A DNA stretch of 64,000 nt, taken from NCBI RefSeq assembly GCF_009905725.1, contig NZ_JAAAKV010000009.1, positions 62,001 to 126,000 of the forward strand. The letters are read 5' to 3'. The position numbers were made by a program, and so were the translations under genes. This document shows positions 1 to 64,000 of the stretch, in pieces; within the stretch, counting starts at the first letter, position 1, and the number at the start of each line of letters is the position of its first letter. The notes beneath the pieces are model-generated. The model was not told the DNA's origin. It searched no databases and was given only the letters and a program-made list of their open reading frames with translations. The stretch is from Emticicia sp. CRIBPO (lineage in GTDB: Bacteria > Bacteroidota > Bacteroidia > Cytophagales > Spirosomataceae).

Positions 1-71
1 AAGGATGAAGGGAGAAGGGATTCATTGTAAAGGCCTATCTTTTTAGAATGTAACACTGAATTCTAAAGGTA

Positions 72-932
72 TTATTTCAGCAATTGTTCCCCGGTAACCA
101 CCTCGAAAAAAGGATGGGATTCCAGCATGTCCTGTAAGATCTTAACATGCCCGGCTCCGATGATGACCAGCACTTTCTTGTCAAACGGACCTATTTTTCC
201 TAATATATTCTGGAGAATCCTGGCATTCCGGTAATATTCTTTGGAAGTCAGTTCAGCCCCGACGCCGTTGGTATTCTGGTCCATCCAGGCCATCACGTTG
301 ATGTAATGAAGCGACGCTATACTTTCTTTCTCATTCATACGGATGAGCTGTTGTGTTATTGAAAGACCCTCCCAAGAATTGTATCTGGACATAAAATCAT
401 CAAAGGCTCTTTTAGCGATCGGATTATGTTTAAAAAAAGCATCGTAAGTAGGTGTCCTGGCATTCACCGCCTGGGAGTAAAAATAATACAGAGAATCTGC
501 CCTATGCCGGGCTCTTCTTAATTGTCCGTCCATTTCAGGATGCATGTAATTGACACATATCACCCCAAACTTGTTGTTCAGTTTTTTAGCCAGCTTGATA
601 CCGACCTGGAAAACCTCATTTTTCTCAGAGGAAGGATTCGTTGGCTTGATACCCCTGAGCCAGTCGCTGTAGACTTTGTCCCAATACCGCTGGGTATCCG
701 GAGTATTTTCGACGAAAATTTTATCAGGATAATATTTTGCCAGCTGATCGGTCAGCTCATCCAGCTCTTTCTGTCTCGACGGGGTCAGCAAGCCCTCCAC
801 CTCACCGCCTTTGTAGTCAGTGGTTTCACCAAAATGGAAAGTGCCCAGGATCGCCACTTTGATTTTATCATGCGACTGCCCCTGAACAAGATACCCGGAA
901 AAGAAAAGAAGTAACAGATAAAAAATCTTCAC
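72..932 (-). CDS. Secreted TraB/DUF5694-superfamily protein
   Basis: Predicted exported protein of 286 residues. I place the start at a GTG (930-932) because the signal peptide (residues 1-18, KIFYLLLLFFSGYLVQGQ) begins there; the open frame continues upstream to 1244 but that part runs through palindromic repeats and looks non-coding. The chain has the two landmarks of the TraB/EreA/ChaN-like superfamily: an N-terminal ILGTFHFG (residues 28-35) and a C-terminal IGAGHVKIL, with an acidic VENTP in between, which matches the DUF5694 pattern as I know it. These histidines and acids may form a hydrolase or protease site, but no activity is established for this branch. It stands alone at the window edge. 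Confidence 0.75.
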   Translation of the reverse strand: MKIFYLLLLFFSGYLVQGQSHDKIKVAILGTFHFGETTDYKGGEVEGLLTPSRQKELDELTDQLAKYYPDKIFVENTPDTQRYWDKVYSDWLRGIKPTNPSSEKNEVFQVGIKLAKKLNNKFGVICVNYMHPEMDGQLRRARHRADSLYYFYSQAVNARTPTYDAFFKHNPIAKRAFDDFMSRYNSWEGLSITQQLIRMNEKESIASLHYINVMAWMDQNTNGVGAELTSKEYYRNARILQNILGKIGPFDKKVLVIIGAGHVKILQDMLESHPFFEVVTGEQLLK

Positions 933-1187
933 TACAAATAAATTTAAGATTTCGCCGCACAGGCCTTCGTAAACCAAACATAATGAATAATTCCGAGGAA
1001 TGTACAGGGCTGAACGGTTTGTTTGGACAGATGCGTCAATGTTTTTCAATACAACCCTATGCCTCGTCCACAAAAAACACGAAAAGCATGCGACCCTGTT
1101 TGGGTCGTTGTACACGGAGAAACCATTTATACTATAAACATGTGATTCCTTCGGATTCATTCTCCGCAAACGCATTCGCCAATTACA

Positions 1188-1225
1188 TTTTCGCAGATAC
1201 GCACAGCCGTGCGTATCTGCGAAAA
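1188..1225. repeat. Perfect 17-bp-arm palindrome, AGATACGCAC type
   Basis: Perfect inverted repeat with arms 1188-1204 and 1209-1225 around the loop AGCC. Core arm sequence is AGATACGCAC. The same core forms the palindrome at 1392-1423. Lies upstream of the TraB-like gene on its coding strand. Confidence 0.85.
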
Positions 1226-1391
1226 TAAAACACCAACTCGCCAAAAGTGATTCCTGACCTCTTTTATACGTTTAGGCATCATAACCCCGAAGCGGGTCAA
1301 ATATTTATAGAAAACAATCAATAATCCCGTATTTCGACCCTAAAGGGGTCGCATGATTGCGGGTGGTTATGTAGATGAATCTTCATTTCAG

Positions 1392-1423
1392 TTGTAGATA
1401 CGCACGGCCGTGCGTATCTACAA
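1392..1423. repeat. Perfect 32-bp palindrome, AGATACGCAC type
   Basis: Arms of 16 bp (TTGTAGATACGCACGG and its complement) meet without a loop. It shares the AGATACGCAC core with the palindrome at 1188-1225, about 200 bases away, so the two are members of one repeat family rather than independent terminators. No T-run follows on either strand. Confidence 0.85.
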
Positions 1424-1451
1424 TGATAATCATTTCAAAATAATGCATAAA

Positions 1452-1475
1452 AAAAGCCACCCGAAGGTGGCTTTT
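1452..1475 (-). terminator. sufB terminator
   Basis: Stem AAAAGCCACC / GGTGGCTTTT with CGAA loop, 23 bases past the sufB stop, with T-rich flanks. It shows that sufB transcription ends here, so no other suf gene follows. Confidence 0.85.
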
Positions 1476-1497
1476 CATTTATAAAATCCAATATTTC

Positions 1498-2943
1498 TTA
1501 TCCTACTGATCCTTCCAGAGAGATTTCAAGTAATTTCTGAGCTTCTACGGCAAACTCCATCGGAAGCTGGTTCAATACTTCTTTCGCATATCCGTTGACA
1601 ATCAGGGCAACTGCGGTTTCACTGTCAATTCCCCTTTGATTACAATAGAACAACTGATCTTCTCCGATTTTTGAGGTCGTGGCTTCGTGTTCTACAGAAG
1701 CGGTCGAGTTGTTAACCTCAATATATGGGAAAGTATGGGCTCCGCATCTGTCACCCAGCAACATAGAGTCACACTGAGAGAAGTTACGGGCGTTGTCGGC
1801 TCTTTTCGAGATTTCAACCAGACCACGGTAAGAATTCTGGCTTCTTCCTGCAGAAATACCCTTGGAAACGATACGGCTCTTGGTATTTTTACCCAGGTGT
1901 ATCATTTTCGTTCCGGTATCTGCCTGCTGGTAATTGTTGGTCACCGCCACAGAATAGAACTCACCGATAGAATTATCTCCTTTCAGAACCACCGACGGAT
2001 ATTTCCAGGTAATCGCCGAACCGGTTTCTACCTGGGTCCATGATATTTTTGAATTGTCTCCGAAACAAAGACCTCTTTTCGTTACAAAATTGAAAACACC
2101 ACCAACACCGTTTTTATCACCGGGATACCAGTTTTGCACGGTTGAGTATTTAACTTCGGCTTTTTCATGACAGAAAATCTCCACCACAGCAGCGTGCAGC
2201 TGGTTTTCATCACGTGAAGGGGCGGTACAACCTTCCAGGTAACTTACGTAAGCTCCCTCGTCAGCAATAATCAGCGTACGTTCAAACTGACCTGTACCGG
2301 CCGCGTTAATCCTGAAGTAGGTCGAAAGCTCCATCGGGCATCTCACGCCCTTAGGAATGTAACAGAAAGATCCGTCAGAAAAAACAGCGGCATTTAATGC
2401 AGCATAGAAATTATCTTTTACCGGAACTACAGAACCCAGGTATTTCTTCACCAGCTCAGGGTGGTTATGTACCGCCTCAGATACTGAACAGAAGATAATA
2501 CCCATTTCACCCAGTTTTTCACGGAAGGTGGTCGCTACAGAAACCGAGTCAATGACCGCATCCACAGCCACACCTGATAATCTTTCCTGCTCTTTCAGAG
2601 AAATTCCAAGTCTTTCGAAGGTCTTTCTCAGTTCAGGATCAATCTCATCAAGGCTGTTGATCGTTTTCTTTTGCTTTGGAGCAGAATAATACTTAATAGC
2701 TTGAAAATCAGGTTTCTGATAAGTTACATTTGCCCATGTAGGCTCTGTAAGCTTCAACCATTCCCTGTAGGCACTCAAACGCCACTCCAATAACCACTCC
2801 GGCTCATTCTTTTTGGCTGAAATAAAACGAACTATATCCTCACTAAGCCCCGGAGGAGCTTCGTCAGCCTCTATATCAGTATAAAAACCGTATTTATAAT
2901 CCGAACTGGTCAGTTCTTCTAATAATTCTAAATCTTTGCTCAT
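1498..2943 (-). CDS. sufB: Fe-S cluster assembly scaffold SufB
   Basis: Cytosolic scaffold subunit that builds Fe-S clusters with SufC and SufD and receives sulfur from SufS. The 481-residue length is normal. The conserved [16 protein letters not shown] holds Cys239, the likely sulfur acceptor, and [11 protein letters not shown] holds Cys400, corresponding to the two functional cysteines known in E. coli SufB; I match them by motif. The gene is unusual in being alone: the upstream neighbour is an unrelated lipoprotein gene ending 91 bases away, and a terminator closes it downstream, so sufC, sufD and sufS must lie elsewhere. No clear TAnnTTTG promoter could be fixed in the upstream gap. Confidence 0.96.
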
Positions 2944-3034
2944 TTTTAAATATGTCGGATGTTGATCCTAACAATTATCTAACAGTTAAAAAAACAAATA
3001 TGTTCGCTAAAGCCGATTTATCTGAAACCCTGCC

Positions 3035-3511
3035 TTACTTCACCACTGCAAAGGTAATCACTCCTGAATAAGTGGTACCATTAAACTGGATATCTGTTGT
3101 TCCGGTAAAGGAATTGTCATTGATATCCGTGATGACTAATTTAGCGTTTTCAATAGTACGGCCTAAAAACACGAACTTGCTGATATTGATACTCTTCTCG
3201 GTTTCATTCAATACCCATGATGATTTCAGGATCAGGTCGGGATTACCGGCATCGCATTTCGTAGCCCCTTCTCTGAACTCGTAACTCTTGTCGGTAAACA
3301 ATACCAGGAGGTTGTCTGTGTCACAAGCTTTCTGTCCGGACAACAGGTCTACTTCTGCTGTGCCTTGCTTCACAACAACCTTGTTTACTTTCCATGTCTT
3401 TGATGTTGTTCCGGTAAGATATTCAAGTACCGGCTTTGGATCTTCTTTTTTCTTGCATGAGCTGGCCAATACCACCAATACCACACCAAGAATCAAACTG
3501 ATTTTTCTCAT
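3035..3511 (-). CDS. Lipocalin-like lipoprotein, function unknown
   Basis: A 158-residue lipoprotein: signal peptide with lipobox LASSC at residues 15-19 followed by a charged KKKEDPKP linker, then a beta-rich domain of about 130 residues (TGTTSKTWKV...SWVLNE...TGTTDIQFNGTTYSGVITF) that resembles the small lipocalin-like domains common in Bacteroidota. Its ATG overlaps the lpxB stop by one base (TAATG arrangement at 3509-3513), so it is probably translated by coupling to lpxB. A role at the outer membrane is likely from location, but no specific function can be read. Confidence 0.8.
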   Translation of the reverse strand: MRKISLILGVVLVVLASSCKKKEDPKPVLEYLTGTTSKTWKVNKVVVKQGTAEVDLLSGQKACDTDNLLVLFTDKSYEFREGATKCDAGNPDLILKSSWVLNETEKSINISKFVFLGRTIENAKLVITDINDNSFTGTTDIQFNGTTYSGVITFAVVK

Positions 3512-4623
3512 TACTTTTTTAAAATTAAATTAACGATTTCGGCCGAAGCCATTTTAGATGCACCTTCATGACCGAGTTTCTCGGACAATAAGGCGTATTC
3601 CATTAACTGTGCTTTTCTGTTTTTAGTATCTCCGGCTACCTTGTTCAACTCCTCTTTTACCCGATCTATAGCATAATCGCCCTGAATAAGCTCTTTTACC
3701 ACTTCTTTTTCCGAGACCAGGTTTACCAGGGAAATGTATTTGATCTTAACGAGACTTTTAGCGATCAGATACGACACATTACTGGTTTTATAGACCACCA
3801 CCTGGGGCACAGCAAAGAGAGCTGTTTCAAGGGTTGCCGTTCCTGAAGTCACCACTGCTGCCCTTGAAACGGACAGCAAATCGTAAGTCTGATCAAAAAC
3901 TATCTTAATATCACTTCCTGCCAGATGTTGTTCGTAAAATCCTTTGCCAAGGTTGCTTACGCCCGCTATCACCAGCTGATAATCTCTATATTCCGTACTC
4001 AAAGCCACCATCAGGCTGAGCATTTTTTCTACTTCCTGTTTACGGCTACCGGGCAAAAGGGCTATCACCGGTCGCTCATCCAGTTTGTTTTCCGTTCTGA
4101 AATGCTCATTCTTCCTGAATTTACCGATCTCGTCTTTCAGCGGATTCCCGACAAATGCGGTAGAAATGCCAAACTTACTGAAAAACTCAAGCTCAAAAGG
4201 AAAAATGACGAGCAGTTTGTCTACATACTTTTTGAGTTTGTAAACCCGGCTTTCGTTCCATGCCCAAGCCTTCGGGGCAATATAATAGGCAATTTTATAC
4301 CCTTCCCCTTTGGCCCATCTGGCCACCCTGAGATTAAACCCGGCGTAATCAACCAGGACAATCACATCAGGAGCAAACTCAGCAATCTGGACTTTGACAA
4401 GTTTGAGAAAACCAAGAATAACCCGGATATTTCTGATGACCTCTATAAAACCCATAAAGGCCAGCTCCCTGTAGTCCTTCAGGATGGTAGCCCCGGCCTC
4501 ACTCATACGGTCACCTCCCCATCCGGCAATTTCCGCCTCAGGATCAGCTGTTCTGATCTCTGAAATCAGATTCGAAGCATGTAAGTCACCGGATTTCTCA
4601 CCGGCAATAATAAAATACTTCAT
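3511..4623 (-). CDS. lpxB: Lipid-A-disaccharide synthase
   Basis: GT19 glycosyltransferase that joins UDP-2,3-diacylglucosamine and lipid X into the lipid A disaccharide at the inner face of the cytoplasmic membrane. Family landmarks are MKYFIIAGEKSGDLHASNL at the N-terminus, LLPGSRKQEVEKML mid-protein and SGTATLETALFAVPQVVVYK near the nucleotide-sugar site. The 370-residue length is standard. Its start codon abuts the queD stop with no gap, and its stop overlaps the following lipoprotein start, so the three genes form a tight operon in which queD is first. Confidence 0.95.
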   Translation of the reverse strand: MKYFIIAGEKSGDLHASNLISEIRTADPEAEIAGWGGDRMSEAGATILKDYRELAFMGFIEVIRNIRVILGFLKLVKVQIAEFAPDVIVLVDYAGFNLRVARWAKGEGYKIAYYIAPKAWAWNESRVYKLKKYVDKLLVIFPFELEFFSKFGISTAFVGNPLKDEIGKFRKNEHFRTENKLDERPVIALLPGSRKQEVEKMLSLMVALSTEYRDYQLVIAGVSNLGKGFYEQHLAGSDIKIVFDQTYDLLSVSRAAVVTSGTATLETALFAVPQVVVYKTSNVSYLIAKSLVKIKYISLVNLVSEKEVVKELIQGDYAIDRVKEELNKVAGDTKNRKAQLMEYALLSEKLGHEGASKMASAEIVNLILKK

Positions 4624-5034
4624 TTACTTTCCGTAGTATTCCACAAAGTGGTTGGAGGTTTCAGTGAGTTTGATTTTATAAAGATTAACCCCGAAATCGT
4701 TCAGCAAAACCGGCTGGAGAATCCTCCAGATGGCTATGGCAAAATTCTCTGTTGAAGGCAGTACCCCCTTCAGAAAATCAACATCCTCATTTAAAAAAGT
4801 ATGGTCAACTTTCGAAATCACATAATTACGCATCACATCACGCAACTCCTTTAAATCTATCACAAAGCCCGTTTCTTCCTGCACTTCGCCTTCGACTGTC
4901 ACAAAAAGCTCCCAGTTGTGGCCGTGTATTCTGGAACAAGGCCCGAAAACTTCAAAGTTTTTTTCGGCCGTCCATTTGGTATTATACAACCTGTGAGCTG
5001 CATTAAAAGTCTCTCTACGCGTAATCTGAATCAT
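4624..5034 (-). CDS. queD: 6-carboxytetrahydropterin synthase (QueD family)
   Basis: Homologue of 6-pyruvoyl/6-carboxytetrahydropterin synthase, the second step of queuosine precursor formation. Zinc ligands are visible as the His of FNAAHRL and both His of HGHNW, and the catalytic Cys sits in GPCSRIHGHN; VDHTFLN and the C-terminal KLTETSNHFVEYY complete the family pattern. Length 136 residues. First gene of an operon with lpxB and a lipoprotein. A TAATTTTG element matching the Bacteroidota -7 consensus lies at 5055-5062 on this strand, although I could not pair it with a -33 TTTG. A biopterin-type role cannot be excluded from sequence alone. Confidence 0.9.
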   Translation of the reverse strand: MIQITRRETFNAAHRLYNTKWTAEKNFEVFGPCSRIHGHNWELFVTVEGEVQEETGFVIDLKELRDVMRNYVISKVDHTFLNEDVDFLKGVLPSTENFAIAIWRILQPVLLNDFGVNLYKIKLTETSNHFVEYYGK

Positions 5035-5094
5035 CTTTCTCTAAAACTAAAATGCAAAATTACCATAGTTTTTTTGCATTTTAGCTATTAAATT

Positions 5095-7002
5095 TTAAAA
5101 ACCTGCATTTATACCCATTGAAAACCATCTCCCGGGCTGTTGCACAAATCCGTATTCAAAATAGGTTTGATTAAACACGTTGTTGACATCCGCAAAGACC
5201 ATGACTTTCTTAAGCCTGTAAGCCAACCTTGTGTCTGTCAGGTGAATAGGCTGGTAATTGACTGCCGGAGTCTGAGCATCCCACTGATAATTACCTTCCC
5301 GAACCTTCAGCGTGTACCAGATGTCCAAGCTCAGGTTTCTGACCGGAACAAGGTTCAAACCGGCGGAGAACTTGTGCCTGAGATAGTTCAGAGAGTAAAA
5401 CGACTGAAATCCTTCTTCCTGCCTGTCGGCTTTCAGGTAGGCGTAGTTCAGGCTGAGCTGGTTTACTACTTTGGTTCCGAGGTATTTTTCGAGCAATATT
5501 TTTGAAGACAATTCTATCCCGAACATATTGATATTGTTGATGTTCTCCATCGTCGGCACAGGCTTGTCGGGTCTTTTTACCTTGTCTATGGCATCCTCTG
5601 TCTGCCTGTAAAACACCGCCAATGTGGCATTGAAAACCGAAGTGGCTTTTTTAGCCCCGATTTCGTAACTCACCGCTTTCTCTGGTTTCAGATTCGGATC
5701 TCCCACCACTGTTGCCCCGGTAAGATACAACTCTGTAAAAGTCGGAAAACGAAGGGACCGGTTAACACTGGCATAAACAGATGATTGCGTACCCAATTCA
5801 TAAGAGACATCAATGCCGGGAAACCACTGGGTGCCGAACTGCGAATTCAGGTTCAGGAGTGTTCCACCTGAAAAATTAAATTTTCCCACTTTTTTCTGAT
5901 GCTCCACAAAAACACTGACATTATCCCTGGTCTTGGTCCTTGTATAAAACACATTTTCATAATCAGGTACAGCCACAGGTTCTTTCGCGGTTTCGCCCAG
6001 ACGGTTGCTCAGCACAGTCTCCTGCCTCCACTCCAGCCCAAAGGCACTTTGGCCCAGGCTGGTGATGAGCCGTCCTTTCCATTCAGCGTCCCACACATCT
6101 GTTCTGTGGAAATTGACGGAGGCAATATTGGTCTGCAGGTATTTGTTAAAATCATACAGGTCATAATGCCTTCTGTGGTTAAGCCTCAATACCGAATTGA
6201 ATTTATTCGAGAAATTCTGGTTCCAGTTCAGCCCGATGAAACTGGCTGACACCTTCTCAAACTGGTCATAAAACTTCGGGCTGTAAAAATTCGAAGCTCC
6301 GAATTTGTTACCCATCAAACCGACCTGCAGGTCCACAGAGCCGTTTTTAAGCAGCCCTTCTACCTTACCAAAACCTGAGGTCTTGTCAAATGCAGTATTG
6401 TAAGCAAATCCGTTACTTTTCATCTTATCAAAAGCAAAAGTGGCAATGAGCCTTTTCAGATGAAGGCTGGCATTGGCTCCATAATTAAACAGTTTGTGCC
6501 CTCCCGCAGCCAGATGCACATTTCCCTGCGTCTTTTCCGGCTTTTTGGTAATGATATTGATCACGCCTGAAAAAGCACTCGGCCCGAAAACCCTCGAAGC
6601 TCCGCCTTGCAGCACTTCGATCTTCTCAATCATCTGGACCGGCAGAGGTAAATTCAGCGAATGATGTCCCGTCTGGGGGTCATTCATTTTAACTCCGTCA
6701 ACGAGGATCAATGTCTGGTCATAATTCCCTCCCCTGATGCTGACGTCCGCCTGGACCCCAAAAGCCGATCTTGACCTGACGTCCACATTGAGGGCATACT
6801 GAAGAATACCGTCAATCGTTTTCACCGGGGCGTTTTCTATCGTCCGCCTGTCGATAACCGTCACATTCCTGGCGGTTTTCCTGATTTCAGCACCGGTAAT
6901 ATTCGCTGTCACCGTCACAGCATCCAGGTCAATAAGGGTAGAATCCTGTGCCAAAGCGATGTTGGTCACACATAAAAACAATAATATATATCTGAACATC
7001 AT
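5095..7002 (-). CDS. TonB-dependent outer-membrane receptor
   Basis: A 635-residue receptor that imports a ligand across the outer membrane using TonB energy. It has a signal peptide (residues 1-18), a possible TonB box LDAVTVTA shortly after, a plug domain (about 45-155, with SIRGGNYDQTLILVDGVKMND and GASRVFGPSAFSGVINIIT) and a beta-barrel ending in the terminal phenylalanine of INAGF. Size and plug motifs resemble the BtuB/siderophore class rather than SusC, and there is no N-terminal carboxypeptidase-like domain and no SusD neighbour. The substrate is unknown. It lies 95 bases downstream of the adenylating-enzyme gene on the same strand and may be co-transcribed. Confidence 0.92.
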   Translation of the reverse strand: MMFRYILLFLCVTNIALAQDSTLIDLDAVTVTANITGAEIRKTARNVTVIDRRTIENAPVKTIDGILQYALNVDVRSRSAFGVQADVSIRGGNYDQTLILVDGVKMNDPQTGHHSLNLPLPVQMIEKIEVLQGGASRVFGPSAFSGVINIITKKPEKTQGNVHLAAGGHKLFNYGANASLHLKRLIATFAFDKMKSNGFAYNTAFDKTSGFGKVEGLLKNGSVDLQVGLMGNKFGASNFYSPKFYDQFEKVSASFIGLNWNQNFSNKFNSVLRLNHRRHYDLYDFNKYLQTNIASVNFHRTDVWDAEWKGRLITSLGQSAFGLEWRQETVLSNRLGETAKEPVAVPDYENVFYTRTKTRDNVSVFVEHQKKVGKFNFSGGTLLNLNSQFGTQWFPGIDVSYELGTQSSVYASVNRSLRFPTFTELYLTGATVVGDPNLKPEKAVSYEIGAKKATSVFNATLAVFYRQTEDAIDKVKRPDKPVPTMENINNINMFGIELSSKILLEKYLGTKVVNQLSLNYAYLKADRQEEGFQSFYSLNYLRHKFSAGLNLVPVRNLSLDIWYTLKVREGNYQWDAQTPAVNYQPIHLTDTRLAYRLKKVMVFADVNNVFNQTYFEYGFVQQPGRWFSMGINAGF

Positions 7003-7097
7003 AAAATGTAATAATAAGCTTGCCCTCGTAAAGACAAGAGATAATCATCTGATTTAAAATAATTTGAATATTTAAAAGCGAACCTTTTAAGGTCGGA

Positions 7098-8414
7098 TCA
7101 GGCGATGCTGTCTTCTTCGACAGGCCGTTTGGAGAGGGCATTAAAATCTATTTTCCCTGAAAGTTGGTGCGGAAGTTCGTCAAGTTCTATAAAAGCGTTC
7201 GGCAGTTTTTCTTTCGGCAAAACCTTCAGCAAAAAAGCCCTGAGGTCTTGTGTCTGTATGCTTTGCTTGTCATGTCCTGAAAAATACAGGAGCAGGTTGT
7301 ATTTATTATCGGAGATTTTCTTCTGAACAACGGCCACTTCGCTGATCATCGGAAACTGCAAGGCGGCGTTTTCGATCTCTTCCGCAAAGATGTTCATCCC
7401 CCGGCGGTTAAACATCCGGCCTTCACGGCCCAATACCACCAACCGGCCATCCTCCACAAATCCAAGGTCTCTGACGGTGGCGTCATGGCGATAATCAGGC
7501 GATACGTACGGACTGGATACCTTAATGAGCTGATTTTCAATCCTGATCTCAACGCCTGGAAACGGCTTACCCACTTCAGCAGGCTTGTCGATGATGTCCT
7601 GGTTCTGATGATAAGCAATGTGCCCGAGCTCTGCGGCTCCGTAATATTCTGTAAGGATACTTGCAGGAAACAGCTCAAGTAATCGCGAAGCGGTTTGCGG
7701 ATCCAGCTTCTCACCGGCACTCACCAGTGACCTCAGTTGCGGCAAATCGGGAGATTGATCTGCCAGCAAGCGGTAGTGAGAAGGCACCATGAAAACCGAG
7801 CTGACCTGTTCTTTTTCAAACAATTCAGGCCATTTCCTGGCATTTTTGAGCGACCCCATTACCAAAGTAGCTCCAAGCCAAAGGGCATGCAAGGCCGAGT
7901 TGAGGTTAGCAGAATAACTCAGGGCGTCCAACACAAAAACCTTGTCCTCACTGTTGATCCCGAAAACCTCAGATTGATGAGAAAAGGCACTGAACCAGGC
8001 TCCGTAATCTTTCCAGATCACCTTCGGAATCCCTGTCGTGCCGGAGCTTAATACCCCTAAAAAAATATCTTTGTCTTTAGGCTGGTAGTCAAGCACATCC
8101 AGCCTGTCGTCTCCCGTAATATCTTCAGTAACAATCCTGGCATCAAGCTCACGGGCCAGTTTCAGCCTTTGTTCGTCACTTACATTTCTTGAGGCAAAAA
8201 CCGACCGTTTTCCCAGGCTCATCAGCGTCAGGAAGTTCAGTAAATTTTCTAGTTCGTTGGTATGAGCCAGGATAAACGTCTGGGGCAGGTCTTTAAAATA
8301 AGCGGCCCTGCGGTGAATTTCATCCTGCAGTTTTGCATAGCTGATCCTTCCGTAGCCATAAATGATAGCTTCAGACGCTGCGTTGGCCTTATTTTGAATA
8401 CTTTGGTAAATCAT
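7098..8414 (-). CDS. AMP-forming acyl-CoA synthetase-like enzyme
   Basis: ANL-superfamily adenylating enzyme, 438 residues, shorter than typical fatty acyl-CoA ligases (about 500-560). Core motifs are GVLSSGTTGIPKVIWK (P-loop-like A3), TEYYGAAELG (A5), a degenerate A7/A8 region LGREGRMFNRRGMNIFAEEIE and the C-terminal catalytic lysine in QLSGKIDFNAL. It should activate a carboxylic acid as the acyl-AMP and pass it to CoA or a carrier. The start lies two bases past the thiolase stop, so the two are almost certainly translated from one message and may act in sequence. The acid is not predictable. Confidence 0.88.
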   Translation of the reverse strand: MIYQSIQNKANAASEAIIYGYGRISYAKLQDEIHRRAAYFKDLPQTFILAHTNELENLLNFLTLMSLGKRSVFASRNVSDEQRLKLARELDARIVTEDITGDDRLDVLDYQPKDKDIFLGVLSSGTTGIPKVIWKDYGAWFSAFSHQSEVFGINSEDKVFVLDALSYSANLNSALHALWLGATLVMGSLKNARKWPELFEKEQVSSVFMVPSHYRLLADQSPDLPQLRSLVSAGEKLDPQTASRLLELFPASILTEYYGAAELGHIAYHQNQDIIDKPAEVGKPFPGVEIRIENQLIKVSSPYVSPDYRHDATVRDLGFVEDGRLVVLGREGRMFNRRGMNIFAEEIENAALQFPMISEVAVVQKKISDNKYNLLLYFSGHDKQSIQTQDLRAFLLKVLPKEKLPNAFIELDELPHQLSGKIDFNALSKRPVEEDSIA

Positions 8415-8416
8415 CC

Positions 8417-9544
8417 TTACAATCGCTCGATCAACACAGCCACCCCCTGCCCGCCTGCAGCCCCCATGGCTACCAGACCCAGTTTTTTATCCTTAACCTC
8501 CAGGGCTTTCACCAGGTGCAACAAGTTCATCGCTCCTGAGGCTCCGAAAGGGTGACCGAATGCTAAATTACCGCCTAATACATTGATTTTATCCTGATCT
8601 ACACCGAATTTCTTGGAAAAAGCCAAAGGTTTCAAGGCAAAAGACTCATTGATCTCCAATAAATCTATATCCTGAATATTTATCCCGTGCTTCTCCAGCA
8701 GTTTTTCTGTGGCCCAGATTGGTCCCAGGGGAGCCAGTCCCGGATCTCCTCCGATACTTACTGAAGTCACTATCCTGGCTTTGGGTTTCCAGTTGTTTTT
8801 AAGTACCGAAGCCTCATCTGCCAGCAAAAGTACCGCCGCTCCATCATGATGATGGGCGGTATTGGTAAAATCAATCAGCTGGTCTGTTTGTAATCTTTTC
8901 AGCTTTTCTGCCGTCAGGCCGGGCTTCAGGGTCTGGTCCGGACCCATTCCGAAAACAGAAAAAACTACATCTTCCATAAAACCGGATTCCCAGGCGGCAG
9001 AAGCCTTTTCAAATGACTTCACCGTCCATTCCAACATTTCAGCTTTCGTGATATCATATAATATAGCAGCCTTTTTTGCCGCTTCAAGCAAAGGCTCGCT
9101 CCCGGTTTGTTCCGGGCTGAATTTCGCAATCCTGTATTTTCCATCCGGATATTGATCAAACCTCGGATCGTTAACATGGTATGTCTTTTCAGTGGCCAGG
9201 CTGTTACTTTCCATACCTCCCGCCATGATCAGGCTATGGCTTCCGGATTCTATCATCGCATTGGCCATCACCACACTTTTCAGTCCGCCCGAACATTGCA
9301 TATCGATTGTCGTGCCAGGCACAACAGCGGGTATATCAGACAGTAAAGCGGCATACCTGGCCATATTGCCCCCTGTTCCAAACGAATTGGCCAGCAAAAC
9401 CTCATCCAATTCCGAAGGATTGACGGTATTGCGGGTGATTAGTGAATCCAGGAGAACAGCCACGAGGGTTTCAGGCAGAACGGTTTTATAATACCCGCCC
9501 GCCTTGCCTGTTGCCACCCTCAGTCCATCAATGATGTATGCCAT
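8417..9544 (-). CDS. Thiolase-like enzyme lacking the second catalytic Cys
   Basis: Thiolase-superfamily protein of 375 residues. The nucleophile is kept (DMQCSGGLKSV, Cys84), as are the NESF asparagine and the GHPFGASGA histidine (His331). The C-terminal motif that normally reads C-x-G-G-G-x-G is here GLVAMGAAGGQG: Gly361 stands where the acid/base cysteine of biosynthetic thiolases is expected. That change should impair classical acetoacetyl-CoA thiolysis and points to altered chemistry or another acyl substrate; this is inference from motif alignment by eye. It is the first gene of a pair with an acyl-adenylating enzyme. Confidence 0.88.
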   Translation of the reverse strand: MAYIIDGLRVATGKAGGYYKTVLPETLVAVLLDSLITRNTVNPSELDEVLLANSFGTGGNMARYAALLSDIPAVVPGTTIDMQCSGGLKSVVMANAMIESGSHSLIMAGGMESNSLATEKTYHVNDPRFDQYPDGKYRIAKFSPEQTGSEPLLEAAKKAAILYDITKAEMLEWTVKSFEKASAAWESGFMEDVVFSVFGMGPDQTLKPGLTAEKLKRLQTDQLIDFTNTAHHHDGAAVLLLADEASVLKNNWKPKARIVTSVSIGGDPGLAPLGPIWATEKLLEKHGINIQDIDLLEINESFALKPLAFSKKFGVDQDKINVLGGNLAFGHPFGASGAMNLLHLVKALEVKDKKLGLVAMGAAGGQGVAVLIERL

Positions 9545-9595
9545 AATGCCACAAAGATAAAAGGAATTTCAATCCTTAAAGCGAACCCTCAAAAC

Positions 9596-9633
9596 AAAGA
9601 CAGCCGGCGAAGCGAACTCCACCGGCTGTCTTT
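9596..9633 (-). terminator. Terminator of the NIPSNAP-dehydrogenase unit
   Basis: Stem AAAGACAGCCGG (9596-9607) / CCGGCTGTCTTT (9622-9633) with a 14-base loop, 18 bases past the stop at 9651 and followed by TTTG/TTTTG on the minus strand. Confidence 0.8.
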
Positions 9634-9650
9634 TAGAAATATGATACTTA

Positions 9651-10925
9651 TTACTTCTTATAATCAATTCTGAAAACGGTACCGTTCAGGTCGTCGGTCA
9701 CATAAAGTTCACCCTGAGGCCCCTGAGCCAGTCCGCAAGGACGGTGCTGTACAGGACCTGTAGGTTTTACCAGGTCAATTCCGGCAAAATTATCTGCAAA
9801 AATCTCCCATTTACCCGATGGCTTATTATTCACAAAAGGCACAAAAGCAACCAGGTAGCCCTTCTTCAACTCAGGCGACTGACCGTGGAATGCAACAAAA
9901 GCTCCGTTTTTATATCTGGCCGGGAACATATTACCGGTATAGAAAAGCAAGGCGTTTGGTCCCAGGTGGGCAGGGAAAGCGACTTTAGGATTGATGGCTT
10001 TTTCTCCGCCTGTTTTCTTGCCGTCGCCACCGTATTCCGGAGCTACGATCTTCTTGTTCTGAAACTGGTCGAAATAGATGTAAGGCCATCCGGCATCATC
10101 GCCTTCATGCAGCTCGTACAAGGTTTCCGCAGGTATCTCGCCGCTTTGCTTGGGCGTATAATACTGAGGATAAAAATCATGGAACTGGCCCCTGCCGTGT
10201 ACCGTCGCAAAAAGCGTATTGGTTTTTGAATTCCAGGCAATGCCCACCGCGTTTTTCAGGCCTGTGGTATAACGAACCCCGTCTTTAAAAGTCTGGTTCA
10301 GCTGACTGGCGTTGAATTTCCAGATTCCTCCGGCTGAATCCAGGATGGTACATGGGCTCATGCCCTTTCCCGTGCCTTTTTCACGACAATTATCATTATA
10401 AGAACCGATGGTGATGTATACATTGTTTTTATCGTCGATGACGATCGGTTTGGCATTATCGCGGCCTTTGTCTACCAGGCCATCGATGATCTTCTCAGGC
10501 TGTTCCGTGTTGATGACTTCGTCTTTCTCATTCATCTTATAACGGTAGAGCCCGGTGTTTGAGCTGGCATAAAGATAGCCGTTCTTGATGTAAACACCTG
10601 TTCCGGTAAAGTCTCCGAACATTTTCTTTTCATCCACTACCCCGTCATGGTTGGTATCTCTCAGCAGGCAGATTCCTTTTCCGTCTTTCAGTTTCGATAG
10701 TTTCAGGTAAATGTCCCCGTTTTTAGCTACCGCGATATGCCTGGCAGAACCCAGGTCAGTGCCTAATATTCTGGCCGAAAACCCGGCCGGCAGTTTAATA
10801 TCTTTCGCATCTACCGGCGGGCTGAGCTTTGTGGTTGCCCCCCAGAGACTTTTATAGGCTGCCAGTCCGCTGGCGGCTGTTAAAACTGCCACTAAACCCA
10901 CCGCCTTCAAGGTAAAATTTTTCAT
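9651..10925 (-). CDS. Sorbosone dehydrogenase-like PQQ beta-propeller
   Basis: Exported six-bladed beta-propeller of the soluble glucose/sorbosone dehydrogenase group, 424 residues. An N-terminal hydrophobic segment (about residues 5-25) suggests a signal peptide or anchor. Blade motifs repeat, for example LPAGFSARILGTDLGSARHIAVAKNGDIYL, TGLKNAVGIAWNSKTNTLFATVHGR, EGDDAGWPYIYFD and HLGPNALLFYTGNMFPARYKNGAFVAFHG, and the C-terminus ends in GELYVTDDLNGTVFRIDY. It may oxidise a sugar or alcohol in the periplasm with PQQ, but many Bacteroidota relatives are unassigned. It follows the NIPSNAP gene by 39 bases and precedes a terminator. Confidence 0.85.
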   Translation of the reverse strand: MKNFTLKAVGLVAVLTAASGLAAYKSLWGATTKLSPPVDAKDIKLPAGFSARILGTDLGSARHIAVAKNGDIYLKLSKLKDGKGICLLRDTNHDGVVDEKKMFGDFTGTGVYIKNGYLYASSNTGLYRYKMNEKDEVINTEQPEKIIDGLVDKGRDNAKPIVIDDKNNVYITIGSYNDNCREKGTGKGMSPCTILDSAGGIWKFNASQLNQTFKDGVRYTTGLKNAVGIAWNSKTNTLFATVHGRGQFHDFYPQYYTPKQSGEIPAETLYELHEGDDAGWPYIYFDQFQNKKIVAPEYGGDGKKTGGEKAINPKVAFPAHLGPNALLFYTGNMFPARYKNGAFVAFHGQSPELKKGYLVAFVPFVNNKPSGKWEIFADNFAGIDLVKPTGPVQHRPCGLAQGPQGELYVTDDLNGTVFRIDYKK

Positions 10926-10964
10926 AAGTCATTTATATTATTAAGAGTTGAATAATGCAATTGT

Positions 10965-11771
10965 TCAGATATCGGAATAATCGGTCGGACGAAGCAAACG
11001 TTGCTCGTTTTTAGACACATTGTTTTGAAACTCAGGCATCACCCGCACTTTTTTCCATTCATCATCAGCCGAAAACGCCTTCCAGTGGTCATCTCTGGCA
11101 GCCCTGTTTTCAAAAGTAGTCATGTACATCAGGTTAGGCATGGCTGATCCGGAAACCACTTCTCCGTAAAACACGGCATTGAAGCCCAATCGCTTAAATA
11201 TGCCCATTTCATCTCCCTTGTGGAACATCTCTACTTTGTTGGCATAAATCTTCTCTGTGTGTCCTTCGTAACTTCTCAGTTCATACACCCGCTCCGACTT
11301 CGGGGCCTTAAGGTCTGGCAATTGGAACACCGGACTACCGGCAAACGCCCTCAATAAAGTCGACTCGATACGCGTGTAAGGCGGATTGGTATAAGCCGCA
11401 TCAAGATAATCTTTCCCGTCTTCAGCATATTTCTTGTCTGCGGCAAGTTTCTGTTCCAGTTTGAAAAACTCATCAGAAGACTTGAAAGGAATAAAAACGT
11501 AAATCAGCGGCTCTGAAACTTCTGTGACAGTCGGGGTACCGATGAACTTAAATACCCCCACCTGACGGATACCCGCCCTGTGCAAGGCCGGCAGATAAGC
11601 ATTTTTGAAAAAAGCATCCAGCCGGTTTTCCTGTTCTTTGGTTTTGTAATGGTAAACCTTGATCTGGTAAAAATCCTGTTTGGCGGCAAAAGCAGTTCCG
11701 AGCGAAAGAAGAAAGGCTAAAAAAGCCAGTTGAAACCTAAGAAACTTAGATTTTGAAGAAGAACTTTTCAT
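10965..11771 (-). CDS. Secreted NIPSNAP-family protein
   Basis: A 268-residue exported protein: a signal peptide (residues 1-29, ending GTAFAA) precedes two ferredoxin-like NIPSNAP modules, one starting FYQIKVYHYKTKEQ and the second RVYELRSYEGHTEKIYANKVEMFHKG with the typical aromatic/charged end DDHWKAFSADDEWKKV. NIPSNAP proteins are small dimeric alpha/beta-barrel folds with no settled enzymatic role. Preceded by a good promoter at 11843-11873 and followed by the dehydrogenase-like gene in the same unit, which suggests a shared periplasmic task. Confidence 0.85.
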   Translation of the reverse strand: MKSSSSKSKFLRFQLAFLAFLLSLGTAFAAKQDFYQIKVYHYKTKEQENRLDAFFKNAYLPALHRAGIRQVGVFKFIGTPTVTEVSEPLIYVFIPFKSSDEFFKLEQKLAADKKYAEDGKDYLDAAYTNPPYTRIESTLLRAFAGSPVFQLPDLKAPKSERVYELRSYEGHTEKIYANKVEMFHKGDEMGIFKRLGFNAVFYGEVVSGSAMPNLMYMTTFENRAARDDHWKAFSADDEWKKVRVMPEFQNNVSKNEQRLLRPTDYSDI

Positions 11772-11842
11772 GTTTTAAATGGTTGAATATTGTTAAGATC
11801 CTGAAAAGCCCTTGAACATCAAATGCTTATTCAGAATGCTCA

Positions 11843-11873
11843 CAAATGTAAGATTCAGAATTGATTAATGCAA
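11843..11873 (-). promoter_or_regulatory. Promoter of the NIPSNAP unit
   Basis: On the minus strand TTG (11871-11873), 20-base spacer, TACATTTG (11843-11850), matching the Bacteroidota TTG-N19/20-TAnnTTTG pattern, and 72 bases upstream of the ATG. Confidence 0.65.
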
Positions 11874-12017
11874 CCGGGAATATGAGGATCATTCTTAGAA
11901 GGTTTCAACCTCTTGGAAAAGACTCTTTAAAGCACCAAATACAAGCAATAAAGATAGAATAGTACAAAAAATGATGATATCACAGTAAAAATGATCTGGA
12001 TGTCACCAATTAGAAAA

Positions 12018-12176
12018 TTAATTCAAGACAGTTTCCTTACAGAGTACACACAGCGAAAACCAGTTCCGCTCTTTGTGTTCATCTTTATCCATATAAACCA
12101 TCTGTTCGATGAAATTAACCTGGGCAAAGGCCATGGAGGAGCAGAATACAAAGGCTGCTATAAGTGAGGTTTTCAT
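12018..12176 (-). CDS. Small secreted CxxC peptide (52 aa)
   Basis: A short frame with a convincing signal peptide, MKTSLIAAFVFCSSMAFAQ, followed by a mature part of only 33 residues that contains acidic and basic residues and a CVLC pair near the C-terminus. It lies 64 bases downstream of tetR on the same strand, past a small hairpin at 12186-12206, and may be the last gene of the efflux locus. I do not recognise the family. It could be a real small exported peptide or the 5' remnant of a longer decayed gene; no continuation was found in the 240 bases that follow. Confidence 0.45.
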   Translation of the reverse strand: MKTSLIAAFVFCSSMAFAQVNFIEQMVYMDKDEHKERNWFSLCVLCKETVLN

Positions 12177-12240
12177 ACAGTATCAGGTTTGGTTTCACTC
12201 TAAACGAAACCGGCCTTCCTTGAATTGCCTGAGGCGGAAA

Positions 12241-12834
12241 CTAAACCTCCACAATCCCCATGTACTCATCGGTGAGCATACCCCGGACGTTGTTGAGTAT
12301 GAAGTGTCTGAAGAAAGTATCAAAACCCTTGGTCATCTGATCAGCAAAAGCCCCGTCGGTAAATTCCTGCAAGCCCCAGAAATAAATCTTGCTTACCAGC
12401 GGCACATCAATGTCCTGCCTGATCACTTTTTGCTGCTGGGCTTCTTCCAGCAGCTTGCTGATTTTATTGAAGATCAGGTCGCGAAGATAGTCTGTACACA
12501 TCGCCTGGGCATTGGGATGGTATTTTTTGATGCCCCAGAAAAAAGCGAGGGAATAACTGTGAATGGATTTTAAAGTAAAATCATATAAACTGATGATTTT
12601 TTCAACGGGATTTTTGTCCGAATTTAATATTTCATCGACAATCACCTTGTTTTCTTCAAACTTCTCTTTCAAAGCTGAAATGATCAGGTCTTCCTTGTTT
12701 TCGTAATTCTGATAAATGGTTTTTTTGGAAACCCCTGCTTCGCGGGCAATATCATCCATCGTCACGCTTTTGATACCGTGAATTCTGAAAAGTTGAAATG
12801 CCAGATCCTGTATATGTTGATTACTTGTAGACAT
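12241..12834 (-). CDS. TetR/AcrR-family repressor
   Basis: A 197-residue regulator with the N-terminal TetR helix-turn-helix (residues about 20-45, VTMDDIAREAGVSKKTIYQNYENKEDLI) and an all-helical ligand and dimerisation domain. It follows the RND permease gene on the same strand, separated from it by a strong palindrome/terminator at 12908-12943, so it probably has its own promoter. Location argues for control of the efflux operon or of itself, possibly together with the GbsR regulator at the other end of the locus. The ligand is unknown. Confidence 0.92.
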   Translation of the reverse strand: MSTSNQHIQDLAFQLFRIHGIKSVTMDDIAREAGVSKKTIYQNYENKEDLIISALKEKFEENKVIVDEILNSDKNPVEKIISLYDFTLKSIHSYSLAFFWGIKKYHPNAQAMCTDYLRDLIFNKISKLLEEAQQQKVIRQDIDVPLVSKIYFWGLQEFTDGAFADQMTKGFDTFFRHFILNNVRGMLTDEYMGIVEV

Positions 12835-12907
12835 AACCTTGGTGTTTTTGTTGTAAGTGTTTTCAAAAGCCGTGTGCGGAGTGTTTTGTTTGTTAAATAA
12901 AAATACA

Positions 12908-12943
12908 AAACTTCCTTACAGAAATCAATCTGTAAGGAAGTTT
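12908..12943 (-). terminator. Terminator/palindrome after the RND operon
   Basis: Perfect 14-bp arms (AAACTTCCTTACAG and complement) around an 8-base loop, 15 bases past the permease stop, followed on the minus strand by a T-rich run. The symmetric core could also be an operator for the adjacent tetR; its half TTCCTTACAGA recurs at 12033-12043. Confidence 0.7.
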
Positions 12944-12958
12944 ATTTATGATTGACTC

Positions 12959-15900
12959 TTAATTTACAGCGGTTTCTTCTACCAGCTTTGCTTCTGCTTT
13001 GGCTTGTTTTTTACCCAGAACCAAACGGTTGATTTTCGTTCTCCATCCTTCTATCACCATGTAAACCGAAGGTACAAGGATCAGCGTAAGGATCATTGAG
13101 CTGGTCAGACCACCGATAATTACCCAGGCCATACCGTTTTTGGTTTCAGCACCGGCACCACTCGCCAAAGCGATCGGCAACATACCGAAGATCATCGCCA
13201 GGGTGGTCATCAGGATCGGACGGAGACGTTCCTTACCTGCTTCCATCAGGGCTTCCTTGACCGGCATCCCGTTGTCTTTCAGGTGATTCGTAAAGTCGAC
13301 GATCAGGATCGCGTTCTTACAGACGAGACCTAATAACATGATCATACCCAGGATCGCGAAGATCGAAAGTGAGTTCATCGTCAGGGCCAGGGCCAGGATT
13401 GCACCGATGATCGCCACCGGAATCGAGAACAATACCACGAAAGGATACACCACACTTTCATACAAGGCCACCATGATCAGGTAAACCAGCAAAATACCGA
13501 TACCCATGGCCAATCCTAAACTTCCGAAGGCATCACCCTGGTTTTTAGCATCCCCAAGGTAGTCAATGATGATTCCTTCCGGCAGTTTTACCTTGGTCAG
13601 TTCTTTTTTGATGTCTTCCACAATAGTACCTGAAGGACGTCCCACAGCCGCAGAGTTGATTTTGATCGAGCTCAGACGGTCGGTTCTTTCGAGGATCGAT
13701 TGTCCTACCAGTTCTTCCACAGTAGCGAAATCTGTCAGTCTGACAATAGCGTTCCTGTTGTTTCTCAGCGTAAGTCCTCTTACGTTTTCTATGCTCTGCT
13801 TATCCGATTTATCAAAAATCAGGTTAATTCCGTATTCCTCTCCCTTGTCTTTGTATTTGGTGTTATTATTACCCTGGAAAGCCAGCTGAACAGCGGAACC
13901 TACCTCAGGAATACTAAGACCGAGTTTAGCCATTTTATCGCGGTCAACCCTGATCGCTACCTCTGTTTTGGGGCTTTTTGTACTGTATTGTACATAATCC
14001 GCTCCGGGAGTCTTGGCTACAATCTGCTTTAACATCGCGGCGGCTTTCACCACACTGTCCATGACGGTTCCCTTCACAGCGATCGAAATCGGTGCCTGGC
14101 TGTTTCCGGATACCCCGATCGGCTGAACGTTGATGATCAGACCAGGGATCTTCGAGATCGTATCCCGCATCATCTGACCAAACTCATCTGTAGAGAAAGG
14201 ACGATCGTGTTTGTCCACCAGCGTCACTGTAATGTCCGCAAGGTTACTGTTCGAAGATCCGCCGACCATAGAGGCCTGGGTACCTACGTTAGAAAAAACA
14301 TTGACTACTTCAGGTTTTGAAAGCAGGATACTTTCTACCCTGGCCACCAGCTGGTTGGTTTGTACCAGCGGGGTTTCAGGGGCAAGGTCAAGCTGTATTG
14401 AAAGCTCTCCCCTGTCGGCATTACCGATAAAAGTAGCTCCTACAAAACCTTTTCCAAGTAAAGTGAATGTACCGACCAGCAAAGCAATGATCACAATAAA
14501 CACATATCTTTTGTGACCCAGAGCCCAGTTCAGTAAACTCAGGTACAAATCCCTGATGTTATCGATAATTCTTTCAAAACCAAGGTTAAGTGCTCCCCAG
14601 AGTGTATTTTTCTTCAATACTTCCAGTTTCCCCCATCTTGAAGCCAGTAAAGGCGTCAGCGTAAAGGACACGAACAAACTCATCAGGGTAGAGAATACGA
14701 TCACGAGCGAGAATTCTCTCAAGATGTTCCCGATCAGACCACCGGCCAGGGCCAGCGGAAGGAACACCACAACGTCAACCAGGGTAATCGCCATGGCCGT
14801 AAATCCGATCTCTCCCCTGCCGTCGAGCGAAGCCTGTCTTTTGGTTTTACCCATTTCAAGGTGACGGTAGATATTCTCCAACACGACAATACTATCATCC
14901 ACAAGGATACCTACGACGAGTGACAGGGCCATCAGCGTCATCAGGTTAAGCGAGAATCCGAACAACCACATCAAAATAAAAGTCGGGATCATCGCAGAAG
15001 GAATGGCTACCAAGACAAACAATGAACTTCTGACACTGTGCAGGAACAAGACCATCACAATACCTACAATGATAATGGCCAGGTATAAGTCATGCATAAC
15101 CGCATCAGCAGAAGCCAGGGTATAAACCGACTGATCTGAAGCCACCTCGTAGTTAAAGTCTTTTGACTTGAAGGTTTCCTTCATTTTAGCCAGTGCCTCT
15201 TTCGCTCCTTTACTCACATTCACAGCGTTGGCATCTGTCTGTTTCATGATCTGGATACCGATGGCCGGTTTACCGTTGATCCTGTTCAGGGTGGTAGCTT
15301 CAGTTTGAGCATCGGTTACCGAAGCGACATCTTTCAGCAATATCCTGCTGCCGTTCGGGTTTTCACGAACCACCAGGTTCCTGATATCTTCTACTTTCTT
15401 AAGCTTGGCATCCAGTCTCAGTGAAAAACGGGTCTGGTCGGTTTTGATACTACCGGCAGGGTATGAAACCCCACTACCTGCAATCACCTGGTTAATAGCC
15501 GCAGACGAGATGTTATAAGTCTGCAGTTTATCATTATCAAGATATACTTCAATTTCGCGTTCATTTCCACCGATAATATTCACCTGTGCTACCCCTGCCA
15601 CGTTGGTCAGCAATGGTTTTACCTGCAGGTCTATAAAATCATACAGTTCAGTCTGAGGCATTTTTGAGGTGGCACTCAGTTTAAGGATCGGCAGGTCATC
15701 AAGGCTTAATCTTGAAACCACCGGGTCATCTATATCATCAGGAAGTTTGGCTTTGATCTGGTTAACCTTACGTTCTGCATCCTGTTGTGCTGTGATCACA
15801 TTGAATCCCGACTTAAGGGTTACAGTAATCAATGAAAGACCTTCCTGCGAAGAAGAAGAAATCATATCCACACCTTCAATAGAAGATACGGCATCTTCAA

Positions 15901-16099
15901 GGGGCTTCGTGACACTGCTCTCTACCTCATCAGAGGCGGAGCCTCTGTAGGTGGTCTGCACCATGATCACGTTGGTCTCAAACTTCGGGAAAAGGTTATA
16001 ATTTAATGTTTTATAACTGATGAATCCGAAGAGGATAAGGGTAACGAAAATTACTGTAATCAGTAATGGTCGTTTTACAGCTACTTCTGTTATTGACAT
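12959..16099 (-). CDS. RND efflux permease, HAE1 type
   Basis: Inner-membrane proton-driven pump of the AcrB/HAE1 family, 1046 residues. The N-terminus MSITEVAVKRPLLITVIFVTLILFG is the first transmembrane helix; two large periplasmic loops and twelve membrane helices follow. The proton-relay pair in helix 4 is present as VVGILVDDSIVVLENIYRH. It forms a tripartite pump with the adaptor (7-base gap upstream) and the TolC-like protein. Hydrophobic toxic compounds are the usual substrates for this group, but no specific substrate can be assigned. Confidence 0.96.
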   Translation of the reverse strand: MSITEVAVKRPLLITVIFVTLILFGFISYKTLNYNLFPKFETNVIMVQTTYRGSASDEVESSVTKPLEDAVSSIEGVDMISSSSQEGLSLITVTLKSGFNVITAQQDAERKVNQIKAKLPDDIDDPVVSRLSLDDLPILKLSATSKMPQTELYDFIDLQVKPLLTNVAGVAQVNIIGGNEREIEVYLDNDKLQTYNISSAAINQVIAGSGVSYPAGSIKTDQTRFSLRLDAKLKKVEDIRNLVVRENPNGSRILLKDVASVTDAQTEATTLNRINGKPAIGIQIMKQTDANAVNVSKGAKEALAKMKETFKSKDFNYEVASDQSVYTLASADAVMHDLYLAIIIVGIVMVLFLHSVRSSLFVLVAIPSAMIPTFILMWLFGFSLNLMTLMALSLVVGILVDDSIVVLENIYRHLEMGKTKRQASLDGRGEIGFTAMAITLVDVVVFLPLALAGGLIGNILREFSLVIVFSTLMSLFVSFTLTPLLASRWGKLEVLKKNTLWGALNLGFERIIDNIRDLYLSLLNWALGHKRYVFIVIIALLVGTFTLLGKGFVGATFIGNADRGELSIQLDLAPETPLVQTNQLVARVESILLSKPEVVNVFSNVGTQASMVGGSSNSNLADITVTLVDKHDRPFSTDEFGQMMRDTISKIPGLIINVQPIGVSGNSQAPISIAVKGTVMDSVVKAAAMLKQIVAKTPGADYVQYSTKSPKTEVAIRVDRDKMAKLGLSIPEVGSAVQLAFQGNNNTKYKDKGEEYGINLIFDKSDKQSIENVRGLTLRNNRNAIVRLTDFATVEELVGQSILERTDRLSSIKINSAAVGRPSGTIVEDIKKELTKVKLPEGIIIDYLGDAKNQGDAFGSLGLAMGIGILLVYLIMVALYESVVYPFVVLFSIPVAIIGAILALALTMNSLSIFAILGMIMLLGLVCKNAILIVDFTNHLKDNGMPVKEALMEAGKERLRPILMTTLAMIFGMLPIALASGAGAETKNGMAWVIIGGLTSSMILTLILVPSVYMVIEGWRTKINRLVLGKKQAKAEAKLVEETAVN

Positions 16100-16106
16100 G
16101 GCTTAA

Positions 16107-17171
16107 TTATTTATTGCTGATTACTTCGATATTGCTGCCATCCACGATGTTGATGATCCCGTCGCTGACGATCAGATCACCGGCCTGAAGACCGCTCAAC
16201 ACCTCTACGTTTTCTCCTATTTCACGACCCAGGATCACTTTACGGAGTACTGCTTTTTTGTTTTGAGCAATAAACACGTAAGGGTTTTTCATACCGTCGC
16301 CCAGGGCTTTCTTAGGAATCTGAATGGCTGTTCCTTTGGTTCCCAACTGAAAGGCTACTTTTACATAAGTACCTGATTTCAAAACGGTGGCATTGTTATT
16401 GGCCAGCAAAATCTCTACTTTATAATTGTGATTTTCGTCACCCTGAGGGCTGATAAAGCTCACCCTTCCGTTGAATGATTTACCAGGGAAGATGTCACAG
16501 GTGATGGTGGAAGGCTGACCCAGTTTCAACTGGTAAACATCTTTCTCATTGACATAAACAATGGTTTTCAGCTGGCTTACGTCTACAATCGTCGCAATCA
16601 CGGTTCCGATGTTGGCATATTCACCTGCAGTCAGTTTTTTATCAGTAATAATACCGCTGATCGGCGAGATGATTCTTGAATCGGCAATCTGCTGTTTCAG
16701 CTGAGCTGCCTGGATCTGGTTGTTCTCGTAGCTGTATTTCGCATCAGTTACGGCGGTTTCGTTGATGGCGTTTCCGGCCAGCAATTCCTTGTTACGTTCG
16801 TAATCCTGCTTTGACTTACTGATGGTCAGTTCAGTTGATTGAAGACTGATCTGTTTCACTTTTGAGTCGATCGTCCCGATAACCTGTCCTTTGGCTACTT
16901 TAGAACCTAATTGAATGTTAAGCGTCTCGATTTTACCTTGTGTGCCTGTTGAAAGCGTAGCTTGTTCTTTAGGCTCCAATACAGCCGGAAGGGCCAGGTC
17001 TCCGCCTATGGGCAGGTACTCAACCTGGAATGTAGACACCGAAACCGGTATCCCGCTCCTGTCAACTACTTTCTTGCTTTCATCTATTTTCTTCTTGTTT
17101 GAGAAAAGCTTAAAGGAAATTCCTCCTATCGCTAAGATGACAATGATGATGGTGATGATCCTTGTTTTCAT
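16107..17171 (-). CDS. RND periplasmic adaptor (membrane fusion protein)
   Basis: A 354-residue HlyD/AcrA-type adaptor joining permease to outer-membrane channel. One N-terminal membrane anchor (about residues 4-23) is followed by the lipoyl half TQGKIETLNIQLGSKVAKGQVIGTID, a short helical hairpin, the second lipoyl half, a beta-barrel domain and a membrane-proximal domain ending VVSDGIINIVDGSNIEV. There is no lipobox cysteine, so it is held by the helix instead of a lipid. It sits 19 bases after tolC and 7 before the permease. Confidence 0.94.
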   Translation of the reverse strand: MKTRIITIIIVILAIGGISFKLFSNKKKIDESKKVVDRSGIPVSVSTFQVEYLPIGGDLALPAVLEPKEQATLSTGTQGKIETLNIQLGSKVAKGQVIGTIDSKVKQISLQSTELTISKSKQDYERNKELLAGNAINETAVTDAKYSYENNQIQAAQLKQQIADSRIISPISGIITDKKLTAGEYANIGTVIATIVDVSQLKTIVYVNEKDVYQLKLGQPSTITCDIFPGKSFNGRVSFISPQGDENHNYKVEILLANNNATVLKSGTYVKVAFQLGTKGTAIQIPKKALGDGMKNPYVFIAQNKKAVLRKVILGREIGENVEVLSGLQAGDLIVSDGIINIVDGSNIEVISNK

Positions 17172-17190
17172 AATTTATTCTCTTTAAATA

Positions 17191-18531
17191 TTATTTTAAG
17201 TCTTTTATAAAGTTTGACAAATTGCCCTGTGTTTTTTCATAATCTATGCGGGCAGATAGAAAATTGAGTAATGAATTGATATAGTTGCTCTGGGCTTCTT
17301 TGTAAGAATAATCAGAGTTAAGGAAATCAGTCAGCGAAGCGGTTCCTTTCTGATACTGTAAGCTTGAATTTTTAAGGATATCTGACGCCAGGTCAAGGGT
17401 CTCCTTATTGTCATTCAGGTTGGTAAATGAGCTGAACAATTTGGAATTGGCGTTTTTAAACTGCAATTCATAATTCATCACCGACAGCTTCAGGTTTTCG
17501 TTCGCGTTGATCAGGCTTAATTTGCTTTGTTCCAGCTGGCTTTTCTTCCTGTTACCATCAAAAATCGGGATGGCTACTTTTAAACCGATAGAAGAGTAAT
17601 CAAACCAGTTGGTGAAGGATTTTCCGAAATCATTACCGAAAGACTGGGCCCCGTAACGGCCGTATGCCGATACAGTCGGGTAAAACAAGGCCTTACGTCT
17701 CTGCACATCCAGCTCCTGGAGTTTGATGTTGGTCGACTGCACTTTATATGACATCAGGTTATCAGCATCAAATTTGACAGACGCAGGCATGCTTACCTGG
17801 GCTGAATAATCCAGGGCGTCGTTGATCGACAACTCATTTTTCAGGTCCATTCCCATCGCATATTTAAGTTTGTTCAGGGCCAGGTCTTTGTTATTCCTGT
17901 TAAGGGAAATCTGCGACTTCACGTTATTCTGAGTCACTTTCATCCGGTCAAAATCAATTTTCTTGGCTACCCCTTTGTCGTATTGAAGTTTCAAAACCCT
18001 CAGCAGTTCCTCATATTTTTTCTCATTCTCGACCAGCAATTTCTCCTGCTCGTTGTAAGTAAGAATCTGGTAGTAAGCCACTGTGGTGTTGTAAATAATC
18101 TCTTCGTTGTTCTGAAGCACCTTCAAATCTGCCAGATAGCTGTTGACACGGTTGGCTTCTTTAGCCACAAAGATGGTTTTGTCAAAAAGAGTCTGATCTA
18201 CCTGCACTGAAGCATTGGTGGCATACTGGTTACCAAACTTCACTTTAATTTCTTCAGGACTGAAGGCCCCTGCCGGCAAAATAGTCACCTGGCGTTTAAG
18301 GTTGTCATCAAAGGCCACGTTACCATTGACTTGTGGCAAATAGCCTGACATCGCCTCTACTTTCTTTTGTCTGGCGATTTCGACTTCATTTTTATAAACC
18401 GTACTGCTCGGATTGTGCTGTAAGCTGTAGTCGATACAATCTTTTAAGCTGAATGCCTTTTCCTGAGCCTGCACTCCCACAGATGCCAGTAATAGCCCAA
18501 ACAGCATCTGTGAAACTTTCATTTTATTCAT
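17191..18531 (-). CDS. TolC-family outer-membrane efflux channel
   Basis: A 446-residue outer-membrane factor with a signal peptide ending VGVQAQ and two TolC repeats of long coiled helices (about residues 24-230 and 245-440, for example QEKLLVENEKKYEELLRVLKLQYDKGVAKKIDF and LDLASDILKNSSLQYQKGTASLTDFLNSDYSYKEAQSNYI). The start may be at the first or second Met (MNKM). First structural gene after gbsR; the 67-base gap to gbsR contains a second copy of the GbsR-type palindrome. Confidence 0.93.
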   Translation of the reverse strand: MNKMKVSQMLFGLLLASVGVQAQEKAFSLKDCIDYSLQHNPSSTVYKNEVEIARQKKVEAMSGYLPQVNGNVAFDDNLKRQVTILPAGAFSPEEIKVKFGNQYATNASVQVDQTLFDKTIFVAKEANRVNSYLADLKVLQNNEEIIYNTTVAYYQILTYNEQEKLLVENEKKYEELLRVLKLQYDKGVAKKIDFDRMKVTQNNVKSQISLNRNNKDLALNKLKYAMGMDLKNELSINDALDYSAQVSMPASVKFDADNLMSYKVQSTNIKLQELDVQRRKALFYPTVSAYGRYGAQSFGNDFGKSFTNWFDYSSIGLKVAIPIFDGNRKKSQLEQSKLSLINANENLKLSVMNYELQFKNANSKLFSSFTNLNDNKETLDLASDILKNSSLQYQKGTASLTDFLNSDYSYKEAQSNYINSLLNFLSARIDYEKTQGNLSNFIKDLK

Positions 18532-18560
18532 ATTCTTATAATTTGTTTTGAATTTCTTAT

Positions 18561-18584
18561 TTAGTTCTGTACTTAAAGAACCAA
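18561..18584. promoter_or_regulatory. GbsR-type palindromic operator, copy 2
   Basis: Plus-strand TTAGTTCT-GTACTTAA-AGAACCAA between gbsR and tolC. It is the same 8-8-8 palindrome as at 19113-19136 (TTGGTTCT-N8-AGAACCAA), with one mismatch in the arms. Two copies in the two control regions of one operon suggest the GbsR protein binds both. Confidence 0.6.
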
Positions 18585-18598
18585 CGGGATAAAAAAAA

Positions 18599-19069
18599 TC
18601 AGCTTTTCGATTTTTCCCACTCTTTAAACAGCCGTGGAATCTGCTGGTTCATAAATCTCATCAGGCTGACCATCTCCTCAAGACTCTGGTTAAACTCCTT
18701 GGTGGCCGGGGTTCTCTGGTCCACTACCTCCTTTAACACAGAATTGGTTTTCTCAAGGTCCATAAATTTCTCTTTCATGACATTCTTCCACCTTGCCAGG
18801 TTACTTCTGAAGTACCTTTTTCTGTCACCCGGCTTGGTAATGTATTCTATCCTGTGAACGTTCAGCAATAAATTAATAGCATTGCTGGTGGCACTTTTGC
18901 TCAGGTTCAGAATTTCCCTGATGTCGTCAAAAGTAAGTTCGAGTGTATCTGAAACCACAAGCAAAGCCGCAACCCTCGCAGCAGCAGGCTGAAGGCCCGG
19001 ACCTTCAAATACCAGCCCCAGTTTTTCAACCAGTTGCAATTGTTCTTCTGTTATTTTTACTGTACTCAT
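18599..19069 (-). CDS. GbsR/MarR-family transcriptional regulator
   Basis: A 156-residue winged-helix regulator of the GbsR branch. The DNA-binding part is LTFDDIREILNLSKSATSNAINLLLNVHRIEYITKPGDRKRYFRSN (about residues 45-92), followed by a helical dimerisation tail with RTPATKEFNQSLEEMVSLMRFMNQQIP. It heads the tolC-adaptor-permease operon. Its own promoter (19094-19125) is overlapped by a perfect palindrome and a second copy lies in front of tolC, so autoregulation and control of the pump are likely. Confidence 0.92.
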   Translation of the reverse strand: MSTVKITEEQLQLVEKLGLVFEGPGLQPAAARVAALLVVSDTLELTFDDIREILNLSKSATSNAINLLLNVHRIEYITKPGDRKRYFRSNLARWKNVMKEKFMDLEKTNSVLKEVVDQRTPATKEFNQSLEEMVSLMRFMNQQIPRLFKEWEKSKS

Positions 19070-19093
19070 TTTTATTTCACTAAAATTACGTCA

Positions 19094-19125
19094 CAAAGGT
19101 AAAAAGGTTTTTTTGGTTCTGCAAA
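19094..19125 (-). promoter_or_regulatory. Promoter of the gbsR-efflux operon
   Basis: Minus strand TTTG (19122-19125), 20-base spacer, TACCTTTG (19094-19101). The -33 element falls in the loop of the palindrome at 19108-19141, so regulator binding there would block RNA polymerase. Confidence 0.7.
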
Positions 19126-19141
19126 TAGAGAACCAAAAAAA
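19108..19141. promoter_or_regulatory. GbsR-type palindromic operator, copy 1
   Basis: Perfect 13-bp arms, TTTTTTTGGTTCT and AGAACCAAAAAAA, around the 8-base loop GCAAATAG. The inner 24 bases recur in front of tolC. It covers the -33 element of the operon promoter. Confidence 0.7.
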
Positions 19142-19173
19142 TCCAATTTATTTTTATGAACGGTTACACCGCT

Positions 19174-20106
19174 TTATGAAATGACCCTCGCTTTTATTTT
19201 TCTGAGAAAAAGTGGTATTTTAACATGCCCGAATGGATTTTTATCCATCCTGATGAAAATAATAGCCGTCAGAATACCCGCCATACTGATCAGGTGACGG
19301 ACAGAAAACGCCTCATTATCCACCACACCCCACAAAATAGCCACTATGGGGATGATGTAAGTAGAAGTACTGGCAAACAGTGAAGATGAAATACTGATGA
19401 TCTTGTTTTGCAGCAACTGGGCCAGGGCCGTACCCAGTACACCCAGTGTAATAAGAGCCAGGAATGGTACCATTTGATCACTTATGTTCTGATAGGCCTC
19501 CTGCCCGGGAAGGAAAACAAGGAAAAATACAATTATTCCAGCGAAAGATACACTTACAGCACTCAGACTGAAAGAAGGCACATCTGCCAGGTATGTTTTC
19601 ACAAAATTGATATTCAGACCATAACAAACCGTTGCCCCGATGATCAGCAAACCATAGATATTAAAGGACAACGAGGACGCTGACCCGGCAAAAACCAAAA
19701 ACACCGAGCTGACCAGACCCAGCACCAGTCCAATCACCTGCAGGAAGTAATATTTACTCTTAAAGAAAAACATTGAAAACAGGAACGTAAAGCTGGGCGT
19801 AAGGGCATTGAGTATCCCGGCCACAGAACTCTGTATGTTTTGCTGGGATATACAGAACAGGTAAGCCGGAATCACCATGCTCAGGAGTGAAACCACCAAA
19901 ACCAAAGGCAGTTTCTGACGGGGAATTTTTCGGAAATGATAGAGCCCGAACGGCAAAGCCACCAGCCCGGCCGACATCAGCCTGATGGTAGCCGCCTCAA
20001 TAAAACCAAAGCCCGTCAGGCCCTTTTTGATCAGTATAAAACTGCTGCCCCATATCAGTGATAAAAGAATGAGCAGAAACCATTTCAGAAGAGCGTTATT
20101 TTTCAT
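19174..20106 (-). CDS. EamA-family (DMT) transporter
   Basis: A 310-residue inner-membrane protein with about ten transmembrane helices arranged as two EamA repeats; the hallmark LLSLIWGSSFILIKKGL opens the first and the second begins near residue 150 (YGLLIIGATVCYGLNINFVK). Such proteins export or import metabolites, often amino acids. It is divergent from a LysR regulator, the classic arrangement for a LysR-controlled exporter. The substrate cannot be read. Confidence 0.9.
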   Translation of the reverse strand: MKNNALLKWFLLILLSLIWGSSFILIKKGLTGFGFIEAATIRLMSAGLVALPFGLYHFRKIPRQKLPLVLVVSLLSMVIPAYLFCISQQNIQSSVAGILNALTPSFTFLFSMFFFKSKYYFLQVIGLVLGLVSSVFLVFAGSASSLSFNIYGLLIIGATVCYGLNINFVKTYLADVPSFSLSAVSVSFAGIIVFFLVFLPGQEAYQNISDQMVPFLALITLGVLGTALAQLLQNKIISISSSLFASTSTYIIPIVAILWGVVDNEAFSVRHLISMAGILTAIIFIRMDKNPFGHVKIPLFLRKIKARVIS

Positions 20107-20139
20107 GTTTTCCTATTTTTTTTCTGCGACAAAATTGAA

Positions 20140-20166
20140 AAGTATACATGATTAAAAAAAATACTT
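20140..20166. promoter_or_regulatory. Candidate LysR-box in divergent intergenic region
   Basis: AAGTAT (20140-20145) and ATACTT (20161-20166) form an interrupted dyad containing T-N11-A spacing candidates in the 93-base gap between the transporter and lysR. Position fits a LysR operator; the AT-rich surroundings make chance likely enough to keep confidence low. Confidence 0.35.
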
Positions 20167-20199
20167 ATTTTTACTCAACTGATCGAAAAAATCAATCAA

Positions 20200-21102
20200 A
20201 TGAATTTAGAACAATTAAAGAATTTCCTGGTAGTAGCTGAAGTGCTGAATTATCATAAAGCGGCAGAGAAAATCCTCATTGCCCAGCCTGCCCTGAGCCG
20301 GCAGATCATGCAGCTGGAAGAAGAAGTCGGGGCCATGCTGTTTGACCGCTCTAAAAAAAGGATCTGCCTTACTTCTGCCGGAAGGGTTTTCAGGGAAGAC
20401 GCCGAATTGATCGTCAGCCAGTGGAACCAGGCCAAACGCAAGGCAAGGCTTGTGCACGAGGGCAAAGCAGGCAAACTCCGGGTCGGACATTCCAGTTCTG
20501 CCATGCACACGCTGATTCCTTGCTTGATGAGGTACTTCAGGCGGCATAGCCCGGACCTTAAACTGACCCTGACAGAAAGCAATAACCTCCACGTTTTCGA
20601 AATGCTGAGCACCGGTAAAATTGATTTTGGCTTCCTGCCTAACGCCATGATCTCCGAAGGGTTCAAAAGCATCACGGTGTATAAGGAAAACTACATGCTG
20701 ATTTTACCCGGAACAGATGACAATACCATTAAAAGCAAAAATCTCAAAAATTATTGCCACGACAAATGGATACTCCATCCGGCTTCAGACGGCATCGGTT
20801 ACATGGAATCCATTCAGAGGATCTTTGAAAGAGCGGGTTTTAACCCTGATACTGTTCACGAATCACCCAACACCTCCAGCGTGCTCCGCATGGTGGCAGA
20901 AGGCTTCGGTAATGCCATCATGGGCAAAACCACACTGAAAGGATTTGACCTCAACATTGAGGCCATTGAGCTTGACAACATTCCTGAAAAGCTGGAAATG
21001 AAACTGATATGGAAAGAAAGCCGTGAAAATGAGTTGTCGGTTTATCTGGATCAGATCAAGGCATTTATAGAAAGTGAAAAGGACTTTCTGACTTCTTTCT
21101 GA
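20200..21102 (+). CDS. LysR-family transcriptional regulator
   Basis: A 300-residue LysR regulator: N-terminal winged HTH (MNLEQLKNFLVVAEVLNYHKAAEKILIAQPALSRQIMQLEEEVGAMLFDR, residues 1-50) and a two-lobed substrate-binding domain (about 90-295; GKLRVGHSSSAMHTLIPCLMRYFR). Divergent from the EamA transporter and convergent with the MBL hydrolase, whose stop is 13 bases away. It most likely controls the transporter in response to a small molecule. Confidence 0.93.
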   Translation: MNLEQLKNFLVVAEVLNYHKAAEKILIAQPALSRQIMQLEEEVGAMLFDRSKKRICLTSAGRVFREDAELIVSQWNQAKRKARLVHEGKAGKLRVGHSSSAMHTLIPCLMRYFRRHSPDLKLTLTESNNLHVFEMLSTGKIDFGFLPNAMISEGFKSITVYKENYMLILPGTDDNTIKSKNLKNYCHDKWILHPASDGIGYMESIQRIFERAGFNPDTVHESPNTSSVLRMVAEGFGNAIMGKTTLKGFDLNIEAIELDNIPEKLEMKLIWKESRENELSVYLDQIKAFIESEKDFLTSF

Positions 21103-21115
21103 TTAACCGGAAAAA

Positions 21116-22162
21116 TCAGAAAAAATGTGGTTCACCGAGTTTTACTATTTTTAACTCCCGGTTGATCTTGCCCTCCTCATTCAGCTTATTGAGTATTTCC
21201 TCAGGTTCGCCCATGGGCTCATCTGCCGAATCGAAAGTGCCGTAATGAAAAGGGATAAAGGTTTTGGCCGCGGTATCATGAAAGGCCTGCACGGCCTGAT
21301 AAGGGTCCTGGTGATGAGGCGACATAAACCAGCCGGGAGCATATGCCCCCGCTCCTATCAAGGCCACATCTATATCCGGAAATAACCTGCCAATTTCCCT
21401 GAAGTGACCGTCGTACCCGGAATCGCCACCGTAATAAATGCATTTACCTCCGGATTGTATCATAAAACCTCCCCAAAGTGTGGTATTGACATCAAAAGGA
21501 CTCCTGTTAGCCCAATGCCTTGAGGGCAGAAAGGTAATCTTAAGATCATTCTTCAGGTCGTATTGCTGATACCATCCCGCCGCCTGTACCTGGTTATCCA
21601 CCCAGCCTGACAACAATCTGTCAAGCTGCAGGCCGCATAATAATTGTGCCTGGGGGTTGTTTTTGACCAGCAATTTCACACTTAGTTTGTCGCAATGATC
21701 GTAATGGGCGTGTGAAACTAAAATATAGTCAATGTTCAGTAACTTACCCGGATCCACCGGTAATTCCGAATATCTTTTACCAACAGGGAGTTTCCCGAAA
21801 ACGGGGTCGATAATGATGCGTTTTCCTGAAAGCTGGATAAAAAAAGTAGCATGTCCCAGCCAGACTATCTTATCCCTTGGGTCGTCAAGCCAGGAATCAT
21901 CCTTTAAAACCCCGATCCTCCAGGTATCCTTTGCCTTGAATGCCCGCTGGGGATTTCTCTGAAATACAAACTTCAGCAACGCCCGAAAACTGATTATTGT
22001 AGGAAACTCCTCATTGATAAACAAGCCTTTCTGGTCAACCGGGGTACCCTGGTAGTTTTCCCTGACCGTTAAGAGGGAGGGATTGTTGGTATAGCTCTTG
22101 ATGACCGGTGCTGTATTCTTTCTGAAAATAACCCGCATAATTAATAAGGTGATGGTTAACAT
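21116..22162 (-). CDS. Membrane-associated MBL-fold hydrolase (NAPE-PLD/UlaG-like)
   Basis: Metallo-beta-lactamase-fold protein of up to 348 residues. Metal ligands are visible in LVSHAHYDHCDKL (HxHxDH), RHWANR, GGDSGYDGHF and the C-terminal PFHYGTF; WLGHATFFIQLSGKRIIIDPVF is the leading beta-strand motif of the NAPE-phospholipase D/UlaG-like branch. A hydrophobic N-terminus (MLTITLLIMRVIF) suggests membrane association; an alternative start is Met9 (22138). It follows the AraC regulator by 32 bases and is probably the third gene of the methyltransferase-AraC-MBL unit. A phospholipid or lactone substrate is possible but unproven. Confidence 0.85.
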   Translation of the reverse strand: MLTITLLIMRVIFRKNTAPVIKSYTNNPSLLTVRENYQGTPVDQKGLFINEEFPTIISFRALLKFVFQRNPQRAFKAKDTWRIGVLKDDSWLDDPRDKIVWLGHATFFIQLSGKRIIIDPVFGKLPVGKRYSELPVDPGKLLNIDYILVSHAHYDHCDKLSVKLLVKNNPQAQLLCGLQLDRLLSGWVDNQVQAAGWYQQYDLKNDLKITFLPSRHWANRSPFDVNTTLWGGFMIQSGGKCIYYGGDSGYDGHFREIGRLFPDIDVALIGAGAYAPGWFMSPHHQDPYQAVQAFHDTAAKTFIPFHYGTFDSADEPMGEPEEILNKLNEEGKINRELKIVKLGEPHFF

Positions 22163-22194
22163 TACAAAGCATATTAAATCTGAAAAACCATGCC

Positions 22195-23022
22195 TTACCG
22201 GAGATTTTCAGAAGATTGATTTAAAACATGGGTAGGCGAATAACCGTAATGCTTTTTGAAAGCAAAAGAAAAATGGGAAAGATTCTCAAAACCTGCTTCA
22301 AAATAAACGTCTACCGGTTTTCTTTTTTTCTCCTGCAGATAATAATAAGCCAACTCCAGTCTTTTTGTTGTAAGCCATTTCTGTGGCGTAGTATTAAATG
22401 ATTTTTTAAAATCCCTTTTGAAGGTAGTCAGGCTCCTGCCTGTCTGATAGCCGAATTTTTCCATGGTGATATTGAACATGTAGTTTTTTTCCATAAAATC
22501 GACCAGGTCAATTTTACCGGGTTCTTCAAAGTTGGCCAGCAGCCTGTCCACTTTAATATCCACACTGCGAAGTATGCTGATGGCTTCAGTGATTTTCAAT
22601 GCGGCTATATTTTCAGGGAATTTGTCCTGCATATCAAAGTAGGGTATCAGGGAAGCCATGAAACTTTCCAGCAAAGGATGGTTCTTATAACACATGATGT
22701 CATTGAGGGGCATTACACTTTGGGTAAGCTCAAGATGATGGTAAAACTCTTTGAGTGTGGCGGCTGACAAATGCATGGCGACCGATTTGTGAGGATAGCC
22801 ATCTTTTGGTGTCAGGATCACAGAAGTCAGCTTATGTCTCGGGATCAGAAAAATGTCGCCGGGATTAAACACGCAAGTCCCGTCTGCCTGAATAATTTTG
22901 GTCTCCCCTGAAATGGACCAGATAAGCATGTGATGGTCAAAAAATACCTCTGTCGTACTCAATTTCTCCTTATAAACAGATAACTTAATATCGGGTGTAA
23001 TGTATTTTGTCTGAAAATCCAT
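22195..23022 (-). CDS. AraC-family transcriptional regulator
   Basis: A 275-residue regulator with an N-terminal sensor domain (about residues 20-150, with the cupin-like FNPGDIFLIPRHKLTSVIL) and a C-terminal pair of helix-turn-helix motifs (about 180-270: FGYQTGRSLTTFKRDFKKSFNTTPQKWLTTKRLELAYYYL and DVYFEAGFENLSHFSFAFKKHYGYSPTHVL). It lies 23 bases after the methyltransferase gene. Four copies of a 17-bp direct repeat at the promoters of its own unit and of the adjacent NTF2-hydrolase unit are the obvious candidate targets. Confidence 0.93.
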   Translation of the reverse strand: MDFQTKYITPDIKLSVYKEKLSTTEVFFDHHMLIWSISGETKIIQADGTCVFNPGDIFLIPRHKLTSVILTPKDGYPHKSVAMHLSAATLKEFYHHLELTQSVMPLNDIMCYKNHPLLESFMASLIPYFDMQDKFPENIAALKITEAISILRSVDIKVDRLLANFEEPGKIDLVDFMEKNYMFNITMEKFGYQTGRSLTTFKRDFKKSFNTTPQKWLTTKRLELAYYYLQEKKRKPVDVYFEAGFENLSHFSFAFKKHYGYSPTHVLNQSSENLR

Positions 23023-23045
23023 AGCTCAGTTATTTTGTTTTTTTA

Positions 23046-23804
23046 TTAAAAAGTGGCATAAATCAGCATCCTTTTGAAGGCATAAATGGCCGGCATTTTG
23101 GGAAAGTGCAGTTTGATTCTTTCCCTGAATACCTTTACAAACTCCTCTTTAACATCACCCGGAAACCTCTCCATATAAGGCAGCAAGGAAGACCCCGAGA
23201 TAAAATCGAAAAGGTTCCCATGATCATTGGCAATAATCGGATATACCTTCTGGTAAATCGTCATTGAAGTGGCGTCATGTTCAAAAAGCAATTGAGCATA
23301 TTCATCCATGGAAAGCACAGGCGATTCTCTTTTCCAGTTGTTCAGAACTGCAGCAAAATAATCTTCCCCCGCCACCTCCAGCAGAAGCTTATTCAAAACA
23401 TTTTCGGTCTGCGAAGGCATTTGTACGGCAAGCTGTCCTCCCTTGTTCAGTTTTGAAATTATCTGCGGTAACAAGGTTTCGTGATGCTCCACCCACTGCA
23501 AAGCGGCATTGGCAAATATCACATCCCATTTCCCGGGTTTTCCGAGCTCGTTCTCTATGGTCGATAGTTCAAAACTCAGATTTGACGCAGGCATCGCTTT
23601 GGCAAGCATTTCTTTTGAATTATCAATCCCTGTTACCGTTGAACCGTCCAGTTTTTCAGCCAAAAACTTAGTCAGCTCACCTGTGCCGCAGCCCAGGTCA
23701 ATCACTTTCATCCCTGGTTTAACCTGAATATGGCCCATGAGGTCAAATGCGGGGAGATACCGTTCATTTTTAAACTGATCATATTTTTCCGGATTCCATG
23801 CCAT
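23046..23804 (-). CDS. SAM-dependent methyltransferase, trans-aconitate type
   Basis: Class I methyltransferase of 252 residues resembling trans-aconitate 2-methyltransferase (Tam). The opening MAWNPEKYDQFKNERYLPAFDLM and motif I VIDLGCGTGELTKFLAEKL are characteristic, followed by GIDNSKEML, FANAALQWVEHHETLL and the C-terminal substrate cap. I chose the ATG at 23802-23804 because the open frame upstream overlaps its own promoter elements (TACTTTTG at 23873-23880). First gene of a unit with araC and the MBL gene; the true methyl acceptor is uncertain. Confidence 0.88.
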   Translation of the reverse strand: MAWNPEKYDQFKNERYLPAFDLMGHIQVKPGMKVIDLGCGTGELTKFLAEKLDGSTVTGIDNSKEMLAKAMPASNLSFELSTIENELGKPGKWDVIFANAALQWVEHHETLLPQIISKLNKGGQLAVQMPSQTENVLNKLLLEVAGEDYFAAVLNNWKRESPVLSMDEYAQLLFEHDATSMTIYQKVYPIIANDHGNLFDFISGSSLLPYMERFPGDVKEEFVKVFRERIKLHFPKMPAIYAFKRMLIYATF

Positions 23805-23872
23805 GTTTTTATAGTTTAATTTCCAAAAGATTTTCCGCCGTTTTATTTCTCCCGGAACATCCTGAAGACGTA

Positions 23873-23938
23873 CAAAAGTAAATGATCTCAATTTAGCAAA
23901 CTTTGTTTAAAAGACCTTTTTATTTTGTTAAAAAGACC
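23873..23938 (-). promoter_or_regulatory. AraC-type promoter: TTTG-N16-TACTTTTG plus two 17-bp direct repeats
   Basis: On the minus strand TACTTTTG (23873-23880), a 16-base spacer and TTTG (23897-23900). Immediately upstream are two direct repeats written on the plus strand as ACTTTGTTTAAAAGACC (23900-23916) and ATTTTGTTAAAAAGACC (23922-23938), 22 bp apart. The nearer repeat touches the -33 element. The short spacer suggests an activator-dependent promoter. The same layout recurs at 25461-25526. Confidence 0.75.
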
Positions 23939-23993
23939 TTTTAAACTGATTCACTATATTGTCTCTTCATATTTCATTTCCGGCTGGCAAAAC

Positions 23994-24962
23994 TCATTTG
24001 TCATAAACATACTTGTCAATATAAGAACTATAGGAATCCAGGAGAAAAGCCCATGCCTTTTTGCTGATTTCCAGTTTTGGAAACATGATCTCAAAAGCAT
24101 GAAAACACCCTTCATAGAGTTGAAAAGCCACGGGCTTGCCTGCTTTCTTCAGATTTTCCACGTAACTGACCGTTTCATCACAGAATGGTTCGATATCACC
24201 GACGAATGTAATGGCAGGAGGCAGTTTTGAGAAATCTCCGGCCCTGGCCGCCGCGGCATAAGCCGGAATCTGGATACCTTGCTCAGTTAAACTTTTCAGA
24301 TACAATCCCCAACCCAGTCTGTTTGACTTTGCATTCCAGCTCGGGGCATTATTGTCTGTGGCTGAGGCCGTGTTCTGGCGATCGTCGATCATGGGGTAGA
24401 TGGGCATCTGGAATGATATCTTTACCTCATCCGTATCCGTGGCTTTTAAAGTTACCGCGGCCGCAATCCCTCCACCTGCACTATGGCCACCTACGATGAT
24501 TTTCTCAGGCATAATGCCCAGCTCTTTTGCATTTTCGTTCATCCAGAGTAAGGTATCATAGCAGTCGTTGAAGGCCGCAGGATACGGGGCATCCAAAGCC
24601 TTACGATAATCGGGTGCAATAATCACACAGGGTCTTGCATCAATAAAACTTTTGATGACTGTCAGATAATCTTCAGGATTGCCCAGGAGATACCCGCCGC
24701 CATGGATGTACAACATCCCCGGCAAAGACTCATCGTGACCAAGGGGTTTAAAAACTCTGATCCTGATATCCGGGCCCCCATTTTTACTCTTTATAAATTT
24801 TTCTTCACCATGAATCCCTTCCATATTTTTACCCCTTGCCCTGGCACTGTTGCGGTTAAGCATCCCTATGCCGGCTTTATTCATCAGCAGACTTGAGGAA
24901 ATCTTCAACATCCAGTAGCTGGACTGCAGTTCTTTGTTGAGCATTTGTTTTGTAACTTTCAT
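23994..24962 (-). CDS. Alpha/beta hydrolase, HSL-like esterase
   Basis: A 322-residue esterase/lipase of the hormone-sensitive-lipase group: oxyanion motif HGGGYLLGN (near residue 88), nucleophile elbow GGHSAGGG, the acid in GDIEPFCDE and the histidine in YEGCFHAFE. No signal peptide is evident. It should hydrolyse small acyl esters in the cytoplasm. It starts 5 bases after the NTF2-like gene and is co-transcribed with it from the AraC-type promoter. Confidence 0.9.
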   Translation of the reverse strand: MKVTKQMLNKELQSSYWMLKISSSLLMNKAGIGMLNRNSARARGKNMEGIHGEEKFIKSKNGGPDIRIRVFKPLGHDESLPGMLYIHGGGYLLGNPEDYLTVIKSFIDARPCVIIAPDYRKALDAPYPAAFNDCYDTLLWMNENAKELGIMPEKIIVGGHSAGGGIAAAVTLKATDTDEVKISFQMPIYPMIDDRQNTASATDNNAPSWNAKSNRLGWGLYLKSLTEQGIQIPAYAAAARAGDFSKLPPAITFVGDIEPFCDETVSYVENLKKAGKPVAFQLYEGCFHAFEIMFPKLEISKKAWAFLLDSYSSYIDKYVYDK

Positions 24963-24967
24963 GGCCG

Positions 24968-25435
24968 TCAGTTTTTAGAGATTAAATCATTCAGTCCATT
25001 TGGGAAAAAGGCAGCCACAAATGATAGGGTATTCAGGAATTCACGGTGGCAGACTATCTTGCCGTCCTTAGCGATCAAATGAGCGATGTACAGTTGTCTG
25101 TAACTTCTGCCGTTGGCCATATTGGCTTCACTTTCATATTCAGCCACTACTTCATCCTGGGTTTCCATGACCATCCTGATGTTTTTCAGGCGAAAATCAG
25201 GGGCCGCCATCAAAAGATTGGACATGACGTCTTCTATCGCCGGCTTTCCGGTAATCGTAGGTGACATCCCGAAAGACGCTACATAAGGAGCCTCAATACA
25301 GCCGTTTTCTGTAAAGTAAGAAGCGGTTACTTTGGGATCGCCTTTACCGATACTGGTTAAATAATCGTTCAGTAACGAAGAGGCTGACGGGGTTTGCTGT
25401 GCTGTAAGAGCACTTTGTAATTTACTTTGTTCCAT
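24968..25435 (-). CDS. NTF2/SnoaL-like protein
   Basis: A 155-residue protein with the cone-shaped NTF2-like fold (LLNDYLTSIGKGDPKVTASYFTENGCIEAP, then GKPAIEDVMSNLLMAAPDFRLKNIRMVMETQDEVVAEYESEANMANGRSYRQLYIAHLIAKDGKIVCHREFLN). Members include ketosteroid-isomerase- and cyclase-like enzymes and carrier or sensor domains, so the reaction cannot be named. It is the first gene of a two-gene unit with an esterase, under a promoter shared in design with the neighbouring methyltransferase-araC unit. Confidence 0.85.
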   Translation of the reverse strand: MEQSKLQSALTAQQTPSASSLLNDYLTSIGKGDPKVTASYFTENGCIEAPYVASFGMSPTITGKPAIEDVMSNLLMAAPDFRLKNIRMVMETQDEVVAEYESEANMANGRSYRQLYIAHLIAKDGKIVCHREFLNTLSFVAAFFPNGLNDLISKN

Positions 25436-25460
25436 TCTTTTTATTGTTTAAATGATGAAA

Positions 25461-25526
25461 CAAAAGTAGCGGAACTTCGGAAGGCAAACTTTGTTAAAAA
25501 GGCCTTTTTACTTTGTTTAAAAGGCC
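25461..25526 (-). promoter_or_regulatory. AraC-type promoter of the NTF2-hydrolase unit
   Basis: Minus strand TACTTTTG (25461-25468), 16-base spacer, TTTG (25485-25488). Direct repeats read on the plus strand as ACTTTGTTAAAAAGGCC (25488-25504) and ACTTTGTTTAAAAGGCC (25510-25526), 22 bp apart. Spacer length, repeat spacing and overlap with -33 are identical to the promoter at 23873-23938. Confidence 0.75.
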
Positions 25527-25576
25527 GCATAGGAACATCTTCTTTATTGTACTGTGACCTGACCTGAAAAGGCATA

Positions 25577-25604
25577 AAAAAAGCCCGTTTGCACGGGCTT
25601 TTTT
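25577..25604 (-). terminator. clpX terminator
   Basis: Stem AAAAAAGCCCGT / ACGGGCTTTTTT with TTGC loop, 22 bases past the clpX stop. A-run and T-run on both sides would let it work in either direction. Confidence 0.9.
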
Positions 25605-25626
25605 AAAATCATAAGACTTTTATATG

Positions 25627-26886
25627 TTAAGCAACCAGCTTCACTTCATAAAAACTGGAATGCTCAAACTTAGCCTTGGCATAATCATGCGTAACAGTAA
25701 ATGTTTTGGCCGATTTATCCGAAGGCAGCTCAAACATGGCGTCTGTAAGGATAGCCTCACAGATAGACCTCAAGCCCCTGGCTCCGAGATTAAACACAAT
25801 GGCCTGATCAACAATATATTCAAGGGCATCGTCTTCAAATTCAAGGGCGATGTCTTCCATCGCAAACAACTTCTTGTACTGTTTCACCAATGCATTTTTA
25901 GGCTCTACCAGGATTTTCCTCAAGGTAGCCTTATCCAGCGGATTAAGGTAAGTCAGCAACGGCAAACGACCGATCAGTTCCGGAATCAAGCCGAAAGATT
26001 TCAGGTCCTGCTGTGTTACAAACCTCAGCAAGCTTTCATCTTCACCGACAGCCTTTCTTTTGGTATCCACGTTAAAGCCTATCGGGGCTTTGTTGATTCT
26101 TTTTGAAATATGACGGGCAATACCATCAAAGGCTCCACCACAAATAAACAGGATGTTCTCCGTGTTGATCTGGATCAGCTGCTGATCAGGGTGTTTTCTT
26201 CCTCCCTGAGGCGGCACACCTACGATAGAACCCTCCAATAATTTCAGAAGACCTTGCTGAACACCCTCACCACTTACATCCCTGGTAATAGAAGGATTAT
26301 CAGATTTACGGGCAATCTTATCAATCTCATCAATATAGACAATGCCTCTCTCAGCCAGTTCGGCATTGAAATCAGCCGCCTGTAAAAGCCTGCTCAATAT
26401 ACTCTCCACATCCTCACCCACATAGCCGGCTTCTGTCAGGACCGTAGCATCAGCGATGGCAAACGGTACCTGCAACATTTTGGCGATGGTCCTGGCCAGA
26501 TAGGTTTTACCGGTTCCGGTCTCCCCTACCATGATGATATTTGATTTTTCAATCATCACATCATCAGCATTTTTAGGCTGCGACAATCTTTTATAATGGT
26601 TATAAACCGCCACACTCAATACCTTCTTTGCTTCGTCCTGGCCTATAACAAAAGTATCTAAATATTTTTTCAGTTCTATGGGAGGTTTCAGATCAAAATG
26701 AGGGGTATCCGTTTTCTTTTTCTTCTTTTCTTTAGGAGAAACGCCAAACAATTCCTGTTGGATCAGATCATAACCCTGAGCAATGCAATGATTACAGATG
26801 TGACCGTCTGTGCCGGATAACAATAAGTCTACTTCATTTTTTTTTCTTCCACAAAATGAACAATGTGGATCCTTATTTGACGCCAT
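25627..26886 (-). CDS. clpX: ClpX unfoldase, ATP-binding subunit of Clp protease
   Basis: AAA+ hexamer that recognises tagged substrates and feeds them to ClpP. The zinc-binding domain CSFCGRKK...CNHC lies at residues 8-35; Walker A is GETGTGKTYLARTIA, Walker B IVYIDEIDKIAR, and the GYVGEDVE pore loop and the C-terminal sensor 2 region (GARGLRSICE) follow. I take the ATG at 26884-26886 (AAGGAGA four bases upstream) over one 81 bases further up, giving 419 residues. A TACTTTTG element at 26904-26911 and a terminator just upstream suggest clpX has a promoter separate from clpP. Confidence 0.96.
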   Translation of the reverse strand: MASNKDPHCSFCGRKKNEVDLLLSGTDGHICNHCIAQGYDLIQQELFGVSPKEKKKKKTDTPHFDLKPPIELKKYLDTFVIGQDEAKKVLSVAVYNHYKRLSQPKNADDVMIEKSNIIMVGETGTGKTYLARTIAKMLQVPFAIADATVLTEAGYVGEDVESILSRLLQAADFNAELAERGIVYIDEIDKIARKSDNPSITRDVSGEGVQQGLLKLLEGSIVGVPPQGGRKHPDQQLIQINTENILFICGGAFDGIARHISKRINKAPIGFNVDTKRKAVGEDESLLRFVTQQDLKSFGLIPELIGRLPLLTYLNPLDKATLRKILVEPKNALVKQYKKLFAMEDIALEFEDDALEYIVDQAIVFNLGARGLRSICEAILTDAMFELPSDKSAKTFTVTHDYAKAKFEHSSFYEVKLVA

Positions 26887-26903
26887 TCTCCTTAAATTTT
26901 TTA

Positions 26904-26911
26904 CAAAAGTA
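26904..26911 (-). promoter_or_regulatory. Candidate -7 element for clpX
   Basis: Minus-strand TACTTTTG, 17 bases upstream of the clpX ATG; no clear TTTG at the expected distance, where the terminator hairpin lies. Confidence 0.4.
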
Positions 26912-26930
26912 CAAATAATGAAATAAAAAA

Positions 26931-26964
26931 ATGCCCTTTCCCTGCTTTCACAGGAAAAGGGCAT
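26931..26964 (-). terminator. Terminator between clpP and clpX
   Basis: Arms 26931-26944 and 26951-26964 pair over 14 bp with one mismatch; the minus-strand copy is followed by a run of seven T. It begins 13 bases past the clpP stop and would end or attenuate clpP transcription before clpX. Confidence 0.8.
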
Positions 26965-26976
26965 CAAATTATCTGA

Positions 26977-27648
26977 TTAATTACGATACAAAACCTCATC
27001 AATAAGACCATAACTCTTCGCTTCCTCAGCTTTCAGCCAGTAATCCCTGTCTGAATCCGCTTCGATCTGCTCATAAGTTTTACCGGTATGTTTGGCAAGG
27101 ATCTCATACAACTCCTTACGAAGTTCGATGATTTGTTTCACCGTGATTTCCATATCACGTGATTGTCCCTGTGCTCCGCCGCTTGGCTGGTGAATCATCA
27201 CACGGGCGTGAGGCAATGCAGTTCTCTTACCTGCCGCACCACCTGCCAGCAATACCGCTCCCATAGAAGCCGCAAGCGAAGTACAGATAGTAGCTACTTC
27301 AGGTTTTACATATTGCATGGTATCATACATACCAAGACCCGCGTAAACAGACCCGCCGGGGCTGTTAATATACATCAAAATGTCTTTTTTGGCATCAACA
27401 GATTCCAGAAACAACAATTGAGCTACAACGATGTTGGCTATCTGATCGTCGATACCTGTTCCCAAAAATATGATACGGTCCATGATCAATCTTGAAAAAA
27501 CATCGATAGCAGCAAAACGCATCGGTCTTTCTTCAATGATGTTAGGCGTCATGTTCGTCACATTATGTTTCATGTAGTCATCGATAGTCAGGCCACTCAT
27601 TCCGACGTGGTGTACCGCGTATTTTCTGAATTCTTCTCCTAAGTGCAT
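26977..27648 (-). CDS. clpP: ClpP protease subunit
   Basis: Serine peptidase core of the Clp complex, 223 residues. The nucleophile is Ser128 in [11 protein letters not shown], the base His153 in [10 protein letters not shown] and the acid in DSDRDYWL near the C-terminus; [15 protein letters not shown] is the substrate strand. A leader of about 20-25 residues before the mature core fits the propeptide known in the family. It lies upstream of clpX, separated by a terminator. Confidence 0.96.
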
Positions 27649-27708
27649 AATTTTGATGTTAAATGTTGTAATAAAAACTATGTTGGCTGATCAAAAGTTC
27701 ACGATGTG

Positions 27709-27736
27709 AAGCTATAAGCTGTAAGCTGTAAGTCGT
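27709..27736. repeat. Heptamer tandem repeat upstream of clpP
   Basis: Three consecutive heptamers AAGCTAT, AAGCTGT, AAGCTGT and a degenerate fourth, AAGTCGT. They sit in the 235-base gap between clpP and the tig terminator, 60 bases upstream of the clpP start. Apart from this repeat I see no gene or clear promoter in the gap. Confidence 0.7.
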
Positions 27737-27883
27737 CCGTCTTCCAAAGGCTTATTTTGCGAGGTAAAATCCTATATTTCTACCTTTACGCCGGCATCAG
27801 TAAACCTTCAGATTTTAACCGGCACACAGAGACCGCGACAAGATAGAAAAAAAGACGGATATCTGTTGAAAGGCTATAAAAAC

Positions 27884-27917
27884 AAAATCGGGGCATCCTT
27901 GCGGATGCCCCGATTTT
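27884..27917 (-). terminator. tig terminator
   Basis: Perfect 15-bp stem AAAATCGGGGCATCC / complement with TTGC loop, 17 bases past the trigger factor stop; A/T runs on both sides. Confidence 0.92.
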
Positions 27918-27934
27918 TCAGACTTTCTAAAATA

Positions 27935-29281
27935 TTATGCCACCTGGTATTTCTCAGAAGCGATCTGGTTAAACTCTTCTACAAACACACTCTTATTTTC
28001 AATTTTGATTTTATCTTTCAGGAAAGTAACGACCTTTCTTCCGAAGGCTTTATCAAAGTATTTTCTGAAAGTTTCGTTTTTATTGTCAGCCAATTGTTTT
28101 TTAGCCATGTTGTCGATAAAATCTTCCATGCCTTCAAAACCACCCTGCTGTCCGAAATACCCTCTGATTTCTGCTTTTACTTCTTCAAGCACATCAGCAT
28201 ATTCTACTTTAAGATCATGTTTCTGAGCGATTTCAGTTTTGATCAGGTCCAGTCTCAGACCTCTGGCGTAAGCATCATACTCACGGTCGATGTCTTCCTG
28301 GGTAAACTTACCGTCGTTCACCTGAAGCAACCATTTTTTCAGGAACTCATTCGGAAGTTCGATAGCCACATTGTCAAGCAATGATTTCTCGATGTCAAAG
28401 TCAAGTAAGAAACCTGCTTCCCTGCTGTAGTTTGACTTGATGATTTCAGTCAGTTGTTTTCTGAATTCAGCTTCTTCAGTCGCCTTACCTTCACCTAAAA
28501 CTTTATCAAAAAACGCCTGGTCGATTTCCGACGGAGCAATTCTTGTGATTTTATCTACGGTGAATTCAAATTCACCTGTCAATGCTTCAGCTTCTTCGTC
28601 AGATTTGCCGGTAGCAAAACCTAATTCTTTAACCGATGCAAAGATTTTTTTGATATCAAATTTAATGCTGCTGCCTTTTTCAAGACCCACGAACAATTTC
28701 TGAGAATCTTCCACCACCTTATCAGTAGGAATACCTGACTGGAATTCAAATTCAGAAGATTCCTGAACCAGTTTACCAAACACAAGATCACCGATCTCAA
28801 CCGCTTCAGGCTCAGTTTCATTACCGAATCTTTTCTGAAGGTCGATGATTGAATCTTCGATTTGTTTTTCAGAAGGCTCGATTTCGTAATTCACAATAGC
28901 AGGAAGGTTTTCAACCTCAACGGCAAAATCCGAAGCCATACCTACTTCATATTCGAAAGTGTAGTTATTTTGTGTATCCCAGTCGATTTTGTAAGAATCT
29001 TCCAGAGGAATAGGATCACCTACTACTTTCAGTTTATTTTCTGCGATATAATCATTTACAGCCTTCGAAGTTTGCTTGATCACTTCATCCACCAAAATAC
29101 CTTTACCGTAAATCTTTTTGATATACTGAGCAGGCACGTGACCAGGTCTGAAACCTTTTACAGAAGCTGTCTTAGAATATTCTTTTATTTTTTTATCTAC
29201 TTCAGGTTTATAATCTGCTTCAATTATTTCAACCTTCAGACGGGCGTCAGTAGAGGACAATTTGTCAAATGTAGTTTGCAT
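27935..29281 (-). CDS. tig: Trigger factor-like chaperone
   Basis: Ribosome-associated folding chaperone, 448 residues. The ribosome-binding domain is at the N-terminus with the signature KGFRPGHVPAQYIKKIYGKGI (about residues 40-60), the middle region is where the PPIase domain sits in E. coli but is poorly conserved here, and the C-terminal helical arms follow. Bacteroidota trigger factors diverge strongly from the E. coli protein. Together with clpP and clpX downstream on the same strand it makes a familiar protein-quality-control block, though each gene has its own terminator. Confidence 0.9.
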   Translation of the reverse strand: MQTTFDKLSSTDARLKVEIIEADYKPEVDKKIKEYSKTASVKGFRPGHVPAQYIKKIYGKGILVDEVIKQTSKAVNDYIAENKLKVVGDPIPLEDSYKIDWDTQNNYTFEYEVGMASDFAVEVENLPAIVNYEIEPSEKQIEDSIIDLQKRFGNETEPEAVEIGDLVFGKLVQESSEFEFQSGIPTDKVVEDSQKLFVGLEKGSSIKFDIKKIFASVKELGFATGKSDEEAEALTGEFEFTVDKITRIAPSEIDQAFFDKVLGEGKATEEAEFRKQLTEIIKSNYSREAGFLLDFDIEKSLLDNVAIELPNEFLKKWLLQVNDGKFTQEDIDREYDAYARGLRLDLIKTEIAQKHDLKVEYADVLEEVKAEIRGYFGQQGGFEGMEDFIDNMAKKQLADNKNETFRKYFDKAFGRKVVTFLKDKIKIENKSVFVEEFNQIASEKYQVA

Positions 29282-29319
29282 CGAGAAACTCTTTAATTCG
29301 AAATGTTTGTAAATTTAAA

Positions 29320-29351
29320 AACCCTCAAAACTTACGATCGTTTTGAGGGTT
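29320..29351 (-). terminator. Terminator of tRNA-Leu
   Basis: Stem AACCCTCAAAA / TTTTGAGGGTT with a 10-base loop, 6 bases past the 3' end of the tRNA on the minus strand, followed by TTTAAATTT. Confidence 0.8.
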
Positions 29352-29357
29352 GTAAAG

Positions 29358-29439
29358 TACGGGCGGAGGGAATCGAACCCCCACGCCTTGCGGCACTAGA
29401 TCCTAAGTCTAGCACGTCTACCAGTTCCGCCACGCCCGC
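29358..29439 (-). tRNA. tRNA-Leu (anticodon UAG)
   Basis: Folds as a class II tRNA: acceptor GCGGGCG pairs with CGCCCGT (closing G-U), discriminator A, D-arm region TGGCGGAACTGGTAGAC, anticodon stem CTAGA/TCTAG with loop CTTAGGA (anticodon TAG), a long variable arm TGCCGCAAGGCGT and T-arm GGGGGTTCGATTCCC. The 3' CCA is not encoded. Length 82 bases. Confidence 0.95.
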
Positions 29440-29689
29440 TTTTCTTCTTGAGGTGAAAACTTTAAATGTCTTGTCTCTCAATCGGGTCACAAAGGTAGTA
29501 CAAGAATTTTATCAACCAAAACTTTGAGCAAAAATTTCTCACTTTTTTTTCAATTTTTTTTGGCTTTTTTCAGAACCAATTGAAAATGAGCTACTTTTGA
29601 AAACATATTTTTTTTGAGCAATTTCTTATAGCATTATCCAACTTTTTATCTTATATTGAAACCTGAAAAGTTTTCCTGAAAAAACCAAG

Positions 29690-31978
29690 ATGAGTACAGT
29701 AATAGAAGAAGAGAAAGTATTGAAAAAGGATATGCTCACTGAGTACTATTCCGAAGATGAAAAGAAGGAGATAAAAAAACGTTACAGGAAAATTTTAAAG
29801 ACCGCAGCCCATACCTTGAAAGAGGGCGACACTAAAATGATCCGTAAAGCTTTTAATATCTCTATGGAAGCTCACAAAGAGATGCGACGGAAGTCCGGAG
29901 AGCCTTATATTTATCACCCGCTTGAAGTTGCCCTGATTTGTGTGGAAGAGATCGGCCTCGGGCCCACCTCTATTATCTGTGCCCTGCTTCACGATGTCGT
30001 GGAAGACACTACCCTTACTTTAAAAGATATCCGCAAGGAGTTTGGCCCCAAAGTCGCCAAGATCATTGACGGCCTGACGAAAATTGCCGAAAATTTTGAA
30101 CAAACCCAGTCGGCACAGGCAGAAAACTTCAGAAAAATGCTCCTGACGCTCTCTGAAGATGTGAGGGTGATCCTCATTAAACTGGCCGACAGGCTGCATA
30201 ACATGCGTACACTCGGCAGCATGGCCAGGAATTCACAGCTCAAGATCGCCCACGAAACGATCTATATCTATGCACCTCTGGCCCACAGGCTTGGCCTTTA
30301 CCAGATCAAATCGGAGCTGGAAGACCTTTACCTGAAATATACCGAACCGGAAACCTATAAGGAGATTGCCAATAAACTGAAATCTACCAAAAGTACCCGG
30401 GAGAAAATGATTGACCGCTTTATGAAACCCATCGCCAAGAGGTTAAATGAGGCCAATCTTCAGTTTTATATCAAAGGACGCCCCAAACATATTTTCTCGA
30501 TCTGGAAAAAAATATCCAAACAAAACACCAGTTTTGAGAATATCTACGACCTTTTTGCCATCAGGATCATCATCAAGGGCATTTCTCCCCTCGAAAAAGA
30601 ACGGGAAAAATCGGCGTGCTGGCAGGCCTATTCCATCGTCACGGATGAATACAAGCCCAATCCGGACAGGCTGAAAGACTGGATATCAACCCCGAGAGCC
30701 AACGGCTACGAATCACTGCATACGACAGTAATGAGCAACAGCGGCATCTGGGTCGAAGTGCAGATCAGGACCGAGAGGATGGATGAAATTGCCGAAAAAG
30801 GATACGCGGCCCACTGGAAGTACAAAGGCAGCGACACCTCACTCGACAAGCCCCTTGACCAATGGATCAACCAGGTCAGAGATACCCTGGAATCCAAAGA
30901 CAATTCGGCCATAGAATTCCTCGAAGACTTCAGAGGCAATCTTTATAATGAAGAAGTTTTTGTCTTTACCCCCAAAGGCGACCTTAAAGTGCTCAGAAAA
31001 GGAGCCACTGTACTTGACTTTGCCTTTGATATACACACCGAAATCGGCAAAAGGTGTACCGCTGGTAAGCTTAACGGCCACCTGGTGCCTATCAGCCATG
31101 TTCTTCAGAACGGCGACCAGGTAGAAATCCTGACCACCAAAAACCAGAAACCTTCGGAAGACTGGCTCAGGTTTGTAGTGACTTCCAAAGCCAAAGGCCG
31201 TATCAAAGACCTCCTTAAAGAGGACAATAAGGGCTATATCACTGATGGCAAGGACATTATCTCGAAAAAACTCAAGCACCTCGGCCTTGAAAATACCCTT
31301 GAAACGATTAATCAGCTCAGGGCATTTTTCAACAAAAAGGACTATAATGACTTGTATTATTTCTTCGGCAAGGGCTATATCCTTCCGGATGAAATAAAGA
31401 AATTCAAACACGAGAAAGAAGCCCAGCTCAACAAGCAAAGCAAAATCATCATTGATGAAAAAGCATTTAAAGATGCCAAAAGTTTTGAGCGGGAATTCAA
31501 AAAAGTAAAAGGAAACGATACTCTGCTTATCGGTGACGACATGCAGCAGATCGACTATACCCTGGCCAGGTGCTGCAATCCTATCCCGGGTGATGACGTT
31601 TTCGGGTTCCTAACCGTAAATGAAGGCATAAAAGTGCACCGAAATACCTGCCCGAATGCTCAGCAGCTTCTTTCAAGCTACGGCAACAGGGTAATCAAAG
31701 CCCGGTGGTCTTCGCAGCTGGCACAATCTTACCTCGTGACCATCAAGCTTGGCGGGATTGACAGGGTCGGGATGATACAGGACATTTCAAAAGTGATATC
31801 CGGAGAACTCCACATCAATATGAGAGGCCTCTCGGTCGATACTTTTGACGGTATCTTTGAAGGCACCATCAGGGTCTATGTTTTTGACACCAAACACCTG
31901 GACATCCTGATTTCAAAACTCGAGGAAATTGAAGGTGTGGACAGCGTTTCCAGGGTACAAAATGAAGAGATGCAATAA
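29690..31978 (+). CDS. RelA/SpoT bifunctional (p)ppGpp synthetase/hydrolase
   Basis: Long RSH enzyme of 762 residues that makes and degrades (p)ppGpp. The HD hydrolase domain is intact (RRKSGEPYIYHPLEVALIC and ALLHDVVEDTTLT, residues 66-110, and KLADRLHNMRTLG), so is the synthetase core (YDLFAIRIII...ANGYESLHTTV), followed by TGS (EVFVFTPKGDLKVLRKGATVLDFAF), the zinc-finger-like helical region (YTLARCCNPIPGD) and a C-terminal ACT domain. A TACTTTTG element at about 29591 on this strand may be part of its promoter. An intact HD site suggests a Rel/SpoT-type rather than a RelA-only enzyme. Confidence 0.95.
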   Translation: MSTVIEEEKVLKKDMLTEYYSEDEKKEIKKRYRKILKTAAHTLKEGDTKMIRKAFNISMEAHKEMRRKSGEPYIYHPLEVALICVEEIGLGPTSIICALLHDVVEDTTLTLKDIRKEFGPKVAKIIDGLTKIAENFEQTQSAQAENFRKMLLTLSEDVRVILIKLADRLHNMRTLGSMARNSQLKIAHETIYIYAPLAHRLGLYQIKSELEDLYLKYTEPETYKEIANKLKSTKSTREKMIDRFMKPIAKRLNEANLQFYIKGRPKHIFSIWKKISKQNTSFENIYDLFAIRIIIKGISPLEKEREKSACWQAYSIVTDEYKPNPDRLKDWISTPRANGYESLHTTVMSNSGIWVEVQIRTERMDEIAEKGYAAHWKYKGSDTSLDKPLDQWINQVRDTLESKDNSAIEFLEDFRGNLYNEEVFVFTPKGDLKVLRKGATVLDFAFDIHTEIGKRCTAGKLNGHLVPISHVLQNGDQVEILTTKNQKPSEDWLRFVVTSKAKGRIKDLLKEDNKGYITDGKDIISKKLKHLGLENTLETINQLRAFFNKKDYNDLYYFFGKGYILPDEIKKFKHEKEAQLNKQSKIIIDEKAFKDAKSFEREFKKVKGNDTLLIGDDMQQIDYTLARCCNPIPGDDVFGFLTVNEGIKVHRNTCPNAQQLLSSYGNRVIKARWSSQLAQSYLVTIKLGGIDRVGMIQDISKVISGELHINMRGLSVDTFDGIFEGTIRVYVFDTKHLDILISKLEEIEGVDSVSRVQNEEMQ

Positions 31979-32044
31979 GTTATACCGTAATTCAATTAAA
32001 TTGGCTTATTTTGCATCCACGTACAACAAAACAGTATCCTTGGT

Positions 32045-32551
32045 ATGGGTAAAACTTTAATTCTATTTCTTTTGATTCTTGCCGGCACGTCGGTTCAGGC
32101 ACAGGAGGCCGGATCCGACTCATTAAGCACCAGGAGAAATTTTCTGAATACAAGAATTTACAGAAATGAAATACTGCTGCACCCTTCTATTGTGCTGAGG
32201 AAATACAAAAATTCTCCCGAAGCCACCAGGAAATTCAACACAGGCAGGATCATGCTTCCGGCCGGAATACTGACTACTGTGGCAGGTATTTATATTGGCT
32301 TCGATGCGATCAAAGGAACTCCCAGACAAGCAGAGATCAATGGAGTGGTTTACCCCTACAAAGTCCGGAATATCCAGCAACTTATCATAGGTATACTGGG
32401 AACAGCCGCAGGGATAAGCTTAATCGAATATTCGAATGATTTAAAAGTAAATTCTGTTAAAGTATATAATAGTACTTCTAAAAAGGTTGCACTCAATATA
32501 AAATTCGGAATAAGCCCGAGTTCAAACCTGGGGCTTTATACAAATTTTTAA
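32045..32551 (+). CDS. Small exported membrane protein, unknown
   Basis: A 168-residue protein with a signal peptide (MGKTLILFLLILAGTSVQAQ) and two further hydrophobic stretches, IMLPAGILTTVAGIYIGFDAI (about residues 76-96) and LIIGILGTAAGISLIEYS (about 118-135), either side of a short loop with KGTPRQAEINGVVYPYKV. I do not recognise the family. It follows the RSH gene by 66 bases on the same strand; no terminator separates them. It is probably an inner-membrane or envelope protein. Confidence 0.7.
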   Translation: MGKTLILFLLILAGTSVQAQEAGSDSLSTRRNFLNTRIYRNEILLHPSIVLRKYKNSPEATRKFNTGRIMLPAGILTTVAGIYIGFDAIKGTPRQAEINGVVYPYKVRNIQQLIIGILGTAAGISLIEYSNDLKVNSVKVYNSTSKKVALNIKFGISPSSNLGLYTNF

Positions 32552-32628
32552 AAATTTGGGTTTTAATCTGTTTTAAAAGACTTACTTTTGTATCAATTAA
32601 ATAAAAGGACCTCAATCATCTGAAAATT

Positions 32629-33093
32629 ATGGTGGCCATCAATAAAAATTTCGATTCGGCGAAACAAATTTTCACGGCTTATCTTGAAAATAAGCAATTG
32701 CGTAAAACTCCGGAAAGGTATGCCATTCTGGAAGAGATTTATAGCCGGACAGATCATTTTGATGTGGAAGACCTCTACATTTCAATGAAAAACAAAAAAT
32801 ACCAGGTAAGCAGAGCCACCGTTTATAACACGCTGGATTTACTGGTAGAATGCGACCTGGTGACCAAGCATCAGTTTGGCAGAAACCTGGCCCAGTATGA
32901 GAAATCTTATGGTTTTAAACAACACGACCACCTCATCTGTGTAGATTGTAATAAGGTATTGGAGTTTTGCGACCCAAGAGTGCAGAATATACAAAATATG
33001 GTAGGTGATCACCTTCAGTTTGAAGTGCTTCACCATTCTCTTATTTTTTACGGTTCATGTAAAAAAGACCACTGTCAGAATAAAGCAAGTTAA
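32629..33093 (+). CDS. Fur-family transcriptional regulator
   Basis: A 154-residue metal-responsive repressor. N-terminal winged helix ([55 protein letters not shown], about residues 23-80) and a C-terminal dimerisation domain with [18 protein letters not shown] and a second cysteine pair CKKDHC, giving the two CxxC-like sites of a structural zinc. Whether it senses iron, zinc or peroxide cannot be decided. Followed by purA after 40 bases. Confidence 0.92.
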
Positions 33094-33133
33094 TTATCAA
33101 AAAGGCCGTAACGGCAAACGAGTAATCTAAAAA

Positions 33134-34411
33134 ATGGTAGATATTTTATTAGGCCTGCAATGGGGCGACGAAGGAAAAGGAAAAATAGTTGATGTATTGG
33201 CTCCCGAATATCAGGTGGTAGCAAGATTCCAGGGAGGACCTAATGCAGGACACACACTTGAATTTGATGGCAAAAAGCACGTCTTGCATCAAATCCCCTC
33301 AGGTATCTTCAGAGAAGACAGCATCAATATCATCGGAAACGGCGTGGTGCTGGATCCTATCATTTTCAGAAAGGAAATTGACGGACTGGCCGCTTATCAG
33401 ATAGACTTCAAAAAGAACTTGTTCATCTCGAAAAAAGCCTCTCTGATCATCCCATCTCACAGGCTTCTGGATGCCGCTTCTGAAAAATCAAAAGGTGAAT
33501 CGAAAATCGGATCTACTTTAAAAGGTATCGGTCCGACTTATTCAGATAAAATTGCGAGACAAGGTTTAAGACTTGGAGACATATTATCTCCGAACTTCCG
33601 GAAGAAATATGACGAACTTGTAGCCAAACACAAGCAGATCCTTTCTTTCTATGAATATGAATACGATCTGACGGAAGCTGAGACAGATTTTTTCAGTGCG
33701 GTTGAATTCCTTAAAGGATTTAACCTTGTTGACAGTGAATATACCATCAACCAGGCTCTTCAGTCAGGTCAGAAAATATTAGCGGAAGGAGCTCAGGGTT
33801 CATTGCTTGATATTGACTTCGGTTCTTATCCGTTTGTGACCAGCTCAAGCACCACTGCAGCCGGCGTAAGCTCAGGTCTTGGTGTGGCTCCTCAGAAAAT
33901 CAAAGAAGTTTACGGTATTTTCAAAGCCTACTGCACCAGAGTAGGTTCCGGACCATTCCCGACCGAATTACTGGAAGAAACCGGCGAAAGAATGCGTCAG
34001 GAAGGAAGAGAATTCGGAAGCACCACCGGCCGCCCGAGAAGATGCGGATGGATGGACTTACCTGCTCTTAAATATTCCGTCATGCTGAACGGCGTTACGC
34101 AGCTGATCATGATGAAAGCTGACGTACTGAACATTTTTGAAGAAATACTGATCTGTACCCACTATCAGATGGAAGACGGAACGATTACCGATCAACTTCC
34201 TTATGACATCTGCGATCAGAAAATAGTGCCGGTTTACAAGACATTAAAAGGATGGCATACTTCTCTGAACGGACTGACCAATTTTGATGATATGCCGGTT
34301 GAATTAAAAGAATACACCGCCTACATCGAAAAAGAAATAGGAGTACCTGTAACATTTGTATCTACAGGCCCTGACAGATTGGCAACCGTATCCAGAAAAT
34401 CAGAATTATAA
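33134..34411 (+). CDS. purA: Adenylosuccinate synthase
   Basis: First committed step from IMP to AMP: joins IMP and aspartate using GTP. The 425-residue protein begins with GLQWGDEGKGKIVDVLA, the IMP/GTP loop, and carries NAGHTLEFDGKKHVLHQIPSGI, GSTLKGIGPTYSDKIARQGLRLGDI, GAQGSLLDIDFGSYPFVTSSSTTAAG and a C-terminal FVSTGPDRLATV. Cytosolic homodimer. Same strand as the Fur gene before and the unknown gene after; the arrangement looks like one transcription unit. Confidence 0.97.
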   Translation: MVDILLGLQWGDEGKGKIVDVLAPEYQVVARFQGGPNAGHTLEFDGKKHVLHQIPSGIFREDSINIIGNGVVLDPIIFRKEIDGLAAYQIDFKKNLFISKKASLIIPSHRLLDAASEKSKGESKIGSTLKGIGPTYSDKIARQGLRLGDILSPNFRKKYDELVAKHKQILSFYEYEYDLTEAETDFFSAVEFLKGFNLVDSEYTINQALQSGQKILAEGAQGSLLDIDFGSYPFVTSSSTTAAGVSSGLGVAPQKIKEVYGIFKAYCTRVGSGPFPTELLEETGERMRQEGREFGSTTGRPRRCGWMDLPALKYSVMLNGVTQLIMMKADVLNIFEEILICTHYQMEDGTITDQLPYDICDQKIVPVYKTLKGWHTSLNGLTNFDDMPVELKEYTAYIEKEIGVPVTFVSTGPDRLATVSRKSEL

Positions 34412-34445
34412 TACCTCATTATATTAAAAGGTTTCATTCTAAACA

Positions 34446-35000
34446 ATGGCTAACCCTTTAGCAGATTATCTTTTCTCGAATGAAGTACTTTTCCATTACC
34501 CCGGGGTAACGAAAAGTACTTCATCGGTTTTATCTGAAGTAAAGGAGCCAAAACCGGTGGCTTCTCCACCTCCTGTGGTTACCCAGATCCCCGCCCCAGT
34601 GCAGGCACCGGAGCCGGTAGCCGCTCCGCCAAAAACCAACCTTTTTACCAGATCTTTCGTTGTTTTTGTAAACCAGATCAACGCAGAAGAAAAAGAATTC
34701 CTGGGCAAAATCCTGGGTTCTGTCAAACAAAGCTTTGAAAGTGTCTTGCTTTTCGATGTGTCGAAGGACGGGGAATTTCCGTCTGAAGAATTTTTCAGAC
34801 AACAGCAAACCAGGAAAGTCCTGAGCTTCGGCGTAGCCATGAGCAAGCTTGACAACAACCTGCTGCTGTTCCCTTATCAGAAAAAATCACACCGTGGATT
34901 CGACTTTCTGATCACGGATGACCTGGGTACTATCAGCAAAAATCTCAAGGATGAGAAGAAACTTCTTTGGGTAGCTTTGAAAGAGATGTTCACTTTGTAG
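34446..35000 (+). CDS. Unknown protein with proline-rich linker and conserved C-terminal domain
   Basis: A 184-residue protein with no signal peptide. Residues 1-30 are low in conservation and include SNEVLFHYPGVTKSTSSV, encoded by a striking inverted repeat at 34480-34524; residues 32-62 are rich in Pro, Val and Ala (KPVASPPPVVTQIPAPVQAPEPVAAPPK in pieces); residues 66-184 form an alpha/beta domain (RSFVVFVNQINAEEKEFLGKILGSV...FGVAMSKLDNNLLLFPYQ). The shape recalls small clamp-loader psi-like proteins, but this is only a resemblance. It lies 34 bases after purA. Confidence 0.7.
   Translation: MANPLADYLFSNEVLFHYPGVTKSTSSVLSEVKEPKPVASPPPVVTQIPAPVQAPEPVAAPPKTNLFTRSFVVFVNQINAEEKEFLGKILGSVKQSFESVLLFDVSKDGEFPSEEFFRQQQTRKVLSFGVAMSKLDNNLLLFPYQKKSHRGFDFLITDDLGTISKNLKDEKKLLWVALKEMFTL
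34480..34524. repeat. 45-bp near-perfect inverted repeat inside a CDS
   Basis: Left arm 34480-34502 (ATGAAGTACTTTTC-CA-TTACCCC) and right arm 34503-34524 pair over 21 positions with only a CA/G bulge and meet without a loop at CCCC|GGGG. It occupies codons 12-27 of the gene after purA and would form a very stable mRNA hairpin near the start. Confidence 0.85.
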
Positions 35001-35069
35001 TATAAATACGAATATTTAAGTATTTTTCTGGACGAAAGGACACAATTTACTTTAACTGCTTTTAAAACT

Positions 35070-35102
35070 CCGCCACTTATCTTTTTTTATCCGCCACTTA
35101 TC
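35070..35102 (+). promoter_or_regulatory. Tandem 12-bp repeats upstream of the LytTR gene
   Basis: CCGCCACTTATC at 35070-35081 and again at 35091-35102, a 21-bp period (two helical turns), about 80 bases before the LytTR start. Two direct repeats at this spacing are the known target form of LytTR-domain proteins such as AgrA and AlgR. Confidence 0.55.
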
Positions 35103-35180
35103 GACTTATCCTATTCTATAAGATATAGAGCATCTATCTTGCAGTGTCGTTAAGGAAAAAACTTTCTAATAAACATTAAA

Positions 35181-35651
35181 ATGAACAGATTATTATTCAC
35201 AAAACCGTCAACAACCGGTAGTCCTTTCAGGCTGCCATCGGTTGGAACACTTTCGAAAGACTCCATCATGAAGATGAGAGTAGCCGGAAAAAGGAACATG
35301 ATTGATCTGAATGAAATCGTTTATATGAAGAGTGCAAAAAATTACACGATCTTCAAACTTAAGAACGGAAAAGAAATAATAAGCTCTAAAACTTTAAGAA
35401 TATTTGAAGACGAATTGAAAGAGGTTTCGAACTTCGTAAGGCCTCACAGATCATTTATGGTCAACTTCGATTACGTTGATGATTTGAAATTTAACTGTCG
35501 CGGTGGCGAATTATACATCGACGACGAAACAATATTTATCTCTCGTGGCAAAGCCGCCGACTTCAGAAGAAAATACAGGAGATTTTTAACTGCTACCGGC
35601 GAGAATGTTTATTCCACGATAAGATTAAAGACTAAACTGAGAGTGTCTTAA
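35181..35651 (+). CDS. Stand-alone LytTR DNA-binding regulator
   Basis: A 156-residue regulator consisting of a LytTR domain (about residues 34-137: MIDLNEIVYMKSAKNYTIFKLKNGKEIISSKTLRIFEDELKEVSNFVRPHRSFMVNFDYVDDL in pieces, with VRPHRSFMVN as signature) and no receiver or kinase domain. It therefore cannot be controlled by phosphorylation in the usual way. The preceding 180 bases contain no gene but hold a tandem 12-bp repeat at 21-bp spacing, suggesting autoregulation. A terminator follows. Confidence 0.9.
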   Translation: MNRLLFTKPSTTGSPFRLPSVGTLSKDSIMKMRVAGKRNMIDLNEIVYMKSAKNYTIFKLKNGKEIISSKTLRIFEDELKEVSNFVRPHRSFMVNFDYVDDLKFNCRGGELYIDDETIFISRGKAADFRRKYRRFLTATGENVYSTIRLKTKLRVS

Positions 35652-35695
35652 GAAGAGCACTTGTGGTTAATTTTTACTTTTTGGGTTGCGAATAA

Positions 35696-35722
35696 TAAAG
35701 TGCCGTTTCATTCGGCACTTTA
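35696..35722 (+). terminator. Terminator after the LytTR gene
   Basis: Stem TAAAGTGCCG / CGGCACTTTA with a 7-base loop, followed by a run of seven T on the plus strand. Confidence 0.9.
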
Positions 35723-35913
35723 TTTTTTTAAAAGAAATCTAACCGTTTATAAAGCATACGCTGCCAATTCCATAGAATTTCCCGCTAACCACTACTTTCT
35801 TCTGATATCCGTCCGGGGCAACCCCCTTTCCATTTTTAAGCAATCTGTTCGAATAGTAAAGAAATTTGCTTATGTTTGCTATAGAAAATACTCAGGTTTT
35901 TTATTTGTAGCCC

Positions 35914-37911
35914 ATGATTAAGATTGATACGCAGCAATCTTTGTTTGATATATGGAGAGAAAACCACTTTGAATTCAAAGAGGCCTATCAAAACCATAAT
36001 TCTTCGTTTGTCGCCTATCTGCTTCCTGAGATTGCAGTAGGTCTCAATGTGTTCGAAATACTTGAAATACTCCATAAAAGATTCGGAACCACCCGGGTGC
36101 AGGAAGCCCTCAATCCGGAATTTAAGGTCAAAAGTCCGGTCAGTCACCATATAGACGCGGAATGGATCAAAAAGGTCAATATGGTTGGGGTCAACATCCG
36201 GACCATCGGCAATTTTTTTAACCTGATCAAATACCTGTTGACCGTTCCCGAATCACAGAATTCGGTCCATATCCTTCCAATCTGGGAGCCGGGTGTGGTG
36301 GCCAGCCTTTACGGAAAAACCAGCTGGAACATCAATCCGGAGTTTTTCAGCCAGGAGTTAAAAAACGCCATCCCCTATCTTGATACCACCGAAAAACAAT
36401 TAAAAGTCGTTATCAACCTCATTCATTTAATGGGAAAAACTGTGGGTATGGACGTTATTCCGCATACCGACCGTTTTTCTGAAATGGTGCTTTCATATCC
36501 GAGGTTTTTTGAATGGGTAAAACGCGTAGGCGGAAGAATTTCTGAAATAAGTGATACGCTGCACAAGGAAATAGAGGAAATCATCTGGTTGTACCTTCAC
36601 CGCAACGGAACTGCGAATCAAACGCCTGTTTCTTATTCAAAAAACATCTTTTTTGACCCTGATATCCCCATCCTGACCGATGAGCAAAAATCAGAAATCC
36701 TTTTCGGAAAAAAAGAAGACCAGGCTCTAAGACTGAGAAGAAGGATAGAACTGATCCAGGAAATCATCGACCAGGGTTTTGAGACCTTACCGGTCACCAT
36801 GGCTCCGCCCTACCGGGGTCTGCACATCAATCCTGAAGATTTTGTCTACGATGAGAGGGGAAATAAATGGTATACTTATGAGTTTGACCATCCGGAACCG
36901 ATGTCAAGGGTGTTCGGTCCGCTGACCCGTTATAAATTTTACCTGCTAAAAGACGGTTCACAGGAGCTTGATTTTGACAGGCCTAACACTGTAGTATGGG
37001 ATTATGTCCAGAGGCAATACGCTCATTGTCAGCGGGAGTATAACTTTGATTTTATGCGGGGTGATATGGCCCACGTCCAACCCCGGAAAGACGGAGTTCC
37101 GGAAACGATCCCTGACTTTTATGATCCTCTGAGGAGTATCAAAGAGCATATTGTTAAGAATCAGGCTCCTTACTTCGGTTTTTTTGCAGAAACCTTCCTT
37201 GCTCCGGCGGACACCATGGGTTACGGAGATGAAAATGCCCACCTGGAAGCTATTCTGGCGGACTCAACCCTGGGAGATCTGCAATCTTCCGTGATTGGCG
37301 GTCGAGAGTTCATGGAAAAGCTTGATTATTATCATAAACTACTCAAAACCAGGTCATTTTCTCCGAATTACACCATGATAACGGGAGATAAAGACGATCC
37401 CCGTTTTGATGACTTTTATAGACAAGGGAATCACCTCAGGTTCTTTACCGGTTTATTCCTGACAGAAATGCCTTCTTACATGTCGTTGGGTTTTGAATGC
37501 AGAAACCTGCACCAGATCAGGGGTAAAAATGAAGAATATTCCAAACTTTATGTGTTTACGATCCATAACATCCATGATGCTGACAAAGTGACCACCGGGC
37601 CTTTTATCTGGGGAGGAAATCACGCCCAGTTTATGGAATTTACAGAGCTGAGACTGCTGGCTGAAGAAATATTGCCGGAAATCAACGCCCATCCGGTTTA
37701 CTGGATCAGCAGCCCCGGCAAAAACAATTTTCTGCTGATCTGGCAGGCGGGTCATTTTATTTTTGTGACCAATCAGCATCCTTCCCTTGGTATTGAGGAG
37801 CAAAACCTTCAACAGTTCGGTAATGCCCTGGATGGTTTTGAGATTATTTACAACTCTGAGCATTTTGTTAAGGGGTATGAATGCAGGATTTACAAAAGGA
37901 TAATTAACTAG
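35914..37911 (+). CDS. Divergent GH13-like (alpha-amylase-fold) protein
   Basis: A 665-residue cytosolic protein that I read as a remote GH13 TIM-barrel enzyme. HILPIWEPGVVASLYGKTSWNINPEF (119-144) matches the beta2/beta3 region, GMDVIPHTD (178-186) region I, FDFMRGDMAH (379-387) region II with the candidate nucleophile Asp384, GFFAETF (422-428) region III with candidate acid Glu426, and TGDKDDPRF region IV, then FLTEMPSYMSLGFECRN as the barrel end. Region I and IV histidines are changed, so the activity may differ. A C-terminal beta domain (about 545-665) fits domain C. The substrate is unknown; the gene stands alone after the LytTR terminator. Confidence 0.7.
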   Translation: MIKIDTQQSLFDIWRENHFEFKEAYQNHNSSFVAYLLPEIAVGLNVFEILEILHKRFGTTRVQEALNPEFKVKSPVSHHIDAEWIKKVNMVGVNIRTIGNFFNLIKYLLTVPESQNSVHILPIWEPGVVASLYGKTSWNINPEFFSQELKNAIPYLDTTEKQLKVVINLIHLMGKTVGMDVIPHTDRFSEMVLSYPRFFEWVKRVGGRISEISDTLHKEIEEIIWLYLHRNGTANQTPVSYSKNIFFDPDIPILTDEQKSEILFGKKEDQALRLRRRIELIQEIIDQGFETLPVTMAPPYRGLHINPEDFVYDERGNKWYTYEFDHPEPMSRVFGPLTRYKFYLLKDGSQELDFDRPNTVVWDYVQRQYAHCQREYNFDFMRGDMAHVQPRKDGVPETIPDFYDPLRSIKEHIVKNQAPYFGFFAETFLAPADTMGYGDENAHLEAILADSTLGDLQSSVIGGREFMEKLDYYHKLLKTRSFSPNYTMITGDKDDPRFDDFYRQGNHLRFFTGLFLTEMPSYMSLGFECRNLHQIRGKNEEYSKLYVFTIHNIHDADKVTTGPFIWGGNHAQFMEFTELRLLAEEILPEINAHPVYWISSPGKNNFLLIWQAGHFIFVTNQHPSLGIEEQNLQQFGNALDGFEIIYNSEHFVKGYECRIYKRIIN

Positions 37912-38340
37912 CCCATACACATACGAAATTATTGGAATTATTATAAACACCGGAGCATTTCATTTAAATCACAAGTCATCAGCAGAATGCCTCTCCCTCT
38001 TTTACCATTCTAAGTAATTTTCAAAGAAGCACCGTTGACAGAAGGTATAATTTGAAGTTTACAATTGAAAAATTCCAAGTTTCGGCACTATACAATAACA
38101 GTTTCAAATTTCAGCATAAAAATTATGGTTTAAGTGCCATAATCTTTAATTAAAATCTTGTAAATAAAGATTCTATGGTCTAAATTGCAGAAGAATTTAA
38201 CAGGCGTAAGCCTTAAAATAAAGATTTTTTCCTGACAAATTTAGTGAGCAAATAGGCCCGGCAGGTTTTTGTCGGGTTTTATTTTTAAAACAACTACCTT
38301 ATCAATCAGGAACTTAGGTCATTTTTCTTAACATTTGCAA
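37912..38340. other. AT-rich intergenic region before hisH
   Basis: The 430 bases carry no credible gene. A short GC hairpin with a T-rich tail (CCGGCAGG...TGTCGGG region, about 38257-38283) may be a terminator for the GH13-like gene or a leader element of the his operon. No His-rich leader peptide was found. Confidence 0.4.
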
Positions 38341-38952
38341 ATGGACAGTACTACAAAAAACACTCAAAAAGTAACCATAATTAAGTATAATGCGGGCAAT
38401 GTCATGTCAGTAATGTATGCCCTTGAAAGGATCGGGGCCGATTATGAACTCACCGACGACATTGAAAAAATACAAAAAGCGGACCGTATTATTTTTCCCG
38501 GCGTAGGCGAAGCCGCTTCGGCCATGAAAAGTATCCGTGAGAAAGAACTGGACAAACTGATTCCGACTTTAACCCAGCCATTTTTAGGCACTTGTGTGGG
38601 CATGCAGTTACTTTGTGCATTTTCTGAAGAGCGGGACACCGAATGTCTTGGTGTATTTGACATCCCTATTAAGAAATTCCCGAAAACTCCCGGATTTAAA
38701 ATTCCTCAGACCGGGTGGAATAACATTTCCAATCTCAGATCGCCTCTTTGCGAAGGTGTCAGAGAGCAGTCTTTTGTTTATTATAACCACGGTTATTACG
38801 CTCCTTTGTCAGAGTATACTGCAGGAACTACAGATTACATACTCCCCTATTCCGGGATATTACAAAAGGACAATTTTTACGCCTGCCAGTTCCATTCAGA
38901 AATCAGCGGTGATGTGGGAGAGCGTATATTTAGAAATTTTTTATCGATTTAA
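38341..38952 (+). CDS. hisH: Imidazole glycerol phosphate synthase, glutamine amidotransferase subunit
   Basis: Class I amidotransferase that releases ammonia from glutamine for HisF. 203 residues from the ATG at 38341 (a TTG two codons upstream is also open). The nucleophile is in PFLGTCVGMQLLC and the His/Glu pair in YACQFHSEISGDVG, where Ser replaces the more usual Pro. First gene of hisH-hisA-GNAT-hisF; it ends 12 bases before hisA. Confidence 0.95.
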   Translation: MDSTTKNTQKVTIIKYNAGNVMSVMYALERIGADYELTDDIEKIQKADRIIFPGVGEAASAMKSIREKELDKLIPTLTQPFLGTCVGMQLLCAFSEERDTECLGVFDIPIKKFPKTPGFKIPQTGWNNISNLRSPLCEGVREQSFVYYNHGYYAPLSEYTAGTTDYILPYSGILQKDNFYACQFHSEISGDVGERIFRNFLSI

Positions 38953-38964
38953 ATCAAAGAACGT

Positions 38965-39687
38965 ATGATTGAGATAATTCCCGCAATAGATATTATTGAT
39001 GGTAAGTGTGTCAGGTTGACCCAGGGTGATTACAGCCAGAAGAAAATCTACAATGAAAGCCCGCTTGAAGTGGCCAAAATGTTTGAAGATGCCGGCATAA
39101 AAAAACTGCACCTGGTAGATCTTGACGGGGCCAAGCAGAAAAAACTGATTAATCATAAGATACTGGAGTCAATCGCCTCAAAAACAGCCCTTAAAATTGA
39201 TTTCGGCGGGGGCATCCAGTCGGATGAAGCCATCAGCAAAGCGTTTGAATTCGGAGCTTCACAGGTGACGGGCGGCAGCATTGCCATCAAAAACCCTGAG
39301 CTGTTCCTATCCTGGCTGGAACAATACGGACCTGAAAAAATAATCCTGGGGGCAGATGCTAAAAATGAAAAGATAGCTGTAAGCGGCTGGGAAGAATCGA
39401 CCGAAGTCTGGATCTATGATTTCCTTGAGAAATATATCGCTGCGGGCATTCAATATACCATCAGCACGGACGTGGCAAAAGATGGTTTATTACAAGGCCC
39501 GTCTGTAGACCTGTACAAAAACATGCAGGACAGGTTTCCTGAGCTTAAGATCATTGCCAGTGGCGGAGTAAGCGGCATGAAAGACATTGAAGAACTTTCT
39601 GAACTCAACATTTATGGTGTCATTGTAGGTAAAGCCATTTATGAAGGCAGAATCAGCATGAAAGATATCGAATCGTTTTTAAACTGA
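38965..39687 (+). CDS. hisA: ProFAR isomerase
   Basis: Fourth step of histidine synthesis, opening the aminoaldose ring of ProFAR by an Amadori reaction in a (beta/alpha)8 barrel. 240 residues with the N-terminal PAIDIIDGKCVRLTQGDYSQKKIY (Asp8-type base), DFGGGIQSDEAISKAFEFGA and IASGGVSGMKDIEEL phosphate-binding turns. It lies between hisH and a GNAT gene in the his operon. Confidence 0.96.
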   Translation: MIEIIPAIDIIDGKCVRLTQGDYSQKKIYNESPLEVAKMFEDAGIKKLHLVDLDGAKQKKLINHKILESIASKTALKIDFGGGIQSDEAISKAFEFGASQVTGGSIAIKNPELFLSWLEQYGPEKIILGADAKNEKIAVSGWEESTEVWIYDFLEKYIAAGIQYTISTDVAKDGLLQGPSVDLYKNMQDRFPELKIIASGGVSGMKDIEELSELNIYGVIVGKAIYEGRISMKDIESFLN

Positions 39688-39689
39688 TC

Positions 39690-40148
39690 ATGAAAACCTA
39701 TCAATTTAACAAAGGGGCCTATCAGATTTCGACAGACAAGAGTTTGCTTGATTTTGAAGTCATTCATAACTTTCTGAAAACCAGTTACTGGTCGGAAAAC
39801 ATTCCTATGGAAATAGTCAGATCAGCTGCTCAGCATTCGCTCGCTTTTGGGATATACCTTGAGAATCACCAGGTAGGATATGCGAGGATTATCAGTGATT
39901 TTACGACATTTGCTTACCTGGCCGATGTATTTGTTCTTGAATCCGAACGAAACAAGGGACTTTCCAAATGGCTGATGGAATGCATCATGAGCATTCCGGA
40001 ACTTCAGGGACTGAGAAGATGGAGCCTGGCCACAAGAGATGCCCATGGATTGTATGCTCAGTTTGGTTTTAGTCCTTTGAAAACACCTGAGAGTTTCATG
40101 GAGATAGCCCGGCCGGATATATATAAAAATAACACAGATGCTAACTAA
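39690..40148 (+). CDS. GNAT N-acetyltransferase embedded in the his operon
   Basis: A 152-residue GNAT protein: [39 protein letters not shown] (about residues 53-92) contains the acetyl-CoA loop in variant form (RNKGLSKW), followed by [19 protein letters not shown]. It starts 2 bases after hisA and overlaps hisF by 11 bases, so it is translated as part of the operon. The acceptor is unknown; position suggests either a link to histidine metabolism or a passenger. Confidence 0.9.
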
Positions 40149-40893
40149 AAGAATTATACCCTGCCTCGACATCAAAGACGGCAGAACAGTAAAAGGCACC
40201 AATTTCATTAACCTGAGAGATGCCGGAGACCCGGTTGAACTGGCAGCTGAATATGCGGCCCAGGGAGCCGACGAACTGGTATTCCTGGACATTACCGCCA
40301 CAGTAGAAGATCGTAAAACCCTGCTCGACCTTGTAAGCCGGGTGGCCCATACCATCAACATCCCCTTTTGCGTGGGTGGTGGCATCGGGACTGTCCATGA
40401 TGTCTCCAAATTACTCAATGCCGGAGCCGACAAAATCTCCATCAACTCTTCCGCAGTCAGAAACCCGGAGGTTATTTCTGAAATGGCCAGGGAATTTGGC
40501 AGTCAGTGCATTGTGGTGGCCATAGACACACGTAATGTCGACGGCACGGACATTGTTCACACCCATGGAGGCCGTAAGCCCACAGAGCTTAAAACGATTG
40601 AATGGGCCAGAGAAGTGGAAAACCTCGGAGCCGGGGAATTACTCCTGACTTCAATGGACGCCGATGGTACAAAAAACGGTTTTGCCAATCAACTGACCGC
40701 CATTATTTCCGGGAATGCTGGTATCCCGGTGATAGCTTCAGGCGGAGCGGGCAGCAAAGAACACTTTTACGATGTATTTACAGAAGGCCGGGCAGATGCC
40801 GGACTGGCGGCCAGTATTTTTCACTTCAGAGAAATCGGGATACCCGAGCTCAAAAACTTCCTGATTGAAAAAGGAATTCCGATAAGATATTAA
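40138..40893 (+). CDS. hisF: Imidazole glycerol phosphate synthase, cyclase subunit
   Basis: Cyclase partner of HisH that forms imidazole glycerol phosphate and AICAR. 251 residues, (beta/alpha)8 barrel with catalytic Asp in [19 protein letters not shown] and the second Asp in [42 protein letters not shown] and [15 protein letters not shown] bind phosphate. Begins inside the GNAT gene. No hisI/hisE follows, so the last step of the block is elsewhere. Confidence 0.97.
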
Positions 40894-41035
40894 CGAAGGA
40901 GTCTGACATTTTGCCTGCATTTTTGTCAGTGGCATAATACTTGACTATTATTTTATCCGATTTTATTTGATTAGTGATGGTGTTTGTGTAGATTCACAAT
41001 GACAATCTGACACATTCCATATAAATTTTCCTGAG

Positions 41036-43531
41036 ATGCTGGATTTAGATATATTAAGAAGATTAGGGCAAAATTCCCCTAATACAGAAAGTCTGGAGAT
41101 GATAGAAATTGCATCCCCCGACGAAGTGATGGAAGATACCGGAAATCTCCCTCAGGAATTGTCAATTTTACCACTGAGAAATACCGTTTTGTTCCCGGGT
41201 ATTGTTATTCCGGTAACGGTAACCAGAACCAAGGGTATCAGGCTGGTAAAAAAAGCTTACCGTGGTGACCGGACACTGGGTATCGTATCCCAGGTCAGAC
41301 AAACCAAGGAAGAGCCTACTCCCGAAGATCTTTACAAAGTAGGAACAATTGGTAATATCCTGAAAATGATCGTTTTGCCGGACGGCAACGTGACCATTAT
41401 CCTTCAGGGCAGAAGAAGATTCCAGATCAATGATTTTGTCAAGGAAAATCCTTACCTGATTGCCAATGTAAGTTATATTGAAGATAACTTTCCGAATCCG
41501 CGTAAGAAAGAAACCAAGGCCCTGATACAAAGCCTCAAGGAAGCGGCCCTGAACATTCTCAATCTCAATCCTGAGATTCCGAGAGATGCCCAGATTGCGA
41601 TCAACAATATCGACAGTCCTAATTTCCTGACCCATTTCCTTTCTTCCAACCTGAACATCGGTATTGCTGAAAAGCAGTTGCTGCTTGAAACCTTTGACGG
41701 CAATGAACAGGCCCACAAGCTTCTGGAACACATGATGAAGGAAGTGCAGGTGCTGGAAATCAAAAAAGACATTCAAAGCAAGGCAAGCTCTGATATTGAT
41801 CAGCAGCAACGTGAATATTATTTAAGACAGCAGATCAAAGTGCTCCAGGAAGAACTGGGCGTAGAGAGCCCGGATCAGGAAGTGGAGAAACTCAGAATGA
41901 AAGGGGCCAAGAAGAAATGGAGCCCTGAAGTAAACGAGCACTTCAACAAAGAGCTGAATAAAATTGTGAGGATGAACTCTATGGCCCCTGAATATGGCGT
42001 GGCTTTGGGTTATGCAGAGCTGCTGGTTGATCTTCCGTGGAATGAATACAGCAAAGACAATTTCTCGCTGGCCAGAGCCAAGAAAATATTGGATGAAGAC
42101 CACTTCGGCCTCAAAAAAGTAAAAGAGAGAATCATCGAATACCTGGCGGTGCTGAAGCTCAGAAATGACATGAAAGCCCCGCTCCTGTGCCTTTATGGCC
42201 CTCCGGGTGTGGGTAAGACCTCACTGGGCAAATCGATAGCCAAAGCATTGGGCAGGGAATACATCAGGATGGCCCTGGGTGGTGTGCATGACGAAGCTGA
42301 AATACGCGGACACCGTAAAACCTACATCGGTGCCATGCCGGGTAAAGTCATTCAGAACATTCAGAAAGCCAAAAGCGGCAACCCCGTTTTTATCCTGGAC
42401 GAAATCGATAAAATTTCGAGGGATTTACGTGGCGATCCTTCAAGTGCTTTGCTTGAGGTACTGGACCCTGAACAAAACAGTGCTTTTAAAGACAACTACC
42501 TTGAGGTAGAATACGACCTTTCCAAGGTTCTGTTCATTGCCACTGCCAATTCACTTGACACCATACAACCTGCCTTGAGAGACAGGATGGAGATCATTGA
42601 ACTGAGCGGTTATACCGTCGAAGAAAAGCTGGAAATCGCTAAAAGGCACTTACTGCCGAAGCAGATAACCCAACACGGTCTGACACCCAAGCTGATCAAG
42701 ATGACCAACGGGGCTATTGTCAAGCTGATTGAAGGTTATACCAGGGAATCAGGCGTTAGAGCCCTGGAGCAGAAAATAGGAAGCGTGGTAAGGAAAATAG
42801 CCAAATCCATTGCGATGGAGGAAGAGTACAATCCGAACATCAAAGAAGAGGATATTGAAAGACTGCTGGGCAATCCTGTTTTTGACAAGGACCTGTATGA
42901 GGGCAATGAGCTTGCCGGAGTCGTTACAGGCCTTGCCTGGACGCCTGTAGGTGGTGACATCCTGTTTATAGAATCAAATCTGAGCAAAGGAAAAGGTGTG
43001 CTGACGCTGTCCGGACAGTTGGGTGATGTCATGAAGGAATCGGCTGTCACAGCCCTTTCATTTCTGAAATCACATGCCGAAGACATCCATATTGATTACA
43101 GGGTTTTCAGCAACTATGACCTGCACATTCACGTGCCCCAGGGGGCGGTGCCTAAAGACGGCCCGTCAGCAGGGATCACGATGCTGGTCTCGATGGCTTC
43201 CATATTTACGCAGAGGAAGATCAAAAAGAACATTGCCATGACGGGTGAAATTACACTCAGAGGCAAGGTGCTTCCGGTGGGTGGTATCAAAGAGAAAATT
43301 CTGGCCGCCAAAAGAGCCAACATCAAAGAGATCATCATGTGCTATAAAAATGAGAAAGATGTGATTGAAATCGGCGAGGAGTATACCAAAGGACTGACAT
43401 TCCATTATGTCAACTACGTGGAAGAAGTATTGGAAGTGGCTCTATTGAAAGATAAGGTCGCCAAACCGATCAGCTTCAGCTTCCCGGATGAACCTAAAAA
43501 AGAACCGGAAAGTTTACTGAGGGTAATGTAA
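41036..43531 (+). CDS. lon: Lon ATP-dependent protease
   Basis: Cytosolic AAA+ serine-lysine protease, 831 residues. N-terminal LAN domain (about 40-245, starting [21 protein letters not shown]), coiled-coil region with [19 protein letters not shown], Walker [14 protein letters not shown], Walker [13 protein letters not shown], and C-terminal proteolytic domain with the Ser in [11 protein letters not shown] and the Lys in [13 protein letters not shown]. The 140-base gap before it shows an interrupted dyad CTGACA...TGTCAG (40902-40928) but no firm promoter. A strong terminator follows. Confidence 0.97.
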
Positions 43532-43596
43532 AATCAAGTTGAAATACCTCCTGTAACTCAAATAGGACAGGAATAAACTTTCAATAGTATAATTAA

Positions 43597-43633
43597 AAAA
43601 GACGGAAACGGCAAAATGCCGTTTCCGTCTTTT
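43597..43633 (+). terminator. lon terminator
   Basis: Perfect 17-bp stem AAAAGACGGAAACGGCA / complement with an AAA loop, 65 bases past the lon stop, T-rich 3' side. Confidence 0.92.
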
Positions 43634-43959
43634 GCTTTTACTCCTATAATAGAGCTTTCACATTTGCCGGGAAGCCTTTTTATTCCGTTCAAAAGTCCTT
43701 CATAAAGTCTATGTAAATACGTTTATTATTTTATTCACTATTTGAGCGAAAAAATTTAATAATCTGTGACTTATGATTAATTTCGCGTCACAAAATGTAG
43801 AACTTTTCATGAGATGAGAGAAATATCACCGGGCGATACATTTTCTTAAAGAAATTAAAAGAGAGCAACATGGCTCCTTTAAAACACTTTAAACCAGCCG
43901 GTTATACTGAAAAACATTTCATTAATTAAATCCGATCCGTTTGGCGAGCAAAGTCCAGT
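43634..43959. other. Intergenic region upstream of the GT-C-like gene
   Basis: About 325 AT-rich bases without a credible gene. A 19-codon frame (43870-43929) and a TGTGAC...GTCACA dyad (43765-43792) are the only notable structures; neither is convincing. Confidence 0.4.
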
Positions 43960-45231
43960 ATGACAATAATTACCGTTTTTTACCTCAAGTTACTTATATC
44001 TTTTGTTTTATCAGCAGCTATATTTGTAATTATCAATAAATCAGAGCTTTTCGCAAAATGGCAAAATAAAGGCGATAAAACAGTCATCATTTCTTCTTTT
44101 ATTCTATCCAGGTTCATACCATGGGTAGTGATCTTCGTGATTGCCAACGAAGACCCGCGTGGAGATATCCCATTCTTCTTCTATAAAGCAGAGGCCGTCA
44201 TAAAAGGGGGTTTTGTGTACCGTGATTTCTGGTCTTATCACGCCCCGCTTTATGCCTATATTATCAGTTTACCCGTCTGGATATGGTATAATTCCAAAGC
44301 GATCGTTCTCTTTATGATCCTGACAGAAGGAGCCATTTTGTGGCTGACCTATGATACTTACAAAGCCAGGAATCCGAAGGCCCTGCAGTTGGCTGTGATT
44401 TATTTCCTTCTCCCGGCCAGTTTTGTGAATACCCTCATCGGCGGACAGGAAGAGGTGTGGTTCTGGGGGATAGCCTTACTGATGTGGCGTCTTACGCTCA
44501 AAAAGAACGAAAACTATGAAGTTGGTCTCGGGCTTCTGTTTGCCATTGCCTTGCTCACCATCAAAATCACTTTTGTACTCCTGTTGCCTGCGGTACTGGT
44601 TATGGTCAGAAAACCATGGAAAATGCTTGCTGTTATGGCCGCCATAGGGCTTCCGGTTATTGCCCTGCTGTATTGGAAAATCGGGACGCTGTTTCTGATG
44701 CCGATTCAGCATACCGAGCAACTAATGACTCCGAATCTTTTCTCTGTCAGCCGCCCATTTATTGAAACATTTGTCCATATCAGCGAAAAGAAATCAACCA
44801 TGGTCAATTGGCTGGGGCTTCTGTTCACTGTCTTTATTCCCGTTTTCATGGCCGTCAAGGCAAAGAAACGACACATCAGCGAGATATTGCCGGGTATATT
44901 TATAGCGTGTTTCAGCTCCATGGTAATATTTCAGGCAAGTGCAATCAGTGCTTACCTGATCGCCTTTCTTATGACCGTTCTTTTTGAAATCATCGACATC
45001 CGGAAAACCTGGCCGATGCTTATACTTCTTTGCATAAACGTACTTACAATAGCCCAGCCCTTTGTCTGGGTTTATCTGAAACAACCGGCTTATACTTCCT
45101 TCAGCATGTTTAGTAACCCCCATTTCTTGTTTGAATATATCCTTCAGATACTGAATGTGGCTGGATTTGCCTGGATTCTTTACAAGGTTTACCAGCATGT
45201 TGTTTACGGAAAAAGTAAGCAGTTAATCTGA
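43960..45231 (+). CDS. Polytopic GT-C-like membrane protein
   Basis: A 423-residue integral membrane protein with about ten to eleven helices. The first periplasmic loop has the GT-C-like pattern DIPFFFYKAEAVIKGGFVYRDFWSYHAPLYAYI (about residues 69-102) and the following loop NTLIGGQEEVWFWGIALLMW. This resembles polyprenol-phosphate sugar transferases of the ArnT/PMT or DUF2029 type. It may transfer a sugar from a lipid carrier at the outer face of the inner membrane. It is isolated, with no glycan cluster around it, so the acceptor cannot be guessed. Confidence 0.7.
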   Translation: MTIITVFYLKLLISFVLSAAIFVIINKSELFAKWQNKGDKTVIISSFILSRFIPWVVIFVIANEDPRGDIPFFFYKAEAVIKGGFVYRDFWSYHAPLYAYIISLPVWIWYNSKAIVLFMILTEGAILWLTYDTYKARNPKALQLAVIYFLLPASFVNTLIGGQEEVWFWGIALLMWRLTLKKNENYEVGLGLLFAIALLTIKITFVLLLPAVLVMVRKPWKMLAVMAAIGLPVIALLYWKIGTLFLMPIQHTEQLMTPNLFSVSRPFIETFVHISEKKSTMVNWLGLLFTVFIPVFMAVKAKKRHISEILPGIFIACFSSMVIFQASAISAYLIAFLMTVLFEIIDIRKTWPMLILLCINVLTIAQPFVWVYLKQPAYTSFSMFSNPHFLFEYILQILNVAGFAWILYKVYQHVVYGKSKQLI

Positions 45232-45281
45232 TTATCAGCAGAGTATACAGATAAGCCGGCAGAGATTATATATCCGTATTC

Positions 45282-45307
45282 AAGGAATCAAGACTGCTTG
45301 ATTCCTT
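45282..45307. terminator. Hairpin after the GT-C-like gene
   Basis: Perfect 11-bp stem AAGGAATCAAG / CTTGATTCCTT with ACTG loop, 50 bases past the stop. The T-run begins only about 20 bases later, so termination is likely but not certain. Confidence 0.6.
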
Positions 45308-45403
45308 CACAAGAACCAATATTTTTTGGCTCAATATGTCATTTGATTGTCCTGATAGTGAAAATTATTTACTCTACATTTGCACTATCAATCATTTACA
45401 GTC

Positions 45404-46327
45404 ATGGCAAACACCAAAATCGCGTTCCTGATCCTTCCTAAGATTCACCTGCTTGACTTTGCCGGACCGGACCAGGTATTTTATGAAGCCATTGACTATG
45501 GTGCTGATATTGAGCTGGAATATTGCTGCCTAAATGACCAGAATGAAACCTCCACCCGTTTTCCCATAGGACCACTCAAACATTACAACGAGGTAAAACT
45601 AAAAAAGGGAGATTACCTTCTCATTCCGGGGTCAGATACTCATCATCTTTTATCAGAAGAAATAAGAAGTCAGAAAGATTTATTTGAGTGGCTTAAAATG
45701 GCACATGCCACCGGTGTAAACCTTTGTTCCATTTGTACAGGGGCTTATGTTCTCGCCCTCGCCGGATTACTTGACAACAGGAAATGTACTACCCACTGGA
45801 AGCATACCGCTAAACTTCAGACCTTATTCCCGGAGACCCAGGTGATTGAGAACATCCTCTTTGTCGAAGATGAGGGGATCACGACCAGTGCAGGAGTGAC
45901 TTCCGGCATTGACATGGCCTTAAACATTGTCAGCACGCTGAATGGCGAGTTGTTTTCCTACAAAGTGGCCCGTGAATTGGTGGTTTATAGCCGCAGGCAA
46001 GGCAACCAGGCTCAACAAAGTATTTATTTGCAATACAGAAACCACATTCATTCCGGCATTCACAAAGTCCAGGACTGGATACAGGAAAACACGGATAAGA
46101 AATCGAACCTGGCAGACCTGGGGGAAATTGCCTGTATGAGCACCCGGAACCTCACCCGCATTTTCAAAAAAGAAACGGGGATATCTATCAATGAATTTAC
46201 GACACTTATCAGGAAAGAAAAACTTAAAACGCTGTTAAAACTTCCGGATATTTCGAGAAAGCAAATGGCTGTTGAATGCGGTTTAAAAAGTGAAAGGCAA
46301 ATCATCAGGCTGATCAGGCAAGCTTAA
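45404..46327 (+). CDS. GlxA-type regulator (DJ-1/PfpI plus AraC HTH)
   Basis: A 307-residue regulator from the ATG at 45404. N-terminal DJ-1/PfpI-like domain (residues 1-180; KIAFLILPKIHLLDFAGPDQVFYEA, the nucleophile-elbow region NLCSICTGAYVLALAGLLDNRKCTTHW with a Cys at the elbow) and a C-terminal AraC HTH (about 215-305; IQENTDKKSNLADLGEIACMSTRNLTRIFKKETGISINEF). Such regulators usually act on adjacent catabolic genes, but only DinB and small frames follow. A TACATTTG at 45375-45382 lies inside an interrupted dyad GATAGTG...CACTATC (45354-45389), a plausible own operator. Confidence 0.9.
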   Translation: MANTKIAFLILPKIHLLDFAGPDQVFYEAIDYGADIELEYCCLNDQNETSTRFPIGPLKHYNEVKLKKGDYLLIPGSDTHHLLSEEIRSQKDLFEWLKMAHATGVNLCSICTGAYVLALAGLLDNRKCTTHWKHTAKLQTLFPETQVIENILFVEDEGITTSAGVTSGIDMALNIVSTLNGELFSYKVARELVVYSRRQGNQAQQSIYLQYRNHIHSGIHKVQDWIQENTDKKSNLADLGEIACMSTRNLTRIFKKETGISINEFTTLIRKEKLKTLLKLPDISRKQMAVECGLKSERQIIRLIRQA

Positions 46328-46348
46328 AAGACCATTCTGTACTTATTT

Positions 46349-46492
46349 ATGAAAAAGCTAATGATGAAAGCCCTTTTGGGGCTGCAGGGTTTTCTATGTG
46401 TAAAAATGCCTGTTTCCAACTCTGTCCCATTAGAAATCAGTAACGGGAATTTCAACCCATTGCTGATCAAAGTATTTATTATTAATCAATAA
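46349..46492 (+). CDS. Possible 47-aa peptide
   Basis: A short frame between the GlxA-type gene and dinB that begins MKKLMMKALLGLQGFLCV, which looks like a weak signal peptide, and ends IKVFIINQ. No recognised family and no clear ribosome-binding site. It may be chance; listed because it fills the gap on the coding strand. Confidence 0.2.
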   Translation: MKKLMMKALLGLQGFLCVKMPVSNSVPLEISNGNFNPLLIKVFIINQ

Positions 46493-46507
46493 ACCAGAAA
46501 AAGCAAA

Positions 46508-47026
46508 ATGAAAAGATCAGACATTAACCCTATGCCGGAGTATTTTGACAGATACATCAATACCGTTGATGACGTCGAACTGGAAGAAGCACTAAACATC
46601 AGCCTGGAAGAATTAAAAAATCTCCCGGCAGACCAATGGAAAGTCATTGGAGACAAGGTTTACGAAGAAGGAAAATGGACCATCAGAGACATCATACAAC
46701 ATCTGATAGATACTGAGAGGATTTTTACTTACAGGTCTTTGTGTTTTGCCCGGGATGAAGCTTCACGGTTACCTTCCTTTGACGAAGTATCTTATGCCAA
46801 AAATGCATTGGCCACCCAAAGAAGCCTCCAAGAACTGATCTCGGAACTTATAGTGGTAAGGACCTCGTTCATCGCTCTTTACAGATCATTTACAGCAGAA
46901 ATGCTGGCTAAGACAGGCTTATCGTTTAAAGGACCTTACTCCGTAGCTTCTATCGGGTTTATTATGGCGGGGCATCAACGCTGGCATCTCAGAATCATTG
47001 AAGAGCGATATTTACCCTTAATATAG
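46508..47026 (+). CDS. DinB-family protein
   Basis: A 172-residue four-helix-bundle protein of the DinB/DUF664 type. Metal-ligand histidines are seen in TIRDIIQHLIDTERIF and at the C-terminus in GHQRWHLRIIEERYL, together a likely three-His site. DinB-fold proteins include thiol transferases and damage-induced proteins of unknown reaction. It is convergent with the aminopeptidase P gene across a shared terminator. Confidence 0.88.
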   Translation: MKRSDINPMPEYFDRYINTVDDVELEEALNISLEELKNLPADQWKVIGDKVYEEGKWTIRDIIQHLIDTERIFTYRSLCFARDEASRLPSFDEVSYAKNALATQRSLQELISELIVVRTSFIALYRSFTAEMLAKTGLSFKGPYSVASIGFIMAGHQRWHLRIIEERYLPLI

Positions 47027-47043
47027 AAGACATTTTTTCGAAA

Positions 47044-47076
47044 CCATGACTCATTCCATAACCAGGAATGAGTCAT
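47044..47076. terminator. Bidirectional terminator dinB / aminopeptidase P
   Basis: Perfect 13-bp stem CATGACTCATTCC / complement with a 7-base loop between two convergent genes, with TTTATTT on the plus side and AAAAAATG on the other. Confidence 0.8.
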
Positions 47077-47083
47077 GATTTAT

Positions 47084-48466
47084 TTAAGCTCTCAGTGCTT
47101 CCACTTCTTCAACGGTTTTAGGAATTGGATTTCCTAATATCTTAAAAGAATCAGGTGTAATCAGAACATTATCTTCAATTCTGATTCCACCGAAATCCTT
47201 GTAAGCTTCCAGTTTTTCATAATTGATAAATTCAGTGAATTTTTGTTCTGCTTTCCACTGTTCTATTAGTTCAGGAATGAAATAAATACCGGGCTCAACG
47301 GTCAGCACAAAACCAGCCTCAAGTTCACGGGCCAGGCGAAGTGATTTCAGTCCCAGTTGTTTGCTCCTCTCCAGGCCTTCTCTGTAACCTACATGGTTTT
47401 CACCCAGGTCTTCCATGTCATGCACATCGAGTCCGATCATATGACCTAAACCATGCGGCATAAACAGGCCTCCCACACCCAGCTGAAGCATCTCCTCCAC
47501 ATCTCCTTTTACAAGACCTAATTCTGAGAAACCTTTCAAAAGGATCCTGTTAGCATCCAGGTGCACGTCCCTGTATTGGATACCCGGCTTGAGTAAAGCA
47601 ATGGAAGAGGTTTCCATGTTCAGCACCAACTCATATATTTCCTTCTGTTTCTGACTGAACGTTTTGTTAACCGGAATAGTCCTGGTAATATCCCCGGCAT
47701 AACCCATTGCATTTTCTGCTCCGGAGTCATTGATCACTATTCTTCCGGCAGCCAGTTTGTTACCATGATAATGATTATGAAGGGTCTGCCCGTTGGCACT
47801 GAAAATAACGGGATAGGAAAGTTCAGCTCCGTAAAAATGAAGTTTCTCATATATTCTGGACACCACTTCATACTCCATTTTACCTTCAGCAGTAGCGACT
47901 ATAGCCGCTTTATGCATTTCGCCTGTGATATTGACCGCCTCTTCCATTTCGGCTATTTCTTCGGCGGACTTTATTGATCTTAAATCCACTACAAATTTAA
48001 TCAATAAAACAGAAGCCTCTTCCCCTAATTTCGAAACAGGTATACCCAGCCACTCATTAAGCTTGATTTTGTTATCAAAACGGTATGGCGGCAAGAAATG
48101 CACTTTACCTTTAAAGTCTTTTAATTTTGCAGGTAAGCTCGCCGGAGATTCTGTCCTGTATATGCCTACTTTCCTGGACAACTCGTTCAGGCTAGGTTGC
48201 GGCCCGGCCCAGATGATGTCATCAATGGTCAGTTCGTTACCGAATATAATTTCTTCACCGGAGTCTGCATCAAGAATTCCGTTTAGCCCCGGCTGGTTTA
48301 GTCCGAAAAAATAAAGAAAGTTACTGTCCTGCCGGTATCTGAAAGTATTATCTGTGTAGTTCATCGGGGCTTCGTCGTTCCCCAGCAGGAGGATCAAACC
48401 TGAGCCTACCGCTTTTTTTAATTGGCTTCTTCTTTCTGAATAAATCTGGGCTGAAAACAGTTTCAT
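47084..48466 (-). CDS. pepP: Xaa-Pro aminopeptidase (M24B)
   Basis: Pita-bread metallopeptidase that removes the N-terminal residue before proline, 460 residues. An N-terminal AMP_N domain (about 1-140, with LLLGNDEAPMNYTDNTFRYRQDSNFLYFFGLNQPG) precedes the catalytic domain. The five dimetal ligands are visible: both Asp in VINDSGAENAMGYAGDITR, His in HGLGHMIGLDVHD, Glu in TVEPGIYF and Glu in GGIRIEDNVLIT. Cytosolic. It lies 44 bases downstream of the 3-methyladenine glycosylase gene on the same strand. Confidence 0.94.
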   Translation of the reverse strand: MKLFSAQIYSERRSQLKKAVGSGLILLLGNDEAPMNYTDNTFRYRQDSNFLYFFGLNQPGLNGILDADSGEEIIFGNELTIDDIIWAGPQPSLNELSRKVGIYRTESPASLPAKLKDFKGKVHFLPPYRFDNKIKLNEWLGIPVSKLGEEASVLLIKFVVDLRSIKSAEEIAEMEEAVNITGEMHKAAIVATAEGKMEYEVVSRIYEKLHFYGAELSYPVIFSANGQTLHNHYHGNKLAAGRIVINDSGAENAMGYAGDITRTIPVNKTFSQKQKEIYELVLNMETSSIALLKPGIQYRDVHLDANRILLKGFSELGLVKGDVEEMLQLGVGGLFMPHGLGHMIGLDVHDMEDLGENHVGYREGLERSKQLGLKSLRLARELEAGFVLTVEPGIYFIPELIEQWKAEQKFTEFINYEKLEAYKDFGGIRIEDNVLITPDSFKILGNPIPKTVEEVEALRA

Positions 48467-48510
48467 GATCTGAATTGATTAGTTTGTTGCAAGATCACAA
48501 AACTACAAAA

Positions 48511-49113
48511 TTATGATTTACTAATAAACTTATTGCCCTGAATGTAGTACCTGTAAAGCAAATCGTGTCCCTTACCTTCAGCAATCCCGATCCTGGTGCT
48601 TATTTTAACTTCAAAATCTTCGATCACTACCGGCCTGATAAACAGTTCTCCGGATGTAAGATCATGAAAAGTCTGATCTTTCCGGATCCCCATGGCCTGA
48701 ACAAGTTTGCCCGGACCACTGCACAAGTCTTTTAAAGCCGGCACTTTCCCTGTCTTTGTTTTTTGACTTTCCATCCTCCTGGCGGTCATTAACTCAATGC
48801 CCTGAACCGGCTCCAAAGCCCGGACCAGTACAGCCTCACCAACACCAACTTCAGAAGATACCACATTAAAGCAAAAATACATGCCATAGATCTGGTAGAC
48901 GTAGGCCACTCCGGCTTCTCCGTACATGACTTCGACCCTGGTTGTTCTCTTGTTGTAAGCATGACTGGCCGGATCATCAAACAGGTAAGCTTCTGTTTCT
49001 ACAATAATCCCTGAGGTAATTCCCTCCGGTGTTTCATGAACCAACTCACATCCCAGCAATGCTTTTGCCAGTGAACGGGTATCGTATTTTCTGTAAAAAT
49101 CTTTTGTCAGCAC
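48511..49113 (-). CDS. 3-methyladenine DNA glycosylase (AAG/MPG type)
   Basis: Base-excision repair glycosylase of the mammalian AAG fold, 200 residues. Typical motifs are [44 protein letters not shown] (Glu general base in VETEAY), [16 protein letters not shown] with the DNA-intercalating Tyr region, and [11 protein letters not shown]. It removes alkylated purines such as 3-methyladenine. It is followed by aminopeptidase P; the 145 bases upstream contain a double-stem structure instead of an evident promoter. Confidence 0.93.
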   Translation of the reverse strand: [200 protein letters not shown]

Positions 49114-49153
49114 AGTCTCTAAGTTTCTTCAAAAATAGTAAAGACCTTCTGTA

Positions 49154-49223
49154 AAATAACTATGCTCGCTGAAAACTGTACTTCGTATCCTTTGAAGTAC
49201 GTGATCCTTGAGCATAGCTATTT
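49154..49223. repeat. Nested two-stem inverted repeat
   Basis: Outer arms AAATAACTATGCTC (49154-49167) and GAGCATAGCTATTT (49210-49223) pair with one mismatch; inner arms GTACTTC (49178-49184) and GAAGTAC (49194-49200) pair perfectly. It lies downstream of the ssb pair and upstream of the glycosylase gene. No T-run marks a terminator, so it could be a repeat-element relic or an RNA structure. Confidence 0.7.
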
Positions 49224-49258
49224 GTTCATTTTTATGTGGGGACTAGCAGGAGAAAGGC

Positions 49259-49597
49259 TCAGGCTTTTGAAAAATCTTCTTTTTTGACCAGTTCCCTGAT
49301 CTTAAAAATCAGGATTTCGGATACTTCCCTGATGTTATTTTCTTTGTCTTTAAATTTCCGCTTTTGTATTTTTCCTTCCACTTCCACAAACTTTCCTTTG
49401 CAGAGAAAAGACTCACAGGCATCTGCTACCTTTCCGAATGCAACTATTTTATGCCATTGGGTATCCCCTACTTTCTTATTGTCCTTGTTGGTGAAACTCT
49501 GGTTTACAGCAAGACTAAAGCTTACCATTTTGCCCTTTCCTGAATCAAAAAGGACGAACTCATTGCCTATGTTGCCGGATAATTTTACATTGTTCAT
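49259..49597 (-). CDS. Short single-stranded DNA-binding protein
   Basis: OB-fold SSB of only 112 residues: MNNVKLSGNIGNEFVLFDSGKGKMVSFSLAVNQ, the hallmark WHKIVAFGKVADACESFLCKGKFVEVEGKI and a short C-terminus ending KKEDFSKA. The usual flexible linker and the acidic protein-binding tip (DDDIPF-like) are absent, so it may bind DNA without recruiting SSB partners. It is 23 bases downstream of a closely related gene, evidently a tandem duplication. Confidence 0.92.
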   Translation of the reverse strand: MNNVKLSGNIGNEFVLFDSGKGKMVSFSLAVNQSFTNKDNKKVGDTQWHKIVAFGKVADACESFLCKGKFVEVEGKIQKRKFKDKENNIREVSEILIFKIRELVKKEDFSKA

Positions 49598-49620
49598 CTT
49601 TTGTACTGTTTTGATATGGA

Positions 49621-49941
49621 TTAATTTTTCTCCGCTTCCTCTACTTTTAATGCTACAATCTCTGTAACATTTACTTTCTTGTTTTCTTTGTTCACATATG
49701 TCCGGCTGTTCAGCCTTCCTTCTATCACGACCAGCTTTCCTTTGCTGATCATTTTTTCACAAACATCCGCCACTTTGCCCCAGGCCACTACATTGTGCCA
49801 TGTGGTGTTTGTTCCCTGCTCGTTATTCTTTTTCTGATAAATCTCATTGGTAGCCAGGCTGAAAGTGGCCATTTTAAGTTTGTCAAAAGTTTTAACTGTG
49901 ACGTTCCTGCCTACATTTCCGATTAACTTTACTGCATTCAT
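49621..49941 (-). CDS. Short single-stranded DNA-binding protein
   Basis: OB-fold SSB of 106 residues, paralogous to the next gene: MNAVKLIGNVGRNVTVKTFDKLKMATFSLATNE and WHNVVAWGKVADVCEKMISKGKLVVIEGRLNSRTYVNKENKK. It ends VALKVEEAEKN, again without the acidic tip. First of the tandem pair and divergent from the zinc-ribbon gene. The pair may assemble as mixed oligomers; the chromosomal replication SSB is probably encoded elsewhere. Confidence 0.92.
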   Translation of the reverse strand: MNAVKLIGNVGRNVTVKTFDKLKMATFSLATNEIYQKKNNEQGTNTTWHNVVAWGKVADVCEKMISKGKLVVIEGRLNSRTYVNKENKKVNVTEIVALKVEEAEKN

Positions 49942-50050
49942 AAGGATAATATTTAGATGTTACTGGTTTTGTTTTCCCGGTGTTGACCGTTTCGATGTTG
50001 CAAAGTTGTGACAACCGGAAAAGACTATTCGGTTAATAAGTATTTGCATC

Positions 50051-50080
50051 TGTTTATAAATGTTTGTAATCGTTTGTAAA
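50051..50080. promoter_or_regulatory. Three phased decamers at the zinc-ribbon promoter
   Basis: Consecutive TGTTTATAAA, TGTTTGTAAT and CGTTTGTAAA with an exact 10-bp period, the last one containing the -33 TTTG of the promoter at 50073-50103. Helical phasing suggests a side-by-side protein binding site. Confidence 0.6.
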
Positions 50081-50103
50081 TGGATTAAAGATTTTTAAAT
50101 TTG
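50073..50103 (+). promoter_or_regulatory. Promoter of the zinc-ribbon gene
   Basis: TTTG (50073-50076), 19-base spacer, TAAATTTG (50096-50103): a full match to the Bacteroidota consensus, 30 bases upstream of the ATG. Confidence 0.8.
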
Positions 50104-50133
50104 CTCTTAATCAACACAAACACATCCATTACA

Positions 50134-50490
50134 ATGAGAAGTTGCCCGGAATGCGAAACCCCGATTTTAGGTAGAGCCGACAAGAAATTCTGTTCGGACA
50201 TGTGCAGAAATGCCTATAACAACAAACTGAATTCAGACTCCAATAACATAGTCAGGAATATCAATAACGCCCTGAGGAAAAACCGGAGGATCCTGGAGGA
50301 AATATGCATCTCAGAAAAAACGAAAATCAACAAAAACAATCTCCTGGAAAAAGGCTTTGATTTCGGTTTTCTGACCAGCCTGAGAAAGACATTAAAGGGA
50401 CATATTTATCATTTCGTGTATGAATATGGTTACCTGGAGCTTGAAAACGACCTGTACCTGGTGGTCAAAGACAACCGGTATAAGGACTGA
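50134..50490 (+). CDS. Zinc-ribbon protein, unknown function
   Basis: A 118-residue basic protein. The ATG at 50134 is preferred over a TTG at 50101 because the latter overlaps the -7 promoter element. Residues 1-27 hold a four-cysteine zinc ribbon (CPECETPILGRADKKFCSDMCRNAY, split CxxC and CxxxC), followed by a helical region rich in Asn, Lys and Arg (NNIVRNINNALRKNRRILEEIC) and a short C-terminal domain. It looks nucleic-acid-binding. Divergent from the two short ssb genes, so a shared role in DNA handling is possible. Confidence 0.8.
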   Translation: MRSCPECETPILGRADKKFCSDMCRNAYNNKLNSDSNNIVRNINNALRKNRRILEEICISEKTKINKNNLLEKGFDFGFLTSLRKTLKGHIYHFVYEYGYLELENDLYLVVKDNRYKD

Positions 50491-50601
50491 AGTCCGGTTA
50501 AATTTTTATTAACAATTAATATCCGGCCTGTTCTATCATAAGATCAGAATTATTCGTTATTGTTTCAATTTGACTTTGTGATCAATCAAATCTGAGACTT
50601 A

Positions 50602-51159
50602 ATGATGAATAAAATCCTTTCAGGTACCGGTAGATTTCTTCTATATCCTCTTATTGCTGTACTGCTTTTTTTATCTTCCTGCCAACGGAAGTTTGCTTCG
50701 TTCCAGGCCAGCAGCCGGGAGACTTTTGAGCATAAGAGTATTCCCAGACTCAAAGAGCAACCTGCACCCCGAATTGAGAGAATTCCTGAACCTGAGCTTG
50801 TATCTGAAAACACAGAGGAAGAATCAGGTACCGGAGAATTACCGGTTTATCATATCCCCAGGTTAGAAAAAATAATTACAAGAGTTAAAAAGAATCAACC
50901 CAAAACTGTTTTCAAATCGGATGATCATCAGAACGTATTTCAGAAAGAAAAGCCGAAAAAGAAAAAAGACAGGCGTAAAAAACCGAAATTCAATGACGGA
51001 CTTAAAACCGGAACAATATTTTTACTGATAGCTGTGATCATGGGAATTTTTTCTCTGACTCAACTCACTTTGTTGTTTGGACTGGTCTCTGTGTTATTTT
51101 TGTATTTCGGCCTTAAGAAGTACTACAGGCAGCAAAGAAGAAGAAATATTTTCAAATAA
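50602..51159 (+). CDS. Lipobox protein with two C-terminal membrane helices
   Basis: A 185-residue protein with an N-terminal hydrophobic segment ending in LFLSSC, a likely lipobox, a long polar and basic middle region (residues 30-135, with KEKPKKKKDRRKKPKF) and two C-terminal transmembrane helices (about 136-170, IFLLIAVIMGIFSLTQLTLLFGLVSVLFLYFGL in pieces). If both signals are used, it is a lipid-anchored inner-membrane protein with a basic linker. I do not recognise a family beyond this architecture. The next gene starts 12 bases on. Confidence 0.7.
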   Translation: MMNKILSGTGRFLLYPLIAVLLFLSSCQRKFASFQASSRETFEHKSIPRLKEQPAPRIERIPEPELVSENTEEESGTGELPVYHIPRLEKIITRVKKNQPKTVFKSDDHQNVFQKEKPKKKKDRRKKPKFNDGLKTGTIFLLIAVIMGIFSLTQLTLLFGLVSVLFLYFGLKKYYRQQRRRNIFK

Positions 51160-51171
51160 ACACTTACCATT

Positions 51172-51888
51172 ATGGACGTAGTTTTGTTGCACGGATTTGG
51201 AGAAGACGCCTCGGTTTGGGGTGAGTTTGTTAAAAAATTACCCACCGGACATCAATATTATTGTCCTGATTTCGCCTCTTTGAGCCATCTTAAAAGCATA
51301 TCAGATTATGCAGACTGGCTGAAGGCATTTACAGACGAAAAAGGGCTCAAAAAAATAGTTCTGATCGGCCATTCGATGGGTGGGTACATCACGCTCGAAT
51401 TCGCTGAAAAACATCCCGGATCCATCAAAGGATTGGGACTCTTCCATTCCACTGCCATGCCGGATTCTGACGAGAAAAAGAAAAACCGGGACAAAACCGC
51501 TGCTTTTATCGAAAAGAACGGAAGTATGGAGTTTATTTCGGGATTTTATCCGAATATGTTTTCTGAAACTTTCAAAAAAGACAACAAGGAATCTATAGAC
51601 AAAAGAAAAGCCCTTTCTCAAAAAATCCCGGAAGAAGCCCTGATAGCCGCTACACTGGCCATGAAAACCCGGAAAGATCATCAGACTACACTTAAAAAAC
51701 TTACAGTCCCCGTTTTACAGATCATTGGTGGCCAGGATACCTTTATACCCAAGGAGCAAGCCATAGAACAATCCCGTCTGCTTCAGAAACCTTACGTTCT
51801 TGTCCTCGATCAAGTAGCCCACGCGGGCATGTTTGAAGCTCCTGAGCTTTGCGGCTCGTTCATCAGTACGTTTCTTGAAAACTGCTGA
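51172..51888 (+). CDS. Alpha/beta hydrolase (peptidase S33-like)
   Basis: A 238-residue hydrolase with a full triad by motif: Ser in VLIGHSMGGYITLEFAEKHP, Asp in IIGGQDTFIPKEQ and His in DQVAHAGMFEAP; VVLLHGFGEDASVWGEF is the oxyanion-hole loop. No signal peptide, so cytosolic. Co-transcribed with the preceding lipobox membrane protein. Substrate unknown. Confidence 0.92.
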   Translation: MDVVLLHGFGEDASVWGEFVKKLPTGHQYYCPDFASLSHLKSISDYADWLKAFTDEKGLKKIVLIGHSMGGYITLEFAEKHPGSIKGLGLFHSTAMPDSDEKKKNRDKTAAFIEKNGSMEFISGFYPNMFSETFKKDNKESIDKRKALSQKIPEEALIAATLAMKTRKDHQTTLKKLTVPVLQIIGGQDTFIPKEQAIEQSRLLQKPYVLVLDQVAHAGMFEAPELCGSFISTFLENC

Positions 51889-52051
51889 TTAAAATCTTCC
51901 CGTATTGTCCTGAAAAACCGCCGCTGTTTCAGCCGGCCGGATTCCCCATTACAAATCTTCTTTTCCCGCTTCATGCAACGCAGGCCGGGAATAATGTATC
52001 TATTACTTCAGACCTGCAAAAAAATTTAAAAATTCTGTAACCTTTTAACAG

Positions 52052-52612
52052 ATGCTGAGTAATCAGATATATAAACCCAAACCCGACCATGATTTTATGA
52101 CCGATGAGGCCTTAATGGAAGATGTTCTGAATGGTGATTTGGATAAAATTGCTGTTATTTATGAACGTTATAAAAAGCCGTTATTTAATTATTTTCTGAG
52201 GTTTGGGGTAGATAAAGACTCTTGCCGGGACCTGACCCAACAAGTATTTTACAGGATTATTCATTACAGAAGCTCCTATAAAAACAATCACGGATTCAGG
52301 TCATGGATATACAGAATCGCCAGGAATATTTTTCTGGATTTTTTGAAAGAATCAGGCATAAAAATGAATGACATTGATGATCATCACGAAATAGCTGAAG
52401 AAGCTCCCAATGATGAAGAACAACATATCCTGATCAGAAAAGCTTTACAAAGTATCCATAACGACTACCGGGAGGTGCTTATGATGAGTCGTTACGAAGA
52501 ATTAAAATATGAAGAAATAGCCGTAGTCTTGAATATTTCTGTGGCGTTGGTAAAGGTGAGAGTCCACAGGGGACTCAAAGAATTGAAAAAAGAATACGAA
52601 AAACTAAGTTAA
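52052..52612 (+). CDS. ECF RNA polymerase sigma factor
   Basis: A 186-residue sigma-70 family factor with region 2 (IYERYKKPLFNYFLRFGVDKDSCRDLTQQVFYRIIHYRSSYKNNHGFRSWIYRIARNIFLDFLKE, about 33-100) and region 4 (HNDYREVLMMSRYEELKYEEIAVVLNISVALVKVRVHRGLKEL, about 135-180). It directs transcription of envelope genes in this class. The next gene starts 7 bases later and is a membrane protein in the position of an anti-sigma factor; the receptor and DUF4097 genes follow in the same unit. Confidence 0.94.
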   Translation: MLSNQIYKPKPDHDFMTDEALMEDVLNGDLDKIAVIYERYKKPLFNYFLRFGVDKDSCRDLTQQVFYRIIHYRSSYKNNHGFRSWIYRIARNIFLDFLKESGIKMNDIDDHHEIAEEAPNDEEQHILIRKALQSIHNDYREVLMMSRYEELKYEEIAVVLNISVALVKVRVHRGLKELKKEYEKLS

Positions 52613-52619
52613 ATCTGAA

Positions 52620-53462
52620 ATGGAACAATTATTCTCTGATTATCTGGAAAACCCTTCTGATCCGAAAATCAGAAAGACGCTGGATGATAAACAGGATTTA
52701 AAAGAAGAATTCGAAGGTCTTAAAAATTTATATCAGAATATTTCCAAACCTGCAGAAACGGATACTGATGTTTTGATGGACGAAGCGGTGCTGAATATGA
52801 TTGAACTTGAAAAACAATCCGTCATTTCAGATCACAACCTGAAGGCCCTGAACGAAGCTTTTTCGGGTAAAGAGAATCAACCGGAAGAAACGAATATTAA
52901 AAAGGACAGCACGGCTTTCAGCCTGTCGTGGCCTGAACCTAAAGTATTCAGGTACGCAGCGGGTATATTGCTTGTTGGAGGCATCTTCTGGCTGGGAAGA
53001 ATGACCGCCAGCAACGGCATCAGTGACCTGAAGGAATTTACCGCTCTGAAAAGAGACGTCCAGGAAACCAAACAACTGGTGATGCTTGAAATGATGAACA
53101 GAGAGTCGGCCTCTGAAAGAATTCAGGCAGTAAATTACAGTTTTGACATCGACAATCCAGACAAAGAAGTACTTGAATCCTTAATTAACACACTTAACAG
53201 CGACTCCAACACCAATGTCCGGACTGCGGCGGCGGAGGCACTGTCACACTTTGGAAACAAGAAAGTTGCCCGGGATGCCCTCATTCAGGCTTTAGGCTCC
53301 CAGAAAGACCCGGCATTGCAGATCGTTATCATCGACATTCTGGCTAACCTGGGTGAGAAAAGGGCCGTAAAATCTATCAATAAGTTACTACAAAACTCTG
53401 ACACAGAAGATTTTGTAAAAAGGAAGGCCAAAGAAAGCATGGATATTCTGAATACCATCTGA
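52620..53462 (+). CDS. Putative anti-sigma factor with periplasmic HEAT repeats
   Basis: A 280-residue single-pass membrane protein: acidic cytosolic region (residues 1-108), one transmembrane helix (about 111-129, YAAGILLVGGIFWLG), a short coiled-coil stretch (about 135-165) and a periplasmic domain made of HEAT-like repeats (about 175-278, with NVRTAAAEALSHFGNKKVARDALIQAL and LQIVIIDILANLGEKRAVKSI). Gene position right after the ECF factor suggests that it binds and silences it and senses an envelope signal. HEAT repeats as the sensor part are unusual; the anti-sigma role is inferred from context. Confidence 0.75.
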   Translation: MEQLFSDYLENPSDPKIRKTLDDKQDLKEEFEGLKNLYQNISKPAETDTDVLMDEAVLNMIELEKQSVISDHNLKALNEAFSGKENQPEETNIKKDSTAFSLSWPEPKVFRYAAGILLVGGIFWLGRMTASNGISDLKEFTALKRDVQETKQLVMLEMMNRESASERIQAVNYSFDIDNPDKEVLESLINTLNSDSNTNVRTAAAEALSHFGNKKVARDALIQALGSQKDPALQIVIIDILANLGEKRAVKSINKLLQNSDTEDFVKRKAKESMDILNTI

Positions 53463-53477
53463 TCTAAACAAACAATT

Positions 53478-55880
53478 ATGAAAAAGCTATTACTATACAT
53501 GGCATTGATATGCCTTGCAGGAAATCTGTATGCTCAAAAAAGCAAAATAACGGGATATGTGATTGATTCAGCCGGAACAAAAGCCGTAGAATTTGCCACT
53601 GTCGCCTTACTGAAAGAAGGAAAACCCATCGACGGGTCTACCTGTGACGAAACCGGGAAATTCACTTTCCACAAAGTAGCCGAGGGGCTTTACCAGCTGA
53701 AAATCAGTTTTATGGGTTACAACACAAGAACCGTTCAGAATGTACTGGTCTCGCCGGACAAAGATACCGACCTGGGAGCCATTAAGCTGGGACAGAACAG
53801 CATTGTCCTGGACGAGATAAAAGTAGTGGACCAGAAATCTCTTTTCGAAGACAAGCCCGACCGGCTCATTTACAACGCTGAAAAGGACATTTCTGTAAAA
53901 GGAGGAAACGCTGCTGACGTCTTAAGAAAAATCCCATCCATTTCTGTAGATATGGATGGAAACATTGAACTGAGAGGAAGCGGGAATATTAAAGTACTGA
54001 TCAATAACAAACCATCCAATATCATGGCCAGAAGTGTGGCGGATGTACTCAAGCAAATACCTGCTGACATCATCAGCAAGGTGGAAGTAATTACCTCCCC
54101 TTCAGCCAAATATGATGCGGAAGGCACTGCCGGGGTCATCAATATCATCACCAAAAGCAACAACCTGGAAGGTATGAACGGGAGTGCCAGCGTGGCCGTC
54201 AGGCAGTGGGGTGACAACCTGAACGGGTCAATCAACTACAGGAAAAAGAAAGTAGGGATATCTACCCGCGGGGGATACAACCGCTGGCTCAACCAGGGCA
54301 TGAACATTGTGACAAGGCAATCTGCTGTAGAAAACATCACCAGCAACCTGACACAAACATCTGATTTTAAAGGAGTAGGCCAGAATGGTTATGGTAATAT
54401 TACCCTCGACTGGGACATTGATTCACTGAACAGAATCAGTGGGGGATTAAACTTATATGACGGTAAAAACGGAATGAACTTTGACTATCTCAATGATTTT
54501 TCGAGTTCATCGGGAGCCAAACAAATTTTCAGCCGTGATTTGTTCAGGGTCTATGACTGGCAGGGCAAAACCATTAACCTGGATTATACCAAAACATTCA
54601 GAAAACCGAAAAGAGAGTTTAACTTCCTGACGCTCTACTCTACCGAAGGAGAGGACGGAGACTATCATTTTGACCAGTTTGAAAAAACCGAACTTCCGAC
54701 TTACCGTGAAAAAAGCCTTAACATCAGCGACAACCGGGAAGGAACGATCCAGATGGATTTCACCAATCCGATAGACAGCACCAGTACCATGGAATTCGGC
54801 TTGAAATCTATCCTGAGAAGTGTAAAAAGTGACTACACTGTCCAGAATTCACCGAATGGCTCGGATCCGTTCAAAGATGTGCCGGAGCTGGCTAATATCT
54901 TTAACTATTCGCAGCAGGTGGCCTCCGGGTATATGACTTATTCCTATTCCGGTAAGAAAAAATGGAGCATGAATGCAGGTTTCAGATATGAACACACTTT
55001 TATTCAGGCAGAATTTTTAGCAGGAAAAGTGGCGTTCACCAATAATTATGGCAACATCATCCCGAATATCAGTTTTTCAAAAACCCTCCCGAAGGACCAA
55101 AAGCTGAGAATCAGTTATTCGCAAAGAATTCAAAGGCCTATGTTGTGGTTTCTGAACCCTTATGTCAACCAGAGTGAGCCTAAATCAACTTTTTCGGGAA
55201 ACCCGTACCTGAAACCTGAGCTTACCCATTCAGCTGAATTGAATTACAATGTTTATCTTAAACAAAACTCAATCACGGCGGCGTTCTTTATGCGACAAAC
55301 CAACAACGCTTTTGAAAGGATCAGGGAGTTTGACGGGGAAGGAAATTCGCATACCACCTTCCAGAATATTGCGAAAAATTCTGCTTACGGGGTAAACCTG
55401 AGCGGCACCATCAAGTTTAAAAAGCACTTTTCGACCAATACCTCCTTTAATATGTTCTATAATGTATTGCAGAGTCCGGTGCTACAGGCGGCCAATCAAA
55501 GCTGGATGTACAGGGTCAATGTCAACGCCACCTACGATTTCGGGAAAGGTTATAAGGCTCAGCTGTTCGGGTTCTTTAACTCGCCGCGTGTGATGCTGCA
55601 GGGCAGAGCAACCGGTTACAGATACTATAACCTGGCCATCCAGAAGGAATTTACCAAACAAAAAATCAACGTCAGTGCAGGATATGAGAACTTCTTCAAT
55701 AAATCACTGACACAGACAACCACTTTATCATCCCCTGATTTTGTGCAGGAAGTTCAGAGTATCTACTTTAACCGCGGATGGAGAATGAGTGTTTCTTATG
55801 AATTCGGGAAACTGAAAGCCCAGCAGAAAAAAGGTAAAAAGATTTCAAATGACGATAAAGCCAGCGGAGATGGCAATTAA
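53478..55880 (+). CDS. Outer-membrane beta-barrel receptor with carboxypeptidase-like domain
   Basis: An 800-residue TonB-receptor-like protein: signal peptide ending NLYAQ, an N-terminal carboxypeptidase-D-like beta-sandwich (about 22-105, ITGYVIDSAGTKAVEFATVALLKEGKPIDGSTCDETGKFTF), a plug-like domain (about 120-220, GGNAADVLRKIPSISVDMDGNIELRGSGNIKVLINNKP and SAKYDAEGTAGVINIITKS) and a large C-terminal barrel of the outer-membrane beta-barrel family. The last residues are a polar tail (SNDDKASGDGN), not the usual terminal aromatic. Ligand unknown; part of the ECF operon. Confidence 0.9.
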   Translation: MKKLLLYMALICLAGNLYAQKSKITGYVIDSAGTKAVEFATVALLKEGKPIDGSTCDETGKFTFHKVAEGLYQLKISFMGYNTRTVQNVLVSPDKDTDLGAIKLGQNSIVLDEIKVVDQKSLFEDKPDRLIYNAEKDISVKGGNAADVLRKIPSISVDMDGNIELRGSGNIKVLINNKPSNIMARSVADVLKQIPADIISKVEVITSPSAKYDAEGTAGVINIITKSNNLEGMNGSASVAVRQWGDNLNGSINYRKKKVGISTRGGYNRWLNQGMNIVTRQSAVENITSNLTQTSDFKGVGQNGYGNITLDWDIDSLNRISGGLNLYDGKNGMNFDYLNDFSSSSGAKQIFSRDLFRVYDWQGKTINLDYTKTFRKPKREFNFLTLYSTEGEDGDYHFDQFEKTELPTYREKSLNISDNREGTIQMDFTNPIDSTSTMEFGLKSILRSVKSDYTVQNSPNGSDPFKDVPELANIFNYSQQVASGYMTYSYSGKKKWSMNAGFRYEHTFIQAEFLAGKVAFTNNYGNIIPNISFSKTLPKDQKLRISYSQRIQRPMLWFLNPYVNQSEPKSTFSGNPYLKPELTHSAELNYNVYLKQNSITAAFFMRQTNNAFERIREFDGEGNSHTTFQNIAKNSAYGVNLSGTIKFKKHFSTNTSFNMFYNVLQSPVLQAANQSWMYRVNVNATYDFGKGYKAQLFGFFNSPRVMLQGRATGYRYYNLAIQKEFTKQKINVSAGYENFFNKSLTQTTTLSSPDFVQEVQSIYFNRGWRMSVSYEFGKLKAQQKKGKKISNDDKASGDGN

Positions 55881-55915
55881 TAATTAATCAAGGATAATAA
55901 ACCTAAAATACAAAA

Positions 55916-56860
55916 ATGAAAAATCAAGTAAAAATGAAAAATGTAATGATCATAGTGCTGAGTTTGATCATCAGCTCAGCCATGGCTCAAACCAAACCAT
56001 TCAGGGTACCTTTCAGCGGACAAGGCAAAAAAGTATTGATAAACATCCAGCAAACCACCGTTGAGATCGAGGGATATGACGGAGCCGACGTGATACTGGA
56101 GCAAACCGGTGAAAACCGTAAAGAATTACCGAAAGAAGCAGAAGGTCTCAGGTTATTTACAGACGGAGTAGTGGACAATACCGGATTGGGTGCCAATGTG
56201 GAAGTGGAGGGCAGTACCCTTAAAATAACCGTTCCGAAGAACAAATATGCCGGAGTGCTCATCATCAAGGTGCCTAAAAATCTGAACCTTAATGTGACAG
56301 AAACTCAGGGATGGGGAACAAACAAATTAACGATCAGCGACATTGCAGGTGAGATTGAGGTAGAGTCTTTTGCGACCAAACTTTTCCTGAATGACATCAC
56401 CGGGCCATTGGTAGCCAATAATCAGAAAGGGAGAATCTTTGTAAGCTACACCAAAGTCAATCAAAGCTCACCTAGTTCGATCCACGCCAGGGATGCCATA
56501 GACATCACCCTGCCGGCAGATACGAAAGCCAATCTGAAAATAAAAAGCTATTACGGCGACCTGTTTACAGACCTTGATATTGTCGGAGTCAAAAAAGAAG
56601 TGAAGGAAAATACCTCGGCTTCTACTTCCGTTTCAGGGAAAGTAGCTGCTGTCGAGAAAACAGGAGTGGTAACGATCAACGGAGAAGGTCAGGTAAACAA
56701 CAAGGTTAACATCAACAGGGATGAATACCCCGGACAAAAAGCTTATGCCTATGTCGGCAACAGAACCCCGGATAATTTTGAGGGTACCATTAACGGCGGA
56801 GGGGTGACCATAGACCTCAAGTCAAGCAACGGCAACATTTACGTGCGTAAAAAGAAATAG
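55916..56860 (+). CDS. DUF4097-like exported protein
   Basis: A 314-residue exported protein with a signal peptide (about residues 6-24, NVMIIVLSLIISSAMAQ) and a long right-handed beta-solenoid-like region typical of DUF4097 (VLINIQQTTVEIEGYDGADVILEQTGE, LKITVPKNKYAGVLIIKVPKNLNLNVTE, IDITLPADTKANLKIKSYYGDLF, IDLKSSNGNIYVRKK). Such proteins often accompany sigma/anti-sigma pairs in Bacteroidota. Last gene of the ECF operon, closed by a terminator. Confidence 0.85.
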   Translation: MKNQVKMKNVMIIVLSLIISSAMAQTKPFRVPFSGQGKKVLINIQQTTVEIEGYDGADVILEQTGENRKELPKEAEGLRLFTDGVVDNTGLGANVEVEGSTLKITVPKNKYAGVLIIKVPKNLNLNVTETQGWGTNKLTISDIAGEIEVESFATKLFLNDITGPLVANNQKGRIFVSYTKVNQSSPSSIHARDAIDITLPADTKANLKIKSYYGDLFTDLDIVGVKKEVKENTSASTSVSGKVAAVEKTGVVTINGEGQVNNKVNINRDEYPGQKAYAYVGNRTPDNFEGTINGGGVTIDLKSSNGNIYVRKKK

Positions 56861-56884
56861 TGGAGAAATAGACGTTACAAATAC

Positions 56885-56915
56885 AATAAGCCTGCTGATT
56901 TTCGGCAGGCTTATT
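56885..56915 (+). terminator. Terminator of the ECF operon
   Basis: Stem AATAAGCCTGC / GCAGGCTTATT with a 9-base loop followed by a run of T, 25 bases past the DUF4097 stop. Confidence 0.9.
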
Positions 56916-57125
56916 TTTTTATCAATTGAAAAAAAAGTGGTTTGAAGATTTTGTGCGGTGTTTCGGTTTTCAAAATATTCATCCCAAATGAATTCAATAA
57001 ACTCGCAGATTCACAACAACCACATCGTCACAGACAGATTCGCCGGGGCCAAACGGCGGCATAGATTCTGATGACCTCCACGTAATGCGGAATGGCAATT
57101 ATTAGATAGAGCCAAAACGAATATG

Positions 57126-57290
57126 CGACCCCGCTGGGGTCGTGAATTTCAGGGGAAACATGTTTTTCTACAAATATTTGACCCCGCTGGGGTCACTCTC
57201 TGTAAACATTTGAATCCTTCAGATTCATTCGCAGAGGAAGAATGTAATTGGTCTTTTCGGGACCCTGAAAGGGTCAAATGTTTATAGAAA
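57126..57290. repeat. Palindromic repeat patch B (REP-like)
   Basis: In the 430-base gap between the ECF operon and the MFS gene I find CGACCC-CGCTG-GGGTCG (57126-57142), TGACCC-CGCTG-GGGTCA (57179-57195), TGAATC-CTTCA-GATTCA (57211-57227) and GACCC-TGAAA-GGGTC (57261-57275). The last is followed by GGGTCAAATGTTTATAGAAA at 57271-57290, one base different from the linker in patch A, and the mirror linker TTTCTACAAATATTTGACCC precedes the second copy. No gene is present. Confidence 0.85.
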
Positions 57291-57298
57291 TTATCAAT

Positions 57299-58513
57299 TC
57301 ACTCCAACCCTCCATTTCTCTGCCCGAGTAATCTGAAGCCAAAAGCACAGCAGATCAAAACAAAGGTAAGCGTAAGCCAAAGGGAGTTATACCCCCATCT
57401 TTCGGCCAGGTAAAAACCGCTGGTGGGTCCGATGACCTGGGCCACCGACCAGCTTAAAGTATGCCCGGCGGCATATTGCCCGCGGTTATATTCATTGCTT
57501 CTGCTGATCACAAAAGTATTGACAAATGGCAGGGCAAACATTTCACCTATGGTAATCAATGTCACCGATAAAACAGCAATAAGAATAGGTATAGATTTTG
57601 GCAGCAACAGCAAAGCATAGGAAGAAGCCATGAACAAGACTCCGATCATGATGAAGAAGACCGGCGATTTCCTGTTTTCGATTTTACTGATCAGCACCAG
57701 TTCAAAAATGGCGATAATGACCCCGTTCAGTCCGAGCAGCATACCGATCATCCACTCATTGATGTGCCATTCTTCTTTGTAAAACAAGGGCACCACCCTG
57801 AAATTAAGAAAAAAACAGGTGGTAAATACAGTGGCCAGAACGATGAATTTCATAAAAAGAGCATCTTCCCAGGGCTTTCTGACTTTGATGTTCAGGAGTT
57901 TTTCTTTGGTCCTCTTTCTGAAGGCTTTGGCGGAAGGCAAAAGCCACAATATACTTAAACCGGCAATAATGCTCACCGAACCGTCTACAATAAACAGGAG
58001 CTTGTAATTAATAGAAGCCATCACGCCACCCAGGCTACTCCCGACAGCCCAGCCGATGTTGATCATCAGCCTGTTCAGTGAATACGAACGTGTCTCTGTA
58101 TTGGGAGCTGCATAAGCCGCAATGGCCGTAAAATTAGCCGGACGGAAAGCCTCTGCAAAAAAGCTGATGATAATAGTCAGTAAGCACAGCAACGCGAAAT
58201 GAGTCACCATAGAAAAAAGCAGGAAAAACAGTCCGCTGATGATAGAGGAGAAAATCTGAACGGGCCTGAAACCGATCATGTCGGTGAGCTTCCCTCCTGC
58301 CGAGGCCCCGATGATTGATCCCACACCAAATAATGTAATGATAAGACCCGCATCAGAAGGCGGGCGGTGCAGAAACTGGGTGACATACAAACTCATAAAA
58401 GGCACAGCCATGTAACCGCTCCGGTTAATAAACATGACGATACTCAGTAACCAGGTCTCACGGCTGAGGCCAATGAAAGAACTTTTATAAGCGTTGAAAA
58501 TCTGTCTGAACAT
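57299..58513 (-). CDS. MFS transporter
   Basis: A 404-residue major facilitator superfamily protein with twelve predicted helices. The loop 2-3 signature appears as GGKLTDMIGFRPVQIFSS (about residues 75-90). It resembles drug- or metabolite-exporting MFS members (DHA-like) more than sugar importers, but no substrate is evident. It converges on the repeat patch and has no operon partners; the upstream gene on the same strand is 69 bases away. Confidence 0.9.
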   Translation of the reverse strand: MFRQIFNAYKSSFIGLSRETWLLSIVMFINRSGYMAVPFMSLYVTQFLHRPPSDAGLIITLFGVGSIIGASAGGKLTDMIGFRPVQIFSSIISGLFFLLFSMVTHFALLCLLTIIISFFAEAFRPANFTAIAAYAAPNTETRSYSLNRLMINIGWAVGSSLGGVMASINYKLLFIVDGSVSIIAGLSILWLLPSAKAFRKRTKEKLLNIKVRKPWEDALFMKFIVLATVFTTCFFLNFRVVPLFYKEEWHINEWMIGMLLGLNGVIIAIFELVLISKIENRKSPVFFIMIGVLFMASSYALLLLPKSIPILIAVLSVTLITIGEMFALPFVNTFVISRSNEYNRGQYAAGHTLSWSVAQVIGPTSGFYLAERWGYNSLWLTLTFVLICCAFGFRLLGQRNGGLE

Positions 58514-58582
58514 CCTGCAAATATCCGCGAAATTCCATGGATTGCAAAAGAAGAACAGAGATATTAAAATTAAATCTGCCAG

Positions 58583-59866
58583 TTAAATGCCATCCCCGAA
58601 GTTATCCTCAAAATGCACTTTTTTGTTCGACAACTTAACGTAATCGACAGTACCCGTTCCATGAAAATTGAAAGATATCCCGATGATTTTAGCTTTGTCA
58701 ATCTTGTCATTGACTTCATAGGCCACCTTGTCATTGACCATCAGAACGGCCTTCCCTCCTTTTGAGACGATTTTCAGTTTCACAAAATCATTGAAATCAA
58801 CCCCGAAACCGGAAAGGTCTTTTTTCTTTCCATCCTGAAAATGCCCGGTAAAAACAAGATTAAGATCTGAAACACAACCTTTGGCACTGAAATTAGCCCA
58901 GATGACATTGCCCTGGCACTGAAGATAGACGGTGGTATACTGACAAACCGATGAACCTCCGCTGACGTCATTCTTAAAGGAAGTTTCGAACTCAAAATCA
59001 TCGGAATAAATCTCTCCGTAATCCTGGATATTAGTAAAGAGTACCTCCGGAGGCTCGGGCTTCAAGCTGACATTTTCTTTCGCAATCTGCTCCTGACTGA
59101 CGCTCATTTTCCCGTTGGTGATCACTTCTTCGTTTTTCAGATACACCGGCACCGGGCTTCGCCTGATGATCGGCATCCAGCCTGACGACTTTATCAACAG
59201 ACCATGCTCTTTAACAATGGTATTGCCGACAATCAGCTTGGCATTGAAATAGCCCGGATAATAATAAATAGAAGTATGTTGTTTCTGATTCTTATGCACT
59301 CTTGATTGTAAACGATTATCCCACGATTGTTGTATGATCACAGAATCGTCCGGAGACTTGGCCGCATCCAGGTCAAATATCACCGAATTGGGGATTCCTT
59401 CACTGACTACTTTCTTGCTGCTGAAAGCATAATCTTTCGGATCAGGGTCTGCCGCCCGGCCCGAGATGATGTTGATCAGTACGACCGCCAGCAGAATGGC
59501 GGCTCCGGACCAGATCACATAACGTTTGAAATCGGATTTGTTTTTTTGCTCCGGTATCACAACTACCGGTTCTTCAACCTGTGTTTCCTGCTCCTGTTTA
59601 AACCTGAACTCCAGCCAGTTTTCATAATCCAGGTACTGGGCGAGGGTGTTAAGGGTATGTGTGTTGGGCAGGCTCTCGTATTTTACTTTGCCCCAAAGTC
59701 TCTTGAGTGTCTGGTGACTGAGAGAAACCCCGTTTTTTTCAAATATCTTCTCGCTCAGGTTTATAAAATCCTGATTGAGCCAGTCTTTGCTGTCACCCCA
59801 ACCTAAGCGGGCGGCGATCATTATCCTGGCTTTTTCTATTAATTCTTCCTGCGTGATTTTGCTCAT
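58583..59866 (-). CDS. Membrane-spanning wHTH-like regulator with extracytoplasmic beta domain
   Basis: A 427-residue protein. The N-terminal cytosolic part (1-100) has a helix-rich segment SHQTLKRLWGKVKYESLPNTHTLNTLAQYLDYENWLEFRF (50-90) that recurs in Bacteroidota as a DNA-binding-like module; a transmembrane helix follows (about 116-135), and the remainder is a periplasmic beta-rich region ending in a concanavalin/LamG-like domain (about 275-420). It may transmit a ligand signal straight to DNA without a kinase. It is divergent from two secreted genes with related domains, its probable targets. Confidence 0.75.
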   Translation of the reverse strand: MSKITQEELIEKARIMIAARLGWGDSKDWLNQDFINLSEKIFEKNGVSLSHQTLKRLWGKVKYESLPNTHTLNTLAQYLDYENWLEFRFKQEQETQVEEPVVVIPEQKNKSDFKRYVIWSGAAILLAVVLINIISGRAADPDPKDYAFSSKKVVSEGIPNSVIFDLDAAKSPDDSVIIQQSWDNRLQSRVHKNQKQHTSIYYYPGYFNAKLIVGNTIVKEHGLLIKSSGWMPIIRRSPVPVYLKNEEVITNGKMSVSQEQIAKENVSLKPEPPEVLFTNIQDYGEIYSDDFEFETSFKNDVSGGSSVCQYTTVYLQCQGNVIWANFSAKGCVSDLNLVFTGHFQDGKKKDLSGFGVDFNDFVKLKIVSKGGKAVLMVNDKVAYEVNDKIDKAKIIGISFNFHGTGTVDYVKLSNKKVHFEDNFGDGI

Positions 59867-60014
59867 ATTCCGTGCAAATTTAAGGATAAAGATAATAATA
59901 AACCTGCGATTTTACGCTTGTTCCAACTTGTACAACCCGTGAATTGTCATAATTCCTGATACTTTTCAACTTTGACCCCGGATCTGTAAGTTCACCTTAT
60001 TAATTACATCAATT

Positions 60015-61157
60015 ATGAAAAAGCAAATCATTTATTTATGCTGTATGCTCATCAGCGTCTCAGCCCTCGCACAAAAGAAAAGCAAAACATCCGCCTCGCC
60101 TCCGCCGGCTCCTGTAGCAGAAGTCATTCCGCTCAAAGCTGAGAACTGGGATTTCGCTCCAGGCAAGGTAGTGTTTACGGATCACAATTCGGTACCTTCC
60201 ATGAAAATCACTGCTAATTCTGCCCGGGTAGTCCTTAAAAACAAGGATTTCAAAGACGGCACCATTGAATTTGACATGGACCCGCTTGATCCTGCTTTTT
60301 TTACTTTTTACTTCAGGAGAAAAGACGACAAAAACGCAGAGTGTTTTTATTTCAGAACGGCAAGGGCGGGTTTCCCGAAAGCCACAGACGCGATCCAGTA
60401 CGCTCCGGTGATAGACGGCGTTAACCTCTGGGATATGCTGTACCATTATCAGGCCAATGCAGACTTTAAAACCGGTCAATGGAATCATGTCAAACTGGTG
60501 ATTTCAGGCAAACAAATGAAGGCTTACGTCAACAACATGCAAAAGCCTGCCCTGGAAATTCCGCAATTGGAGACCGACGTCAGCGAAGGCGGGATCGCTT
60601 TTGAAGGCTTCGGAATACTGGCTAACCTGGTCATCAAACCGGGCCAGACCGAAGGACTTTCGCCCGCAGCAGGCATTGATCCGAGCCATCATGACCCGAG
60701 GTATCTCAGAAACTGGCAGGTAAGTAATGCCATGAATACCCTTCCGAAAGTTGATTTCAGCTATGAGCAGATACCGACTGCCGAGACGAAATGGGAAGAC
60801 ATAGAAGCTGAAAGAATGGGACTGATCAACCTCACCCGGAAATTCGGTAAAGGAGATGCCCGCAGGATCGCCTGGTTAAAAACCAACATCAATTCTTCCA
60901 TCGCCCAAAATAAAAAGATTAACCTCGGGTTCAGTGATGAAGTATGGGTATTTGTCAATAAGAAGTTGGTCCACATTGATAAAAACCTCTATGGTACCCA
61001 ACCCCACAAAGAACCGGACGGCCGCTGCTCGCTGGAGAACAGTTCCTTCGTGTTACCACTGAATGCCGGCGACAATGAGGTGCTGATCGCCATAGCCAAC
61101 GACTTTTACGGATGGGGAATTGTGGCGAGGCTTGTTAATACTGAAGAGATCAGGTAA
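60015..61157 (+). CDS. Secreted concanavalin-like domain protein
   Basis: A 380-residue exported protein: signal peptide ending SALAQ, a Pro/Ala linker (26-40), a concanavalin-A-like jelly-roll similar to DUF1080/LamG (about 42-215; FKDGTIEFDMDPLDPAFFTFYFRRK, QWNHVKLVISGKQMKAYVNN) and a C-terminal domain (about 240-380) with a beta-sandwich-like pattern (NLGFSDEVWVFVNKKLVHIDKNLY, LNAGDNEVLIAIANDFYGWGI). It probably binds or cleaves a glycan. First of two genes divergent from the membrane regulator. Confidence 0.75.
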   Translation: MKKQIIYLCCMLISVSALAQKKSKTSASPPPAPVAEVIPLKAENWDFAPGKVVFTDHNSVPSMKITANSARVVLKNKDFKDGTIEFDMDPLDPAFFTFYFRRKDDKNAECFYFRTARAGFPKATDAIQYAPVIDGVNLWDMLYHYQANADFKTGQWNHVKLVISGKQMKAYVNNMQKPALEIPQLETDVSEGGIAFEGFGILANLVIKPGQTEGLSPAAGIDPSHHDPRYLRNWQVSNAMNTLPKVDFSYEQIPTAETKWEDIEAERMGLINLTRKFGKGDARRIAWLKTNINSSIAQNKKINLGFSDEVWVFVNKKLVHIDKNLYGTQPHKEPDGRCSLENSSFVLPLNAGDNEVLIAIANDFYGWGIVARLVNTEEIR

Positions 61158-61226
61158 AGGAGAAAGGTGGAAAGGAGAAGGGAGAAAGAAATAGCGTCTA
61201 TTTATCATCATTTAAACATTAACAAT

Positions 61227-61883
61227 ATGACAAAGAAGATCATCACCTGCGTACTGCTCATTTTTTCGCTGAGCTTTATGGCTGAAGGACAGACCATTAC
61301 GCCCGACCTGAACGATCCTTCCAAATGGACGGTACTGAACCGGAAGGTGACCAACATTACAGATGGCGACAGAAAAGGCATTTATATGAATGAAAATGAA
61401 GAAGACGGAGGCATGATACTCAACAACTTTGAGTTTTCCGACGGAACCATCGAATTCGACATCAAAGGCCGGAATGTACTTCAAAAGAGTTTTGTAGGAA
61501 TAGGCTTCCATCTTCAGGAAGATAAAACTTTTGACGGCATTTATTTCCGCCCTTTCAATTTTATGAATTCCGATACCGTCAGACGGTGGCGTGCAGTACA
61601 GTATGTGCACCATCCTGATTTCCCGTGGGATAAATTAAGGAAGGATTTTCCGGGTAAATATGAGAACAAAGTCAATCCTGTGCCGGACCCTGACGGGTGG
61701 TTTCATGCTAAAATCGTCATTAAAGGAAAGAACATCCAGGTATTTGTGAACGACTCTCCGAAACCCAGTCTGGTGGTGGAGAAACTGAGCAACACCCGTT
61801 CAGGCAAAATATTTTTATGGGCCGGCGTAGTATCTGACGTGTCATTTACCAACCTGAAAATCACCCCCTCAAAAATGAATTGA
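61227..61883 (+). CDS. Secreted concanavalin-like domain protein, paralogue
   Basis: A 218-residue exported protein from the ATG at 61227, chosen because a signal peptide (about residues 3-20, KIITCVLLIFSLSFMAEG) begins there. It consists of one jelly-roll domain closely related to that of the preceding gene (FSDGTIEFDIKGRNVLQKSFVGIGFHLQED, WFHAKIVIKGKNIQVFVNDSPKP) without the extra C-terminal domain. The two genes look like a duplication. Glycan binding or hydrolysis is likely but untested. A terminator follows. Confidence 0.8.
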   Translation: MTKKIITCVLLIFSLSFMAEGQTITPDLNDPSKWTVLNRKVTNITDGDRKGIYMNENEEDGGMILNNFEFSDGTIEFDIKGRNVLQKSFVGIGFHLQEDKTFDGIYFRPFNFMNSDTVRRWRAVQYVHHPDFPWDKLRKDFPGKYENKVNPVPDPDGWFHAKIVIKGKNIQVFVNDSPKPSLVVEKLSNTRSGKIFLWAGVVSDVSFTNLKITPSKMN

Positions 61884-61984
61884 ACCTCATCAGCCGCTGA
61901 ACCGTGGCGTCTTCCACACAACACCAGTCTGAAAAAGCTTCCCGAAAAAGTATTTACACCTGATCTTCTATCACTAAATCCCGG

Positions 61985-62009
61985 AAAGCATGCATCTTTT
62001 GCATGCTTT
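61985..62009 (+). terminator. Terminator after the concanavalin-like genes
   Basis: Stem AAAGCATGCA / TGCATGCTTT with TCTTT loop and a T-rich tail, 100 bases past the stop and 31 before the M16 gene. Confidence 0.85.
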
Positions 62010-62040
62010 TCTTTATCTTTATTACAAAAACATCATTTCA

Positions 62041-64000
62041 TGAAAATTGCCCGTTTCCTGGCTGTGTTACTGCTTTCAGCCATTCTTATTCCAGCCTTTT
62101 CACAAAACCCCGGCCTGAAAATCGGCTATGAAACCTTTACCCTCAAGAATGGACTGAAGGTGATATTCCATGTAGACCGCTCCGACCCTGTCGTGGCAGT
62201 CAACCTGACCGCCCACGTGGGTTCTGCCAGGGAAAAAGCAGGCCGCACGGGCTTTGCCCACCTTTTTGAACACCTGCTTTTCCTGGAATCTGAGAACCTG
62301 GGCAAAGGAGGTCTTGATAAATTATCGGCCCGCATAGGTGGCTCCGGTGCCAATGGCTCCACCTCCCGCGACCGCACCAATTACCTGCAGACTGTGCCCA
62401 ATGATGCCCTCGAAAAAATGCTGTGGGCTGAAGCCGACAAACTCGGCTGGTTTATCAATACCGTTACTGAAGAAGTACTGACTAAAGAAAAACAGGTCGT
62501 TAAAAACGAAAAAAGACAAAGCTATGACAACGCCCCCTACGGTCATACGCATTACGTAATAAGCAAGGCCCTCTTTCCAACCACACACCCGTACAACTGG
62601 GAAGTGATCGGTTCACTGGAAGACCTTGACAATGCTACCCTGGCTGATGTGAAGGAATTTTTCCGCAGGTGGTATGTCCCTAATAATGTGACGCTGGTAG
62701 TTGCCGGAGACTTTGATACGGTACAGGCTAAACAATGGGTGATTAAATATTTTGATGAAATTAAGAAAGGTGAGGAAATTCCTGCCTTACCGAAAGACCC
62801 GGGTTCACTGAAAGCCACGGTAAAACTTTATCATGAAGATAACTTTGCCAGACTGCCGGAACTGACTTATACCTGGCCGACAGTAGAAGAATTCCATCCT
62901 GATGCCTATCCGCTTTCTGTATTGGCCGAGTACCTTTCGACCGGGAAAAAGGCTCCGCTTTACAAGGTTTTGGTAGAGGATAAAAAACTGACGTCCGATG
63001 TAAGGATCAATACTTATGAATCTGAAGTAGCCGGTCAGCTGCTTTTATCTGTCAGGGCTTTTGCTGATAAAGACCTGGATGAGGTTTCAAAAGGGATAAC
63101 AGAGGCTTTTGCCCTGTTTGAAAAGGAAGGTATTTCTGAAAAAGACCTGAACCGCATCAAAGCCGGACAGGAAAGACAATTCTATAATTCATTGTCCAGC
63201 GTATTAGGCAAAAGCTCTACCCTGGCCCACTACAGTATCTTTGCGGGTGATCCCGGCTATGTGGAAAAAGACATTAAAAACATCCTCGCCGTTACCCCTG
63301 CCGATGTGATCAGGGTATATGAAAAGTACCTCAAAGGCAAAAACTATGTGGCCACCAGTTTTGTACCGAAAGGCAAAGCAGACCTGGCCCTCGAGGGGTC
63401 TGCTAAAGCAGAAGTAGTGGAAGAAAAGATCGTCACCGGGGCTGAGAAAACTTTCGATTCCTCGATCGCCGCTACTTACGAGCGTACGCCTTCTACCTTC
63501 GACAGAAGTGTGGAACCTGCCTACGGTAAGTCTCCGGAAGTAAAAATACCGGCCATCTGGGAACAGAAACTTAAAAACGGCATCGGCATTTTCGGGATCA
63601 AAAACACCGAAGTGCCGCTGGTACAATTTAATCTTTCTATCAAAGGCGGGCAACTGCTGGAAGCTCCCGGCAAAACAGGTGTGGCGAATCTTGCAGCCAG
63701 GCTGATGATGCAGGGAACACAGACCAAAACCCCTCAGGAGCTTGAAGAAGCCATCCAGCAGCTGGGTGCACAAATCAGGGTTTCGGCAGACAAAGAAGCC
63801 ATTAACATCAGTGTCAATACGCTGGCCAAAAACTATGAGGCTACGCTTAAACTGACAGAAGAAATCCTCCTGAAACCGCGTTGGGATGCGGAAGAATTCA
63901 AGCTGCAGAAACAGGCGGTGCTGAGCCAGATCCGTCAGCAGGAGGCAAACCCGAACAGCATTGCCCAGAATCATTTCAACGAGCTGGTTTACGGCAAAGG
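62041..64000 (+). CDS. Secreted M16 (insulinase-type) zinc peptidase, 3' end outside window
   Basis: An open frame that runs off the window after 653 codons. A signal peptide (residues 1-21, ending FSQ) is followed by an active M16 domain: GFAHLFEHLLF gives the inverted zinc motif HxxEH (His74, Glu77, His78) and VVKNEKR supplies the third ligand near Glu157. A second, inactive-looking M16 domain begins about residue 500 (IWEQKLKNGIGIFGIKNTEVPLVQFNLSIKGGQLLE). This two-domain form occurs in periplasmic M16B peptidases that degrade short polypeptides. Confidence 0.93.

Follow-up and report, generated by a model that had tools for sequence, protein, structure and literature searches.

A paired operator in Emticicia, its putative AraC/XylS-type reader and a candidate residue-to-base map among relatives

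Two adjacent gene units of Emticicia sp. CRIBPO carry the same pair of direct repeats in front of their first genes, and one of the units encodes an AraC-type regulator. What reads these repeats, how would the reader act on the promoters, and do the two units belong to one regulon? The window, that is, the whole 64,000-nt stretch of DNA analysed, holds the following features:

23873..23880, − strand: −7 element of unit 1, TACTTTTG (from the sequence; position conserved in relatives)
23901..23916, + strand: near half-site of operator 1, CTTTGTTTAAAAGACC (pair search and sequence)
23923..23938, + strand: far half-site of operator 1, TTTTGTTAAAAAGACC (pair search and sequence)
23046..23804, − strand: methyltransferase, trans-aconitate-methyltransferase-like, first gene of unit 1 (Pfam Methyltransf_31)
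22195..23022, − strand: AraC/XylS-family regulator, 275 aa, second gene of unit 1 (Pfam HTH_18, HTH_AraC and ExsA_N)
21116..22162, − strand: metallo-beta-lactamase-fold hydrolase, third gene of unit 1 (Pfam Lactamase_B_2)
25461..25468, − strand: −7 element of unit 2, TACTTTTG (from the sequence)
25489..25504, + strand: near half-site of operator 2, CTTTGTTAAAAAGGCC (pair search and sequence)
25511..25526, + strand: far half-site of operator 2, CTTTGTTTAAAAGGCC (pair search and sequence)
24968..25435, − strand: NTF2/SnoaL-like protein, first gene of unit 2 (Pfam SnoaL_2)
23994..24962, − strand: alpha/beta-hydrolase, a hormone-sensitive-lipase-like esterase, second gene of unit 2 (Pfam Abhydrolase_3)

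Intergenic gaps within the two units measure 5 to 41 bases. The sequence-only reading of this locus had counted five enzymes; the units hold four enzyme-like genes and the regulator. The NCBIfam matches of the methyltransferase (PRK01683, 172 bits, cut-off 297) and the esterase (LipP1, 195 bits, cut-off 350) stay under their cut-offs, and PADLOC returned only two generic methyltransferase matches.

The two repeat pairs (23901-23938 and 25489-25526), each with a 22-bp period, are as the sequence-only reading described them. Dinucleotide shuffling of the window, repeated 100 times, yielded no such pair at up to three mismatches, and no further paired operator was found within the window. AYTTTGTTWAAAAGRCC fits all four window 17-mers. 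On the + strand, both promoters run in the same order: CAAAAGTA (TACTTTTG on the gene strand), 16 nt, CAAA (that is, TTTG), the near repeat, 6 nt and the far repeat, with the TTTGTT core of the near repeat 21 nt from the TAnnTTTG (−7) box. The search of the whole genome (6.06 Mb) suggested in that reading returned the window's two pairs as the only matches at up to three mismatches, with none for the reversed pattern, and a third pair at a looser score.

Across 222 genomes of the family, the strict pair was retrieved in 67 (90 sites), against 8 matches for the reversed control. It was present in 54 of the 79 genomes with an AraC match at E<=1e-65 and in 13 of the 143 others (Fisher p 3.9e-20, a value that ignores kinship). 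These 13 genomes are what would speak for a general promoter element or a chance repeat outside any regulon; yet in five of them (G145, G148, G156, G226 and G227) a relative of AraC lies behind the site. No AraC relative was seen for the other eight, of which the L110 and L111 sites lie inside ORFs and the remaining six outside the inspected loci. The window shuffles, the low count of pairs in the own genome and the reversed-pattern control led us to reject this explanation, to which we give next to no probability. Two further strict pairs, in G053 and G055, were set aside as they overlap ORFs unrelated to AraC, the G055 pair lying inside a tandem repeat.

A GCTC-type first half was found in 27 of the 90 sites. 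Among 18 loci of this type that we retrieved (L140-L157), a paralogous AraC ORF follows the site in 16, and none was paired in L142 and L144; in the loci opened, the gene between site and paralogue is another short-chain dehydrogenase (SDR). These matches proved to be a related regulator-operator pair before another SDR. The paralogous clade (L053:8848-9648 and L140-L157) has its own paired operator, mostly of the GCTC type, and its L053 member is 37% identical to the window AraC. A separate arrangement was observed in L160, where two successive paired operators (3344-3381 and 4037-4073) flank a short AraC-like ORF (43% identical).

Orthologues of AraC were drawn from this family, from 59 relatives and from named genomes, the last comprising 17 loci (Pedobacter, Chitinophaga, Mucilaginibacter, Siphonobacter, Chryseobacterium and two MAGs named to order only). 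We scanned 114 loci, 111 of which contained an AraC ORF passing the filter (112 ORFs), while L266, L287 and L291 gave none. L160, L161, L163, L164, L168, L175 and L176, fetched for their sites, were left outside this count; short AraC ORFs are present in L176 and L160. Co-conservation of the pair with araC, which the sequence-only reading had named as a check, was borne out in these relatives: the pair lies upstream of 108 of the 112 orthologue ORFs, with a period of 22 bp in 46 sites and 23 bp in 62. The score was at least 12, at a period of 21-24, for 107 ORFs, and L048 has a direct repeat that is clear by eye and scores 2.4. The pair is present in every one of the 17 named-genome loci, in 16 by score and in L048 by eye. 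The 108 sites are not fully independent: L249 duplicates L049, and one site enters the count twice through L250. In L250, two AraC orthologues (60% and 65%) share a best-scoring operator.

Scores in the controls reached at most 7.1 for reversed sequences and 7.4 for 2-mer shuffles (28 draws). The opposite strand reached 29.1 once, so that 100 of the 112 sites exceed every control. None of 20 loci of lower-scoring AraC relatives reached 12 (best 10.7), a comparison weaker than it appears because their flanks extend at most 1.5 kb and most orthologues have their true site about 1.1 kb upstream; these relatives are 26-35% identical, apart from L037, which is a fragment at a contig end with 58% identity over 76 residues. 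A site was not detected upstream of four of the 112 ORFs (L280, L283, L077 and L245). L245 is cut by the start of its contig, and a strict site of its genome precedes a cut SDR ORF on another contig (C30, locus L131). The two half-sites of a pair also share bases: their summed identity over nine positions was 7.19, against at most 5.92 in 2000 partner shuffles of the 108 sites (kinship ignored).

The protein encoded between the methyltransferase and metallohydrolase genes has a C-terminal double HTH (HTH_18, 64.7 bits against a cut-off of 33.6), whose helices are present in the structure model (mean pLDDT 86.5), and an N-terminal ExsA_N domain (41.2 bits against 27). Its profile matches SoxS and ExsA chains (ExsA chain 4zua, E 4.1e-05). 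The double HTH, the N-terminal domain and the tandem half-sites point to membership of the AraC/XylS family. In the model, the predicted recognition helices span residues ~198-209, with 199, 202 and 203, and ~248-259, with 252. The ExsA-like domain would sense a small-molecule inducer.

Whether this protein is the reader can be approached through covariation. Normalised mutual information served to compare operator bases with 262 protein columns in 129 regulator-operator pairs, consisting of the 108 above and 21 from the paralogous clade. For four bases, the best column fell within the two recognition helices: residue 202 for base 12 (0.67; next column 0.28), residue 203 for base 15 (0.36; next 0.27), residue 199 for base 14 (0.30; next 0.19) and residue 252 for base 8 (0.38; next 0.23). 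The same four columns ranked first after thinning to 83 proteins under 85% identity. Within the AraC clade alone (64), base 14 ranks residue 202 first and 199 second, and for base 15 residue 203 (0.37) is barely ahead of Q45 (0.35). For bases 7, 11 and 13, the best column is not one of the recognition-helix contact residues, and bases 9 and 10 score low.

Residue 202 and base 12 agree in all 129 pairs, making this the one code position free of exceptions. K or Q goes with G12 in 97 of 97 pairs (K202 with G/G in 95/95, Q202 with G/G in 2/2), and N, H or R with a base other than G in 32 of 32 (N202 in 27, H202 in four and R202 in one, never with G). R203 is accompanied by C/C in 106 of 114 cases and K203 by at least one G in 12 of 13. 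T199 occurs with C/C (62/71) and A199 with T/T (20/20), S199 being mixed (T/T in 26/36). For the second helix, G252 is found with T/T (21/22) and S252 with A/A (91/106). Exceptions number 8 of 129 for 203/15, 13 of 129 for 199/14 and 15 of 128 for 252/8. On a tree built without the contact columns, we counted changes of residue, base and joint state: 7, 7 and 7 for 202/12; 3, 9 and 9 for 203/15; 11, 16 and 20 for 199/14; and 1, 11 and 11 for 252/8. By these counts, only 202/12 has many matched changes. Strongly supported branches provide two independent residue-202 pairs, both agreeing, which are too few for a sign test.

In a profile alignment, residues 199, 202 and 203 fall on W36, Q39 and R40 of SoxS. 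MarA and SoxS differ in binding single sites as monomers, two tandem sites being present here. We take the three SoxS residues to be equivalent to Trp42, Gln45 and Arg46 of MarA. A passage of PMC3315485 describes these MarA residues, in helix 3, as contacting bases in the MarA-DNA structure. HTH1 would thus use residues 199, 202 and 203 to read the promoter-distal end of each half-site (G12-x-C14-C15, which is variable), and HTH2 would read the promoter-proximal TTTGTT/A8 end, beside RNA polymerase. Base reading by both recognition helices is thus indicated indirectly, through covariation at 199, 202, 203 and 252.

Regulators can adjoin sites that they do not bind, and AraC might be a bystander in the operon while another regulator reads the repeats. 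This is very improbable given the 129/129 agreement of residue 202 with base 12, their seven joint changes and the fact that each of four bases has its best column in one of the two recognition helices. Since orthologues keep the pair and their residues covary with its bases, there is strong support for the embedded AraC as the predicted reader of both window sites, as the sequence-only reading had assumed.

The covariation also suggests, with somewhat better than even odds, that this regulator clade provides a readable recognition code for AraC-type double-HTH proteins: K/Q with G and N/H with T/C for residue 202 and base 12; R with C and K with G for 203 and base 15; T with C and S/A with T for 199 and base 14; and S with A and G with T for 252 and base 8. 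Specificity would then move one residue at a time. If so, the targets of related regulators become predictable, and sequence alone would suffice to read the operators, hence the regulons, of many Bacteroidota AraC proteins not yet characterised; many AraC-type proteins in the searched genomes lack a known operator. Comparisons of regulator columns with operator bases by mutual-information-type measures, like ours, have been made for GntR, MerR and other families, according to parts of PMC4494728 and PMC5045206; the term AraC does not appear in either main text. Among titles and abstract beginnings of the open-access PMC literature, we found no report on the regulator, on its operator or on a recognition code for AraC proteins, which is a weak sign of novelty. 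The mechanism is of the AraC/XylS type, a kind already known, and the residue-base map is the part of specialist interest.

The position of the operator relative to the promoter bears on how AraC would act. In 92 of the 108 sites, the near-repeat TTTGTT core (AACAAA end) is separated by 21 nt from an exact TAnnTTTG (20 nt from the 16-mer); GAnnTTTG occupies the same place in 14, and in two (L050 and L290) the box is one base off. The near half-site therefore stands where the −33 element would be, its distance to the −7 box being fixed, and no −33 element is conserved beside it in the orthologous sites compared. The sequence-only reading had described a TTTG followed by a 16-nt spacer and had based activator dependence on this short spacer. 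The feature is present at both window promoters but is not kept: apart from the window's own, none of the 108 sites shows it, and it is absent from the third own pair, on contig 35. We rejected it as a promoter feature. The Bacteroides promoter consensus consists of TAnnTTTG at −7 and TTTG around −33, and no −33 motif could be identified in Flavobacterium johnsoniae (both from a portion of PMC7366714); a missing −33 box is, for the latter reason, no proof of activator dependence by itself.

The near half-site over the −35/−33 position, at a fixed distance from the box, recalls class II activator promoters, and from this geometry bound AraC most likely activates, its own unit included (class II activation with autoregulation). 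AraC (22195-23022) would bind as two head-to-tail subunits to the direct half-sites CTTTGTTnAAAnGnC, at a period of 22-23 bp, and would replace the missing −33 contact. The same placement would also suit a roadblock, in which AraC bound over −33 keeps RNA polymerase off until an inducer removes it, so that it mainly represses at these sites. We consider repression improbable, as the promoter looks weak without AraC, no −33 element being conserved beside the site, and as XylS, with the same tandem layout, activates Pm (PMC5481539).

The arrangement has precedents. At araI1/araI2, E. coli AraC likewise occupies direct half-sites of 17 bp, arranged in tandem with a 21-bp spacing next to −35; here the half-site differs and the regulated genes are of the oxidoreductase type. 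The XylS repeats at Pm have a period of 21 bp, unlike the 22-23 bp here, where a Bacteroidota TAnnTTTG −7 box at fixed distance, an ExsA-like N-terminal domain and unrelated enzymes are further differences. Tandem direct repeats and two HTH recognition helices are common to both systems: sections of PMC5481539 describe two 15-bp repeats at Pm, two HTH recognition helices and a first monomer that binds the promoter-proximal repeat, and a title cited there states that the XylS site overlaps that of RNA polymerase.

We favour, at a probability of roughly 0.83, the reading in which AraC recognises the half-site pairs before its own unit, the NTF2-esterase unit and an SDR gene on another contig, with class II activation as the proposed mechanism. 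The predicted targets are, then, the methyltransferase-araC-metallohydrolase unit, the NTF2-esterase unit and this SDR gene, which lies on contig 35 and is 71% identical to the Pedobacter query. The third own pair precedes it with a period of 22, a score of 42.5 and an equally distant −7 box. One of its half-sites, the near one, had appeared among the single half-site matches of the own genome at one mismatch; four others of these, L001 and L006-L008 (outside the window), had no partner, the other 11 non-window matches lying outside this check. The five-gene regulon of the sequence-only reading was accordingly too small. Behind the contig-35 SDR, L297 encodes a DUF6597 protein with a sub-threshold HTH_18 match (2613-3371) and a FAD-binding protein (3400-3984).

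An SDR of ~340 aa comes first behind the site in 82 of the 108 loci. Elsewhere this place is taken by an epimerase-type SDR (12), AraC itself (4), another SDR type (3), an aldo/keto reductase (2), a zinc alcohol dehydrogenase (1) or the window NTF2 protein (1), and three first genes are unassigned; Pfam was consulted for examples. In three genomes of one genus, a single site is followed by an SDR-NTF2 fusion, an esterase (69-70%), a metallophosphoesterase and AraC; the SDR and the NTF2-like domain are fused in one ORF (L165:1208-2746).

Linkage of the window enzymes to AraC follows similarity. Among the 10 non-own NTF2 homologues, the three closest (58-60%) lie in the fusion operon with AraC, and the seven others (33-38%) are not near AraC; scripted distances covered part of the AraC positions, and for G013, G125 and G213 a separation of at least 250 kb was read from match coordinates. 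The three closest of six esterase homologues (69-70%) are in the AraC operon, and the other three (49-52%) are not. For the metallohydrolase (43 non-own homologues), the four closest (67-68%) adjoin AraC and none of the others was found close to one, 14 of the 43 being measured by script and the rest judged by eye as lying on other contigs or in genomes without AraC. One of the 31 non-own methyltransferase homologues adjoins AraC: that of highest identity (54%, G124), 12th by E-value. The closest homologues travel with this regulator, the methyltransferase link resting on one genome. This linkage supports the proposal of the sequence-only reading that the two window units belong to one regulon.

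The methyltransferase might instead be a recent passenger, its promoter gained by insertion and its product without a role in the pathway. Of its non-own homologues, 30 of 31 are not beside AraC (two judged by coordinates), and an SDR is the usual first gene. Against this, the G124 homologue lies directly behind AraC in an SDR-AraC-methyltransferase operon, and we regard the passenger explanation as unlikely, though less so than repression. Judged by their composition, which varies and includes NAD(P)-dependent oxidoreductases, an esterase, a SnoaL-like protein, a methyltransferase and a metallohydrolase, these gene sets may act on small carbonyl or ester compounds, and the enzymes may form a catabolic or detoxifying set for one such compound class. 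If the regulon holds, a single window will have led to an operator, its reader, a fixed geometry with the operator at −33, a contig-spanning regulon and a residue-to-base map, and it offers a small group of enzymes for which a shared substrate can be looked for through induction. Adjoining the regulon, an EamA-type transporter and a LysR regulator are encoded divergently at 19174-21102 of the window.
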